Below are positions 1 through 46,909 of a DNA stretch of 46,909 nt, in pieces. The position numbers and the translations under genes are program-made. The stretch's first letter is position 1. The number at the start of each line of letters is the position of its first letter. A model generated the notes under the pieces. The model ran no database searches. It was not told where the DNA came from and saw nothing but the letters and a program-made list of their open reading frames with translations. The DNA is from Candidatus Zixiibacteriota bacterium. Its GTDB lineage: Bacteria; Zixibacteria; MSB-5A5; UBA10806. The stretch is from positions 1-46,909 of the forward strand of contig JAHEDG010000001.1 in the NCBI GenBank assembly GCA_024641335.1, given 5' to 3'.

Positions 1-600
1 CTCCAGGTAACCGTCGAGATCCAGATCCCCGACCGCGCCTCCGCCGCCTATACTTCCATTAGCGTCATACGGCATCGGTACCGGCCAACCCGGCTTATTA
101 TTTCCGAAAATGTCTATGCAACGTAGCAGCCCTTCGTTGAAATTACCAAAAATTAATTCATATTCTCCATCATTGTCGAAGTCGGCGATATTCGGTGGGG
201 CAATGTCGGGATAGTTGATAGGAAATCCCGGAAAAACAGAGCCATCATCGTCAATAATGAAAAGCGCCGCAAAACTGCCAACAGTTATTATTTCATCAAA
301 ACCATCATGATCGATATCCAGCAGCAAAGGAGAATTATTGAATACTAAATCGGATTCAATTAGCGGCCAGCCTTCATAAAACTCTCCGCTCAAATGGAAT
401 TTATCGATTTCGCCGCGGGAAATCGTATTAAAAAATACGGCGCGATTATCCCTATTCGCCGTTAATGAGAATCTCGGGGTCTGTACGGCGCTAATCATTC
501 CGGTGGCAGTCAAATACGGCCAACCGTTTAGAGACTCAGGGGGTTGTGCCAATGAAGAAGCAGCGAGAATAGCGGTTAAGATAGCTAATCTAGTGAGCAT
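1..600 (-). CDS. FG-GAP/VCBS-repeat secreted protein (N-terminal 200 aa, cut by window edge)
   Basis: The minus strand is open from an ATG at 600 to the window edge; the C-terminus is missing. AAGGAGA lies five bases upstream of the ATG, which fixes the start. Residues 1-18 form a signal peptide (MLTRLAILTAILAASSLA, then QPPES). The rest has Asp-rich calcium-loop motifs typical of FG-GAP/VCBS propellers: LLDIDHDGFDEI, IADFDNDGEYELI, GDLDLDGYLE. The family forms seven-bladed beta-propellers on exported proteins. Repeated GWP motifs (NGWPYL, EGWPLI, PGWPVP) match the style of the FG-GAP protein at 25362. Its C-terminal module (sorting tail or dockerin) is outside the window. Function beyond an exported or surface propeller cannot be assigned. 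Confidence 0.85.
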   Translation of the reverse strand, partial: MLTRLAILTAILAASSLAQPPESLNGWPYLTATGMISAVQTPRFSLTANRDNRAVFFNTISRGEIDKFHLSGEFYEGWPLIESDLVFNNSPLLLDIDHDGFDEIITVGSFAALFIIDDDGSVFPGFPINYPDIAPPNIADFDNDGEYELIFGNFNEGLLRCIDIFGNNKPGWPVPMPYDANGSIGGGGAVGDLDLDGYLE

Positions 601-671
601 TACATTCTCCTTATATCCGAAATCAAGCGGCCGCCGGTATTTCACCGGCGACCACTCTGGTTTTATTCGAA

Positions 672-1058
672 TTAGTTTCCCCCACCGCCCGGACCGTATA
701 CGATTAAATCAACCTGTTGTCGCGAATAACCGTGCGATACCTGAACTATTTGGCTGTGATCGCATTCGGAAGCGGTCGATAAAACTACTGAAAACCGGTA
801 AGTTCCAGGCGGAAATGTTGTTTCGCCGGTATCATAACCGTCTCCCCCTGAGCGACAAATCACACCAAAGTAGGTAGGTGTTCCATCAGGCAATTGTTGT
901 ATTTGAACTCTGTCTGCGTAGGCAAATCCCGTACAATCGCAATTCTGGTAATCAATATTCCCCCAGAATCCTCCATTTTCGTTCTCATCCGCCGTCACAA
1001 TTGAACCTATAAGTGTGATGACTATCAGGTATGTCAGAAAAATTAAAGTCCGTCTCAT
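672..1058 (-). CDS. Small exported protein, function unknown
   Basis: A 128-aa protein. The longest frame starts four codons further upstream (MEDT), but that ATG lies inside the Shine-Dalgarno: GGAGG is followed by ATACA and then ATG at 1058, so MRRTLIFLTYL is the better start. Residues 1-23 are a signal peptide. The mature part is short and Cys-containing (NCDCTG, CRSGGD, ECDH), has a PPGTYRFSV stretch like a small beta-sandwich, and ends in a Gly tail (YGPGGGGN). I recognise no family. Its neighbours are exported propellers in the same orientation. No promoter is convincing. Confidence 0.7.
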   Translation of the reverse strand: MRRTLIFLTYLIVITLIGSIVTADENENGGFWGNIDYQNCDCTGFAYADRVQIQQLPDGTPTYFGVICRSGGDGYDTGETTFPPGTYRFSVVLSTASECDHSQIVQVSHGYSRQQVDLIVYGPGGGGN

Positions 1059-1264
1059 TGTATCCTCCATAGCTATTGTTCTACTGGTACAATGCCGATA
1101 ACATAAAAAAACCAGTTACGAATAAAAGCGTGGCAGGATCGCGACAATAGATGTTTGAACGATTTCCCGGGGGGGGGATTAAAAATATACATAAGACACC
1201 TGTCCTGTTTCCAGTTTATAAATTACACTTAAATTCGAAGTTGTCAATATAAATATCAAAAAGC

Positions 1265-1293
1265 AAAGGGCGGAATTATACGATCCGCCCTTT
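1265..1293 (-). terminator. Rho-independent terminator of the kelch gene
   Basis: AAAGGGCGGA (1265-1274) pairs with TCCGCCCTTT (1284-1293) across a 9-nt loop. Read on the minus strand, the 10-bp stem is followed by GCTTTTTG. It lies 20 bases beyond the stop codon of the kelch-repeat gene. Confidence 0.75.
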
Positions 1294-1313
1294 TCTATTT
1301 ACGTGGAAAATGG

Positions 1314-2642
1314 CTATTTCAGCAGGGTCATCTTGATATTTTTAATGCCGGAATCGGTTTCCAGTCTGGCGAAGTAGATTCCCGACGGCAGATCGGCGGC
1401 GTCCCAGGAGATATTATACGAGCCGGCATTTTGATTTTCATTTACCAATACCGCTACTCGTTGGCCCAAAAGATTATAAATTTTCAGCCTGACATCCCCT
1501 ATTTTCAGCAGCGAATAAGTGATGACAGTTTGGGCGTTAAAAGGATTGGGATAGCAATCAAGCAGTTCGACCGCGACCGGAAGCTCGGCGGGATCGTTGA
1601 TGGAAGTAAGCAGTTCCCAATCGAGAAAATAAACGTCCTCATAATAAGATTGGTACCTATCGGCTCCGCCGAAAATGACCGCCTTATGATTAGCGAAATT
1701 CTGTGTTACGACAGTAAATCTCCCCCTCGGGCTGGGGATATCTCCGGCTGGTATCAGTTGATTATATTGCATGGAGCCTAAGTTGATCTCCCAGAGATCG
1801 TTCAGGCCGGGCCCTTCGTAGGCGCTGAAGCCCCCGAAAAACAGGATTCGGGAGTGTTTCTCATCATAAATAGAAGGGGAGTAGCCTCGCGCCGTGGGAT
1901 GCGGCTGGTCCGGATGATGCTGAGTCCAGATTCCCGAAGTCAGATCGAGCGTCCATAATTCATCCATATATTCCGGGCCGGGATTATAGCCGCCGTAAAC
2001 CAGTAAAGCATTACCTTCGTTTATCAACGCCACCAGGGCTCCCTCTCTTGCCATCGGACGCGATCCATCGTAACCGAAATGATGCCAGCCTCGTTCGGCC
2101 AAATCGAATATCCAGGTATCTTCATAACGCTGAAATTCGCGTCCGCCGTATATTATCATCTGGCGGTAGGTCGGATTGAACAGGGCATACATACAACGAG
2201 TCGGAGGAGGCCAGGGGTTGGAATGGCTGATATTCTCCCAGAGCAGGGTATTCAGATTCAGGATCCAGACTTCGTTGATGATATTTCCGCCCGGGTAGGT
2301 TACTCCGCCGAATACGACCATAGCGGTATCGACCGGATCATAAATAGCGGCGTGGGAGCGCAGAACATTGGGCCCGCTATTGCCGGCGTGCAGTTCTGTC
2401 CATTCGAGGGTGATTTCATCGAATGCCCAGATGTCGCCCAGAGTTGTCTGGTTTTCATCGCTGCCTCCGTAAATGACCATTCGCTGATGAGCCATATCGA
2501 AAATGGCTGTGTGGCAGATACGGCCGGCCGGGATCGGGTCGTTTGCCTGATAATAAGAGAATGTTTCATCTTCACCAAAGGCGCTTCCCCAAATGATAAA
2601 AGGGATCAGTAATGGCATAAGCGATACAAGCTTCTTTCCCAT
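1314..2642 (-). CDS. Secreted kelch-repeat beta-propeller with type IX-style C-terminal sorting domain
   Basis: A 442-aa protein, preferred start MGKKLVSLMP at 2642: GGAGG plus a 5-nt spacer precedes it, while the upstream in-frame ATG (MEDLM) overlaps that Shine-Dalgarno. A signal peptide (about 1-24) precedes five or six kelch blades with the pattern RxxHxAxxD...MxIYGG...DxWxFDL...W (MVIYGGSDE, MVVFGGVTY, MIIYGGREF, ALLVYGGYN, ILFFGGFSA, AVIFGGADR). The last ~80 residues hold the YPNPFN motif, an IYNLLGQRV strand, GSYNISWDA, LPSGIYFARLE and a final KMTLLK, i.e. the FlgD-like tail shared by six loci here. Kelch propellers usually bind proteins or glycans; no oxidase active site is evident. 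A surface location after tail-dependent export is inferred. Confidence 0.85.
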   Translation of the reverse strand: MGKKLVSLMPLLIPFIIWGSAFGEDETFSYYQANDPIPAGRICHTAIFDMAHQRMVIYGGSDENQTTLGDIWAFDEITLEWTELHAGNSGPNVLRSHAAIYDPVDTAMVVFGGVTYPGGNIINEVWILNLNTLLWENISHSNPWPPPTRCMYALFNPTYRQMIIYGGREFQRYEDTWIFDLAERGWHHFGYDGSRPMAREGALVALINEGNALLVYGGYNPGPEYMDELWTLDLTSGIWTQHHPDQPHPTARGYSPSIYDEKHSRILFFGGFSAYEGPGLNDLWEINLGSMQYNQLIPAGDIPSPRGRFTVVTQNFANHKAVIFGGADRYQSYYEDVYFLDWELLTSINDPAELPVAVELLDCYPNPFNAQTVITYSLLKIGDVRLKIYNLLGQRVAVLVNENQNAGSYNISWDAADLPSGIYFARLETDSGIKNIKMTLLK

Positions 2643-2795
2643 TAAATCCTCCATGCGGAGATTTCGGTTTATACTAATATCGAGACATTACAAATAGGCA
2701 ACGCTGTCTATTATCAATTATAGCCGCTAAGATCTTGAATATCAACGGAAATTCTTGAATCCCCTGATTTTTTTGAGGATTAACATAAAAATAAC

Positions 2796-2824
2796 TTGAC
2801 ACCTGCACTAATGTTCAGTATATT
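2796..2824 (+). promoter_or_regulatory. Sigma70-type promoter for the zinc-ribbon/helicase operon
   Basis: TTGACA (2796-2801), a 17-nt spacer, then TATATT (2819-2824). This is close to consensus and implies a start near 2831 and a ~100-nt leader before the zinc-ribbon gene. Confidence 0.75.
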
Positions 2825-2933
2825 GACGCCGAATTGAGATAGAGAGGGGGCTGGAATTTGATATCGTTCCGGTTAAGATATTATAGGACAACAGAATATG
2901 AGTAATAATCCGAGCAATATCAGAGGAGGTTTT

Positions 2934-3128
2934 ATGGTCAGGAAAATGGAGTACGATCTTTTTGCCACCCAAAAAAGGTGCCATTGCGGCAAATCGCTGG
3001 TTTTTGACGGCAGTTTGATGGTCTGCGTAGGGTGCTATGATGTCTTCTGCCCGAGCTGCTTCAACCGGGCGGCTACCGATGGGGGATGTTTCGCCTGCAT
3101 GGTTTGCGGCTGGAGTGCCTGCCTGTAG
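2934..3128 (+). CDS. Small multi-zinc-ribbon protein
   Basis: A 64-aa protein starting MVRKMEYDLF. AGAGGAGG lies five bases before this ATG, so it is preferred over the in-frame ATG at 2898, which has no Shine-Dalgarno. The body is dominated by cysteine pairs (CHCGK, CVGCYDVFCPSC, CFACMVCGWSAC), enough for about two structural zinc sites, as in small rubredoxin/zinc-ribbon proteins. It is the first gene after a strong promoter and ends 6 bases before the helicase start, so the two are almost certainly co-transcribed. A role as helicase accessory or nucleic-acid-binding subunit is inference from position only. Confidence 0.8.
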   Translation: MVRKMEYDLFATQKRCHCGKSLVFDGSLMVCVGCYDVFCPSCFNRAATDGGCFACMVCGWSACL

Positions 3129-3134
3129 GCTCCC

Positions 3135-5738
3135 ATGAATATCGAAAGACTCCTGAAATTCGGTCTGCCTGAAGAAGTCATCAAGGGGTGGCGGGCCGAT
3201 GGTATCAGGCATCTGCTTCCGATTCAGGCCGATTCGGTGCTGAAATTCGGGTTATTGGAAGGACGCAACCTGATTATCAGCGGCCCGGGAACGTCAGGCA
3301 AAACATTTTGCGGAGAGATGGCCGCGCTCTTTCAGGCATCGGAAAGAAAAAGGGGCGTCTACCTGACACCGCTAAAGGCGATAGCCGACGAGAAATACGA
3401 GTTATTCAGAAAACGGTATTCATCGTTAGGTTTGAAAGTGGCTGTTTCGACCGGCGATCACAATGAAAACGATAAAATGATTTCAGGTCTGAAGTTCGAT
3501 CTGCTTGTTACCATTTACGAAAAGTTCAACTCTCTTACCGGCAATGATATTTCCATTATTCGGAATTGCGGCTGTTTTATTCTGGATGAATTCCAGATAA
3601 TTTCCGATCCGGAACGCGGGATGGAGATCGAACTACTCTTAGCCAGGCTTCGGAAATTCAATCCATCGGCTCAACTGGTCATCCTGATGGGAGGAGGGTC
3701 GTCCGCTGAAATGATTGCCGATTGGCTGAAACTGCCTCTATTAGAGGAGAATCGCAGGCCTGTTGATCTTCGTCTGGGAGTGCTTCATCGGGGAACCTAT
3801 CATTTCAGAGGATTCAACGATCACTCCGAAGGGGAGGAACATTGGATCGAGAAAAGGGATACCGAATACAACGGCCCGATGAACGATCAGAGTTTCTCGG
3901 CCATTGAACATCTGGCGATCAAAGGGGAACAGATAATAGTATTCGCTTCGACCCGGAAGAACGCCATCGGGTTAGCGGAGCATCTGGCTGTCAGCCTTAA
4001 TCTGCCCGCGGCCTCGAAAAGCCTGACCTCCCTGGACGATCTTCCGCCGTCGGCGCAGAACGAATGTCTGGGTCGATGTCTGCGCGGCGGAACGGCGTTT
4101 CACCATGCCGAATTGGACAGCGAGCAGCGCAAATTGGTTGAGTCGGGTTTTTGCTCCGGCGAGATCAGGATATTAGCATCAACTACCACGCTGGCCTGGG
4201 GTGTCAATCTTCCGGCGAAAAATGTATTTATCGAGACAATGAAATACCAGGGGACGGGAATGTCCAGCGGCCGCAGCTGTTTATCTCCTCTTTCGAATAA
4301 CGATTTTCAGCAGGCGGCGGGACGGGCCGGCAGAGTGGGGATGGGAGAGAGGTTCGGCCGGGCCATTATGACAGCGTCATCGCGGTATGAGCATGAGATT
4401 CTCTGGAATAAATATGTCTATTTTCAATCCGAAGAGATTAAGTCGGGGCTGCGGCAGGAGCAGTTCCCGGATTTTATAATTCGTATTTTGGCCTGCGGCG
4501 CGGCCGATTCGCCGGACGCGGTAACTAATATTATCAACGACCTCTTTATATCTCACGGAAACGAGTCGGGAATTGATTTTAAGGGGCCGGCGGAAAAATC
4601 ATTTTCCTATCTCGAAAAAGGGGGGCTTTTAGCCCGCGATAAAACCGGCTCCGCGTTTATCACCAGTCTGGGCAAAATAGCCTCCTCCAGCGGATTTTCA
4701 TCGAGATCGATAATCAGAATAGACGAAGAGCTGGAGCGGGGTGAAGTAATCACTCCCTTGGAATGGCTCTATTTCGCTTTAGGATTGCCTGAATGGAGCA
4801 GAAGCGCGGGGTCCTTTTTTACAAGGGGTACGCGAAAATCCGAGTTGATCGGCAGAATCAACGCACTGACCGCGGGATCATTGGAGAGTTCCGCGTATAT
4901 ATCATCCTGCCTGCGTCGGGGAGGAATAAACCTGACTCCCGATAACCTGGCCGAACTCGCTTTTGCCATAGAATGGATAGAGGGGAGAGCGACCAGGGAG
5001 CTGGAGATATTTTTCGACAGGGGAGCGGGAGGCTTGAAACGGGACGCCTCCACGCTGTCGTGGATTCTGCGAATAATAAATCAGGTAATATCAATCAGGA
5101 GCTCTGACGAGGCGGGGAATAATTCGGACCGAAGCGGTTTGGCCGAACTCTCCGAGAGAACCAGGCTCGGTTTGCCGTCCGCTATGATTCCCCTGGCCCG
5201 GATTCTCGATATCGACAGGGAATTTGTGAAGAGGCTTTATGATCTGGGAATTAAATCGCCTGAAGATCTGGCCGAAACAGACTATTCGATTCTCGGAGGT
5301 ATTCTTCCAGGCGGAGTTATAGAGAGAATAAGACGGCGAAGCGCGCGATATTTTGAAATGAGAAACCGGACTGAACCTCGAGTAAAGAACAAAGAAGATA
5401 ACCGTCTGGTATTCACCGCTCAAAACCGAGGGCAGCTTAGAGAGGCTTTGATATTAGGGGAATCTGTTTTCCTTCAACCCAAGCTGTATTCCTATTTGAG
5501 AAAGCTTTGGTGGGGAACTGTCTCATCGGAGCCCTGGGTACCCAAGGAAAGCCTCGAACCGGGTTTCAATCAACCCAAGTATATCAGCAAGCTTAGAGGT
5601 ATCCTGAATGATCTGAACGGGGAGCTTCGAATAGAATCGGACGGCCGGGGCCGTTATCGGCTGGTATTACCTGAACGCGTAGACGATTCCCTTGTCGTTG
5701 GCGACGATGAGCATATCGCCGTAGATAGCGGGGGATGA
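3135..5738 (+). CDS. Superfamily 2 Ski2/Hel308-like helicase
   Basis: An 867-aa ATP-dependent helicase. Visible motifs: Q-motif-like LLPIQADSV (27-35), Walker A GPGTSGKT (50-57), motif Ia LTPLKAIADEK (~77), motif II DEFQ (151-154), FHHAELD (~322, motif IV of Ski2-like enzymes), motif V TTLAWGVNLPA (~351), motif VI QQAAGRAGRVG (~392). Motif III, normally SAT, reads GGG (LMGGGSSAEMIADWL, ~184). The C-terminal half has winged-helix and ratchet-like helical content and an HhH-like stretch (~LARILDIDREFVKRLYDLG). Hel308-type enzymes unwind lagging strands at stalled forks; Brr2/Ski2 relatives act on RNA, so the substrate is open. It follows a zinc-ribbon gene by 6 bases. Its last 24 codons lie antisense over the end of the convergent propeller lipoprotein gene. 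Confidence 0.9.
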   Translation: MNIERLLKFGLPEEVIKGWRADGIRHLLPIQADSVLKFGLLEGRNLIISGPGTSGKTFCGEMAALFQASERKRGVYLTPLKAIADEKYELFRKRYSSLGLKVAVSTGDHNENDKMISGLKFDLLVTIYEKFNSLTGNDISIIRNCGCFILDEFQIISDPERGMEIELLLARLRKFNPSAQLVILMGGGSSAEMIADWLKLPLLEENRRPVDLRLGVLHRGTYHFRGFNDHSEGEEHWIEKRDTEYNGPMNDQSFSAIEHLAIKGEQIIVFASTRKNAIGLAEHLAVSLNLPAASKSLTSLDDLPPSAQNECLGRCLRGGTAFHHAELDSEQRKLVESGFCSGEIRILASTTTLAWGVNLPAKNVFIETMKYQGTGMSSGRSCLSPLSNNDFQQAAGRAGRVGMGERFGRAIMTASSRYEHEILWNKYVYFQSEEIKSGLRQEQFPDFIIRILACGAADSPDAVTNIINDLFISHGNESGIDFKGPAEKSFSYLEKGGLLARDKTGSAFITSLGKIASSSGFSSRSIIRIDEELERGEVITPLEWLYFALGLPEWSRSAGSFFTRGTRKSELIGRINALTAGSLESSAYISSCLRRGGINLTPDNLAELAFAIEWIEGRATRELEIFFDRGAGGLKRDASTLSWILRIINQVISIRSSDEAGNNSDRSGLAELSERTRLGLPSAMIPLARILDIDREFVKRLYDLGIKSPEDLAETDYSILGGILPGGVIERIRRRSARYFEMRNRTEPRVKNKEDNRLVFTAQNRGQLREALILGESVFLQPKLYSYLRKLWWGTVSSEPWVPKESLEPGFNQPKYISKLRGILNDLNGELRIESDGRGRYRLVLPERVDDSLVVGDDEHIAVDSGG

Positions 5739-6758
5739 GGTTATAGGGAATTCCAGCGACCGTTTCCAGACCGGTTCCCCGGATTTCGAATCGAGGGCGT
5801 AAATGAAACCGTCATAAGAGCCGATATAAACGCGTTTTTTGGTGACCGCCGGCGAGGAGTAAATTATATCCCCGGTTCTGAACGACCAGATTTTTTCGCC
5901 GTTGGTTTTATCGAGGCAATATACGGTGGAATCGGAGGAACCGCAGTAGAGTCTGTTTCCGCTGATGGCGGGGGATGAGAACATGACTCCTGATGTTCGG
6001 AACTCCCAGATTTTTTCACCGGAGTTTTTATCCAGGCAGAATATCATCATATTGTTGGCGCCGAAAAATACTCTGTCGCCAACGACCGCGGGGGTACCGC
6101 TGATATCACCCTCGGCCTCGAATTTCCAGAGCGGCATGAAATTTTCAGGATTAAGAGCGTAAAAAACCGAATCCCTGCTTCCGAAGTACAGGGTTTTACT
6201 GTCGAAAGCCGCCGATCCGACTATCCAGTTGCCGGTGGGGAAAGAATGCCTCGGCGTACCTGTTCCGACCGTAATACCCATGAGCATTCCGTTGAAATCG
6301 CCGAGATACAATTCGGCGTCCGTAACCACCGGCGAAGCGTCCATAACCACTGATGATTGGAGGTCCCATTTCCTCAGGCCGGTGCCGCCGTCGAGCCTGT
6401 ATAGACGCTGCTCCCAGCTGGAGAAAAATATATCGCCGTCGAAATATGTCGGTGTGGAGAACACCTTTTTGTCTGTCTGGAATTGCCAGATGATTTCGCC
6501 GGAATTGATATCGGCGCAGGCCATGCCCCGCGCGTGCCCGTAGAATATCCGTCCTTCGGCCGCAATCGGAGATGAGGCCGAATTGGAATTCAGATCGAGT
6601 TTCCAGACCGTCTGTGGCGTATCCGACGGTCCGGGATCGAGGCTGTAGCCGGAGCGTTCGTAGTTGCCTCTGAAGGTAGACCAATTCGTTTTTTTCTGAT
6701 CGGCGGAACAGGAGACTATCAGAAGCATAATCATGATGTATACTGCTAAGCGGTTCAT
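5667..6758 (-). CDS. PQQ-like beta-propeller lipoprotein (BamB-like)
   Basis: A 363-aa protein. Residues 1-17 are a lipoprotein signal ending in the lipobox IVSC (Cys17). About seven blades follow with the PQQ/quinoprotein repeat: P..AxGRIFYG...GMACAD..SGEIIWQF, then VYCLDKTNGEKIWSFRTG and IYALDSKSGEPVWKRSLEF. No dehydrogenase catalytic residues are apparent, so this is a scaffolding propeller like BamB, which supports outer-membrane protein assembly. The start ATG overlaps the stop of the upstream TPR lipoprotein gene (ATGA), indicating translational coupling. Its 3' end overlaps the convergent helicase gene by 72 bases. A Bam role is plausible but unproven; many such paralogs exist in this group. 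Confidence 0.87.
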   Translation of the reverse strand: MNRLAVYIMIMLLIVSCSADQKKTNWSTFRGNYERSGYSLDPGPSDTPQTVWKLDLNSNSASSPIAAEGRIFYGHARGMACADINSGEIIWQFQTDKKVFSTPTYFDGDIFFSSWEQRLYRLDGGTGLRKWDLQSSVVMDASPVVTDAELYLGDFNGMLMGITVGTGTPRHSFPTGNWIVGSAAFDSKTLYFGSRDSVFYALNPENFMPLWKFEAEGDISGTPAVVGDRVFFGANNMMIFCLDKNSGEKIWEFRTSGVMFSSPAISGNRLYCGSSDSTVYCLDKTNGEKIWSFRTGDIIYSSPAVTKKRVYIGSYDGFIYALDSKSGEPVWKRSLEFPITSSPAIYGDMLIVANDKGIVYAFR

Positions 6759-8272
6759 CGTGAGATCCTCTCCAAAGAATCGATATAGGCTGCTATTCCT
6801 GTCTGCTGGGGGATATCGGGATAAAGGACCAGGAACGTCCTCAACTGCCTGGCGGCGTCTCCCGGACGATTCAGTTTATCAGTCAGGATTTCGGCCGCTT
6901 GAGGCAGAGCTGAAAAACCGGCCGGAGTTCGAGGGAATTTTCCGGCCGCCTGTGTCAATGTCTCGACCGCTTCCTCCCAGCGGTTTTGCGATACATAGCA
7001 TCGCGCCAGATAAGACATAGTCCTGGCGGCTATATCCATGCGGGCCGAATATAAATCCATCAGCCTGCGGTAATCGTTCTCGGCTTCCTCGAAGGCTCTG
7101 GCTGCTAATTCTTTTTCACCTTTTTCCTGGTAATATTCCGCTTTATGAATCGGCCCTTCCATGCCTTTATCGGAAATCGCGTAGTTGGCCCAGACATAAT
7201 CGAATTCCCCGATGGCCCTTTGCCATTTATCTTCTTTTTCGAAACACAGGGCCGTGAGATAATGCCCTTCAGCGGCTATCTCGAACGGCACTCTCTGAAC
7301 TTTTTCCAGCACGGAGAGTTCCTGACGGGCTTTTTCGTATTCTTCTCTTTTATAAAGAGTGACTCCCAGGCCCAGCATAGCGGAGGGAGCCAGGGGATGA
7401 TCAGGATAATATTTGACAAAAGCCCGATACGATTTTTCCGCTCCTTTATAGTCTTCCTGATTTTTCTGCTGGATCATGGCGATATTATACTGCACAAGCG
7501 GCGGGATCCTGCCGGTGTTCTCGTCTTTTACCAGGGATAGCGCCGCTACCGCGCTATCGGCCAGATCTCCGATCAGGAACGCCGAGGCCAGTTTGCCGAC
7601 AGCGGCATCAGCCAGCGGAGAGCCTTCGTAGGAATTGATGATATTCCAATAGTAGTCGATAGCCTTATGCACCTGACTGCGGAATTTTTCTGAGCGATCG
7701 GTGTCCTCGAGAATTTTGGCCGCGGTGAGAGGGGATTCCAAGGCGTCCAGATTGGGATTATAGACCGACAGCGCAGCGCTCAAATAGTATTGAGCAACCT
7801 GATTATATAAGGTGACGGCTTCCTGAAATCTATCCTGCCTGTAACGCGCCACCGCCTGCATGAACAAGGCGGTCTGTACCTGGTGAGGCTTGAAGCCGTA
7901 GCGTTCTATAAGACGCTGAAAATATTCGAAAGCCCGATCATAATTTCCCTGATCGATCTCCAGCAAGCCCAGGTTATAGAGAGCTAGTCCGGCCATCTGC
8001 CACGACGTCAGCAAGGGGGCGGAAGCGTTTTTTATCGAGACTGAATCGGCGGGCGGAACCGGCGCCATGGCAGTAACAGCCTCGAAAGCTCTATTGAGAT
8101 TGCTGTATTCTTCCGAATCGACCCTGCCCTCGGTAAACGAGGCTTGTTTCTTCATCCTGTTGGCGCGGTCTATCGCTTTTTCCATCTTAAACTGCTGCGA
8201 CATTTCAGTCTCGGAGCAGGATAAAAAAAGCGAAGCGGATACTATTACCAGAACAAAAAGCGAATTTCTCAA
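6755..8272 (-). CDS. TPR-repeat lipoprotein (BamD/YbgF-like organisation)
   Basis: A 505-aa protein starting at a TTG (8270-8272): GGAG lies seven bases upstream, while the nearby ATG at 8279 is out of frame. The signal peptide ends in a lipobox (LFLSC, Cys19). The mature protein is a run of TPRs (LYNLGLLEIDQGNYDRAFEYFQRLIE; AMLGLGVTLYKREEYEKARQELSVLE; LARCYVSQNRWEEAVETLTQAA), the pattern of outer-membrane lipoproteins such as BamD and YbgF. It overlaps the propeller lipoprotein gene by ATGA, so the two form one operon that probably yields an envelope-assembly or trafficking pair. A sigma70-like promoter sits just upstream. Confidence 0.85.
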   Translation of the reverse strand: MRNSLFVLVIVSASLFLSCSETEMSQQFKMEKAIDRANRMKKQASFTEGRVDSEEYSNLNRAFEAVTAMAPVPPADSVSIKNASAPLLTSWQMAGLALYNLGLLEIDQGNYDRAFEYFQRLIERYGFKPHQVQTALFMQAVARYRQDRFQEAVTLYNQVAQYYLSAALSVYNPNLDALESPLTAAKILEDTDRSEKFRSQVHKAIDYYWNIINSYEGSPLADAAVGKLASAFLIGDLADSAVAALSLVKDENTGRIPPLVQYNIAMIQQKNQEDYKGAEKSYRAFVKYYPDHPLAPSAMLGLGVTLYKREEYEKARQELSVLEKVQRVPFEIAAEGHYLTALCFEKEDKWQRAIGEFDYVWANYAISDKGMEGPIHKAEYYQEKGEKELAARAFEEAENDYRRLMDLYSARMDIAARTMSYLARCYVSQNRWEEAVETLTQAAGKFPRTPAGFSALPQAAEILTDKLNRPGDAARQLRTFLVLYPDIPQQTGIAAYIDSLERISR

Positions 8273-8298
8273 ATTTCATCTCCGATCAAATACCCGGA

Positions 8299-8327
8299 AT
8301 TCTATCGAATATGGAAAATAAAAGCAA
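8299..8327 (-). promoter_or_regulatory. Promoter of the TPR/propeller lipoprotein operon
   Basis: Read on the minus strand: TTGCTT (8327-8322), a 17-nt spacer, TAGAAT (8304-8299). It lies 27 bases upstream of the TTG start codon. Confidence 0.5.
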
Positions 8328-8383
8328 GATAAATGATAAGAGAAGAAATATGTAGAGGCGAAATGATCTCGTAATTATAATCT

Positions 8384-8406
8384 GGGGCCGGAATAAAACC
8401 GGCCCC
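8384..8406 (-). terminator. GC-rich hairpin, probable terminator of the LVIVD gene
   Basis: GGGGCCGG (8384-8391) and CCGGCCCC (8399-8406) form an 8-bp stem with a 7-nt loop, 13 bases beyond the stop. The downstream minus-strand sequence (AGATTATAATTAC) is AT-rich but not a clean U-run. Confidence 0.5.
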
Positions 8407-8418
8407 GATAATCAGAAG

Positions 8419-10542
8419 CTACTTTAACAATATCATTTTAATGCTTCGGGAATCGGTGTCAGTCCGCAAGCGGGCGAAATAAATTCCCGACGGGTAATCT
8501 TCGGCGTTCCAGATTATGGAATGCGATCCGGCCGGCTGAAGTCCTTCCACCAATCTCTCTGTTCTTCGTCCCAGGAGATCGTAGATTTCGATGACCACCT
8601 CGCTTTCGGCAGGCAGATCATAACCGATGCTGGTGGAGGCGTTGAACGGATTGGGGTAATTTGGGGTCAGATGGATTTGAGTCGGAAGTTCGTTTTCATC
8701 CTCGATACCGGTTTGGGGGCCGAAGTGCATTATCTTCATGGAAACCAGGTCGGCCACATAGATATGATCACCATCGACAGTAATATTGGCGGCCGATCCG
8801 GGAGTATCGTAATTTCCAATCAAATCCGGGTTGGTAAGGCTGGAAATGTCGATGACCTCCAATCCGTTATAGGAATCGCCTACCAGGGCGTAATTGCCGG
8901 AGACGGCGACTCCCAACGCCTGGCCTTCAGTCATTACTCCTCCCAATATCGCGGGATCGGCGGGATTTGAGACGTCGATAATTCTGAAGCCGGAGTAACC
9001 GTCGGCTAAGAAAGCGGAATTGCCGGAAACGAATACGTCGTAGGCGTATCCGGGCGTATCGAATCCTCCGACTCTTCTCGGATTCGTGGGTTCGGAGACA
9101 TTAATAACAAGAAATCCGGTGTGAGCGTCCGCTACGTAAACGTGATCGCCGGAGAGATACAGCGCCTCGGCCGAGCCGGGGGTATCATATCGTCCGAGTA
9201 AAACAGGATTGGTCGGATCGGAGATGTCCAGAATGAGGACTCCGAAAGAACCATCGGCAACATAAGCATAGTTGCCATTCAGGAACAGATCGGATACCCA
9301 GCCGACGGGGTTATAGACGCCGGTAAGTACAGGCCGGGTCGGGTCGGCTATATTAATTATCTGCATCCCCTCTTCTCCATCGGCGACATAGGCGTATTGA
9401 CCGTCAACTACAACGGCAACCGCGTTCCCGGGGGTATCGATAGTTCCCACGATTACCGGATCGTTCGGCATGGATATATCCAGAATTTTCAATCCGTCGA
9501 AATCGTTGGCTACGTAAGCGAAATTTCCGGAAACGGCTATATCCATCACCCACTCGGGTGTTTCATAGCTTCCGGCGAAAATCGGTTCGGCCGGATCTGA
9601 AACTCCGACTATATAAAGTCCGTTATCGACATCGGAGGCGTAAAGGCGATCCCCGGCGAGAAAGATATTATTGGCCCGTCCGGGAAAAGCGTAGATTCCG
9701 ATTTGATTCGGATTGGCCGGGTCGCTGATATCATAAGTTCTGAGTCCGTAAAACCAGTTGATTATATAGGCGTAATCGTCCTCGACAACAATGCCGTCGA
9801 TCCTGTCGAAAAATCCGAAAGTGCCGAGCAAAACCGGCTGCGACGGAGTCGAAACATCTATCATGCTGATATCGAAAGTCAATCCTGCCAGGTAAACGAT
9901 ATTATCCGAAACAAAAACATTGCTTGATGAGCCCGCATTATATAGACCGATAAGTGTCGGATTGGCGCGATCGGTAATATCGACAATCTCCAGACCCACG
10001 TCGGATGTGGCCAGGTATGCGTAGTTGCCGGAGACATGAACATCCAAAGTATATCCGGATGCGTAATAATTCCTGGCATAAGTCGGGTTCGCGGGATCGG
10101 AAACATCCATTATCAGCATTCCATCTATGGAATGGGCTACGTAGGCGTATCCGTCGTCAACGAAGATTTCTTTGATCAACGCCAGGGAGAAAAAGCTGGA
10201 TGTATAAACCGGCTCGGCCGGGTCGGAAACGTCGATTATATGAACGCTGTCGGCTACCAGGTAGGCGTACCCATCATATACGTCGATCTTCGATCCTCTG
10301 CCCTGCACATAAAATTTACTTACCATAACGGACTGAAGCGGGTCGGTAACGTCAAATATGACCATGCCATCGAAAAACGAGCAATAAGCGTAATTGCCGA
10401 TAACTTCAACGTCGGTCAGCCCGCTCCAGATCTCCGAGCCGACATATTCGAAATTTTGGGCATCAGAGATCCCCGCGAGCAGAACCGTCGAAAGCGCGAT
10501 TAGTAATGCCGGCAGGAGAATTCTCTTGGCAGAATTGATCAT
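8419..10542 (-). CDS. Secreted LVIVD-repeat propeller with type IX-style C-terminal sorting domain
   Basis: A 707-aa protein. GGGAGG lies five bases before the ATG. A signal peptide (~1-28, ending in SDA) is followed by about 13 repeats of ~43 residues with the core V..SGNYAYVAD...GL.I.DISDP..P..IG.YDTPG, the LVIVD repeat, which builds a beta-propeller. The last ~80 residues are the sorting-type tail: LTPNYPNPFNAST, VIEIYDLLGRRTERL, AGSHSIIWNAEDYPSGIYFARL, KMILLK. A paralog at 27316 has the same repeats but ends in a dockerin. Role: probably a surface or matrix-associated binding protein; no catalytic motif is visible. A promoter-like element lies at 10616-10645. Confidence 0.9.
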   Translation of the reverse strand: MINSAKRILLPALLIALSTVLLAGISDAQNFEYVGSEIWSGLTDVEVIGNYAYCSFFDGMVIFDVTDPLQSVMVSKFYVQGRGSKIDVYDGYAYLVADSVHIIDVSDPAEPVYTSSFFSLALIKEIFVDDGYAYVAHSIDGMLIMDVSDPANPTYARNYYASGYTLDVHVSGNYAYLATSDVGLEIVDITDRANPTLIGLYNAGSSSNVFVSDNIVYLAGLTFDISMIDVSTPSQPVLLGTFGFFDRIDGIVVEDDYAYIINWFYGLRTYDISDPANPNQIGIYAFPGRANNIFLAGDRLYASDVDNGLYIVGVSDPAEPIFAGSYETPEWVMDIAVSGNFAYVANDFDGLKILDISMPNDPVIVGTIDTPGNAVAVVVDGQYAYVADGEEGMQIINIADPTRPVLTGVYNPVGWVSDLFLNGNYAYVADGSFGVLILDISDPTNPVLLGRYDTPGSAEALYLSGDHVYVADAHTGFLVINVSEPTNPRRVGGFDTPGYAYDVFVSGNSAFLADGYSGFRIIDVSNPADPAILGGVMTEGQALGVAVSGNYALVGDSYNGLEVIDISSLTNPDLIGNYDTPGSAANITVDGDHIYVADLVSMKIMHFGPQTGIEDENELPTQIHLTPNYPNPFNASTSIGYDLPAESEVVIEIYDLLGRRTERLVEGLQPAGSHSIIWNAEDYPSGIYFARLRTDTDSRSIKMILLK

Positions 10543-10615
10543 GTTACCTCCCTTTTAAAGCTCATTACGGGATAATAGCGAGTTTGACATTTTTGTCTTT
10601 TCTCAATTTGAACGT

Positions 10616-10645
10616 AATATACATGGATCGAGATATATTGGTCAA
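10616..10645 (-). promoter_or_regulatory. Promoter of the LVIVD gene
   Basis: Minus strand: TTGACC (10645-10640), an 18-nt spacer, TATATT (10621-10616), about 75 bases upstream of the ATG. Confidence 0.5.
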
Positions 10646-10744
10646 GTCTTTTTTTAAATGGTAATCATTATCTATAATATTCCGGTTTTTTAATTCCGGG
10701 ATTATTTGACGAGGATAATGTTTAGAAGATGCCGATTCTGAGCG

Positions 10745-11125
10745 CTACTTTATCAGGATCATCTTTCGAGTATCAACAAAACCTGGTGTTTCTATTCTAT
10801 AGAAATAGATGCCTGACGGTACCGCTGAAGCGTTCCAAACGACAGTATGCTCTCCGGCATTCTGTTCTCCTTCGAAAAGCACGGCTATCTCCCGGCCGAG
10901 AAGATCATAGACGGATAGTTTGACCGCTGACGATCGGGGGATAGAATATTCCAGGATTGTCGAGGAGTTGAACGGGTTGGGGTAACAGCTCAGATTTCCC
11001 ATTCTATCCGGCTGTTGAACGCAATCGACAATTCCCAAAACGCCGAAAATAACGCTGTCTTGAGATTCGCTTACGGGTCTTGAATATTCGCCGCATTCGA
11101 ATATAAAAAAGACGTTCGAGAAGCA
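10745..11125 (-). pseudogene. C-terminal fragment of a secreted protein (orphan sorting domain)
   Basis: The minus-strand frame is open from 11125 (just after an in-frame TAA at 11126-11128) to the stop at 10745. It contains a complete FlgD-like tail: CYPNPFNSSTILEYS, VKLSVYDLLGREIAVL, AGEHTVVWNAS, VPSGIYFYRIET, KMILIK. No signal peptide, ATG or Shine-Dalgarno precedes it; the only in-frame alternative start is a TTG at 11038, also without a Shine-Dalgarno. The ~30 codons upstream of that TTG (FECGEYSRPVSESQDSVIFG) still read like coding sequence, so this is most likely the 3' remnant of a larger gene cut near 11128, at the left edge of the capsid module. Confidence 0.6.
11080..11107 (+). promoter_or_regulatory. 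Possible promoter of the capsid/packaging module
   Basis: TTGAAT (11080-11085), a 16-nt spacer, TATAAA (11102-11107), about 85 bases before the portal gene. It lies antisense within the truncated sorting-domain fragment. No operator is obvious. Confidence 0.35.
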
Positions 11126-11192
11126 TTAGTTTTCGCCGGCGCCAAATGGTGAATAGAAAATATACCCGATTGAATCAAATTAAGGAGAACCT

Positions 11193-12557
11193 ATGTTCGG
11201 ATGGCCGTTTTCCAGGGATAGAGAGGATAAAAAGAAGGGCCGGGTATCGCGAAACCGAGATAATATCAGAAAGGCCAAGGGCGCTGACAGGTATAATCAC
11301 GACGATAGTGTTCATCGGCAGCCCGCAGAACTGGCCGGAAGGGCGGGAATAATCAGACCCCGATCAACACGGGAAAAAGCCGGGGCTTCCCTCAAGTCCG
11401 GACAGGCGTCACTAAGTTTCACCGGCGATTACGGTTATAACGAGCGGATCACTTTGTATCGTTTCCTGCGTGAGCGGATACCTGTAGTCAACGGGGCTGT
11501 CTGGACATGGGTCAGACTCTGTTCGAGTCCCATTGAGTTTTTCTCCGAAGGAACGAAACAGGCCGATAAAAGCGGACAGCTCGGTAGCGCGGTCGATGAT
11601 TTGAATAATCGGCTCTCACCGAACCCGTACCAGAAATCCGGCGGGCTCGACAGGCTCTCCGATCTGTTCTTTAGCTCGCTTTTTGTCGACGGGGCCTTCG
11701 CCGGAAATATAGAGATCGGGTCTGACGGCAAGATCGCCGGATTTACTCCCTGCGATATCCGTAATCTGACTTTCGAATACGAAGACGGATGGAAAATTTA
11801 TCACGAATCCGAATCAGGTCGAACCCTGATGGACCCGTCGACCTTTATCTATATACCGCTTGACGACGAAGTCGCCGACCCAAGGGGCAGAAGCATACTG
11901 CAGTCGGTCGGGTTCGTCAGCCAGGTGGAGCAGAAGCTCATGGACGATATGCGTAAAACTCAGGAAAAATCGGGCTACAACCGTCTGCATGTCCTGATCA
12001 AAAAGCCGGAACGTCGTCTGGGAGAATCGGAAGCTAATTTCCTCGAACGGGCCAATAACTATTTCGACGATACGGTCGGTCTTTTCAGTGATATCAAGCC
12101 GGCCGATTCGGTGGTAACCTGGGATGATATAGAGATCAAAACAGTCGGGCTGTCGACGGGTGGCGGTACCGGCTCCAATTCATGGTATTTATCGCACCGG
12201 GCGGTGGTGGAGGATATCTGCGCGGGAGTGCATCTGGATCCCTTCATGCTCGGTTATTCCTATGGCACCACCCGAAGCTGGGCCAGGTTCAAATTCGAAC
12301 TTCTTTTAAGACAGGTGGTTTCGGTCCAAAAGCAGGCGGTCCGGTTTTTCGAGTGGCTGATTAATTCTCATCTGGCCCTGTCGGGGGTCAGGCTCAAAGC
12401 CGCGGCGAGATTCAACAACGACCGTATTCACGGGGCGTTGGAGCGATATGAATCGGAGAATGAGGGGTCAAAAAGAATCCTCGATCTTTTCCAGGCCGGC
12501 CTTATCAGCAAGGAGGAAGCCAGAGACAGGATCTTCCGTATCGAAGGGGAAAACTAA
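11193..12557 (+). CDS. Phage-type portal protein
   Basis: A 454-aa protein with TAAGGAG correctly spaced before the ATG. A charged N-terminus (~1-60) precedes a portal-like core: VNGAVWTWVRLCSS (~95), a GAFAGNIEIGSDGKIAGFTPCDIRNL stretch, PRGRSILQSVGF, and a C-terminal helical region with LDPFMLGYSYGTTRSWARFKFELLLRQV. These features are typical of HK97-type portals, which form the dodecameric DNA entry vertex of the capsid and dock the terminase. It is the first gene of the module and is followed 1 base after its stop by the probable small terminase. Portal-first order is unusual. Identification rests on pattern and on the adjacent terminase and capsid genes. Confidence 0.85.
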   Translation: MFGWPFSRDREDKKKGRVSRNRDNIRKAKGADRYNHDDSVHRQPAELAGRAGIIRPRSTREKAGASLKSGQASLSFTGDYGYNERITLYRFLRERIPVVNGAVWTWVRLCSSPIEFFSEGTKQADKSGQLGSAVDDLNNRLSPNPYQKSGGLDRLSDLFFSSLFVDGAFAGNIEIGSDGKIAGFTPCDIRNLTFEYEDGWKIYHESESGRTLMDPSTFIYIPLDDEVADPRGRSILQSVGFVSQVEQKLMDDMRKTQEKSGYNRLHVLIKKPERRLGESEANFLERANNYFDDTVGLFSDIKPADSVVTWDDIEIKTVGLSTGGGTGSNSWYLSHRAVVEDICAGVHLDPFMLGYSYGTTRSWARFKFELLLRQVVSVQKQAVRFFEWLINSHLALSGVRLKAAARFNNDRIHGALERYESENEGSKRILDLFQAGLISKEEARDRIFRIEGEN

Positions 12558-12558
12558 T

Positions 12559-13023
12559 ATGCCGGCTGCCGTTTGCTCCATTTGTGTTTCCCCGATAAGG
12601 GGCGAAATAGAAAAACGGGCCGTTGACTGGCAGGCGGATGAAACGGTCCGATGGGCCAAAGAGCGGGGAGTCAGGATAAGTAAAACGTCACTGGCCAGAC
12701 ACCGCAAGACACACCAGCTTTCCACAGAAGATAAATTTCTCTCTCCAGAAGTACAACCGAAGATACCGACAATTCTACCGGTCGATGCGGATACCGTGGT
12801 GAAAACCGGATTGGAGCCGAAGATCAGCGACATGCTTTTTCTGGACGCCGTACGAGACCGGGTTTACGACCGGTTAATCCGGGGAGAGATCGAACTCAAG
12901 ATCGATTCGGGTTTCAAGGCTATCGAGTTGAAAAATAAAATCGGGGAAAGTTCGCAGAACGAAAAACTCCTGCTGGAGATCCTCTCGGAAATCAGAGCCG
13001 ATGAGTTGAAACGGTCTCGTTAG
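12559..13023 (+). CDS. Probable small terminase / DNA-packaging protein
   Basis: A 154-aa protein starting MPAAVCSICV at 12559, one base after the portal stop; GAAGGGG precedes it. A longer reading frame into the portal gene is an artefact. The N-terminus has a CSIC pair and, ~40 residues on, LARHRKTHQ, which may form a zinc-assisted DNA-binding fold; an HTH-like segment (WAKERGVRISKTSLARHRKTH) lies between. The C-terminal half is helical and charged (AIELKNKIGESSQNEKLLLEILSEI), suited to oligomerisation. Small terminases recognise viral DNA and load the large subunit. The assignment comes mainly from size, DNA-binding look and position directly before the large terminase. Confidence 0.55.
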   Translation: MPAAVCSICVSPIRGEIEKRAVDWQADETVRWAKERGVRISKTSLARHRKTHQLSTEDKFLSPEVQPKIPTILPVDADTVVKTGLEPKISDMLFLDAVRDRVYDRLIRGEIELKIDSGFKAIELKNKIGESSQNEKLLLEILSEIRADELKRSR

Positions 13024-13032
13024 ATCCGCCCG

Positions 13033-14379
13033 ATGAAACGAAAAAATCCTCCGGAATCGTCCCGAAGCTGGCGGCGGGCGGTCGTCGATCCGGTATATTT
13101 CGCGGAAAGATTTCTCGACCTCACTCCGCATAGCGGCCAGATCAGCTGGCTCCGGCAGTCGTCCGGCGCGGAGAACGCTCTGGTCACCGGCAACCGCTGG
13201 GGAAAATCGCAGATCCAGGCGGTCAAACTGCTTCACCGGGCCATATTTCAGATACGCCCGACCGAAAGAGATATCGACGGATATTATCGCTGCGTTAACG
13301 TATCCATTACCCAGGATCAGGCCGGGATTATCTTTTCGAAAATAACCGATCTTTTGGGACGGGCTAAACATCTAAAACCCCTGTTAACAGGCATAAAGCA
13401 AACGCCCTTCCCGCATATTATATTCAAAAACGGTTCGGAAATCTGGGCTCGCTCCACCCATAACAGGGGAGAATATCTTCTGGGCCACGATTTCGACTAT
13501 GTCAATTTCGACGAGGCCGCCTATGATCCGTATGGCGAATGGGTGATTGACGGGGTAATCAAGCTTCGCCTGGCCGACAGGGACGGGGTCCTTGATTTTT
13601 CATCGACACCCAACGGCCTGAACTGGTTTTATAGAAGGTGCGAGGCGATCAAAAAAGAGAAACGTGGTATCGTCCTTCACGGTTCCACTTTCGAAAATCC
13701 CCATCTGGCCAAAAATTACCTGAACGATTTGAAAAAAGGGCTTTCTGAATCCCGGGTGGCCCAGCATCTGCGTGGACTATTCACGTCATTCGAGGGACGC
13801 CTATTCCCCGAAGAGGTCATTTCCCGCTGCCTTTTGAAAGATCGGAATTCCGGACCGTCGATTAATCCCGACCGTTTTTATATTCACGGCTGGGACCTGG
13901 CCCGCAAGGTTACCCATACGGTCGGAGTAACTATCGACGCGTCGACTCGGCCTTACCGGGTGATGGAGATCTCCCGCATGCAGAGGGAGTGGCCGCTGAC
14001 CATCAGGGCTATTAAAGACCGTCAGCGAAAATACGGGGGAGTAACCATTATCGATTCAACCGGGCTGGGGGACGTTGTCCTCTCGGAGCTGACCGATATC
14101 GGGGCGATCGGCTTCAATTTCGGCGGCGGTAACCGTGATCTGCTCCTGGCCAATTTCGAGCGGGCCGTATTCGCCGGAGAGATTGCCTGGGTTCATCAGG
14201 AATTGGCCGACGAGGGGAAGAAAGTCTGGAGCCTGACCGACGAGATTCGAGCTATGGATAAATCGTATACCAATGTCGGCGACGGTGTCTGCGCGTTGGC
14301 GCTGGCCTTATGGCAGGTGCGGGAACGTGACAGCCAGGCGCCGTTTTTTAAATCGTCAGTAGGAAAATTCAGTAATTAA
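13033..14379 (+). CDS. terL: Terminase large subunit (packaging ATPase-nuclease)
   Basis: A 448-aa protein. The ATPase domain shows Walker A GNRWGKS (53-59), Walker B YVNFDEA (D160, catalytic E161) and a coupling motif SSTPNG (~190-195). The C-terminal RNase H-like nuclease shows the expected acidic residues: GWDLARK (D288), IIDSTGLGD (D341, D347) and GDGVCALALAL (D417). Large terminases pump DNA into the prohead through the portal and cut the genome. The length is normal for the family and every key residue is present, so the enzyme looks intact rather than decayed. It follows the probable small terminase by 9 bases. Its stop is followed within 3 bases by a hairpin that acts as a terminator for the opposite strand. 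Confidence 0.92.
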   Translation: MKRKNPPESSRSWRRAVVDPVYFAERFLDLTPHSGQISWLRQSSGAENALVTGNRWGKSQIQAVKLLHRAIFQIRPTERDIDGYYRCVNVSITQDQAGIIFSKITDLLGRAKHLKPLLTGIKQTPFPHIIFKNGSEIWARSTHNRGEYLLGHDFDYVNFDEAAYDPYGEWVIDGVIKLRLADRDGVLDFSSTPNGLNWFYRRCEAIKKEKRGIVLHGSTFENPHLAKNYLNDLKKGLSESRVAQHLRGLFTSFEGRLFPEEVISRCLLKDRNSGPSINPDRFYIHGWDLARKVTHTVGVTIDASTRPYRVMEISRMQREWPLTIRAIKDRQRKYGGVTIIDSTGLGDVVLSELTDIGAIGFNFGGGNRDLLLANFERAVFAGEIAWVHQELADEGKKVWSLTDEIRAMDKSYTNVGDGVCALALALWQVRERDSQAPFFKSSVGKFSN

Positions 14380-14420
14380 AAAAAGGCCGGCCTCAAGGAG
14401 GGAGGGAAAGACCGGCCTTT
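14378..14420 (-). terminator. Minus-strand rho-independent terminator between terL and the protease gene
   Basis: AAAGGCCGG (14382-14390) pairs with CCGGCCTTT (14412-14420) across 21 nt. Read on the minus strand the stem is followed by seven T (14384-14378); read on the plus strand there is no U-run. It therefore points against the surrounding operon. The TAA of the small minus-strand frame lies inside the stem. Confidence 0.65.
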
Positions 14421-14646
14421 AGTGCGACGGAAAGGCTCCGTCATTGTTCGGACTGGCGCGACACTTGTAGTGGGAGGGAAAGTGAAGCTTTTTGGTTTTC
14501 AAGTCGAGTCCAAACACCCATGCTACGCTGGTAAAAGGCAAGATCCGTGCCGACCGGCGCCCTAATTTGCCCGCCCGTAATTCAATATAATTAAACATGT
14601 TAGAGTGCGCGGCTTTCATGGCTGTCATTGCCGAGGCCAATTCCAT
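14419..14646 (-). CDS. Counter-oriented small ORF in the packaging module, function unknown
   Basis: A 75-aa frame on the minus strand filling most of the 411-base gap between terL and the protease-like gene. It starts MELASAMTAMKAAHSNMF, is basic in the middle (LRAGKLGRRSARILPF) and ends SHYKCRASPNNDGAFPSH. Its stop codon is part of a terminator stem with a U-run on the same strand, the main reason to think the strand is transcribed. No good Shine-Dalgarno precedes the ATG and I recognise no domain. It may be a small protein, or the transcript may act as an antisense or regulatory RNA. Nothing else was seen in 14647-14791. Confidence 0.28.
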   Translation of the reverse strand: MELASAMTAMKAAHSNMFNYIELRAGKLGRRSARILPFTSVAWVFGLDLKTKKLHFPSHYKCRASPNNDGAFPSH

Positions 14647-14791
14647 TACCGTTTCTAATATTCAGTTTTCAGAAAAAGTGAAAAATTCTGCGCATTTTTT
14701 GCCGGGTTGGCTATGATCGATGGGGGCAATCAAAAGCTGTGCGAAACGCATTTGGATCCTTCCGGGCTGATTTGTGAAAAGAGGAGGATAC

Positions 14792-15607
14792 TTGGAAAAA
14801 CTGACTGAAATGCTGATTGCCAGGCTCTCTGTTAATAATCCTGAAGAGCGAACCGCCTTTCTTATTAATAAAATCAATGATTCGATAAAGCCCCCCCAGC
14901 CGGTGACAGCGGAAAACGTGCATATCCGGGCCATGTATATAGTCAATGACCTGGTCAACTCTCATGGCGGACAGTTTCGCCGGGAAGATCTTTATAAGCT
15001 TTGCGATTTGCTGGTAGATACGCCGGTTCTGGTCGGACATAACCGCTCCAATCCTCCATTGGCCAGGACATTTCACGCCGAACCGGTAGAAGATGGGAGT
15101 ATACTCTGGATCAAAAGCTATTTTTACTGGCCCAGATCAGCCGACGGAGTCAATGACGAACTGGCGATGAAAATAGATTCCGGGGTGCTGAAGGAATGCT
15201 CCATATCGTTTATATACACCATGCCCGAATGTACGGTTTGCGGTCAGGATATGAGATCCTGTCCACACGATCCCACTACAGGGGAAGGCGACAGTCCGCA
15301 TTTCATCTATAACAATATTACCCAGGTGCTGGAAACATCGCTCGTATACAAAGGCTCGGTCAAGGGAACCTATATTACCGATAAGCTGGCCTCGGAAAAA
15401 TCAAAAGGGATTATCATCAGCCATAACGGGCGAACGGTTGAGATACCGGTTCCTGATGGAGAGCATAATCCGCTGGGTGGCGCGGCGGTTATTCAATTCG
15501 ATAATGAATCGGCTGTCATACCCGAAATCGAATTTTGTCCCGATCGACTGGCGGCCGCGGCCGCTGTCAGGAAGGGCCGTGTTTATCTTCTGGCGAAATC
15601 TTCGTGA
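14792..15607 (+). CDS. Prohead-protease-like protein with zinc-binding insertion
   Basis: A 271-aa protein; TTG at 14792 is preferred because GAGGAGG lies four bases before it, inside the longer GTG-started frame. The central part resembles HK97-type (S78) prohead proteases: TPVLVGHNRSNPPLARTF gives the expected catalytic His (His83), followed after a DG turn and ~50 residues by SGVLKECSISF, where Ser137 matches the catalytic serine of the G.L...S.GF motif. A Cys/His cluster (CTVCGQDMRSCPH) immediately after the serine motif could bind zinc and is not a standard family feature. Position between terminase and capsid genes agrees with maturation of the capsid protein. The family call is inferred, not certain. 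Confidence 0.6.
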   Translation: MEKLTEMLIARLSVNNPEERTAFLINKINDSIKPPQPVTAENVHIRAMYIVNDLVNSHGGQFRREDLYKLCDLLVDTPVLVGHNRSNPPLARTFHAEPVEDGSILWIKSYFYWPRSADGVNDELAMKIDSGVLKECSISFIYTMPECTVCGQDMRSCPHDPTTGEGDSPHFIYNNITQVLETSLVYKGSVKGTYITDKLASEKSKGIIISHNGRTVEIPVPDGEHNPLGGAAVIQFDNESAVIPEIEFCPDRLAAAAAVRKGRVYLLAKSS

Positions 15608-15626
15608 GCTGTTCGAAGGGATGTCA

Positions 15627-15911
15627 ATGGCCAAGGAATCGATGATCAGATATTTGCCGGCCCTGGTTGTTACCATATCGGCGGCTCTTTCCGGATATTT
15701 CGCCGCCTACACCGGGCTGCGGGTCGAGTTAGCCGGCAAGGCCGAAGAACGTTACGTGTCGGAGATGGATATCCGGGTTGCCCGTCTGGAAACAACAATA
15801 AATGAACGTTTCGCCACCAAAGACGATCTCTCCGAATTCAAGAGGGAGGTCTTGACCAAGCTGACCGCCATAGAAACCGTGCTGGCCCAGCGAGATCTTT
15901 CAGACAGATAG
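15627..15911 (+). CDS. Small membrane-anchored coiled-coil protein
   Basis: A 94-aa protein. ATG at 15627 is chosen because GAAGGG lies six bases upstream; the ATG at 15621 abuts it directly. Residues 6-28 form one membrane segment (IRYLPALVVTISAALSGYFAAY), followed by a charged amphipathic helix (MDIRVARLETTINERFATKDDLSEFKREV). This layout resembles phage haemolysin XhlA-like or holin-associated proteins, or a membrane tether. The gene lies 19 bases after the protease-like gene and before the capsid genes. Function is unknown; a lysis role is only a possibility. Confidence 0.65.
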   Translation: MAKESMIRYLPALVVTISAALSGYFAAYTGLRVELAGKAEERYVSEMDIRVARLETTINERFATKDDLSEFKREVLTKLTAIETVLAQRDLSDR

Positions 15912-15958
15912 AATTTATTTCTGATAAAAAACCGGCGTTTCATCGCGGGAGGAGAAAA

Positions 15959-16201
15959 TTGCGAATAGAAGAGATAATCAAGAAAATCGAGAGTATCAGA
16001 TCGCGGATCGAGGAGGGGTTCGAAAATCGGCTGATCGATTTCGACCGGATAGAATCGGATCTCGATCTGATCCTGCCGGAACTGGAAAATTTGAAAAAGG
16101 AGAAAGAGCCGTTATCGGAATATCAACCCGGGCGATATTCGAACCCGGCCTTTGGTTTGCGGCCGCGAAGAAATGTAATGATACCTGAAAACTATCGTTA
16201 A
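15959..16201 (+). CDS. Small coiled-coil protein, possible scaffold
   Basis: An 80-aa protein starting at TTG (15959) with GGGAGGAG six bases upstream. The first ~50 residues are a charged coiled coil (IEEIIKKIESIRSRIEEGF, FDRIESDLDLILPELENLKKE); the tail is basic and Pro-rich (GLRPRRNVMIPENYR). Its site between the protease-like and decoration-like genes is where a scaffolding protein is often encoded, and a coiled coil with basic C-terminus fits, but it is short for that role. Confidence 0.6.
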   Translation: MRIEEIIKKIESIRSRIEEGFENRLIDFDRIESDLDLILPELENLKKEKEPLSEYQPGRYSNPAFGLRPRRNVMIPENYR

Positions 16202-16245
16202 ACACGAAATCAGGGAAATTCCCAAATTAATGAAAAGGAAAAGCC

Positions 16246-16668
16246 ATGAGCGTGAGAGTTCAAGATCTGCAAACGGTCGGATTCCTGACCGCGACTTTTA
16301 AGATCCATCAAACCGCCGGGGCCGACGATCTGGCCGACGCGGATATCGGTAAGGCGATGACATTGACCGGCAATTACGAGGTCGGCCCCGGTTCCGACGG
16401 CAATATGCTGTTGGGCAAACTTATCCAGTTAAGTCTGACCGACGCTGACAACGGCAAACGTGTGGCCACTGTGCAGATCGGCGGCATCTGCACTCTACCA
16501 GCGGCCGCTACGATCCCTTCGGTCGGGAACAGGGTGGTGGTCAACGGCTCCGGGGGGGTCAAACAGGCGCCCGTACTGGCGGGGTATGATCCGGCCGGAG
16601 GTAATATCGCCAGAGGAACTGTTCTCGATGTCAATGGCACGTCTGAAGTGACCCTGATGCTGAGCTAA
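16246..16668 (+). CDS. Probable capsid decoration protein
   Basis: A 140-aa protein (start MSVRVQDLQTV, AAAAGGAAAAGCC upstream). It is a Gly/Val-rich beta-sheet protein with DIGKAMTLTG, GNMLLGKLIQLSL, ATVQIGGICTLP and GNRVVVNGSGGVKQAP segments. This is the pattern of small head-decoration or DUF2190-type proteins, which are commonly encoded directly before the major capsid gene, as here (21 bases upstream). Such proteins cement the expanded shell. Assignment is from pattern and position. Confidence 0.6.
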   Translation: MSVRVQDLQTVGFLTATFKIHQTAGADDLADADIGKAMTLTGNYEVGPGSDGNMLLGKLIQLSLTDADNGKRVATVQIGGICTLPAAATIPSVGNRVVVNGSGGVKQAPVLAGYDPAGGNIARGTVLDVNGTSEVTLMLS

Positions 16669-16689
16669 AACATAAAATCGGAGAGAAAT

Positions 16690-17799
16690 ATGGAAATGGA
16701 ACAATTGTTATCGTCAGATCTGGGGAAATCGCTGTCTATGGCCGCCAACGAAAACAGGCAGGGCAGAATCGCCGTGGATTTATCAAAAGCCGGGAAGATC
16801 GAGATCGGCCGGGAGATATATCTCGAAGCCCAGACCAGGGGATTGTCATTATCCGAGCTTTTGGAACAACCTGAATACGATCCCAGCCCGGCAGGCTCGC
16901 CCCTCGACGCGTTCGAGCGGCAGTTAGCTTTGCGGGATATACGCGTCGGCGGCAAAACACCTGTGACAGTAGAGATGTTTTATCGCGGGGCCCCGGCCCT
17001 GATGCCGGAATTCATGACCAGGGAGATTAAGAAAGGGATGAATATGAGGCCGGAACTGGGTCGGCTGCTGGCCTCCAGCGCCAATATTGCGTCCTCCCGT
17101 TATTCCCCGATCTATATAGATCATTCCGCCCTCGATCCGGCTATGTCCCTGAGGCCCGTGGGGGAGGGGGCCAATGTGCCATCGGTTAATGTTACCGAGC
17201 AGAACAACACCATCGTGGTTCCCGACTACGGTCTGGCTTTGAAGGTAACCTATAAAGCCCTTCGTTACAGAAGCATGGCCCAGTTCAGGGTACTTCTCTG
17301 GTATATAGGTTACCGTCTGCAATCCGATAAGATCGCGCTGGTGGTCGATACCATAATCAACGGCGACGGCAACTCCAATGCCGCCTCGGTGGTCAATACC
17401 GATGTCACCGGCACTCTCGACTATGACGATCTGGTGAAATTCTGGAACGAATTTTACCCATATCAGCCCAATGTACTGATCTGCCACAAAGACAAGATCA
17501 GGTCCATTCTCACGCTGCCGGAGTTCAAGGATCCCCTGGTCGGGTTCAGCTTCCAGACTAACGGCGAGATAACGTCGCCGCTGGGCGCCACCTTGATTCG
17601 CTGTGACGAGGTACCCGCCGATTACATTATCGGGTTGGATAACCGTTTCGCCATAGAGGAAGTCATCGGTCAGCCGTTGATGATCGAATACGATAAGGTC
17701 ATCGAGCAGAAAATCGAGGAAGCTGTGATCTCCGAATCTGTGGCCTACGCCAAGGTAATCAAAGAATCCTCGCTGGTCTTAGACAGCGTTTGGGTATAA
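16690..17799 (+). CDS. Major capsid protein, HK97-like
   Basis: A 369-aa protein with GGAGAG before the ATG. The N-terminal ~75 residues are helical and charged (LSLSELLEQPEYD), like a scaffolding delta domain that the upstream protease-like protein could remove. The body looks like an HK97-fold shell protein: VPDYGLALKVTYKALRYRS, YRLQSDKIALVVDTIINGDG, DYDDLVKFWNEFYPYQPNVLICHKD, LPEFKDPLVGF, GATLIRCDEVP and the C-terminal AVISESVAYAKVIKESSLVLD. The segment around IINGDG...YDDLVKF is typical of encapsulin/HK97-type capsid proteins. Its length is normal, with no frameshift. This is the main shell subunit of whatever particle the module makes. Confidence 0.82.
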   Translation: MEMEQLLSSDLGKSLSMAANENRQGRIAVDLSKAGKIEIGREIYLEAQTRGLSLSELLEQPEYDPSPAGSPLDAFERQLALRDIRVGGKTPVTVEMFYRGAPALMPEFMTREIKKGMNMRPELGRLLASSANIASSRYSPIYIDHSALDPAMSLRPVGEGANVPSVNVTEQNNTIVVPDYGLALKVTYKALRYRSMAQFRVLLWYIGYRLQSDKIALVVDTIINGDGNSNAASVVNTDVTGTLDYDDLVKFWNEFYPYQPNVLICHKDKIRSILTLPEFKDPLVGFSFQTNGEITSPLGATLIRCDEVPADYIIGLDNRFAIEEVIGQPLMIEYDKVIEQKIEEAVISESVAYAKVIKESSLVLDSVWV

Positions 17800-17820
17800 C
17801 GGGATCATAAGAGTCTCATT

Positions 17821-19260
17821 ATGCACAAACTGATAGCAACATCGGGGGCGGCCCGGCCGACCGGGTCGCCTCCCCAACGGAAAATATTCAGGATATCTTC
17901 AGGGGTATTCAAGGGACGGCTGGCCGCCCTTTACATGGATTCGGTGTCCGGGATCTCGATGGTCTGGTCCGATTATCCCCACCAGGCCTGGTCAGATCCC
18001 CTGGCGTTGGCCGCCGATTCGATGGATTCGCCGTTCGGAGCGTTCATGGATGAAGCCGGTCATATCCATCTGGTTTACACTCACAGCTCCAAGAGCGTTA
18101 AATTCAAGAAGCTGACTTTCGCGGGAGGGGGATGGAGCGTCGGATCAGCTATCGATGTTATAAGCCTCGATGATAACTACAATCCGTTTATCCTCAAGGA
18201 CAACGACGGTACTGTCTGGTGCTTTTTCGTCAATCACGCCATCTCCAGCGATTCGGAGTACTATGTCCGGGCCAAATACTCCGCCGACGGCGGGCTGACC
18301 TGGGGTAGCGGGGCTACCGATCTCGGCGCCCTTCTTTCCGCGGGCACAGCGGATATTTGCTTCGTCACCGGCTGCCAGATCGCCTCCTTTATCTATGCCG
18401 TCTATACGTCGGGGCGATCCGATCTGAAACTTCGGGCTTTCCACCTGTTCGATTCAACCTGGGGAAGCGAGCTTTCGATACATTCCGGCGGCTATATCGA
18501 CGATGATTTCGACTGCGCTCCGAGCTCCGACGGCAAGTTAGGATTAGCTTTCGCGGTCAGCGGGGACAGCAAGATCTATTTCAAGGAGTTCGATGGTTCG
18601 GGTTGGAGCGGATTAAGAGAGGTCGAGACCAGGCTCTCCAGATCACCGCAGATCGCCTATTTGAATAATACTCCGCATATATTCCACGCCGGTTCCATCG
18701 GCAACGGATATTACTGCCCCCGCCACGCGGTACTGACAGGAGATTCATTCGAGGTATCGGATTACGCGTCGGAGATCGGGGTCTTCGATAAGGTATTCGT
18801 TTACAACGATTCGGCTGTGTCGAAATTCCAGGATAAGACGTCAGAGGCCGAGGACGATACCGTGGCCGACATAATTCACTCGGAGTCATCCGCGCTGCTC
18901 GATTCCATAGGGGATTGCCTTTATCTGGGCGGCAAGGAGAGATTTTTCAGTATATCCGCGGTTCTCTCTACTCCCGGCATCGGCGGGGCTGTCGCCTGGG
19001 AGTATTTCAATGGCGCTGACTGGATATCATTCACTCCAGAAAGCGGGATATACGATTTCGATTCGGCGGATTCGCGGATCATTTTGTGGCAGGATGGTTT
19101 ATCTGTTCCGTCGGGATGGAGGCTGGGAGCCGTGAATAATTTCACCGCCTTTTGGGTCAGGGCCCGCGTAACAGCCGGCTTTTCGCAAAATCCCGTTGGC
19201 AGCCAGATAACCGGCGTTCCCAAATGCGATGATCTTTCATTGGTCAGGGAGGGACTATGA
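17821..19260 (+). CDS. Propeller-like virion or receptor-binding protein
   Basis: A 479-aa protein without a signal peptide, 21 bases after the capsid gene. The N-terminal two thirds hold sialidase/BNR-like repeats: GISMVWSDYPHQAWSDP, HIHLVYTHSSKSVKFKKL, YVRAKYSADGGLTWG, LAFAVSGDSKIYFKEFDGSGW (Asp-box-like SADGGLTW). The C-terminal ~130 residues look like a separate beta-sandwich (SISAVLSTPGIGGAVAWEYFNGADW ... FWVRARVT), a domain type found on phage structural proteins. A catalytic sialidase site is not apparent. Likely a particle surface protein that binds glycans or cells; inferred from domain type and from position after the capsid gene. Confidence 0.55.
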   Translation: MHKLIATSGAARPTGSPPQRKIFRISSGVFKGRLAALYMDSVSGISMVWSDYPHQAWSDPLALAADSMDSPFGAFMDEAGHIHLVYTHSSKSVKFKKLTFAGGGWSVGSAIDVISLDDNYNPFILKDNDGTVWCFFVNHAISSDSEYYVRAKYSADGGLTWGSGATDLGALLSAGTADICFVTGCQIASFIYAVYTSGRSDLKLRAFHLFDSTWGSELSIHSGGYIDDDFDCAPSSDGKLGLAFAVSGDSKIYFKEFDGSGWSGLREVETRLSRSPQIAYLNNTPHIFHAGSIGNGYYCPRHAVLTGDSFEVSDYASEIGVFDKVFVYNDSAVSKFQDKTSEAEDDTVADIIHSESSALLDSIGDCLYLGGKERFFSISAVLSTPGIGGAVAWEYFNGADWISFTPESGIYDFDSADSRIILWQDGLSVPSGWRLGAVNNFTAFWVRARVTAGFSQNPVGSQITGVPKCDDLSLVREGL

Positions 19261-19628
19261 ACGGGACGATCGATTATCTGAGATCCAACCGGAAATGGCT
19301 GGTCAGGGACTATCGAATATGGGGGAACGACGGAGCCTTCGGGGCCGATATGTTCATGACCGAACAGGGAACATCCAATAACCGGGTAATCTACTCCCAT
19401 CAGTATTCCGGCGGTAAACCGCAGGTCGTCAATTACGCGGATCTTCTCGACCATCGCGGCAACAAGCTGCCGTCGAATATTCAAAACCCGGAAGTTGTCA
19501 TCATTCAGAAAAATCCCGTGACCGGATTCATAATCGGTTCTGTCGGATCGTCATCCTTCCGCATAGCCAAATCGTACCGCGAACCGGCCGATTCGATCGT
19601 TGATCTTTTGATAATGGAGATGAATTGA
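19257..19628 (+). CDS. Small structural protein of the capsid module, function unknown
   Basis: A 123-aa protein, start overlapping the previous stop (ATGA) with GGGAGGG three bases before it. It opens MNGTIDYLRSNRKWLVRDYR and is soluble and beta-rich, with no transmembrane segment. Size and site between the receptor-binding candidate and the helical connector candidate suggest a head-completion or neck protein. I recognise no family. Confidence 0.6.
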   Translation: MNGTIDYLRSNRKWLVRDYRIWGNDGAFGADMFMTEQGTSNNRVIYSHQYSGGKPQVVNYADLLDHRGNKLPSNIQNPEVVIIQKNPVTGFIIGSVGSSSFRIAKSYREPADSIVDLLIMEMN

Positions 19629-20449
19629 TGCCGTTTACCACCAGAGAGATAGTCAAAAAACATATCCTGGATCATCATATCGGTTCGTCCGGGACGGAGA
19701 ACGAGAGAATTCAACTGATCGGGACCGATAATGTCGGTCTCTCCGGCCGCATGATCGTAAGCGGCAGCGAAAAAATAAAAGGGAAAGAGCAATCCGAGCC
19801 TTTCAGGGAGAATGTCAGCTTCTCCGGATCGGATGGTTACAACTTGTCTCATAGCGAGTTGATTCCCGATTCCGTAGCGGCCGCCTCGGATAGTTCATTG
19901 AGCGTTATCTACACGGAGAACATCGATTACCATATCGATTACGATTCGGGCGAGATCCGTAGAATCCCTTCCGGTTCGATTGAGTCCGGGGCCGGTATCA
20001 CTGTCTGGTATCTTTATTTCCGTCTTTATCAGCGGGGAGTCGACTACGATATGGATTATCAACGTGGAACTATCCGTCGTAGATCATCAGGCAGTATCGA
20101 ATCGGGGCAATGGCTCTTCGCGGATTATATCGTCGAGCATGGAGGTCTCGACGACGATACGATCGACAACGCTATCTCCGAGGCCAACGACCAGATATTG
20201 GCTTTCATCGATGAGTCATATCACGACTCCAATGACAAATCGCTGACAGCGGCCGAAACCTACCTGGCGGTCTCGATTCTCGGCCGGATCAAGGGGATGG
20301 AAGCGCTTTCGCCATCGGCGGGAAGCTCCGGAAATGTCGACGCCAGATCATGGGCGGCGGTATCGGATATGTACAAAAAAGAGGCTTATAACCTGATGTC
20401 GCGATTCGCCGCCCCTTCGGGTAAACTGAAATCGCCGTCGAAGGCGTAA
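19628..20449 (+). CDS. Putative head-tail connector/neck protein with internal duplication
   Basis: A 273-aa protein; ATG at 19628 overlaps the previous stop by one base (TGATG) and has GGAG eight bases upstream. Residues ~95-170 contain two tandem ~36-residue copies: YTENIDYHIDYDSGEIRRI...GSIESG and YQRGVDYDMDYQRGTIRRR...GSIESG, a DY.xDY..GxI motif often seen in virion structural proteins. The C-terminal ~100 residues are helical (IDNAISEANDQILAFIDESY, LTAAETYLAVSILGRIKG, MYKKEAYNLMSRF) and resemble a gp6-like head-tail adaptor that would sit under the portal. The function is inferred. Confidence 0.5.
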   Translation: MPFTTREIVKKHILDHHIGSSGTENERIQLIGTDNVGLSGRMIVSGSEKIKGKEQSEPFRENVSFSGSDGYNLSHSELIPDSVAAASDSSLSVIYTENIDYHIDYDSGEIRRIPSGSIESGAGITVWYLYFRLYQRGVDYDMDYQRGTIRRRSSGSIESGQWLFADYIVEHGGLDDDTIDNAISEANDQILAFIDESYHDSNDKSLTAAETYLAVSILGRIKGMEALSPSAGSSGNVDARSWAAVSDMYKKEAYNLMSRFAAPSGKLKSPSKA

Positions 20450-20478
20450 GCGGGAATCAGGATAGGAAAAAGATTTCG

Positions 20479-21708
20479 ATGAAAAAAATATCGAGTGTCA
20501 TTTTGTTTGTTTTTCTTGTTTCCGCGTTCCAGTCTCAGGCTCAAAATCCGCTGCCGTCGACCGGCCATCGTTTCGCCGAATATGGGGATTCGGGCAGGAA
20601 ATTTACCGACGAAACCGCCGGGTTCAGCGTAATCATGAAAGACTCGACCGACGGCGGCGGTGTTCCTATAGCCGAAATCCGGAGTTTCATCGGCCAGTCT
20701 GTCCCGACGAGTTTCGGAATCTATTCGGACCAAAAGGGGAGTAAAGCCATTTTCAGGGAAGATACGCTTTTGATCGGCGGAATTTCGAAAACATCGAAGT
20801 TCTACATGAAAAGCGATTCCGAATTGGAGTGGGAAATTATATTCGAATCTATCCCCGCGGACAGCGTCTTTTCATTTCCGTTCGATTGTCGGAATCTCGA
20901 ATTTTATTATCAGGATACTCTTTCTTCATACGAACGAGATATTCTGGGGGTTTCCAGGCCGGACAGCGTAGAATGCTCTTACGCGGTTTACCATAGTTTC
21001 AGGGCGAATAACGAATACACTACCGGAAAAGCGTTTCATATTTACCGGCCAAAAATCCGGGATGATAAAGGCAAAACCGTTTGGTGTCACCTGGATATAG
21101 ATACAGTTGGAAAGTTTCTATCCATCAGCGTGCCGAGGGAATTTCTGGATGGGGCGGCATACCCGGTGGTTGTCGATCCCACTTTCGGCTGTACGTCGAT
21201 AGGAGCGTCAAATGTCGGTGTAGGTTCCAACTGGTGTTATTCGACGCTCTATACCTCCGATCATTATACCGCGTCCTCCGGCGATAAAATCGATACGCTC
21301 TATGCCTATTTCACCGGCGGTGGATCGACCAGAGAAGCCAGAATCGGTATTTACGACGTAACGTCTGGAGTTCCGGATAATAAAATTATGGAATCCTCCA
21401 GGGTAAAGCTCGCGCAGAATATTTCGCCCACATGGACAAAGATAGCCGTAAATCTATTCCTGACGGCCGGCACGGCATACTGTGTCGCTGTCGGAGATTT
21501 TACGCCGTCGGAGACGTTCCTGATGTTTTATGATAATGTTGCCGGCGCGGGCAGCGAATATAACGGCACGGCATTGCCCGATCCCTGGGTAAACAATTCG
21601 ACCGGCGCGTGGCATATCTCGATGTATGCCGTGTATTCGAACAGCGGCGGGAGCGGGAATATTTACCGGCGACGAATAGAACAACAAACTCTGCTCTTGA
21701 GGGACTGA
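20479..21708 (+). CDS. Exported protein of the capsid module, fibre-like C-terminus
   Basis: A 409-aa protein. It has a textbook signal peptide (MKKISSVILFVFLVSAFQSQA, then QNPLPS), unexpected for a particle component. The middle region ends in AAYPVVVDPTFG, a junction motif I associate with structural and fibre-type proteins. The C-terminal ~170 residues form a jelly-roll-like binding domain (TLYAYFTGGGSTREARIGIYDV, VNLFLTAGTAYCVAVGDF, GAWHISMYAVYS). It lies 29 bases after the connector candidate and 3 bases before the next gene. It could be a periplasmic or surface partner of the particle, or a cellular gene joined to the operon. Confidence 0.6.
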   Translation: MKKISSVILFVFLVSAFQSQAQNPLPSTGHRFAEYGDSGRKFTDETAGFSVIMKDSTDGGGVPIAEIRSFIGQSVPTSFGIYSDQKGSKAIFREDTLLIGGISKTSKFYMKSDSELEWEIIFESIPADSVFSFPFDCRNLEFYYQDTLSSYERDILGVSRPDSVECSYAVYHSFRANNEYTTGKAFHIYRPKIRDDKGKTVWCHLDIDTVGKFLSISVPREFLDGAAYPVVVDPTFGCTSIGASNVGVGSNWCYSTLYTSDHYTASSGDKIDTLYAYFTGGGSTREARIGIYDVTSGVPDNKIMESSRVKLAQNISPTWTKIAVNLFLTAGTAYCVAVGDFTPSETFLMFYDNVAGAGSEYNGTALPDPWVNNSTGAWHISMYAVYSNSGGSGNIYRRRIEQQTLLLRD

Positions 21709-21711
21709 TAG

Positions 21712-23265
21712 ATGATGAAGAATAGCATAATTTTATTTTTAGCCGTCTTAACATCCGTTGCCGGGGCGGTTGATCTCGGGCTGGTCTCGGTTAATGATAC
21801 GATCAGTTTCCCGCTGCTTTGCCTCGATACCCTGGGACGGAAATCGGTTCCCGATTCCGCGCATGTCATAGTCTGGTATCATGGCCAGGGGGCCGATGAT
21901 TTCAGCTATGCTTTGAGAAGCGCCGCCCCGGAATCGACTGCCTGGATAGATACCGTCTCATACGGCGGGGCCGAATATCTCTATTTCATCGATATGGTCG
22001 GAGATATCGACAGCAATTACACATCAGGCCTTTTTACCGGCATGGTCTCCCTCTGGGATCAGGGGTATCCTACCATAAACCCATTTTCATTTTCGAAAAC
22101 CGGCCAAGAAGCCGACTTCTATTTCGGGTCAAACGGGGTGATCGCCGACACCGTAAACAAAGGGACCAGGGTCTCCGGCATAGACAACGGCACGATCAAC
22201 TCCTCGACATTCTCGTCGGGGGCTATCGACGCTTCCTCGCTCGACAGCACCGCCTTGGATAAGATCACCCATGATCTGTACGCCATGAATATGGGGGATT
22301 CAGCCGGGTCTTTCGGCGGAATCAATCCATTCTATGATCTGGCCGCGAGGGGGCTCGATTCGGCGGAGACATCGAAGCCGTTAATCAGAAGCGTATCGAA
22401 CAATACGGGCGGTCTTAACGGCCAGTCGTTTGACGATATTTGGCGCAACAGGGATACGGTTCATGTCGATTCCTCGATTATCGGGATCTGGCTGGCCAAT
22501 AATAACAACGGTTCTCTGACAATACCCGACTCCATCGCGGCCAGGATCGATTCCATCCTGGCGTCGCTGGGGATTTATTCGGATACCACGATTCAGGCCA
22601 AGTTAGGAGCATATCCGGGAGGGCCCGGCGATAACAAAAATATCAAAGACGATATCGCTAACCTGGCCGTGGCCGGAAACGGAACCGAACCGGAAACCCT
22701 ATATGTCTTCAGCCAGGATTCCACGGCCATAGAGGGAGCCGCGGTTACCATCCGCAATATCGGCCAGACATCGACCAAATCGGCTGGGCTTCGAACCGAT
22801 ATCAACGGCCGATTGATTATGGATCTTAATCCTGAGAGCCTGGTGGTGGCGCTTCACGCCAACGATTATCTGCAGCTCGATTTGGATACCATAGTTGTCG
22901 CCGCCGGAGGGGGGTCCGAAACGCTGCTGATGACCCGGTTCGATCCGGGAAATCCGCCATCTCCCGATCTTTGCAGGGTATACGGCTGGGTCTATGATAT
23001 TACCGGAGATTCTCTGGAAAATATCGACGTAACCGCTCAGATCCCGGCGGAATACCAGCCGGTCAAATATTATGATGTTCTGATCACGCCGTATATGAAA
23101 ACAACCCGAACCGATTCCTCCGGATACTGGCAGATAGATCTTTTCCCCAATTCCCTGTTGTCGGTTCCCGATTCCAGGTACCTTTTCAGCATAGAATATC
23201 CATCGGGCGTGATTTTAAAATCGAAAGCCGCGGTGCCTGATTCGATCAGCTGGCGGTTCAAATAA
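21712..23265 (+). CDS. Exported tail-fibre-like protein
   Basis: A 517-aa protein with a signal peptide (MMKNSIILFLAVLTSVAGA). Residues ~150-180 have the Ser/Asp/Ala-rich linker style of phage fibre shafts (GTRVSGIDNGTINSSTFSSG, AIDASSLDSTALDKI). The C-terminal third has two carboxypeptidase-regulatory/Ig-like modules (EGAAVTIRNIG...TDINGRLIMDLNPESLVVALHANDY; VYGWVYDITGDSLENIDVTAQIP...TDSSGYWQIDLFP). Three bases separate it from the previous exported protein, so both should be co-translated. Fibre shaft plus Ig modules suggests adhesion. Export of such a protein by the Sec route is odd for a virus and is a key point of this module. Confidence 0.6.
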   Translation: MMKNSIILFLAVLTSVAGAVDLGLVSVNDTISFPLLCLDTLGRKSVPDSAHVIVWYHGQGADDFSYALRSAAPESTAWIDTVSYGGAEYLYFIDMVGDIDSNYTSGLFTGMVSLWDQGYPTINPFSFSKTGQEADFYFGSNGVIADTVNKGTRVSGIDNGTINSSTFSSGAIDASSLDSTALDKITHDLYAMNMGDSAGSFGGINPFYDLAARGLDSAETSKPLIRSVSNNTGGLNGQSFDDIWRNRDTVHVDSSIIGIWLANNNNGSLTIPDSIAARIDSILASLGIYSDTTIQAKLGAYPGGPGDNKNIKDDIANLAVAGNGTEPETLYVFSQDSTAIEGAAVTIRNIGQTSTKSAGLRTDINGRLIMDLNPESLVVALHANDYLQLDLDTIVVAAGGGSETLLMTRFDPGNPPSPDLCRVYGWVYDITGDSLENIDVTAQIPAEYQPVKYYDVLITPYMKTTRTDSSGYWQIDLFPNSLLSVPDSRYLFSIEYPSGVILKSKAAVPDSISWRFK

Positions 23266-23289
23266 ATCTTCAATAATGGAGGAATTAAG

Positions 23290-23688
23290 ATGATGTTTAA
23301 TGTCATACCGCCGGAGGCTGTCAGGGCCGGGCTGTTCGATTGGGCAGGAGGGCTGCTGACTGAAAAATCGATGGCCGCCTTCGGGGCTATCCTGATGTTA
23401 TATCTCGGAATACTAATCAAGCGGGAGTTGGTGCCGCTTCTGAAAATCAAACGCAACCGCGAGATCGCGGCTCATCTTTTGGTCATAGCCGACGATGTCA
23501 CCGATTACTTCAGGACCAAATTCCCTTCGGCTCATTGGTCGGTCTGGATGGACCGGGCGGTAGATAAGATAATCGATATAACCGGGGTAGGCCGCGATAT
23601 CGCCGACCGCGTCGCCAAAGCGGCGGTTGTCAGGAAAAGCGAGGGAGACAACATCGGCGGATCTGAAAATACAATCGGTCGAGGCTGA
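23290..23688 (+). CDS. Small membrane protein closing the capsid module
   Basis: A 132-aa protein with GGAGG seven bases before the ATG. One membrane segment (~27-45, AAFGAILMLYLGILI) follows a short N-terminal helix; the rest is a charged cytoplasmic helix bundle (IAAHLLVIADDVTDYFRTKF, VDKIIDITGVGRDIADRVAKAAVV). It is the last gene before a hairpin. Candidates are a holin-like protein (one membrane segment only) or a membrane anchor. No family is recognised. Confidence 0.6.
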   Translation: MMFNVIPPEAVRAGLFDWAGGLLTEKSMAAFGAILMLYLGILIKRELVPLLKIKRNREIAAHLLVIADDVTDYFRTKFPSAHWSVWMDRAVDKIIDITGVGRDIADRVAKAAVVRKSEGDNIGGSENTIGRG

Positions 23689-23731
23689 AACGCGATCCTG
23701 ATTTCACGATATTGATTATTTTATTTTTCCT

Positions 23732-23753
23732 GGGGCGTACAGGCGTACGCCCC
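23732..23753 (+). terminator. Hairpin closing the capsid module
   Basis: GGGGCGTAC (23732-23740) and GTACGCCCC (23745-23753) form a perfect 9-bp stem with a 4-nt loop. A T-rich stretch lies before it, and downstream T (TAATTTTTG) comes only ~14 bases later, so it is not a canonical U-run terminator. The rest of the 255-base gap to the lipoprotein start holds no gene I can support. Confidence 0.5.
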
Positions 23754-23944
23754 GTTACTCAGGCTAATTTTTGAGCCGGCGCCGAACTGACGTTATCGGA
23801 CAGCGATTTGGACTGCCGGTTTTTCTCCCGACTCGATCTAAAGCCTTATCGATATCGGCCGAAAATGGCTATATATGGGCAGTTGTATTTCCAATATCAA
23901 AAAACATCGAACAGGTTGTTAAGGGTCGAACGGAGGGTAACGGC

Positions 23945-25186
23945 ATGAGAGGGAAATTAGCGATTGTATTGATTCCGGTATTATTGGTTGTCCTGTTAGC
24001 AGGATGCGGTAAAGACAGGGTGGTCAAACCGGATAATCCAGGATCGTCCTCAGGTATTTCCGACGCCAATGGAAATATAACTATGGATGTTAATCCTTAT
24101 ACTATTAAAATTCGTGTCGAGAACGAATCGGCTGTGCCGGTCCCGGGGATAAGCGTCTCGGCCTATCTACTGCATGAATATCTCTTAACTGTGGCAGCCA
24201 GCGTTGCCGGTACATATTACCCGGCCGTTTTGATGACCTCATTTCAGGATGCCCAGTCGAGCCGGCGGCCGGATGTCTATGGATATTCCAACGGTATTAG
24301 TTCCGCGCAGAGCGGCGCCTCCACCGAACTGAATATCGTTATGGTGGTAAAATACGCCGGGTTAGCGTCCTACGGCTATGATATCGAGCCGGAATATGTC
24401 GATTTGATCGAAGCCGATACCTGGATCGAGACAACCAGCCGAAATATCGATCTGAATTCCTTCTATCTTTTGACTGACTCGATCGATTATCAGGGTGGCA
24501 TGTTTGTCCATTTGTCCCAGACAGTCTCGTCGACTATCGGCGCGGGTCGTCAGACCGCCGCGTTCCAGACCAGCAATATCTCCGATTTCCCGACATTCTC
24601 CAGCTTAATGGGAATCGAATTGCGGATTTTCAGCGAGGATACTCTTCAAACCAAATCCATGACCTATCAGGGCAATTCTCTGCCTGTCCTGCTGGTCGAC
24701 GATATCTCCATGGTCAGGAACTTCTGGGCTCAAATCACCCTCACATGGGACGAGAATCCCCAGGATCTCGATTCGCATCTCTGGACACCATCGATAGAAG
24801 GCAACGCCTATCATATATATTTCGCCAGCCGGGGCGATGTCGAACTGGCTCCCTATGTCGATCTGGATGTCGATGACGTGACCAGTTACGGACCGGAGCA
24901 TATTACCATCTGGAACGAATTCGCCGGAGTGTATACTTACGCGATCTATCATTATTCCGGGACGGGGGTAGTCTCCACATCGGGAGCTGAAATCGGCGTG
25001 CTCAAGCCGGACGGCACGGTGCAGAATTTCACTGTTCCTCAGACTACGGCATCGGCCAACTGGTGGTGGCATGTCTGTACTATCGACGGGACAACCGGGA
25101 CGGTTACTCCGATAAATATTATCTCGGCCGATCCGCCGCTGCCGTTTCAGGCGCCCGAAACCAATATTAAACAGCCGGTTAATTAG
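23945..25186 (+). CDS. Lipoprotein with YfaP-like domain
   Basis: A 413-aa protein starting MRGKLAIVLIPVLL; GGAGGG is eight bases upstream, so the longer frame from 23771 is rejected. The lipobox is LLAGC. An N-terminal Ig-like region (NPYTIKIRVENESAVPVPGISV) precedes a C-terminal domain with LTWDENPQDLDSHLWTP, HIYFASRGD, APYVDLDVDDVTSYGPEHITI and YTYAIYHYSG, which match the DUF2135/YfaP pattern seen in bacterial surface and lipoproteins. Substrate unknown. It lies after the capsid module but is separated from it by a hairpin and has its own terminator, so I treat it as a cell gene. No convincing promoter was found. Confidence 0.75.
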   Translation: MRGKLAIVLIPVLLVVLLAGCGKDRVVKPDNPGSSSGISDANGNITMDVNPYTIKIRVENESAVPVPGISVSAYLLHEYLLTVAASVAGTYYPAVLMTSFQDAQSSRRPDVYGYSNGISSAQSGASTELNIVMVVKYAGLASYGYDIEPEYVDLIEADTWIETTSRNIDLNSFYLLTDSIDYQGGMFVHLSQTVSSTIGAGRQTAAFQTSNISDFPTFSSLMGIELRIFSEDTLQTKSMTYQGNSLPVLLVDDISMVRNFWAQITLTWDENPQDLDSHLWTPSIEGNAYHIYFASRGDVELAPYVDLDVDDVTSYGPEHITIWNEFAGVYTYAIYHYSGTGVVSTSGAEIGVLKPDGTVQNFTVPQTTASANWWWHVCTIDGTTGTVTPINIISADPPLPFQAPETNIKQPVN

Positions 25187-25217
25187 CTTTCACTGGAAGT
25201 AAAAATAATTTCCAAAA

Positions 25218-25259
25218 TTAAACGTCCCCGAAGAACCATACTACGGGGCGTTTAATATT
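25218..25259 (+). terminator. Rho-independent terminator of the YfaP-like lipoprotein gene
   Basis: TTAAACGTCCCCG (25218-25230) pairs with CGGGGCGTTTAA (25244-25255), 12 base pairs with one bulged T, followed by TATTTTATG. Confidence 0.8.
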
Positions 25260-25291
25260 TTATGGGCTTATACCCACGCCCGGTTTATCTC

Positions 25292-25319
25292 TTGCCATAA
25301 CACTTTGTTCTATTATATT
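25292..25319 (+). promoter_or_regulatory. Promoter of the FG-GAP/dockerin gene
   Basis: TTGCCA (25292-25297), a 16-nt spacer, TATATT (25314-25319), about 42 bases upstream of the ATG. Confidence 0.5.
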
Positions 25320-25361
25320 AATAGATGGCGGGACTGGTTTTTAAGATCGCGGGTGTCATCT

Positions 25362-26948
25362 ATGAAAAACACAATATTGTCTACCTGGATAGTCTTGAGC
25401 TGCATGGCCTCGCTATCCTATTCCCAAACTCCATTTAATATCGTTCCCGACTGGCTGTCGGTCGAAGACAGCTACTACGGTACAGGATGCGGAATAGACG
25501 ATATCAACGGCGACGGCTATCCTGATCTGGCGGTTTCCAACGGCAACGATATGCTCCAGGCCCCCAACTTAGCCTATATCAATTCCGGCGGGAATATGCC
25601 GAATACCGCCGGCTGGGTGTCGTCCAATAGTCTCTATTCGGGACATTGTGAGTTGGGAGACTATGATTCTGACGGTTTTCCCGAATTAGCGGTGGCCAAC
25701 TATATCGCTCCCGGCTGGGGTCCGGAGCTTCTCAATCTCTATGAGAATATCAACGGAGTCCTGGAATCATCGCCTTCCTGGGTTCCGCCCGATTCGGTTC
25801 ATTCGTTCAGATTGACCTGGGGGGACGCCGATTCCGACGGCGATTTAGACCTGGCGGCGGCCACCGGAGAACCGTATTACAGTTCCCTCGAATCCAACCT
25901 TATTTTTTATAACCAGGATGGAATCCTTCAGACTGAACCGGGCTGGGCCTCGGCCGATTCCGACGGTTGTCTCGATGTCCATTGGGTGGATATCGATCTC
26001 GACGGCGATCTGGACCTGGCTTTCTGCGAATCCATCGGACCGATCAAAATATATTTCAATTATGGCGATTCTATCGGTACAAATCCGGGCTGGCAATTAT
26101 CTGAATCTGATAATTATAATTCCATGGATTTCGGCGATATCGACGGCGATGGTTATCCGGATATGGCCGTTGCCGCCAATACTCAATCGGGCGGAACCGG
26201 CCGGTTCAAGCTATTTCATAATAGTTCGGGGATTCCGGATAACCAGCCTTTCTGGCAATCCGCGAGCACCGGCTACGGATCGGAAGCGGCGCTTTCCGAT
26301 CTCGATAACGACGGCGATCTCGATCTGATCTGCGGCCGATGGTGGGGGCTGATCGATATCTACCTGAACAATAATGGCGCGTTTAACAGCCAGCCCGACT
26401 GGAGCAGCTCGTCGGAATACAACAGCGTTGTAGAAAATATAGTTTTCGGCGATTTCAACCGCCGCGCGGAAAGACGTCGATCCGCCCGATACGACGCGTC
26501 GGGGAAACGGCTGTATTATCTGCCTGTTCGGCAAATAGCGGGTATCGATTCGGTCATGGCCGACGGCGCGATTCTGGAAATCGGGCAATACTGCTGGAGT
26601 CTCTGGGACGGTTGGGTATCGATGGGAATCACTCCTTTGGATTCGGTAAGGATATTCTACCGATACTCTCGATCGAGGGACATGGCCGTCTCCAACTGGG
26701 ATCGGGAAACCTATATATTTTATAATACTACGGTTGGGTATATAGCGGGCGACGCCAACGATTCCGGGACTCTTAACGGGCTTGATGTTGTCTATCTTGT
26801 GGCATATCTCAAAGGCGAAGGACCGGCGCCGGAGCCCTGGCTCTCCGGCGATTCCAACGGCAGCTGCGATATTAACGGGCTGGATGTTATTTTTCTGGTA
26901 AATTACTTTAAGGGCGGTCCTGAACCGGTTTTGGGAGATTGCGATTAA
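25362..26948 (+). CDS. FG-GAP-repeat secreted protein with C-terminal dockerin
   Basis: A 528-aa protein starting MKNTILSTWIVL. The Shine-Dalgarno is weak, but the signal peptide begins here, so the frame start at 25305 is rejected. The signal peptide ends SYS-QTPFN. Seven FG-GAP blades follow with calcium loops (DINGDGYPDL, DYDSDGFPEL, DADSDGDLDL, DIDLDGDLDL, DIDGDGYPDM, DLDNDGDLDL). The C-terminus is a type I-like dockerin: two loops, GDANDSGTLNGLDVVYLV and GDSNGSCDINGLDVIFLV. The last blade reads NRRAERRRSARYD where a calcium loop is expected; a one-base gain and a one-base loss would restore AEDVDSARYD. It probably docks to a cohesin such as the one at 29354. Confidence 0.85.
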   Translation: MKNTILSTWIVLSCMASLSYSQTPFNIVPDWLSVEDSYYGTGCGIDDINGDGYPDLAVSNGNDMLQAPNLAYINSGGNMPNTAGWVSSNSLYSGHCELGDYDSDGFPELAVANYIAPGWGPELLNLYENINGVLESSPSWVPPDSVHSFRLTWGDADSDGDLDLAAATGEPYYSSLESNLIFYNQDGILQTEPGWASADSDGCLDVHWVDIDLDGDLDLAFCESIGPIKIYFNYGDSIGTNPGWQLSESDNYNSMDFGDIDGDGYPDMAVAANTQSGGTGRFKLFHNSSGIPDNQPFWQSASTGYGSEAALSDLDNDGDLDLICGRWWGLIDIYLNNNGAFNSQPDWSSSSEYNSVVENIVFGDFNRRAERRRSARYDASGKRLYYLPVRQIAGIDSVMADGAILEIGQYCWSLWDGWVSMGITPLDSVRIFYRYSRSRDMAVSNWDRETYIFYNTTVGYIAGDANDSGTLNGLDVVYLVAYLKGEGPAPEPWLSGDSNGSCDINGLDVIFLVNYFKGGPEPVLGDCD

Positions 26949-27315
26949 AAATAACTTGCCATAGGCAGCCCGATAAACTATTTTTGAACCGGCCAGCCCG
27001 AACGACTCTTCTATTCGGATCGTCGGGATGGGTCGTAATTGTCTTCTTAATGACATGACGGAATATTTCCGTCCGACGCTGATCCGTTGAATAGGTCTTT
27101 TGTGATTGATTTTGTTAAGAGCATAAGGAGTCGAATGAGCTCCGTATCCCGATTTATACCGGCGGCTGAATCCGCTCGCCAAAGGAATCTGGAATTTTCC
27201 TCAACAGGTTTTCGGTTTTTGATTATAAGCATGATAAACAGACGATATCCAAAATGAAAGATTTTGATGATAATGCCGTTTTGTGGCTGAAACTTTCTAA
27301 AAAAAGGAAAATGTT
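26949..27315. other. 367-base intergenic region
   Basis: No gene is supported. A weak imperfect hairpin near 26997-27031 (CCCGA-ACGA against TCGT-CGGG with a bulge) may end transcription of the dockerin gene but lacks a U-run. AAGGA lies before the next ATG. Minus-strand frames here look like antisense shadow. Confidence 0.5.
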
Positions 27316-29319
27316 ATGAAACGTCTGATTACTGCCTTGGTATTTATTCTGCTGGCATCGACCTCTTTCGCTCAAAACGTTGATTTTCTGGCTTCGACCG
27401 CCTGGACGGAAGCGAAAGATATCAGAGTCTCCGGCAACTATGCCTATGTAACTTTTTTCTCGGGGCTGGGGATATTCGATGTCTCCGATTTAACAGATCC
27501 GATTCTGATCTCCACGTTGGGATTTCAATTTAACTGTCTGGGTATGGATAAGGTCGGCAACTACCTCTATATCGCCAATGAAGAAGCCGGTTTGAAAATC
27601 ATAAATATCTCCAATCCCTACCTGCCGACTATCGCCGCCTCGAGACCTCTGAACGCCACGGCGGTGGATGTCTCGGTATCCGGCAGCTACGCATTCGTGG
27701 CCTGTCTTAATACGGGGCTTTATATTGTTGATATTTCCGACCCGGTACCTCAAATTGTAGGAGCCTATGATACCCCCGGGGAAGCATGGGGTGTTAAGGT
27801 TGTCGGCTCATACGCCTATATTGCGGATGGCGACAGCATGCGGATTGTCAATATATTCAATCCCGCTTCTCCGTACAGGGTAGGCGCTTACGGTACCGCG
27901 GGATTTGCCGTATCTGTGGCCGTTCAGGCTAATTACGCGTATATCTCGGATACCTATAACGGGATGGTTATAGTCAATATAAACAACCCCGCGAATCCCA
28001 GTTATGTGGGGCGGTATGCCGGGCCGTATGTCAGCAAGGTCCGGGTCTCAACCAATTTTGCCTATTGCGCCGATTACTCAAACGGGCTTGATATTGTCAG
28101 CATTACCAATCCCGGAAGTCCTTTCAGGCTTGGGAATTATCCCACTCCCGGCACGGCTCGATCGCTATGGGCTACACCCAATTATGTGTTTATGGCGGAC
28201 GGCCAGGCCGGTATGGAGATATTCAATGTCAACGATCCTACATTACCGGTACCGGCCGGTGATTTTCAAACATCATATGTAAGAAAATGTGTGGCCTCCG
28301 GCAATTACGCCTATCTGGCAACCTGGGAAACTGGTCTTCAGATAATCAATATTCAGGATACCAATGCCCCTGTATGGCTTAGTTCGGTCGATACGCCCGG
28401 CAAAGCCGAGGATATCAAAGTCGTTGGCAATTATTGCTTTATCGCCGACAGGCAGAACGGGCTAATCTCTATAAACGTCTCCAATCCCGCCTTGCCGGCG
28501 ATCTCCGACAGCTACGATACACCCGGTTTCGCCAAATCCCTGGCTGTTTTTGGAACTTATTGCTATGTTGCCGATTATAATTCCATACAGATTTTCAATG
28601 TGGGAAATCCCGGCAATATCATTTTTGTCGGAAGTTTTACTCCGGGAGGCAACCCTGTGAATGTTCATGTGGATGGTTCCAGACTTTATGTAGCCGCCGA
28701 AAGCGGAGGGTGCCATATATTCGATCTGACCGATCCCACTATTCCGGCGTTGCTCGGAACATATCTGTCCACCGGCAGCGTGAACGTGGTAAAAGCAGAG
28801 GGGAACTTCGCTTACCTGGCCGATGATCAGGATGATGTGGTAATTATCAACGTCTTAGATCCGGTCAACCCGACTTATCTTTCGGATTATTCATTGTCGG
28901 ACGACGTCTCGGATCTGTTTTTTGCGTCCAACTACCTCCATGTGGCTCATGAATACGGAGGTTACACGGTTTTAAACGTTATAGACAAATCGAATCCGTC
29001 AAGAAGCGCGACCTATGATACGCCCGGTATCGCCGTGGGGGTATTCGTGTATGACGAAGTTACTTTTGTTTCCGATTACTACTCGCTGCAGTTATTATAT
29101 TTCCAGGATTTTTCGCCCGGCGACGCCAACGGTGATGGCCAGGTTAATGGTCTCGATGTCGTATTTCTGGTGAACTATCTAAAGAGTATCGGTCCGGCGC
29201 CAGACCCGCTTTTGCGCGGGGACGCCAATGGAGACTGTAATGTCAATGGTTTGGATGTTGTGTACCTGGTGAATTACCTCAAGGGAACCGGCCCGGCGCC
29301 CGTGAGAGGCAACTGTTAA
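27316..29319 (+). CDS. LVIVD-repeat secreted protein with C-terminal dockerin
   Basis: A 667-aa protein with signal peptide (MKRLITALVFILLASTSFA, then QNVDFL). About twelve LVIVD repeats (IRVSGNYAYVTFF...GIFDVSDLTDP; VSVSGSYAFVACLNTGLYIVDISDP) build a propeller closely related to that of the 707-aa protein on the minus strand. The C-terminal ~65 residues are a dockerin with two calcium loops (GDANGDGQVNGLDVVFLV and GDANGDCNVNGLDVVYLV) and ends PVRGNC. It is followed 34 bases later by a cohesin-like gene. Expected behaviour: a secreted propeller fixed to a partner by a dockerin-cohesin contact. Confidence 0.9.
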   Translation: MKRLITALVFILLASTSFAQNVDFLASTAWTEAKDIRVSGNYAYVTFFSGLGIFDVSDLTDPILISTLGFQFNCLGMDKVGNYLYIANEEAGLKIINISNPYLPTIAASRPLNATAVDVSVSGSYAFVACLNTGLYIVDISDPVPQIVGAYDTPGEAWGVKVVGSYAYIADGDSMRIVNIFNPASPYRVGAYGTAGFAVSVAVQANYAYISDTYNGMVIVNINNPANPSYVGRYAGPYVSKVRVSTNFAYCADYSNGLDIVSITNPGSPFRLGNYPTPGTARSLWATPNYVFMADGQAGMEIFNVNDPTLPVPAGDFQTSYVRKCVASGNYAYLATWETGLQIINIQDTNAPVWLSSVDTPGKAEDIKVVGNYCFIADRQNGLISINVSNPALPAISDSYDTPGFAKSLAVFGTYCYVADYNSIQIFNVGNPGNIIFVGSFTPGGNPVNVHVDGSRLYVAAESGGCHIFDLTDPTIPALLGTYLSTGSVNVVKAEGNFAYLADDQDDVVIINVLDPVNPTYLSDYSLSDDVSDLFFASNYLHVAHEYGGYTVLNVIDKSNPSRSATYDTPGIAVGVFVYDEVTFVSDYYSLQLLYFQDFSPGDANGDGQVNGLDVVFLVNYLKSIGPAPDPLLRGDANGDCNVNGLDVVYLVNYLKGTGPAPVRGNC

Positions 29320-29353
29320 TAGAGGAATATTCCGAGAATAAGAAGGAGGTAGT

Positions 29354-29902
29354 TTGAAGAGAATTATCGCGTTTGGTATGATTCTCGCGCTGACCGTGAT
29401 AGTTTCGGCCGAGGACAAGAAAGAAGAATATAAAGGTAACGTCTGCTATACCGAGAGCGTCGAGGTTAGCAAGGGAACATCGTTCCCTGTGCGGGTATTT
29501 GTCAACAATACCGACACTCTGGCCGGAATGCAGGTACCGATATATTACCGTTCGGAGGATGTCGATTTGGTATGCGATTCGGTTTCTTACGTCGGTTCGC
29601 GCTGCGAAGCGTTTTCGCTTAGCCATTCGATGATCGAGCCTGTCGGCAAAGTAGTATTTTTCGCCTTTATCTCCATGACCGATCCGGCGCGGGAGGTTGC
29701 CCCTCTTTATCCGGCCGACGGACTGGTAGCCACTTTATGGTTTACAGCCGGCAAGGATATTAAATCCGGCAAGGTGGAATTATACAGCGGCCCTAACGCT
29801 ATCTATCCGCACGACAAGATAGATTACAGCTATCTTTTCTGGACTCCGGGGGCCGAACAGAAAGATTGCCTTTATAGACCAGGCTATATAACCATAAAGT
29901 AA
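29354..29902 (+). CDS. Secreted cohesin-like protein
   Basis: A 182-aa protein starting at TTG with GAAGGAGG four bases upstream. The signal peptide (MKRIIAFGMILALTVIVSA) precedes a single domain with the cohesin pattern: VEVSKGTSFPVRVFVNNTDTLAGMQVPIYY, VDLVCDSVSYV, VVFFAFISM, DGLVATLWFTAGKDIKSG. Cohesins are nine-stranded beta-sandwiches that bind dockerins. It is soluble, with no anchor or sorting tail visible, so it may be a free adaptor. The gene directly follows two dockerin proteins, which supports a functional cohesin-dockerin set. The domain call is by pattern; sequence in this family is very variable. Confidence 0.65.
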   Translation: MKRIIAFGMILALTVIVSAEDKKEEYKGNVCYTESVEVSKGTSFPVRVFVNNTDTLAGMQVPIYYRSEDVDLVCDSVSYVGSRCEAFSLSHSMIEPVGKVVFFAFISMTDPAREVAPLYPADGLVATLWFTAGKDIKSGKVELYSGPNAIYPHDKIDYSYLFWTPGAEQKDCLYRPGYITIK

Positions 29903-29918
29903 TGACGATTTTATTTAA

Positions 29919-29950
29919 AGAAGGCGGGATCGAAATCCCGCCTTTTTTTA
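29919..29950. terminator. Strong bidirectional rho-independent terminator
   Basis: AAGGCGGGAT (29921-29930) pairs with ATCCCGCCTT (29935-29944), loop CGAA, followed by T7 on the plus strand. Minus-strand flank (CTTCTTTAAATAAAAT) is also T-rich, so it can serve the convergent CPBP gene. Confidence 0.85.
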
Positions 29951-30007
29951 TGCCGGGAATTCGGAGGCTGCCCGATTCACTTATCAAGAGATTTCGCATT
30001 CTGACAA

Positions 30008-30724
30008 TCAGGCGAAAAATACGGCTGCCAGGATAATGGCGTCCTGAAGGAAATGAGCGGTAATACAGGGAACCACGCTTTTCCTGGCGATATAAAGCAT
30101 TGAGAACAATAGCCCATAGATGAAAACGAGAATAACGCCTCCCATACCCTGGTAGAGATGCCCCAGGGAGAAGGCGGCCGAACCGAGGACCGCCCCGATC
30201 CAGTAGCGTCCGGTGATAATCTTTATTCTGGAGATGACATATCCCCTGAAAGCGATCTCCTCTGAAAGAGCCGCTCCGGCGGAAAGGACGATCCAGAAAA
30301 GTTTTTCTCCCGACGTTACCGGGAGAATATTCTCTAATTCTGTTCCGGGAAGCAGACCGGATCTTTCCATCGATGTTTTCAGGATGATCATGAGTGACCA
30401 GGCCCCCACGAAAAATACGGCCCCCGAAACAATATTGGGCCAAGATATATTTTCCCGGTTGAATCCCATATCGTCGAAAGATCCGCCGCTTCGACGAAGT
30501 ACTATCCAGACGGCTGCCAGAAGCAGAATCTGCATGGAAATGGCCGGTAGATATACTTGTGTAATTCTCGAAGAAATCTCCTGAGAGGAGGCTGGATTGG
30601 TGAAATTGAAAACCAGGCTCATAACCGGATATCCCAGAATCAAAATCCAAAGGAGAACGGTTTGGATTCGAGGCAGTATCGGTTTTTCCGTCGGGATTGC
30701 GCTTGATGTATCCTGATCGATCAT
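30008..30724 (-). CDS. CPBP-family intramembrane metalloprotease
   Basis: A 238-aa membrane protein with about eight hydrophobic segments. The three CPBP motifs are present: EEIAFRG (Glu155, Glu156, Arg160), SLGHLYQG (His189) and HFLQDA (His224, Asp228). The family cleaves within the membrane (CAAX-type processing, bacteriocin self-immunity) and its members act in prenyl-protein, surface or immunity roles. The ATG has no Shine-Dalgarno, and TATATT lies seven bases upstream on the same strand, suggesting a leaderless mRNA. It shares a convergent terminator with the cohesin-like gene. Confidence 0.9.
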   Translation of the reverse strand: MIDQDTSSAIPTEKPILPRIQTVLLWILILGYPVMSLVFNFTNPASSQEISSRITQVYLPAISMQILLLAAVWIVLRRSGGSFDDMGFNRENISWPNIVSGAVFFVGAWSLMIILKTSMERSGLLPGTELENILPVTSGEKLFWIVLSAGAALSEEIAFRGYVISRIKIITGRYWIGAVLGSAAFSLGHLYQGMGGVILVFIYGLLFSMLYIARKSVVPCITAHFLQDAIILAAVFFA

Positions 30725-30808
30725 GCATCGGAATATAGTTTATTGGTTTTTTTAGGGAAAGATATTTGATTTAGCGCCAAGGATATTAATGTTATTCGAA
30801 TGACTCGA

Positions 30809-33091
30809 CTAATTTTCAACGCCCAGGGAGTTCAGGACTTTCCGCCACTCCGGATCGCCTTTGTATTCGGCGATCGTAGTGTAACCCGCTAATTCCCTGA
30901 ACTTATCGTAGGTTTTTTTGACATTCGCTTTATCGCCGAGAGCCAGGTAGGTTTTGGCCAGTTTGACTTGCGCTTTGGGATCGCTGAGATTGGTTTCCTC
31001 GGCCGCCTGGTAAGCTAACATGGCATCATAATAATTTTCTCCGTAGTAGTAGGAATCTCCGAGGCGGTAAAACGCTTTGAGATTGTAACGGTCTAATTCG
31101 GTCACCATTTTGAAATCGCGCGCGGCCCGATTGTATTGCCCCATCGAATACAAAAGATCGCCTCTGGCGTAATAAGCCGAGAATGTCTGCGGTCTGATCT
31201 CGATAATCCCGGTTAAACCATCGATCTGCGATATTTTATCGCCGTTGTTTTCGGCCACCTCGACCGTACGCATATAATATGTATAGGCTTTATTGAGATT
31301 GCCGTCGCCCCGGAAACATCTGGCTTTGCCCATCAGAGCCCCGATATCGTCTTGATTTTTTTCGAGAATATTATCGTAATACCTGAGGGCTTGATGGTAA
31401 TTGCCCGCGATCTCGCTTTTAAAGGCGAGTTTTTCAGGCGATTTTTCGGCGTCAGACGTAGTTTTGACCTGGTTTAAACTGAAATCACGTGAGATGGTTT
31501 TGCCTGAAAATACCGCAATTTCAACAGATTTATCTTCGTATCCTTTGCTTTTAATGGTCAACTGGTATTTTCCGGGGCGAACTTCATATTGGTTCGATCC
31601 GGCGCCCAGGGGCTGATCATCGAGAAATACCGAGGCGTTCGCTGGTTTAAGTTTTAGGGTCAGTGTTCCATGTTTTGATTTACTCGGGGCGATATCGGCC
31701 GGTTGTCGGAAGGAGTTGTCTTGTGTTTCGGAAAGGGGACCATCATGTTGATCGTCGCTCAAGATCATTGTGCTGGTTTTGCCCGCCAATATAGTGATTT
31801 GGGATTCGGAAACCGGATGGCCGCCTTCGAGGTATTCGATCGTGTAGATACCCGATGGCACATTCTCGAAAATAAAGAAGCCGGCGTTGGTTGTATTGAC
31901 GGTTTTATTCAATTCCTTTAGCCTGATGGTCGAATTGGACAGAGGGTTTCGGTTTTTGGCTTTAATCAGGGTTCCGACCAGGCTGCCGTTAACACCCAGA
32001 GGAATCATTCCATTATAGTACGCTCCGGCTCCGGCGGCCCCGATGAGAATCATTCCGATAAGGGCAAAGAGCCATTTTTTACTTCCGGAGCCTGCTTTCA
32101 CCCTGAATGATTTATCCCCGATTTTTATCTCGTCGCCGGGTTTGAGCCGGGCCGAACCGGGCAAAGTCAGCTTGTTGGACTTTAGGTAGATTACTCCTGT
32201 CGTCTGTTTCACCGGGGAGATTTTCGGCTCTGGCAAGGGAGTTTTTTTCTTGATTGCTTTGGTCGCCTGGGCGAATTGCGGTGTCAGTTCGGGCGCCGGC
32301 TCCGGCGTCTTCATTTTCCTTGTGTATTCCAGGGTTTCATCGGCATTAGAATCGAGTGGAGCCGGTTTATCGGCCGGCGGTCCCGAATTATCGGCGGTTT
32401 GAGTATCAGCTTCCGGATAGCTGTTTCGAACCAATCCGGCAATTTCGGGTTCGGTCGATATAAGAGAATCATCATCCGTCTTATGCCCGGCTAATTTTTG
32501 GATTTTGGTCATCAGATTATCGATATCCTGCCCGTCTTCCGGGCTGTCTATCGGACCTGAATTGCCGGTCAACCCTTCCAGAGTCTCAATAGGTTGATTG
32601 GCATCCTCTTCCGGTGTTGATGTCTGTAGAGCCGGCTCCTGTCGGATGACGTCCTTGTCCGACGGCGTGGATGGGGTATTATTGCCGCTCAATCCTTTTA
32701 GTGTTTCTATGTTAAGCGACGCCTCCCCTCCGGATTCGGAAATCGAGAGCTTTATGTTCTCGTCCCGGTAGAGAGTCAAATTATCCTCGATAGGCTCGGG
32801 TTTGATGGTTTCGTCGCGCTTCGACGAGTCGTTGTGGTCCGCCGTCTCAGGCTTTTCCCCCATAATAAAATCGAGAGGATTGGCCATATTAATCATCTCA
32901 TAATCATCGTCATTACCCTGGCTCCCGGCCGTCTGATTTTCGCCGGTTTCGAGTTTATGGGCTGCCTTGCCGGCCGGCACACTTTTCTGCATAGCCGGAT
33001 CAGGCGAATTGATAGGCAACGGTTCGAGGCAGTTCGGGCATGCTCCGGTCGCGTTATTCAGGTTTTCGGTTCCGCATTTTATACAATGCAT
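30809..33091 (-). CDS. Zinc-ribbon, PEGA and TPR-containing membrane protein
   Basis: A 760-aa protein with GGAGG seven bases before the ATG. Order of parts: zinc ribbon (MHCIKCGTENLNNATGACPNC, Cys pairs 3/6 and 18/21); a long acidic disordered region (~25-290) with repeated ETLKGL/ETLEGL motifs; a small beta domain (~295-335, LKPGDEIKIGDKSFRV); one membrane helix (~342-360, KKWLFALIGMILIGAAGAGAY); a carboxypeptidase-regulatory-like module (~370-440); a PEGA domain (~475-540, GTLTLKLKPANASVFLDDQPLG); and at least five TPRs to the end. No kinase or cyclase domain is present. It probably links a cytoplasmic ribbon to periplasmic binding repeats; role unknown. Confidence 0.8.
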   Translation of the reverse strand: MHCIKCGTENLNNATGACPNCLEPLPINSPDPAMQKSVPAGKAAHKLETGENQTAGSQGNDDDYEMINMANPLDFIMGEKPETADHNDSSKRDETIKPEPIEDNLTLYRDENIKLSISESGGEASLNIETLKGLSGNNTPSTPSDKDVIRQEPALQTSTPEEDANQPIETLEGLTGNSGPIDSPEDGQDIDNLMTKIQKLAGHKTDDDSLISTEPEIAGLVRNSYPEADTQTADNSGPPADKPAPLDSNADETLEYTRKMKTPEPAPELTPQFAQATKAIKKKTPLPEPKISPVKQTTGVIYLKSNKLTLPGSARLKPGDEIKIGDKSFRVKAGSGSKKWLFALIGMILIGAAGAGAYYNGMIPLGVNGSLVGTLIKAKNRNPLSNSTIRLKELNKTVNTTNAGFFIFENVPSGIYTIEYLEGGHPVSESQITILAGKTSTMILSDDQHDGPLSETQDNSFRQPADIAPSKSKHGTLTLKLKPANASVFLDDQPLGAGSNQYEVRPGKYQLTIKSKGYEDKSVEIAVFSGKTISRDFSLNQVKTTSDAEKSPEKLAFKSEIAGNYHQALRYYDNILEKNQDDIGALMGKARCFRGDGNLNKAYTYYMRTVEVAENNGDKISQIDGLTGIIEIRPQTFSAYYARGDLLYSMGQYNRAARDFKMVTELDRYNLKAFYRLGDSYYYGENYYDAMLAYQAAEETNLSDPKAQVKLAKTYLALGDKANVKKTYDKFRELAGYTTIAEYKGDPEWRKVLNSLGVEN

Positions 33092-33397
33092 ATTAAATTC
33101 CTCCGATTGTGATTCCCACAGGATATAGTTTTTATCGGCAGAATCTGGCCGGGGTTTTATTTTTTTTCAGCGAAAGATTTGTCCGGAAAATCCGTAAATC
33201 AGCCGTCGATAGAAACTTTCGTCGCTTAGCCGATGTTTATGATTTAAAGGCCGAAAGGAGCCGGGATATTGTCCGACAAAATAAATGTTTGCCCAACAGG
33301 ATTCTAAAGGCGGTATCGCGAGCGCTAAAAGTGGGTCAACTGTGCTTCTCAGGGCAATTAATCGCTTGATTTAAAACGGTTTTATGGTATCTTTACG
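33092..33397. other. 306-base intergenic region between divergent genes
   Basis: This holds the Shine-Dalgarno of the minus-strand gene and a promoter for the plus-strand hydrolase operon at its right end. A plus-strand 86-aa frame from GTG 33109 (to 33369) has no Shine-Dalgarno and is basic without a known motif; I do not support it. Nothing else seen. Confidence 0.5.
33366..33393 (+). promoter_or_regulatory. Promoter of the exported hydrolase operon (possibly leaderless)
   Basis: TTGATT (33366-33371), a 16-nt spacer, TATCTT (33388-33393), ending only four bases before the ATG at 33398. No Shine-Dalgarno precedes that ATG, so transcription is predicted to start at or within the tandem ATG ATG. 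Confidence 0.5.
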
Positions 33398-34948
33398 ATG
33401 ATGAAATTGAGAACTTTCGGGCTTCATTTTTCGATTCTTTTACTGTTGATTTTTAATGATAGATTTACGTTCGATCCGGCTGGTGAGCAGGGGGAATGCA
33501 CTATAGGCGTTTTCTCGGGTTTGATCACCGCTGACGGCCGTCCAATGCTTTGGAAAAACCGCGATGTTACCAATCCGGTGCAGAAATTCTGCTTTTTCGA
33601 GCCCGATCCGGGCAGCGATTCGGCTCTTTACTCGTTTTTAGGCAACGTATATTCCAGCGATACCAACAGGGTTTACATGGGGATAAACGATGTCGGTTTT
33701 GCCATAATTAACTCCAACAGCTACAACCTGAACGACAGCGTGGCCCAGGGCATCAACGACGGCGATCTGCTCAGGCTGGCTCTGGAGCGATGTCGTACCC
33801 TGGCCGATTTCGAGGATCTTCTGGATCTAACCGCCATCAAGGGAAGAGAGGATTGTTGGAATATCGGGGCTTTGGACGCCGAAGGAGGCGCGGCCTTATA
33901 TGAATGTTCCAATTATAGTTACGTCAAGTTCGACGCCAATAATGAGATGCAGGCTCCCGGCGGCATGATCTTAAGGGCGACATATTCTTTATCCGGCGGA
34001 ACCCGTCGTATCGGGTTCGAGAGATATAAAAGGGTAACCCATCTGGTTTACGATAGGGATAATGAAACTCCGATCGACGCCAAATTCGTTTTGCAAACAC
34101 TGGCCAGGGATATCGCCAACCCTCTGGGCGATCCGTATCCGCTTCCTTACACAGGGCGGCAGAACGGCCGTCCCGAAGGATATATTCTCAGCCGGGATGT
34201 GACCATCAACAGGACCGTATCCAGATCCTGTATGGTGATCAGGGGCGTAAGGCCGGATGAAGACCCCAGGCTGGGCACCGCTTTTTGCATGATCGGCCCT
34301 CCGGTGATTTCGGTGGCTTTTCCTTTATGGGTCTATTCCAGAGAGGTTCCGCAGATGCTGAATACAGGAGAAGAAGTGCCTATGTATTCCCAGATCCTGC
34401 GGCATAATGCCGAACTTTATCCGAATCCCAAAGATCCAATCTATCTGGACAGCCGATATCTGGTTAATCACGAGGGTACCGGTTTGTTTGAATATACCCT
34501 GCCTTTGGAAAGAGAGATACTTCAAGCCGCCGACGAGCATGTTTTTGAGTGGGACAATCAAATACCGACTCCAGCCCAGGCGGCCGCCGCGCAGAACGAT
34601 CTGGCCTATTATATTTTCGATTCATTCCTGAGCATACCAATCCTGCCTCTCGGGGTGGATGATCCTCCTGTTCCCGAGTCACCGAGGATCTCCAATTATC
34701 CGAATCCGTTTAACGCCGGCACTACTATTCAGCTGGATGGTTTCGGGGCCGATGACAATATCAGCATAAAGATCTTCGATCTTTTGGGTCGCCAGGTCAG
34801 GACATTCGACGCTATCGGCGGCCGGGACAGATTCATAAGCTGGGACGGACGGGACGGCTCCGGGAACTCGCTGCCGTCGGGATTGTATCTGATCAACACG
34901 AGAAGCCTGGAATTCTCATCTAACATTAAGACGCTCCTGCTCAAGTAA
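33398..34948 (+). CDS. Exported Ntn-type amidohydrolase (C45/choloylglycine hydrolase-like) with C-terminal sorting domain, copy 1
   Basis: A 516-aa protein. A hydrophobic signal (~9-20) is followed by GECTIGVFSGLITADGRPMLWKNRDV. Cys34, Arg/Asn-Asp in KNRD and the flow of the fold match Ntn hydrolases of the linear-amide type (acyltransferase C45, bile-salt or penicillin amidases), in which a propeptide is removed to expose the catalytic Cys. The last ~75 residues are the sorting tail: NYPNPFNAGT, ISIKIFDLLGRQVRTF, ISWDGRDGSGNSLPSGLYLI, KTLLLK. It opens an operon of four hydrolases; the second copy starts 17 bases downstream. Substrate (N-acyl amide, peptide-like or lactone) is unknown. Confidence 0.75.
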   Translation: MMKLRTFGLHFSILLLLIFNDRFTFDPAGEQGECTIGVFSGLITADGRPMLWKNRDVTNPVQKFCFFEPDPGSDSALYSFLGNVYSSDTNRVYMGINDVGFAIINSNSYNLNDSVAQGINDGDLLRLALERCRTLADFEDLLDLTAIKGREDCWNIGALDAEGGAALYECSNYSYVKFDANNEMQAPGGMILRATYSLSGGTRRIGFERYKRVTHLVYDRDNETPIDAKFVLQTLARDIANPLGDPYPLPYTGRQNGRPEGYILSRDVTINRTVSRSCMVIRGVRPDEDPRLGTAFCMIGPPVISVAFPLWVYSREVPQMLNTGEEVPMYSQILRHNAELYPNPKDPIYLDSRYLVNHEGTGLFEYTLPLEREILQAADEHVFEWDNQIPTPAQAAAAQNDLAYYIFDSFLSIPILPLGVDDPPVPESPRISNYPNPFNAGTTIQLDGFGADDNISIKIFDLLGRQVRTFDAIGGRDRFISWDGRDGSGNSLPSGLYLINTRSLEFSSNIKTLLLK

Positions 34949-34965
34949 ACTTGGAAAGTTCTGCT

Positions 34966-36555
34966 ATGACGTATTCAAAAGAACACCTTGGGTCGAGATA
35001 CTCTTGCCGGGCGGCGATATGGGGTCTTGCTATCGCCCTTTCGGCTTTCGCCGCGGTATCGGCTGAGGAAAATAGAGGCCTGCCGTTCGGCGAGTGCACC
35101 GTAGGAGTTTTCGGCGGATCGGTTACTGCCGACGGCCGACCGATATTATGGAAAAACCGCGATGTTACCAATCCCGATCAGCGGTTTATATATTATAATT
35201 CGTACGAAAGAGATGGTATTGTCACCATCCCGTTCATAGGCGACGTATACAGATCAGACACGACCAGGGTATATATGGGGGCCAATCTCGAGGGTTTTGC
35301 CATCATGAACAGCGATTCTTATAATCTCGATGATTCCCTTTCGACCGGCATAGATGACGGTACGATCATGCGTATCGCGTTGGAGACCTGTTCGAGTATA
35401 GCGGATTTCGGTCTTCTTCTGGATTCCACCGACGCCATCGGCAGGAAAGACTGCTGGAATTTCGGAGTTATGGACGCCTCGGGGACCTGCGCTATGTTCG
35501 AATGCCGGAACTACTCGTATGTATTGATTCTGCCCGAGGGTAATGATTCTCCCGATAACGGCATGGCATTGAGGGCCAATTTTTCCCGTACCGGCAATGA
35601 TCGTCAGGCCGGGCTGGATCGCTATAGGCGAGCGGTATACCTGACCGAAAACAGAATGAGAAGAGCTCCTGTGGATATCGAATTCGTGCTGCAGAAACTA
35701 GTTCGGGATCTGGGTAATCCTTATGACGATCCGTACCCGTTGCCGTATAACCGTTCACAGGCCGACGGCCCGATCGGATATATATTCGATTACGGCTGCA
35801 CCATTTCCAACAGGTGGACGACATCGGCCGTAGTTATCAAGGGAGTGGCTCCCGGCGAGGATCCTGTCCTAACCACCATTTTCGCGGTGCTGGGCTCTCC
35901 GGTCATCTCTATGGCTTATCCGCTGTGGGTGGCCTCGGGCAGCGTGCCGGTCTATTTGTCTCGCGGCCAGGGGGCGCCGATGTACGAATACTGCGTCGAT
36001 AGAAAAGCCAGACTGTATGACAATCCGGACGCTTTTTTTCATCTCAACAGCAAAGCGCTTTGCGACGACGACGGAACGGGCATATATACTTATTCGTTTT
36101 TGCTGGAAAGATGGGGGATAAACAACGCCGAACGGCTTCTCTCATCGTGGAGAGCCGACAGTCCGGAGACTCAGGATGTATCTTCCGAGCAGCTCAGGAT
36201 AGCCCGCGCGCTTTTCACCGGATACCAAAGAGAGACGGCCGAATACCTGACCGAAGCCGAACCGGATATAGATATTTTCCCGCGGACGATAGGGCTTTCC
36301 AATTATCCCAATCCTTTCAACGCCTCAACAGTGATAACATACAACGGTACATGGCAAGGCAGCGACCCGATTGTCAGGATATATGATTCTATGGGCAGGC
36401 TGGTAAATCTGCTATCGGCCGGCGGTGTATCCGGTGGGAGCATAATTTGGGACGGTCACGATCTGTTCGGGAAAAGAGTTTCTTCCGGCGTCTATTTTTA
36501 CACGCTCGACGCTGGCAGTTTTAGTACTTCCAATAAAATGACGTTAATCAAGTAA
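34966..36555 (+). CDS. Exported Ntn-type amidohydrolase with C-terminal sorting domain, copy 2
   Basis: A 529-aa protein; ATG at 34966 has GGAAAG eight bases upstream and is preferred over the in-frame TTG at 34951. The signal segment (~14-32) is followed by GECTVGVFGGSVTADGRPILWKNRDVTNP, with Cys44 as the predicted nucleophile. It aligns along its length with the preceding protein (conserved SDTxRVYMG, DDGxxxRxALE, GRxDCWNxGxxDA, DPYPLPY, PVIS-AxPLWV) and ends in the same tail (NYPNPFNASTVITY, VRIYDSMGRLVN, SSGVYFYTLD, KMTLIK). The pair arose by tandem duplication with clear divergence, so different substrates are possible. Confidence 0.78.
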   Translation: MTYSKEHLGSRYSCRAAIWGLAIALSAFAAVSAEENRGLPFGECTVGVFGGSVTADGRPILWKNRDVTNPDQRFIYYNSYERDGIVTIPFIGDVYRSDTTRVYMGANLEGFAIMNSDSYNLDDSLSTGIDDGTIMRIALETCSSIADFGLLLDSTDAIGRKDCWNFGVMDASGTCAMFECRNYSYVLILPEGNDSPDNGMALRANFSRTGNDRQAGLDRYRRAVYLTENRMRRAPVDIEFVLQKLVRDLGNPYDDPYPLPYNRSQADGPIGYIFDYGCTISNRWTTSAVVIKGVAPGEDPVLTTIFAVLGSPVISMAYPLWVASGSVPVYLSRGQGAPMYEYCVDRKARLYDNPDAFFHLNSKALCDDDGTGIYTYSFLLERWGINNAERLLSSWRADSPETQDVSSEQLRIARALFTGYQRETAEYLTEAEPDIDIFPRTIGLSNYPNPFNASTVITYNGTWQGSDPIVRIYDSMGRLVNLLSAGGVSGGSIIWDGHDLFGKRVSSGVYFYTLDAGSFSTSNKMTLIK

Positions 36556-36604
36556 AGTTTTTAAGAAAGATGTTTGATAATAAATCGAGGCGAGGAGAGA
36601 AGTA

Positions 36605-39600
36605 ATGAGACGGTTGTTACTGCTGCTATGTTTGATTTCTATTCCGGTGATTCTCATTGGGACGGGAGACGCCAAAGCCGACAGCGACGCTTTATCGGCG
36701 GCGGCGTTCGGGAAGCTAAGAGCGGATTATCCGCTGGTATCGAAATTCGAAAATGAAGGTTATGTCACCCGTTTATTCGGCAGGCCGTTTGGCTACGGAG
36801 CCACGGTTGAAGCGGCCGCTCTGAATTTTAAAAACGAATATGCCGCGATATTCAAAGCCGACGCCGGTGATCTTTATCCGGTCAGCTTATTACCGGACGG
36901 CCGTCATACGCTGCCGCTCATGTACGACAAATCAACCGATAGTTATAAATTTACACTGGTTTATTTTTCGCAGTTCAGGGATAATATCCCGGTTTTCAAA
37001 TCGGATCTTCGTCTTTTGGTATTGAACCGGCCCGATAATCCGGTTGTATTGGCTTCGTCGGGGCTTCGGGATCTCGGCGATTTTGCCGTTCCTGCCGGTA
37101 TTTCTCCCGATCGCATGCTGTCTGAAAACGCCGCCAAATCGTTTTATCCCGGACTGGTCAATTTCACCGAACCGCGCATGGTAATATGGGCGGGTATCGA
37201 GGATATGGTCGTCAGGCCGGCCCTCGGCATGGAGATTATCGCCGATAACGGCAAAACGGCATCCGATGATTTCGAAAAATGGCTGATAGTCATCAATGCT
37301 CAAAGCGGGGATATCCTCTATACCGAAGAGATGATTCAGCATGTGGATATCAACGGCAGCGTTTCCGGGATGGCCACCCAGGGAATAAGGGCTGATATGT
37401 GCGATGACGAAGCGGTTGTCGGATTGCCGTACGCCCGGGTTTATGTGCAAGGCGAATCACCGGTTTTCGCCGATGAAAACGGCAATTTCGTGATCCCGCA
37501 CGGCGGAAGCTCTCCGGTGACCGTGTATTCTCATTTGCGTGGACAGTGGTTCAGGGTATTCAATGCAGGGGGCGCCAACGGCGAGCTTTCGACCCAGGTT
37601 ACTCCGCCCGGACCGGTGAATTTTCTGCACAATGAGGATAACAGCAGCCAGTTTAACAGGGCCGAAGTCAATGCCTATCGGCACTCTAATGTAGTTCGTG
37701 ATTTTACACTGTCCTATAACCCCGAATACCCGGTTATTTATCAGCAGCAGGAATTCAGGGTCAATGTCAATCTCAATCAGAGCTGCAACGCCTATTACGA
37801 CGGGCAATCGATTAATTTCTTCGGCTCCGGGGGAGGCTGCCCTAATACGGCCTTCTCCACCGTGGTCCACCATGAATATGGCCATCACCTGGTTAACGTG
37901 GCCGGCAGTCAGCAGGGCGCTTATGGCGAGGGTATGGGAGACGTGGTCGGCATGCTGATCACTGATAATCCCGGCCTGGCTTTCGGATTCCTCGGCGACT
38001 GCAATCAGCCGTTGCGCTCCGGAGATAACAATTTCCAATTTCCCTGCTCCGGTGAGATTCACTACTGCGGGCAGCTGCTATCGGGCAGTGTCTGGTCTAC
38101 CAGAAACGCTCTTTTGGCCAGCTATCCGGATACCTATCTGGATATCATTTCCGGGCTGGCTATTAACGCTATGCTTCTGCACAGAAGCGCCGAGGTCGAT
38201 CCTAGTATTACGATCGATTACCTGACAGTGGACGACGATGATGGAAATATGTGGAACGGCACTCCGCACGCGGTGGAGATAATCCAGGGATTCGTCCGGG
38301 AGCATAATATGGATTTCGGAGTCGCTCCCCAGATCGAACATACTCCTTTGATAGACAATGAAGATTCAACCGAAGTATTAGGCGTGGATGCCAGCGTTTT
38401 CACCTTTTTTTCCATGGATGACGGCACTGTCAATATCCATTATTCAATCGGCGGCGATTATCAGACGGCGGCGATGGTCAATACATCGGGCAGCGCCTGG
38501 CATGGCGAAATACCTCGTCCTCCCTACGGCACCACGGTCAGCTATTATATCGAGGCTATTGACGATTCCGATACTCATGGTTTCAGTCCGGCCGACGCTC
38601 CGGATTCGGTGTATTCGTTCTATTTCGGCGCGGATATGGTTCCTCCCGCCATGGAACTTCTCGAATTTCCGCAGAATACGGTCAATCTATTCGGCCCTTA
38701 CGGTCCTTTCACTATCACCGCCAGCGACGTTCACGGGATAAATCAATCTTCGGTTCATATTCATTACAGAGTTAATGACGAGACTGAAAGCGAACTGGCT
38801 TTAAACCCGGCGGAAAATGACGAGTTTTCGCTCGCAGAAATCGATCTGGGACGCCGCATAAATTCCGGAGATATAGTGCATTGTTATTTCACCGCGTATG
38901 ATCAGGCCGATACTCCCAACCAGGGCAGGCTTCCTCAAACCGGCAGCTACGAACTTCTCATGTCCGATTCTGAAATTTTTGAGAATTTCGAGGAATTCGG
39001 GGTGGATCGCTGGTCGCTCGATTCCGACTGGCATATGTTCAGCCCCGGTTACAACGGAGGAAACTGTATCGCGGTAGGGCCGGGTTATCCCAATAACGCC
39101 GATACCAGGGCATCCATGGATTTCGGATATAATCTCTCGCCTTATACTCACGCCAGGGTCACATTCTTCCGCAAGAATATACTTTTTGACGGCGATACCT
39201 GCATGGTCGAGATATCCAACGACGGCGGTAATACATGGGTCAGGGCAGGGGCGTTCAGCGATACGGCCCAATCGTACCGTTACCAGGAGTACGATATATC
39301 GTCCGTTCTCGATCCCAACGCCACCGATTACAGAGCTCGTTTCCATTTTGTGTCCAATGAAACCGGCAGATCGGTAGGAGTATTTGTCGACGATATCGGC
39401 TGGGCGATCGGACAGGCTACCGAAGTCGATGACCACGCGCCTGAAGTGCCCGACGAGTTTTCCCTGAATCAGAATTATCCCAATCCGTTCAATCCTCAAA
39501 CCAATATCTCTTTCGTTCTCCCCAGAAGTTCGGCGGTCAGGCTGGAGATATACGATCTTTTGGGACGGCGGATCGCTCTATTGGCCGATGACCGGATGCC

Positions 39601-39730
39601 GGCAGGTAATCATAATATTGTCTGGGACGGCACGGATTTCGACGGAAACCATGTATCGTCGGGGATCTATTTCTACATGCTTTCAACCGAATACGGCGAT
39701 AAGCAGGCCAAAATGACCCTGCTAAAGTAA
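36605..39730 (+). CDS. Secreted M36/M4-like metalloprotease with C-terminal sorting domain
   Basis: A 1041-aa protein with GAGGAG before the ATG. Signal peptide (~1-25); an FTP-like propeptide (~35-240, YGATVEAAALNFKNEY, VYFSQFRDNIPVFKSDLRLLV); then the catalytic domain with VVHHEYGHHLVN (His423, Glu424, His427 bind zinc and catalyse) and GEGMGD (Glu442, third ligand). A YLTVDDDDGNMWNGTPH segment typical of fungalysin-like enzymes follows. Downstream are Ig-like and jelly-roll modules (~620-930, DGDTCMVEISNDGGNTWVRAG) and the FlgD-like tail (NYPNPFNPQTNIS, VRLEIYDLLGRRIALL, SSGIYFYML, KMTLLK). It should act outside the cell as an endopeptidase. It lies 49 bases after the amidohydrolase gene. 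Confidence 0.88.
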   Translation: MRRLLLLLCLISIPVILIGTGDAKADSDALSAAAFGKLRADYPLVSKFENEGYVTRLFGRPFGYGATVEAAALNFKNEYAAIFKADAGDLYPVSLLPDGRHTLPLMYDKSTDSYKFTLVYFSQFRDNIPVFKSDLRLLVLNRPDNPVVLASSGLRDLGDFAVPAGISPDRMLSENAAKSFYPGLVNFTEPRMVIWAGIEDMVVRPALGMEIIADNGKTASDDFEKWLIVINAQSGDILYTEEMIQHVDINGSVSGMATQGIRADMCDDEAVVGLPYARVYVQGESPVFADENGNFVIPHGGSSPVTVYSHLRGQWFRVFNAGGANGELSTQVTPPGPVNFLHNEDNSSQFNRAEVNAYRHSNVVRDFTLSYNPEYPVIYQQQEFRVNVNLNQSCNAYYDGQSINFFGSGGGCPNTAFSTVVHHEYGHHLVNVAGSQQGAYGEGMGDVVGMLITDNPGLAFGFLGDCNQPLRSGDNNFQFPCSGEIHYCGQLLSGSVWSTRNALLASYPDTYLDIISGLAINAMLLHRSAEVDPSITIDYLTVDDDDGNMWNGTPHAVEIIQGFVREHNMDFGVAPQIEHTPLIDNEDSTEVLGVDASVFTFFSMDDGTVNIHYSIGGDYQTAAMVNTSGSAWHGEIPRPPYGTTVSYYIEAIDDSDTHGFSPADAPDSVYSFYFGADMVPPAMELLEFPQNTVNLFGPYGPFTITASDVHGINQSSVHIHYRVNDETESELALNPAENDEFSLAEIDLGRRINSGDIVHCYFTAYDQADTPNQGRLPQTGSYELLMSDSEIFENFEEFGVDRWSLDSDWHMFSPGYNGGNCIAVGPGYPNNADTRASMDFGYNLSPYTHARVTFFRKNILFDGDTCMVEISNDGGNTWVRAGAFSDTAQSYRYQEYDISSVLDPNATDYRARFHFVSNETGRSVGVFVDDIGWAIGQATEVDDHAPEVPDEFSLNQNYPNPFNPQTNISFVLPRSSAVRLEIYDLLGRRIALLADDRMPAGNHNIVWDGTDFDGNHVSSGIYFYMLSTEYGDKQAKMTLLK

Positions 39731-39759
39731 TCAATAACGATTTGAAAAGGGCGTTAGCC

Positions 39760-41757
39760 ATGCGCGCGATAATTTTCTCATTGATCGCAATCCTGATATC
39801 GACAGGCTCCGCTTTGGGAGCCTGCGAATACGACCGTCTGACCGGAAACAGCTTCACCTGGCCGGGTTCGGAAGACGGGGAGTTTTCCAGCAAAGCAAAA
39901 TTGAAAGACTCCGGATTCGCCCTTTTCGATTCAGTTCATTCGTTCGATGTTCTTCACTACCAGTTGATTCTGGATTTCCCCATGAACGGGCCATACTTCG
40001 AGGGATCCATGACTATGGATTTCGCGGTAGTTGACGACAGTCTGGGCGAGATCACTTTGGATATGGTCCATTTGACTGCCGAATCGGCTACTCTGAATGG
40101 AAACTGGGCGCCATTCGACAGGGGAGACTCGACCATCACCGTGGATTTCGACGATTATTACTACGCCGGGGACACGTTGATTCTGACAATCTTCTACCAC
40201 GATACCACCACCAATCGGGGATATTATTATTTTCAGAGAGACGCTTACACTTTCGCGGAGCCTCAGGACGCGCGCTGGTGGTTCCCTTGTTTCGACGAGC
40301 CGTGGGATAAGGCCACGTCGGATATCTTTGCCACGGTTCCGGAGAATTATGAGGTAGGCTCCAACGGTTACCTGGAATCGGTTTATCATTATCCGAATGA
40401 CCATGTCCGGGTTTACCATTGGGTAAACGAAGATCCTATAGCTACCTACCTGATAAATCTGGTTATGGCTGATTATGCGGTCTGGACCGACTACTATGTT
40501 ACCGGCTCTGGCGATTCCATCCCGATTGTCAATATGGTTTTCGCCGAAGATTCCAGCGACGCCGTATTCGATTTCGGCAACGTGCCGGCCATGATGGAAA
40601 CTTACTCCGATTTATTTTATCCGTATCCCTTCAATAAATACGGTCAGGCGGCCATCTACCCGTTCCAGTACGGAGCTATGGAGCATCAGACCATGACCAG
40701 CTTGAAATCGACCTGGCTTCGAGGCGACAGGTATATGGAAGGCGGAATAGCGCATGAACTGGCGCATATGTGGTGGGGAGATTTCGTCACCCTGGCCGAC
40801 TGGAGACATATCTGGCTCAACGAAGGATTCGCCACATATTCCGGCGCTCTTTTCAACGAGGAGTTTTACGGGCATGAGGCCTTTATGCGTGACCTCGGCG
40901 CTTTCAAGGATCTATATCTCGAATGGATAGGAATTTATGGCTACGAACCTCTGTTCGATCCGGACTACCTGTTCGCCTCCACAGAGTATTTTAAGGGAGC
41001 CTGGGTATTGCATATGCTCCGCGGTATAATCGGGGATAACGCCTTTTTCGCCGGGCTGCACCAATATGCCTCGCTTTACGGTTATGGTAACGCCAGTACC
41101 TGGGATTTCTGGAATGTTATGGAGACCGCCTCCGGCCGGGATCTCGATTGGTTCTTCCACGAGTGGATATTCGATCAGGCCCACCCAATATATGATTACG
41201 CCTGGTCTTATGACGGCGCCGGACCATATACTGTCCATCTCGATATTGAGCAGGTTCAGACCGCCGCCCCGCCCTTCAGGATGCCGATAGATATAAGGAT
41301 AACTTCCGCCGGCGGTCCATTCAATTTCACAGTGGAAAACAATCTGGAATTCCAGTCCTATGATTTCGTTGTGGATATTCAGCCGACCGGCCTTTTGTTC
41401 GATCCTGATAGCTGGATTCTTAAGGAAATGGAGTGGGAGACATCCATCGGCGATCATGATCAGCCCGTATTGCCGCAGCAGGTTTCATTCGACGATCCCT
41501 ATCCCAATCCATTTAATGGATCGACAGTGCTTACTTTCGGGGTAACCGGCAGCTCGCAGGAAGTAAATATCGCCATATACGACATTAACGGCCGCCTGGC
41601 TCGCGGCCTGGTATCAGGCTTATATCAGCCGGGTTATTATGTCAATCGCTGGGACGGCCGGGATGACAACGGCCTGGAATTATCTTCAGGAATATACCTG
41701 GCCAAACTAACCTCTCCTCTGGGGTCGTTAACGAAAAAACTAACATTCCTGCGGTAA
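39760..41757 (+). CDS. Secreted M1-family aminopeptidase with C-terminal sorting domain
   Basis: A 665-aa protein; ATG at 39760 has AAAAGGG eight bases upstream and begins a clean signal peptide (MRAIIFSLIAILISTGSALGA), so the TTG at 39742 is rejected. The N-terminal M1 beta domain (~60-240) precedes the catalytic core with GAMEH (GAMEN-type exopeptidase motif, ~305), HELAHMWWGD (zinc His332/His336, catalytic Glu333) and NEGFATY (third ligand Glu355). The large C-terminal helical domain of cytosolic M1 enzymes is shortened and replaced by the sorting tail (DPYPNPFNGST, VNIAIYDINGRLARGL, LSSGIYLAKL, KKLTFLR). It would remove N-terminal residues from peptides made by the adjacent endopeptidase. 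Confidence 0.9.
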   Translation: MRAIIFSLIAILISTGSALGACEYDRLTGNSFTWPGSEDGEFSSKAKLKDSGFALFDSVHSFDVLHYQLILDFPMNGPYFEGSMTMDFAVVDDSLGEITLDMVHLTAESATLNGNWAPFDRGDSTITVDFDDYYYAGDTLILTIFYHDTTTNRGYYYFQRDAYTFAEPQDARWWFPCFDEPWDKATSDIFATVPENYEVGSNGYLESVYHYPNDHVRVYHWVNEDPIATYLINLVMADYAVWTDYYVTGSGDSIPIVNMVFAEDSSDAVFDFGNVPAMMETYSDLFYPYPFNKYGQAAIYPFQYGAMEHQTMTSLKSTWLRGDRYMEGGIAHELAHMWWGDFVTLADWRHIWLNEGFATYSGALFNEEFYGHEAFMRDLGAFKDLYLEWIGIYGYEPLFDPDYLFASTEYFKGAWVLHMLRGIIGDNAFFAGLHQYASLYGYGNASTWDFWNVMETASGRDLDWFFHEWIFDQAHPIYDYAWSYDGAGPYTVHLDIEQVQTAAPPFRMPIDIRITSAGGPFNFTVENNLEFQSYDFVVDIQPTGLLFDPDSWILKEMEWETSIGDHDQPVLPQQVSFDDPYPNPFNGSTVLTFGVTGSSQEVNIAIYDINGRLARGLVSGLYQPGYYVNRWDGRDDNGLELSSGIYLAKLTSPLGSLTKKLTFLR

Positions 41758-41769
41758 AGTCGGGCCAAT

Positions 41770-41783
41770 TCCCATATATGGGA
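41770..41783. promoter_or_regulatory. Perfect 14-bp palindrome, possible operator
   Basis: TCCCATATATGGGA lies 13 bases after the aminopeptidase stop. Two further CCCAT elements follow (around 41789 and 41811) in the 206-base gap before the first pilin-like gene. With no loop it is a poor hairpin but a good dimer-binding site. The function is inferred. Confidence 0.3.
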
Positions 41784-41963
41784 TTTCCCCCATATTCTAT
41801 GATAAATTCCCATTTTTTGCCCTGATATCGGAAAATCTCCGCCGCTCGAAATGTCTGCAGTTCGGCGGTTAATGTATTGTCTTGCATGATGATATGATAT
41901 AGGCTTAACAAAGGGCATGCCGTTTGCGTCTATATTTTTCCGTAAGATAATTATGGAGGGATG

Positions 41964-42473
41964 ATGCGAATCGTAGCCAACCGAGGAATTTCACTAATAC
42001 AACTGCTTATTGTGGTAATACTGATTTCTGTGATTTCCACGGCCATCTGGAATCTTCGGGTTAATCGCACTGATTTGGAGTTCGATCAGATTTCCAGCGC
42101 CAAGGACGAGAATGATGTCAGGCTGGCCCTGGATGAAATCGGCTATCATTTGAACCTGGCTGGTTACGGGCTTAGCGGCGGGAGTGAGCCCCTGGTTATA
42201 GTCAAGGGGGAAATCACAGATACTTTGTGTGTCCGCCACAACGATATCAGTTTTGAGTTTTATATAGACGAAAAGGGCAGCTTGATAAAACGTATCGAGA
42301 CAGTGGATAAAATCCTGGCCGAGAACATTTATTCGCTCCAGGCGGTAAAGGTCAATCCGACGTCTGTGGCCGTTACCCTGTCTACCGTAACCATGGACGC
42401 GTTGAACGATAAGGGGCAGGAAACCCTGTCCAAAAGCTATTCTACGGTAGTGGAACTTCGCAGTATGATGTAG
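41964..42473 (+). CDS. Type IV prepilin-like minor pilin (PilW-like)
   Basis: A 169-aa protein with GGAGGG just before tandem ATGs; the second (41964) has the better spacing. The N-terminus MRIVANRGISLIQLLIVVILISVIS is a prepilin signal: short basic leader, cleavage after Gly, then a hydrophobic helix that anchors the subunit. Position +5 after cleavage is Gln, not the usual Glu. The rest (DENDVRLALDEIGYHLNLAGYGLSG) resembles PilW/PilX-type minor pilins. It should be processed by prepilin peptidase and help prime or cap the pilus. It precedes the FimT-like gene by 98 bases. Confidence 0.75.
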   Translation: MRIVANRGISLIQLLIVVILISVISTAIWNLRVNRTDLEFDQISSAKDENDVRLALDEIGYHLNLAGYGLSGGSEPLVIVKGEITDTLCVRHNDISFEFYIDEKGSLIKRIETVDKILAENIYSLQAVKVNPTSVAVTLSTVTMDALNDKGQETLSKSYSTVVELRSMM

Positions 42474-42571
42474 TTTGATCGATCAGTCGATAATCGGGCT
42501 AAAAATGGGGGATGTTTTTGCCGATAGTAAATTTAGGCGCACGGGAACTTAACAAAGGAACAGGAAAAAAA

Positions 42572-43084
42572 ATGAATAAATGGACCAGGATATCGATATC
42601 GTCTTCGAGCGAAAAAACATCCGGCGGTTTTACCATGCTGGAGCTGATGATAATCGTGGTTATAATCGGATTGGTGGCGGCCATGGCGGTTCCGACATTC
42701 TATAAGGGAATGCCCAAGCTCAAGGCCCGTACAGAGGCTCGTAACGTGTTGAATCTGGTTAGGTTGGCTCGCAGCAAGGCGATCTCCGAGGGTACCCAGT
42801 ATGGAGTATATATCAATACGGCCAACAAGCAGTATCTGCTTTTTAAGGACACCTTGAATCCGACCTCGAAGACCTATGAAATCGGCGATCTGGTATCGTC
42901 AGGCCCGATAAATATAGAGCGGGATGTACTTATCAGCGCGCTTAACTTTACCAACGGCTCTGTGGTATTTTTGCCGACCGGGGAAGCGTCCCAGTCGGGA
43001 AGTGTTACTTTTAATATTTCCGGTGGGGGAGCTCCGTATTCGGTTTCGGTGCTGGCCTCGACCGGAAAATCGAAGCTGCAATAG
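42572..43084 (+). CDS. Type IV prepilin-like protein (GspH/FimT-like)
   Basis: A 170-aa protein starting MNKWTRISISS, with AGGAA upstream; the longer frame from 42512 is not needed. The prepilin signal is SGG-FTMLELMIIVVIIGLVAAMAV with the normal Glu at +5. The C-terminal domain (ARNVLNLVRLARSKAISEGTQYGVYIN, VVFLPTGEASQSGSVTFNISG) is typical of the GspH/FimT family, minor pilins at the pilus tip and in DNA uptake. It ends 181 bases before pilM, with a strong promoter between them. Confidence 0.82.
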   Translation: MNKWTRISISSSSEKTSGGFTMLELMIIVVIIGLVAAMAVPTFYKGMPKLKARTEARNVLNLVRLARSKAISEGTQYGVYINTANKQYLLFKDTLNPTSKTYEIGDLVSSGPINIERDVLISALNFTNGSVVFLPTGEASQSGSVTFNISGGGAPYSVSVLASTGKSKLQ

Positions 43085-43186
43085 CCTGCAGGCCAGGTCG
43101 GCTTCTCAATCCGCCAAAAAAAATCTCGATTCCTGTTAATTTTTATAGATTTAGGACGATAATAACTTTGTGCATGGTAAATTTTC

Positions 43187-43215
43187 TTGACATCGGTATT
43201 CAAAGCCGATAGAAT
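43187..43215 (+). promoter_or_regulatory. Sigma70-type promoter of the pilMNOPQ operon
   Basis: TTGACA (43187-43192), exactly 17 nt, TAGAAT (43210-43215). It lies 50 bases before the pilM ATG and predicts a start near 43222. Confidence 0.8.
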
Positions 43216-43265
43216 AGAGCGCAGGTGGTTGCAGACCTTTTGAGTAAATTGCAGGGGAACCCGAA

Positions 43266-44315
43266 ATGGGCATTTTGAAAAGATCAAAGTTGGCGGTGGG
43301 ATTGGATATAGGGGCTAATTCCATCAAGCTTCTAAAGCTCCAGCAAAAACCCGGCGGATATGTATTGAAAGCTATGGGTATAAAGGAGCTCCCCTTCGGA
43401 GCGATTTCTTCCGAGGAGATCAAGGATCGCGACGCTGTAATTTTCGATATCCAGAATCTCGTCGATCAAACCGATCCCAAGATCAAGGACGTAACCATAT
43501 CAATTTCCGGGCACGGTGTTATTACCGATAAATTCACCATGGATAAAAAGACCGGCGCTGAAGCCGAGCAGGCCATTCTTTTCGAAGCGGAGCAGCGAAG
43601 CCCGTTTGATGTAGAGGATGTCACCATGGATTACCATATTATCAGGTATGACGAGGAAGCCGGGAAGATGGAAATTCTGCTGGTAGCGGCCAGGAACGAA
43701 TTTCTGAAGAACTTTCTCGATCTGATTATGGATGCCGGTTTGAGGCCGGCGGTTGTAGATACCGACGCTTTCGCTATTCTCAACGCCTATGAGATTAATT
43801 ACGAGATGGATCCTACGAAAGTAACCGCCCTGATCAATATCGGTTTTGATATCACCAACATTGTATTTTTGAAAGACGGATTTTATCATTCCACCAGAGA
43901 CGTTTCCAATGGCATAAGACTGATTTTCGACGCCATCAGCCGGGAATTCAGACTGAACCAGGAACTGACATCAAAAGCTCTCAAAGGGGAAATGGATAAT
44001 TCCATAGATCAGGATATGTTCAAGGCCACGGTATCTTCGTCATTCGAGGAGCTTACCGCGGGAATCGAAGTGGCAATGTCGTATTTCAAGAGTTCATCGG
44101 GAGTTGACGATATCGACTGGATCGTGCTCTCCGGCGGCGGAGCTTTGGTGCCGTATCTGCCAGAACTTATGCAAAACAAATTAGGGATTCCGGTGGAGAT
44201 TTTCAATCCTCTGAGGAATATTGAATACGATCCCGATCTGTTTACCGATCATCAACCCGAGAAGGTGGCGCCGCTGCTGGCGGTTCCCCTGGGATTGGCG
44301 GCCCGGAGGCTTTAA
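43266..44315 (+). CDS. pilM: Type IV pilus assembly protein PilM
   Basis: A 349-aa actin-like ATPase. GLDIGANSIKLLKL (phosphate-1 loop, ~12-25), ISGHGVITDKF, EAEQRSPFDVEDVTMDYHII, and the C-terminal LSGGGALVPYLPELM (adenosine motif) are the PilM/FtsA-fold signatures. PilM sits on the cytoplasmic face of the inner membrane and binds the N-terminus of PilN. The stop overlaps the pilN start by one base (TAATG), indicating coupling. First gene after the promoter. Confidence 0.93.
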   Translation: MGILKRSKLAVGLDIGANSIKLLKLQQKPGGYVLKAMGIKELPFGAISSEEIKDRDAVIFDIQNLVDQTDPKIKDVTISISGHGVITDKFTMDKKTGAEAEQAILFEAEQRSPFDVEDVTMDYHIIRYDEEAGKMEILLVAARNEFLKNFLDLIMDAGLRPAVVDTDAFAILNAYEINYEMDPTKVTALINIGFDITNIVFLKDGFYHSTRDVSNGIRLIFDAISREFRLNQELTSKALKGEMDNSIDQDMFKATVSSSFEELTAGIEVAMSYFKSSSGVDDIDWIVLSGGGALVPYLPELMQNKLGIPVEIFNPLRNIEYDPDLFTDHQPEKVAPLLAVPLGLAARRL

Positions 44316-44968
44316 TGATCGAAATTAATTTACTCCCAAAGGAACTGCAGCACAGAAGATTCAAGTTCCAACTGGATAAGAACCTCATTTATGTCATTTC
44401 CGGCGGAGTAGCGATCCTGCTTATATTAGGGGCTTATAGTTTTATTTTTCAGGCCAACAAAATAAGCAAGATGAACGACGAAATTCAGCAGGCTCAGCAG
44501 AGGAAGGCCCAGTTCAGCGCGGAGATTCAGAAGATCGAGGCGATTTCCAGGAAGAAAGAGCAGATAACGGCCAGAATGACCGCTATTCAGATTCTCAATC
44601 AGAACAGGGACTACTGGGTACAATTAATGGAAGATTTGGTCAGGCGGGTTCCGGAATATGTCTGGCTGACTACTTTTCAGCAGGCTCCTCAGGGCGGGCA
44701 GACAGCCGCACCGGGTCAGCAGGCGGTGCAGGGCAAATCCACTTTGGAGGGCTACTCGTTTTCGCTAAATGCCCTGGCGACTTTTTTGGTCCGTATGAAA
44801 AAATCGGAGCTTTTTAAGAACGTGGAAATAGCGTCGATAGGCTTACAGGAGACTGATAAAGCAAAAGCATATTCATTTAAGTTTACTTATGAATTGGTCA
44901 TGCCCGGGCTGGAGGTGGCAGCCGCGGAAGGAACGCAGGTTTCTCCGGGGGCAGGGACTCAATTTTAA
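44315..44968 (+). CDS. pilN: Type IV pilus assembly protein PilN
   Basis: A 217-aa inner-membrane protein. The N-terminal MIEINLLPKELQHRR holds the INLLP motif bound by PilM; a single membrane helix (~27-47) and a periplasmic coiled coil (ISKMNDEIQQAQQRKAQFSAEIQKIEAI) follow, then a ferredoxin-like domain (LEGYSFSLNALATFLVRMKKSELF). A Gln/Gly/Ala-rich insertion (QQAPQGGQTAAPGQQAVQG) is unusual. It pairs with PilO to form the alignment complex. Confidence 0.92.
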   Translation: MIEINLLPKELQHRRFKFQLDKNLIYVISGGVAILLILGAYSFIFQANKISKMNDEIQQAQQRKAQFSAEIQKIEAISRKKEQITARMTAIQILNQNRDYWVQLMEDLVRRVPEYVWLTTFQQAPQGGQTAAPGQQAVQGKSTLEGYSFSLNALATFLVRMKKSELFKNVEIASIGLQETDKAKAYSFKFTYELVMPGLEVAAAEGTQVSPGAGTQF

Positions 44969-45020
44969 ACAGAACCACGCGCCGGCATTGTCGGTTTAAA
45001 ATTCATGTGGGAGGGAATAC

Positions 45021-45608
45021 ATGAATTTGCGGGATCCTAAAACCCAGGTTTTAGTAGTAGTCGCGATACTTTTCGCGGCCAGTTTTTATCTCTGGTTCGT
45101 TAAAATATTCGCGCCTCTTAACGAACAGATTACTGCCAAGGAAACTCAAAAGAACAGCATAATGGCTCAGCTTTATGAAGTTGAGAAGACTGCGGCTACT
45201 TTGGTCGATCTGGAAAAAGAATACAGCGATTTGGAATTGAGATATAAGAGGGTGGCTTTGCTGCTGCCCGAAGCCAAGGAAGATGAGGCTTTTCTCAATC
45301 ATCTGCATGCCGCCGCCCAGTTGACCGGTTCGACAGTCAAGAAGGTCACTCCTCTGGGCACGACGCCGTCAGAATTCTACGAAACCAATAAATACGCGAT
45401 CGAGGTATCATCCACCTACCACGGTCTCGGCAAGTTTCTTTCGAAGGTGGCCAATTTCCCGTTCATTGTCAATCTCTCGGATATAAATTTGAAATCGCCT
45501 TCCACGTCGCTTATGATGATGACCGGCGACTCGTCAAAAGAGGCCGAGCCAGTGACGGCGACTTTTATCCTCTTAACCTATAACGTAAAACAGGGGTTGT
45601 CGCAATGA
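45021..45608 (+). CDS. pilO: Type IV pilus assembly protein PilO
   Basis: A 195-aa protein with GGAGGG before the ATG. One membrane helix (~9-25) and a periplasmic coiled coil (EQITAKETQKNSIMAQLYEVEKTA) precede a ferredoxin-like domain (DEAFLNHLHAAAQLTGSTVKKV, YHGLGKFLSKVANFPFIVNLSDINL), the PilO pattern. It is the heterodimer partner of PilN and contacts PilP. Its stop overlaps the next start (ATGA). Confidence 0.92.
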   Translation: MNLRDPKTQVLVVVAILFAASFYLWFVKIFAPLNEQITAKETQKNSIMAQLYEVEKTAATLVDLEKEYSDLELRYKRVALLLPEAKEDEAFLNHLHAAAQLTGSTVKKVTPLGTTPSEFYETNKYAIEVSSTYHGLGKFLSKVANFPFIVNLSDINLKSPSTSLMMMTGDSSKEAEPVTATFILLTYNVKQGLSQ

Positions 45609-46486
45609 AGGCCGGAAATCAATTCAGGGCGTTTGGAATGTTGATTGCGGGAATCTTATTCTTAAATTCGCTTCCCGTGCAGGGCGCCAATTATCTGAAG
45701 AATATCAGTATTCAGAAAGCCGGAGATTCCCTGGCTGTGGTTATCTCTACCGGTCAACCCGGCGAATATACGGCTTTCCTTACAGAGTCGAAGCCCGAAC
45801 GGATAGTAGTGGATATCGAAGGCGTGATCAATGCCTGGACCAATAAAAAATTCACGAAATTGCCTTTCAAATCGGTCAAGGCAGTGCGCACCAGCCAGTT
45901 TCAATCGTCTCCCAATCCGGTTACCAGGGTAGTTTTCGATATCGAAAGATCGATTGAATTCAGAAGTTTTGCCAGCGGTTCCGATATAATATTGAAATTT
46001 CCGGTAGCCGAAGGGGAAACCGAGCTGGCCTCCTGGGACGCAGTTTCCGGCAAAGCCGCACCGACCGCTCGTACGCAGAAGACGGTAACGAAAACCGAAC
46101 CAAAACCGGCTCCTGCCGCCGAGACATCCAAACAAACATCGGCCGGGGTGAAGCTGGAATCTTATCCCAAGCGTCAAATTATCAATTATGGGACCTCAAG
46201 CTACAGAGATCCTTTTATTCCTTTGGTGGGACGAGTTTCCGGGCAGTTTTCGCCGGGGATCCCGGCCCTTGAGAACCTGACTCTGGTGGGCGTGCTCGAA
46301 GATATTGACGGCAACCGCGCGCTTCTGGAAGACGGCGAAGGAAACGGATATATCTTAATGCCTAACGATAAAGTTAAGAACGGTTATCTGGTTAACGTTA
46401 CCGAAAGAAAGGCGATATTCCAGGTTTCCGAATATGGCTGGACCCGCACCGTAGCTCTGGAACTGACTGTTCCCGAGATCAAATAA
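45605..46486 (+). CDS. pilP: PilP with N-terminal AMIN domain
   Basis: A 293-aa protein. Signal peptide (~1-27, VQGA); AMIN domain (~30-135: YLKNISIQKAGDSLAVVISTG, PERIVVDIEGV, NPVTRVVFDIERSIEFRSF); a Pro/Lys/Thr linker (~150-185); then the PilP domain (~200-293: YRDPFIPLVG, LENLTLVGVLEDIDGNRALLED, VKNGYLVNVTERKAIFQV). PilP bridges PilNO and the secretin. AMIN domains bind peptidoglycan and are normally found at the N-terminus of PilQ; here AMIN is on PilP. No lipobox is visible, in contrast to classical lipoprotein PilP. Confidence 0.85.
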   Translation: MKAGNQFRAFGMLIAGILFLNSLPVQGANYLKNISIQKAGDSLAVVISTGQPGEYTAFLTESKPERIVVDIEGVINAWTNKKFTKLPFKSVKAVRTSQFQSSPNPVTRVVFDIERSIEFRSFASGSDIILKFPVAEGETELASWDAVSGKAAPTARTQKTVTKTEPKPAPAAETSKQTSAGVKLESYPKRQIINYGTSSYRDPFIPLVGRVSGQFSPGIPALENLTLVGVLEDIDGNRALLEDGEGNGYILMPNDKVKNGYLVNVTERKAIFQVSEYGWTRTVALELTVPEIK

Positions 46487-46499
46487 AGGAGAAATGGCT

Positions 46500-46909
46500 A
46501 TGCGTAAGATATCAATCTGGATAGCAATGGTAATAGCGCTGGTTTGCGTCATATTCATAAATTTCGGAGCATTGCGCAGCCAGGACGAAACCGGGGTTGC
46601 CCAGACATCGACACCATCTATGAGGGTGATAAAGACCTTGTCGCTGACCAACGCGGATATCAGGTCGGTTCTGATGTATCTATCGTCATATGGCGGAGTC
46701 AATATCGTCGCTTCACCGTCGGTCGAGGGTACAGTATCGGTCAGGCTGTCCAATGTAACATGGAAAGAGGCTTTGGACATTATTCTGGATACCTACAACC
46801 TGGTGGGAGTCGAATCTGAAAACTATATCAGGGTTGTCAAGGCGGCCGATTATTATGCTCAGAAAGCGGCTGAGGAAAAGCATCTGATGGAGCAGGAAAC
46901 CATGGCTCC
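46500..46909 (+). CDS. pilQ: Type IV pilus secretin PilQ, N-terminal part (cut by window edge)
   Basis: The frame is open to the window end (136 codons). ATG at 46500 is preferred because AAGGAG lies eight bases upstream; the ATG at 46494 is too close. A signal-type hydrophobic helix (~5-25) is followed by MRVIKTLSLTNADIRSVLMYLSSYGGVNIV and VEGTVSVRLSNVTWKEALDIILDTYNLVGV, the secretin/TonB short N-terminal (N0) domain. The pore-forming secretin domain lies outside the window. No AMIN domain precedes N0, consistent with its transfer to PilP. Confidence 0.85.
   Translation, partial: MRKISIWIAMVIALVCVIFINFGALRSQDETGVAQTSTPSMRVIKTLSLTNADIRSVLMYLSSYGGVNIVASPSVEGTVSVRLSNVTWKEALDIILDTYNLVGVESENYIRVVKAADYYAQKAAEEKHLMEQETMA

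Follow-up and report, generated by a model that had tools for sequence, protein, structure and literature searches.

In an uncultured Candidatus Zixiibacteriota bacterium, three neighbouring genes encode two exported beta-propeller proteins with C-terminal dockerins and a free-standing cohesin (P182). We see about an even chance that their products belong to a non-cellulosomal system of Zixibacteria in which proteins are attached through calcium-dependent cohesin-dockerin binding. Its support consists of the predicted cohesin fold, the dockerin sequences, the conservation of a gene pair, the joint presence and absence of the two domains across the class and an orthologue in which a sorting tail takes the place of the dockerin; the role of the propellers, the choice of partner, binding, calcium dependence and location at the cell surface are what we infer. 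The FG-GAP and LVIVD propellers would be Sec-exported binding or recognition heads, and their C-terminal dockerins would be attachment modules plugging into a cohesin. P182 would be a single-site cohesin, and because its gene lies 34 bp from that of the LVIVD-dockerin protein and shares a terminator with it, the two would be made together; most likely P182 captures this protein in a 1:1 ratio, as an adaptor or to retain it. Cohesin-like proteins with type IX sorting tails encoded elsewhere (contigs C31, C93 and C33) would act as surface anchors for other dockerin proteins. The best reading is that the system serves propellers and peptidases rather than cellulases.

The window is the whole stretch of DNA analysed (46,909 nucleotides), from contig C9 of a 2.86-Mb genome assembled in 98 contigs. 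The features of the locus are:

25362–26948, + strand: exported FG-GAP beta-propeller protein of 528 aa with a C-terminal type I dockerin (Pfam FG-GAP_3, E 1.2e-29, and Dockerin_1; orthologues)
26745–26945, + strand: dockerin of the FG-GAP protein, with two F-hand loops (27.5 bits in the genome search; sequence)
27316–29319, + strand: exported LVIVD beta-propeller protein of 667 aa with a C-terminal type I dockerin (Pfam LVIVD, E 5.3e-93; Dockerin_1, 1.7e-11; orthologues)
29116–29316, + strand: dockerin of the LVIVD protein (47.7 bits in the genome search)
29343–29349, + strand: Shine-Dalgarno motif AAGGAGG ahead of the TTG start of the cohesin gene (sequence; likewise arranged in locus L094)
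29354–29902, + strand: P182, a free-standing single-domain cohesin of 182 aa with a signal peptide, without tail and without dockerin (AF2 model, Foldseek against PDB, profile A6)
29917–29948, + strand: intrinsic-terminator-like hairpin and T-run at the end of the LVIVD-dockerin/cohesin unit (RNA fold −20.5 kcal/mol, z −4.6)

The cohesin gene (TTG, 29354) starts 34 bp downstream of the LVIVD-dockerin ORF, and the two propeller genes are separated by 367 bp, so the tight unit consists of LVIVD-dockerin and P182. The original prediction had placed a secreted cohesin-like protein 34 bases behind the second propeller, and both its coordinates and the signal peptide proved right. It had also found no glycoside hydrolase nearby, in agreement with the comparison of about 30 window genes with Pfam or PHROGs, in which no glycoside hydrolase family was recognised. 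A few kb upstream, the segment 11193–17799 (+) carries phage head genes, encoding a portal (E 1.5e-28), a large terminase (8.3e-29), a virion structural protein and a major head protein (2.4e-67); it is a prophage or gene-transfer block. On the other side, window positions 33398–36555 (+) encode acyl-CoA:6-APA acyltransferase-like proteins (AAT, PF03417) in tandem, which bear type IX sorting tails; next come a CBM56/sorting-tail protein and an M1 peptidase with a tail.

Read from ATG 25362, the FG-GAP-dockerin ORF gives 528 aa, equal in length to its orthologues in genomes G001 and G003; the mechanical ORF begins earlier, at TTG 25305. The Dockerin_1 score of this protein is 22.1 bits in hmmscan and 27.5 bits in the genome search, against a Pfam cut-off of 22.9. 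The LVIVD protein has 12 LVIVD stretches and a Dockerin_1 score of 44.6 bits, and its dockerin has the top score in the genome. Each window dockerin contains two complete calcium loops of the Dx[ND]xDGxxNGLD type, with NGLD at the recognition positions of both loops. Both are type I dockerins (PF00404) by the presence of two F-hand loops and a score above the cut-off, the FG-GAP one in the genome search only. Sec-type N-terminal signal sequences were recognised by eye on both propeller proteins. The original observation of two propellers with export signals that end in two-loop dockerins was borne out. The recognition residues are Gly-Leu, as opposed to the Ser-Thr of clostridial cellulosomal dockerins.

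The dockerin of the FG-GAP protein has a cysteine in loop 2 and another near its C-terminus. A comparison covering the dockerins at window positions 26745–26945 and 29116–29316 and those of loci L015–L021 and L052–L059 found a cysteine in calcium loop 2 (DANGDC) and one at the extreme C-terminus (GDC) in nearly all dockerins of the order; the dockerin of a giant protein encoded on contig C47 has neither. From the sequences, the two cysteines may well form a disulfide that clasps the dockerin shut.

P182 matches the Pfam cohesin family (PF00963) at E 0.058 and 14.0 bits, below the gathering cut-off of 24.1, so its sequence alone is weak evidence for a cohesin. A PF00963 match at E<=0.1 was obtained for 11 of 36 aligned relatives. 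Sequence searches of the PDB returned chance matches only with P182 alone and, with a 16-row profile, a single cohesin match at E 0.87; a 36-row profile retrieved Ruminococcus flavefaciens scaffoldin cohesins (E 0.007–0.03), with a flagellin-like protein alongside (0.035). The original prediction was to be given up if the 182-aa protein did not fold as a cohesin or had no predicted interface with either dockerin, and on the first point, the fold, it held. The AF2 model (pLDDT 76, pTM 0.75, from an alignment of eight orthologue sequences) has cohesins as all 50 of its 50 best Foldseek matches in the PDB, with E down to 2.7e-9 and TMt up to 0.79; as modelled, P182 clearly has the cohesin jelly-roll fold. 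The best match is Clostridium acetobutylicum CohA2 (6kgc, E 2.7e-9, TMt 0.79), and the matches include a non-cellulosomal cohesin of Archaeoglobus fulgidus (2xdh, E 3.4e-7, TMt 0.71) and an autonomous cohesin of R. flavefaciens (4n2o). The possibility that P182 is not a cohesin is ruled out by this fold search. Within the P182 family, a lipobox was seen by eye in a few cohesins (L059, L087 and L090), and the cohesins of G006 and G007 (L058:7005–7640 and L059:7240–7926) carry an insertion of about 34 residues in one loop, with two CxxC-like motifs, which resembles a zinc ribbon (Pfam ADK_lid, E down to 6.7e-12).

The association of P182 with the LVIVD-dockerin protein is conserved. The LVIVD-dockerin gene lies directly upstream of a cohesin gene in all seven genomes that have it (the source genome included; family f1, to which the source genome belongs, and its sister family f2), and its orthologues in the six other genomes are 52–73% identical. 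In the two loci for which it was read from the sequence, the spacing is 18–34 bp. An FG-GAP-dockerin gene precedes both genes in the source genome, G001, G003 and G006, and is thus less constantly present than the pair. The flanking genes are common to the members of f1 and different in f2 (e.g. rlmN upstream in G007), so the LVIVD-dockerin/cohesin pair has persisted while its neighbours changed. G005 and G008 keep the cohesin, directly behind rlmN, and lack LVIVD-dockerin; the cohesin is therefore not dependent on that one partner. Single cohesins of the P182 family are widespread across the class. At all six loci read elsewhere in the class (L067, L072, L082, L083, L086 and L091), a single-domain cohesin stands behind the gene of a TPR lipoprotein of about 500 aa, with no dockerin gene directly adjoining these pairs.

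A profile search of the genome gave 14 dockerin matches, on functionally mixed proteins. Besides the window pair, the carriers include an M14 carboxypeptidase, a sortilin/Vps10-like propeller, an Rhs protein and others, together with an M28-like peptidase, a subtilisin-like protease and a giant repeat protein assigned by reading the sequence. No GH family was matched by any dockerin protein whose sequence was read or scanned, and GH9, the family covered by the genome-wide GH search, was not found. About eight proteins are cohesin-like, and type IX sorting tails occur on several of them; the genome also encodes a homologue of SprA, the core of the type IX translocon. A P182 paralogue (31% identical) is encoded on contig C85, downstream of an Rhs-dockerin gene with one gene in between. 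Contig C31 (locus L014) holds a cluster of cohesin-like proteins: two of 277 and 279 aa with a cohesin and a sorting tail, one of 700 aa with three cohesin stretches, a dockerin and a sorting tail but without CBM3, and one of 250 aa in which a cohesin-like domain is fused to a dockerin. The sorting tails of this cluster are of the Por_Secre/FlgD type, and the cluster, on a contig of only 8.5 kb, is a probable scaffold locus. Further cohesin-like candidates lie on contigs C93 and C33. The cohesin counts made with profile A5 are approximate because this profile also matches a DUF1573-like protein (C9:107535, E 4e-9), which was read as a non-cohesin. Profile A6, used for the class-wide counts, finds only two P182-family members in the source genome and misses the C31 type.

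These counts bear on the original prediction of a small extracellular assembly of binding propellers rather than a cellulosome. The absence of a cellulosome context and the conserved neighbourhood agree with it, but the genome-wide domain count, with 14 dockerins and about eight cohesin-like proteins, goes against a self-contained cluster; a lone local cluster is ruled out. The presence of other cohesin-like proteins means that either window dockerin could bind another cohesin. In addition, all three proteins have Sec signal peptides and no type IX sorting tail, so they may reside in the periplasm as well as extracellularly. It is possible, with a probability well below even, that the window dockerins bind the sorting-tailed cohesins of C31 and other contigs instead of P182, and that adjacency to P182 reflects shared regulation or history. 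The Por_Secre/FlgD-tailed proteins of C31, one of them with three cohesin stretches and a dockerin, would suit such a role; Ca. Stygibacter has been inferred to have such a scaffold with a surface tail (PMC8542988), and P182 has neither a tail nor a lipobox with which to anchor a partner. Against this stands the pairing of LVIVD-dockerin with the 182-aa gene in seven of seven genomes from two families, at 18–34 bp in the two loci read. The proteins of the cluster would belong to a network of such plugs and sockets that extends across the class, is built in the style of a cellulosome and does not serve cellulose; a fit between the neighbouring dockerin plug and the P182 socket is likely.

The occurrence of the two domains was compared in the same 58 genomes of the class, with profile A6 for the cohesin and PF00404 for the dockerin. 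Both were present in 52 genomes, each with at least three dockerins, and the other six had no match to the P182-family profile and 0–1 dockerins. None of the 58 genomes was one-sided (cohesin without dockerins or the reverse), counting 0–1 dockerins as absent. The Fisher p value for co-occurrence is 2.5e-8, which overstates the evidence because the six joint losses fall in two families only (f4 and f5) and so represent few independent events. In genomes with both, the numbers of cohesins and dockerins are weakly correlated (Spearman 0.26, p 0.07). Genome G010 has LVIVD propellers and lacks both cohesin and dockerin.

This pattern is relevant to the suggestion, which we consider unlikely, that P182 has the cohesin fold without binding dockerins and is a periplasmic Ig-like/jelly-roll protein with another ligand. 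Such a role would be consistent with the cohesin genes that adjoin rlmN without LVIVD-dockerin in G005 and G008, with the single copies behind TPR lipoproteins, with the Pfam score of P182 under the cut-off and with the zinc-ribbon-like insertion in two f2 members. A structure prediction that showed no confident dockerin-cohesin interface can also be listed here, although it is a null result and does not speak against binding. In L094, the dockerin and cohesin genes are in one frame, and dockerin, linker and cohesin were folded as a single chain, with the TAA read as Gly; pTM was 0.48 and the packing was not confident, for a chain with a shallow alignment, a hydrophobic signal-peptide linker and no control pair. 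Both parts of this chain had the expected secondary structure, and its top PDB matches were cohesins only. However, presence and absence of the P182 family track dockerins in all 58 genomes, the gene adjoins dockerin genes in seven genomes, and related domains are fused to dockerins, all of which favours a dockerin-binding P182.

Dockerins and type IX sorting tails look like alternative, interchangeable C-terminal attachment modules, judged by one clear case and not by a survey. That case is a pair of FG-GAP orthologues: the propeller of G008 lacks a dockerin and has a Por_Secre tail at its end (E 9.1e-11), and its closest relative, in G006, with 60.7% identity across the propeller, has a C-terminal dockerin. 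In the window, an LVIVD paralogue (8419–10542) ends in a sorting tail. A more speculative idea, which we hold to be rather improbable, is that diderm Zixibacteria possessing a type IX translocon use the dockerin as a general surface tag in place of the type IX sorting domain: Sec-only propellers would reach or stay at the surface via sorting-tailed cohesins, and free cohesins such as P182 would be dedicated adaptors. On that tentative idea, the exchange on orthologous propellers would be the first trace of such tagging.

Cohesin-dockerin complexes are among the strongest protein pairs known and are a workhorse in protein engineering; to our knowledge, their use beyond cellulose degradation has been little described. 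The clostridial (type I) cellulosome shares the cohesin fold and the two-loop dockerin with the Zixibacterium, which differs in that GH9 was not found and that none of its dockerin proteins read or scanned is a recognised GH; on these two grounds a cellulosome was rejected. No CBM3 scaffoldin with several cohesins was met with in this genome, a fragmented assembly in which other scaffolds are possible. Non-cellulosomal cohesin-dockerin systems are already known (PMC6461901; PMC8542988), themselves inferred from sequence. In the planctosome of freshwater Planctomycetes (Nemodlikiaceae), exported proteins carry cohesins and dockerins, nothing points to cellulose degradation, and peptidases are among the dockerin carriers, as they are here (PMC6461901). 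The genome studied here is planctosome-like in combining dockerin-tagged non-GH proteins with cohesin-bearing adaptor or anchor proteins, but planctosome cohesins are located on large multi-domain anchoring/adaptor proteins, whereas here, in another phylum, a free-standing single cohesin lies beside propeller-dockerins. In the cellulosome-like complex of Ca. Stygibacter (Cloacimonadota), peptidases are among the exported enzymes that bear dockerins, and the C-terminal domain of a cohesin protein serves to attach it to the surface of the same cell (PMC8542988). That scaffold, a single protein of 3,755 aa, contains CBM2/CBM3, and GH18/GH57 are among its clients; neither such a scaffold nor such clients were met with in the Zixibacterium. 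The R. flavefaciens autonomous cohesin (PDB 4n2o; CohG/ScaG in 4wkz) is single-domain like P182 but belongs to a real cellulosome, and P182 has higher TM-scores to other cohesins, such as 6kgc. The A. fulgidus cohesin (PDB 2xdh) is, like P182, outside a cellulosome, but it is archaeal, and we know of no propeller-dockerin neighbours for it.

New here are the phylum, the position of a free-standing cohesin next to propeller-dockerins and the exchange of a dockerin for a sorting tail; none of the papers searched mentions both dockerin and Zixibacteria. LVIVD-dockerin and P182 provide a minimal test system, with one cohesin, one adjoining dockerin and seven orthologous pairs, and G005, G008 and families f4 and f5 are available as natural knock-outs. 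The exchange of dockerin for sorting tail on the same propeller makes the hypothesis of dockerins as surface tags directly testable.

Dockerins also occur in an internal position, between Rhs core segments, in Rhs-repeat proteins (L019:3393–5756 and L060–L062). Three loci of G008 have an Rhs-type gene with an internal dockerin and, at some distance behind it, genes for an LVIVD-type propeller that carries a sorting tail and for a P182-family cohesin.
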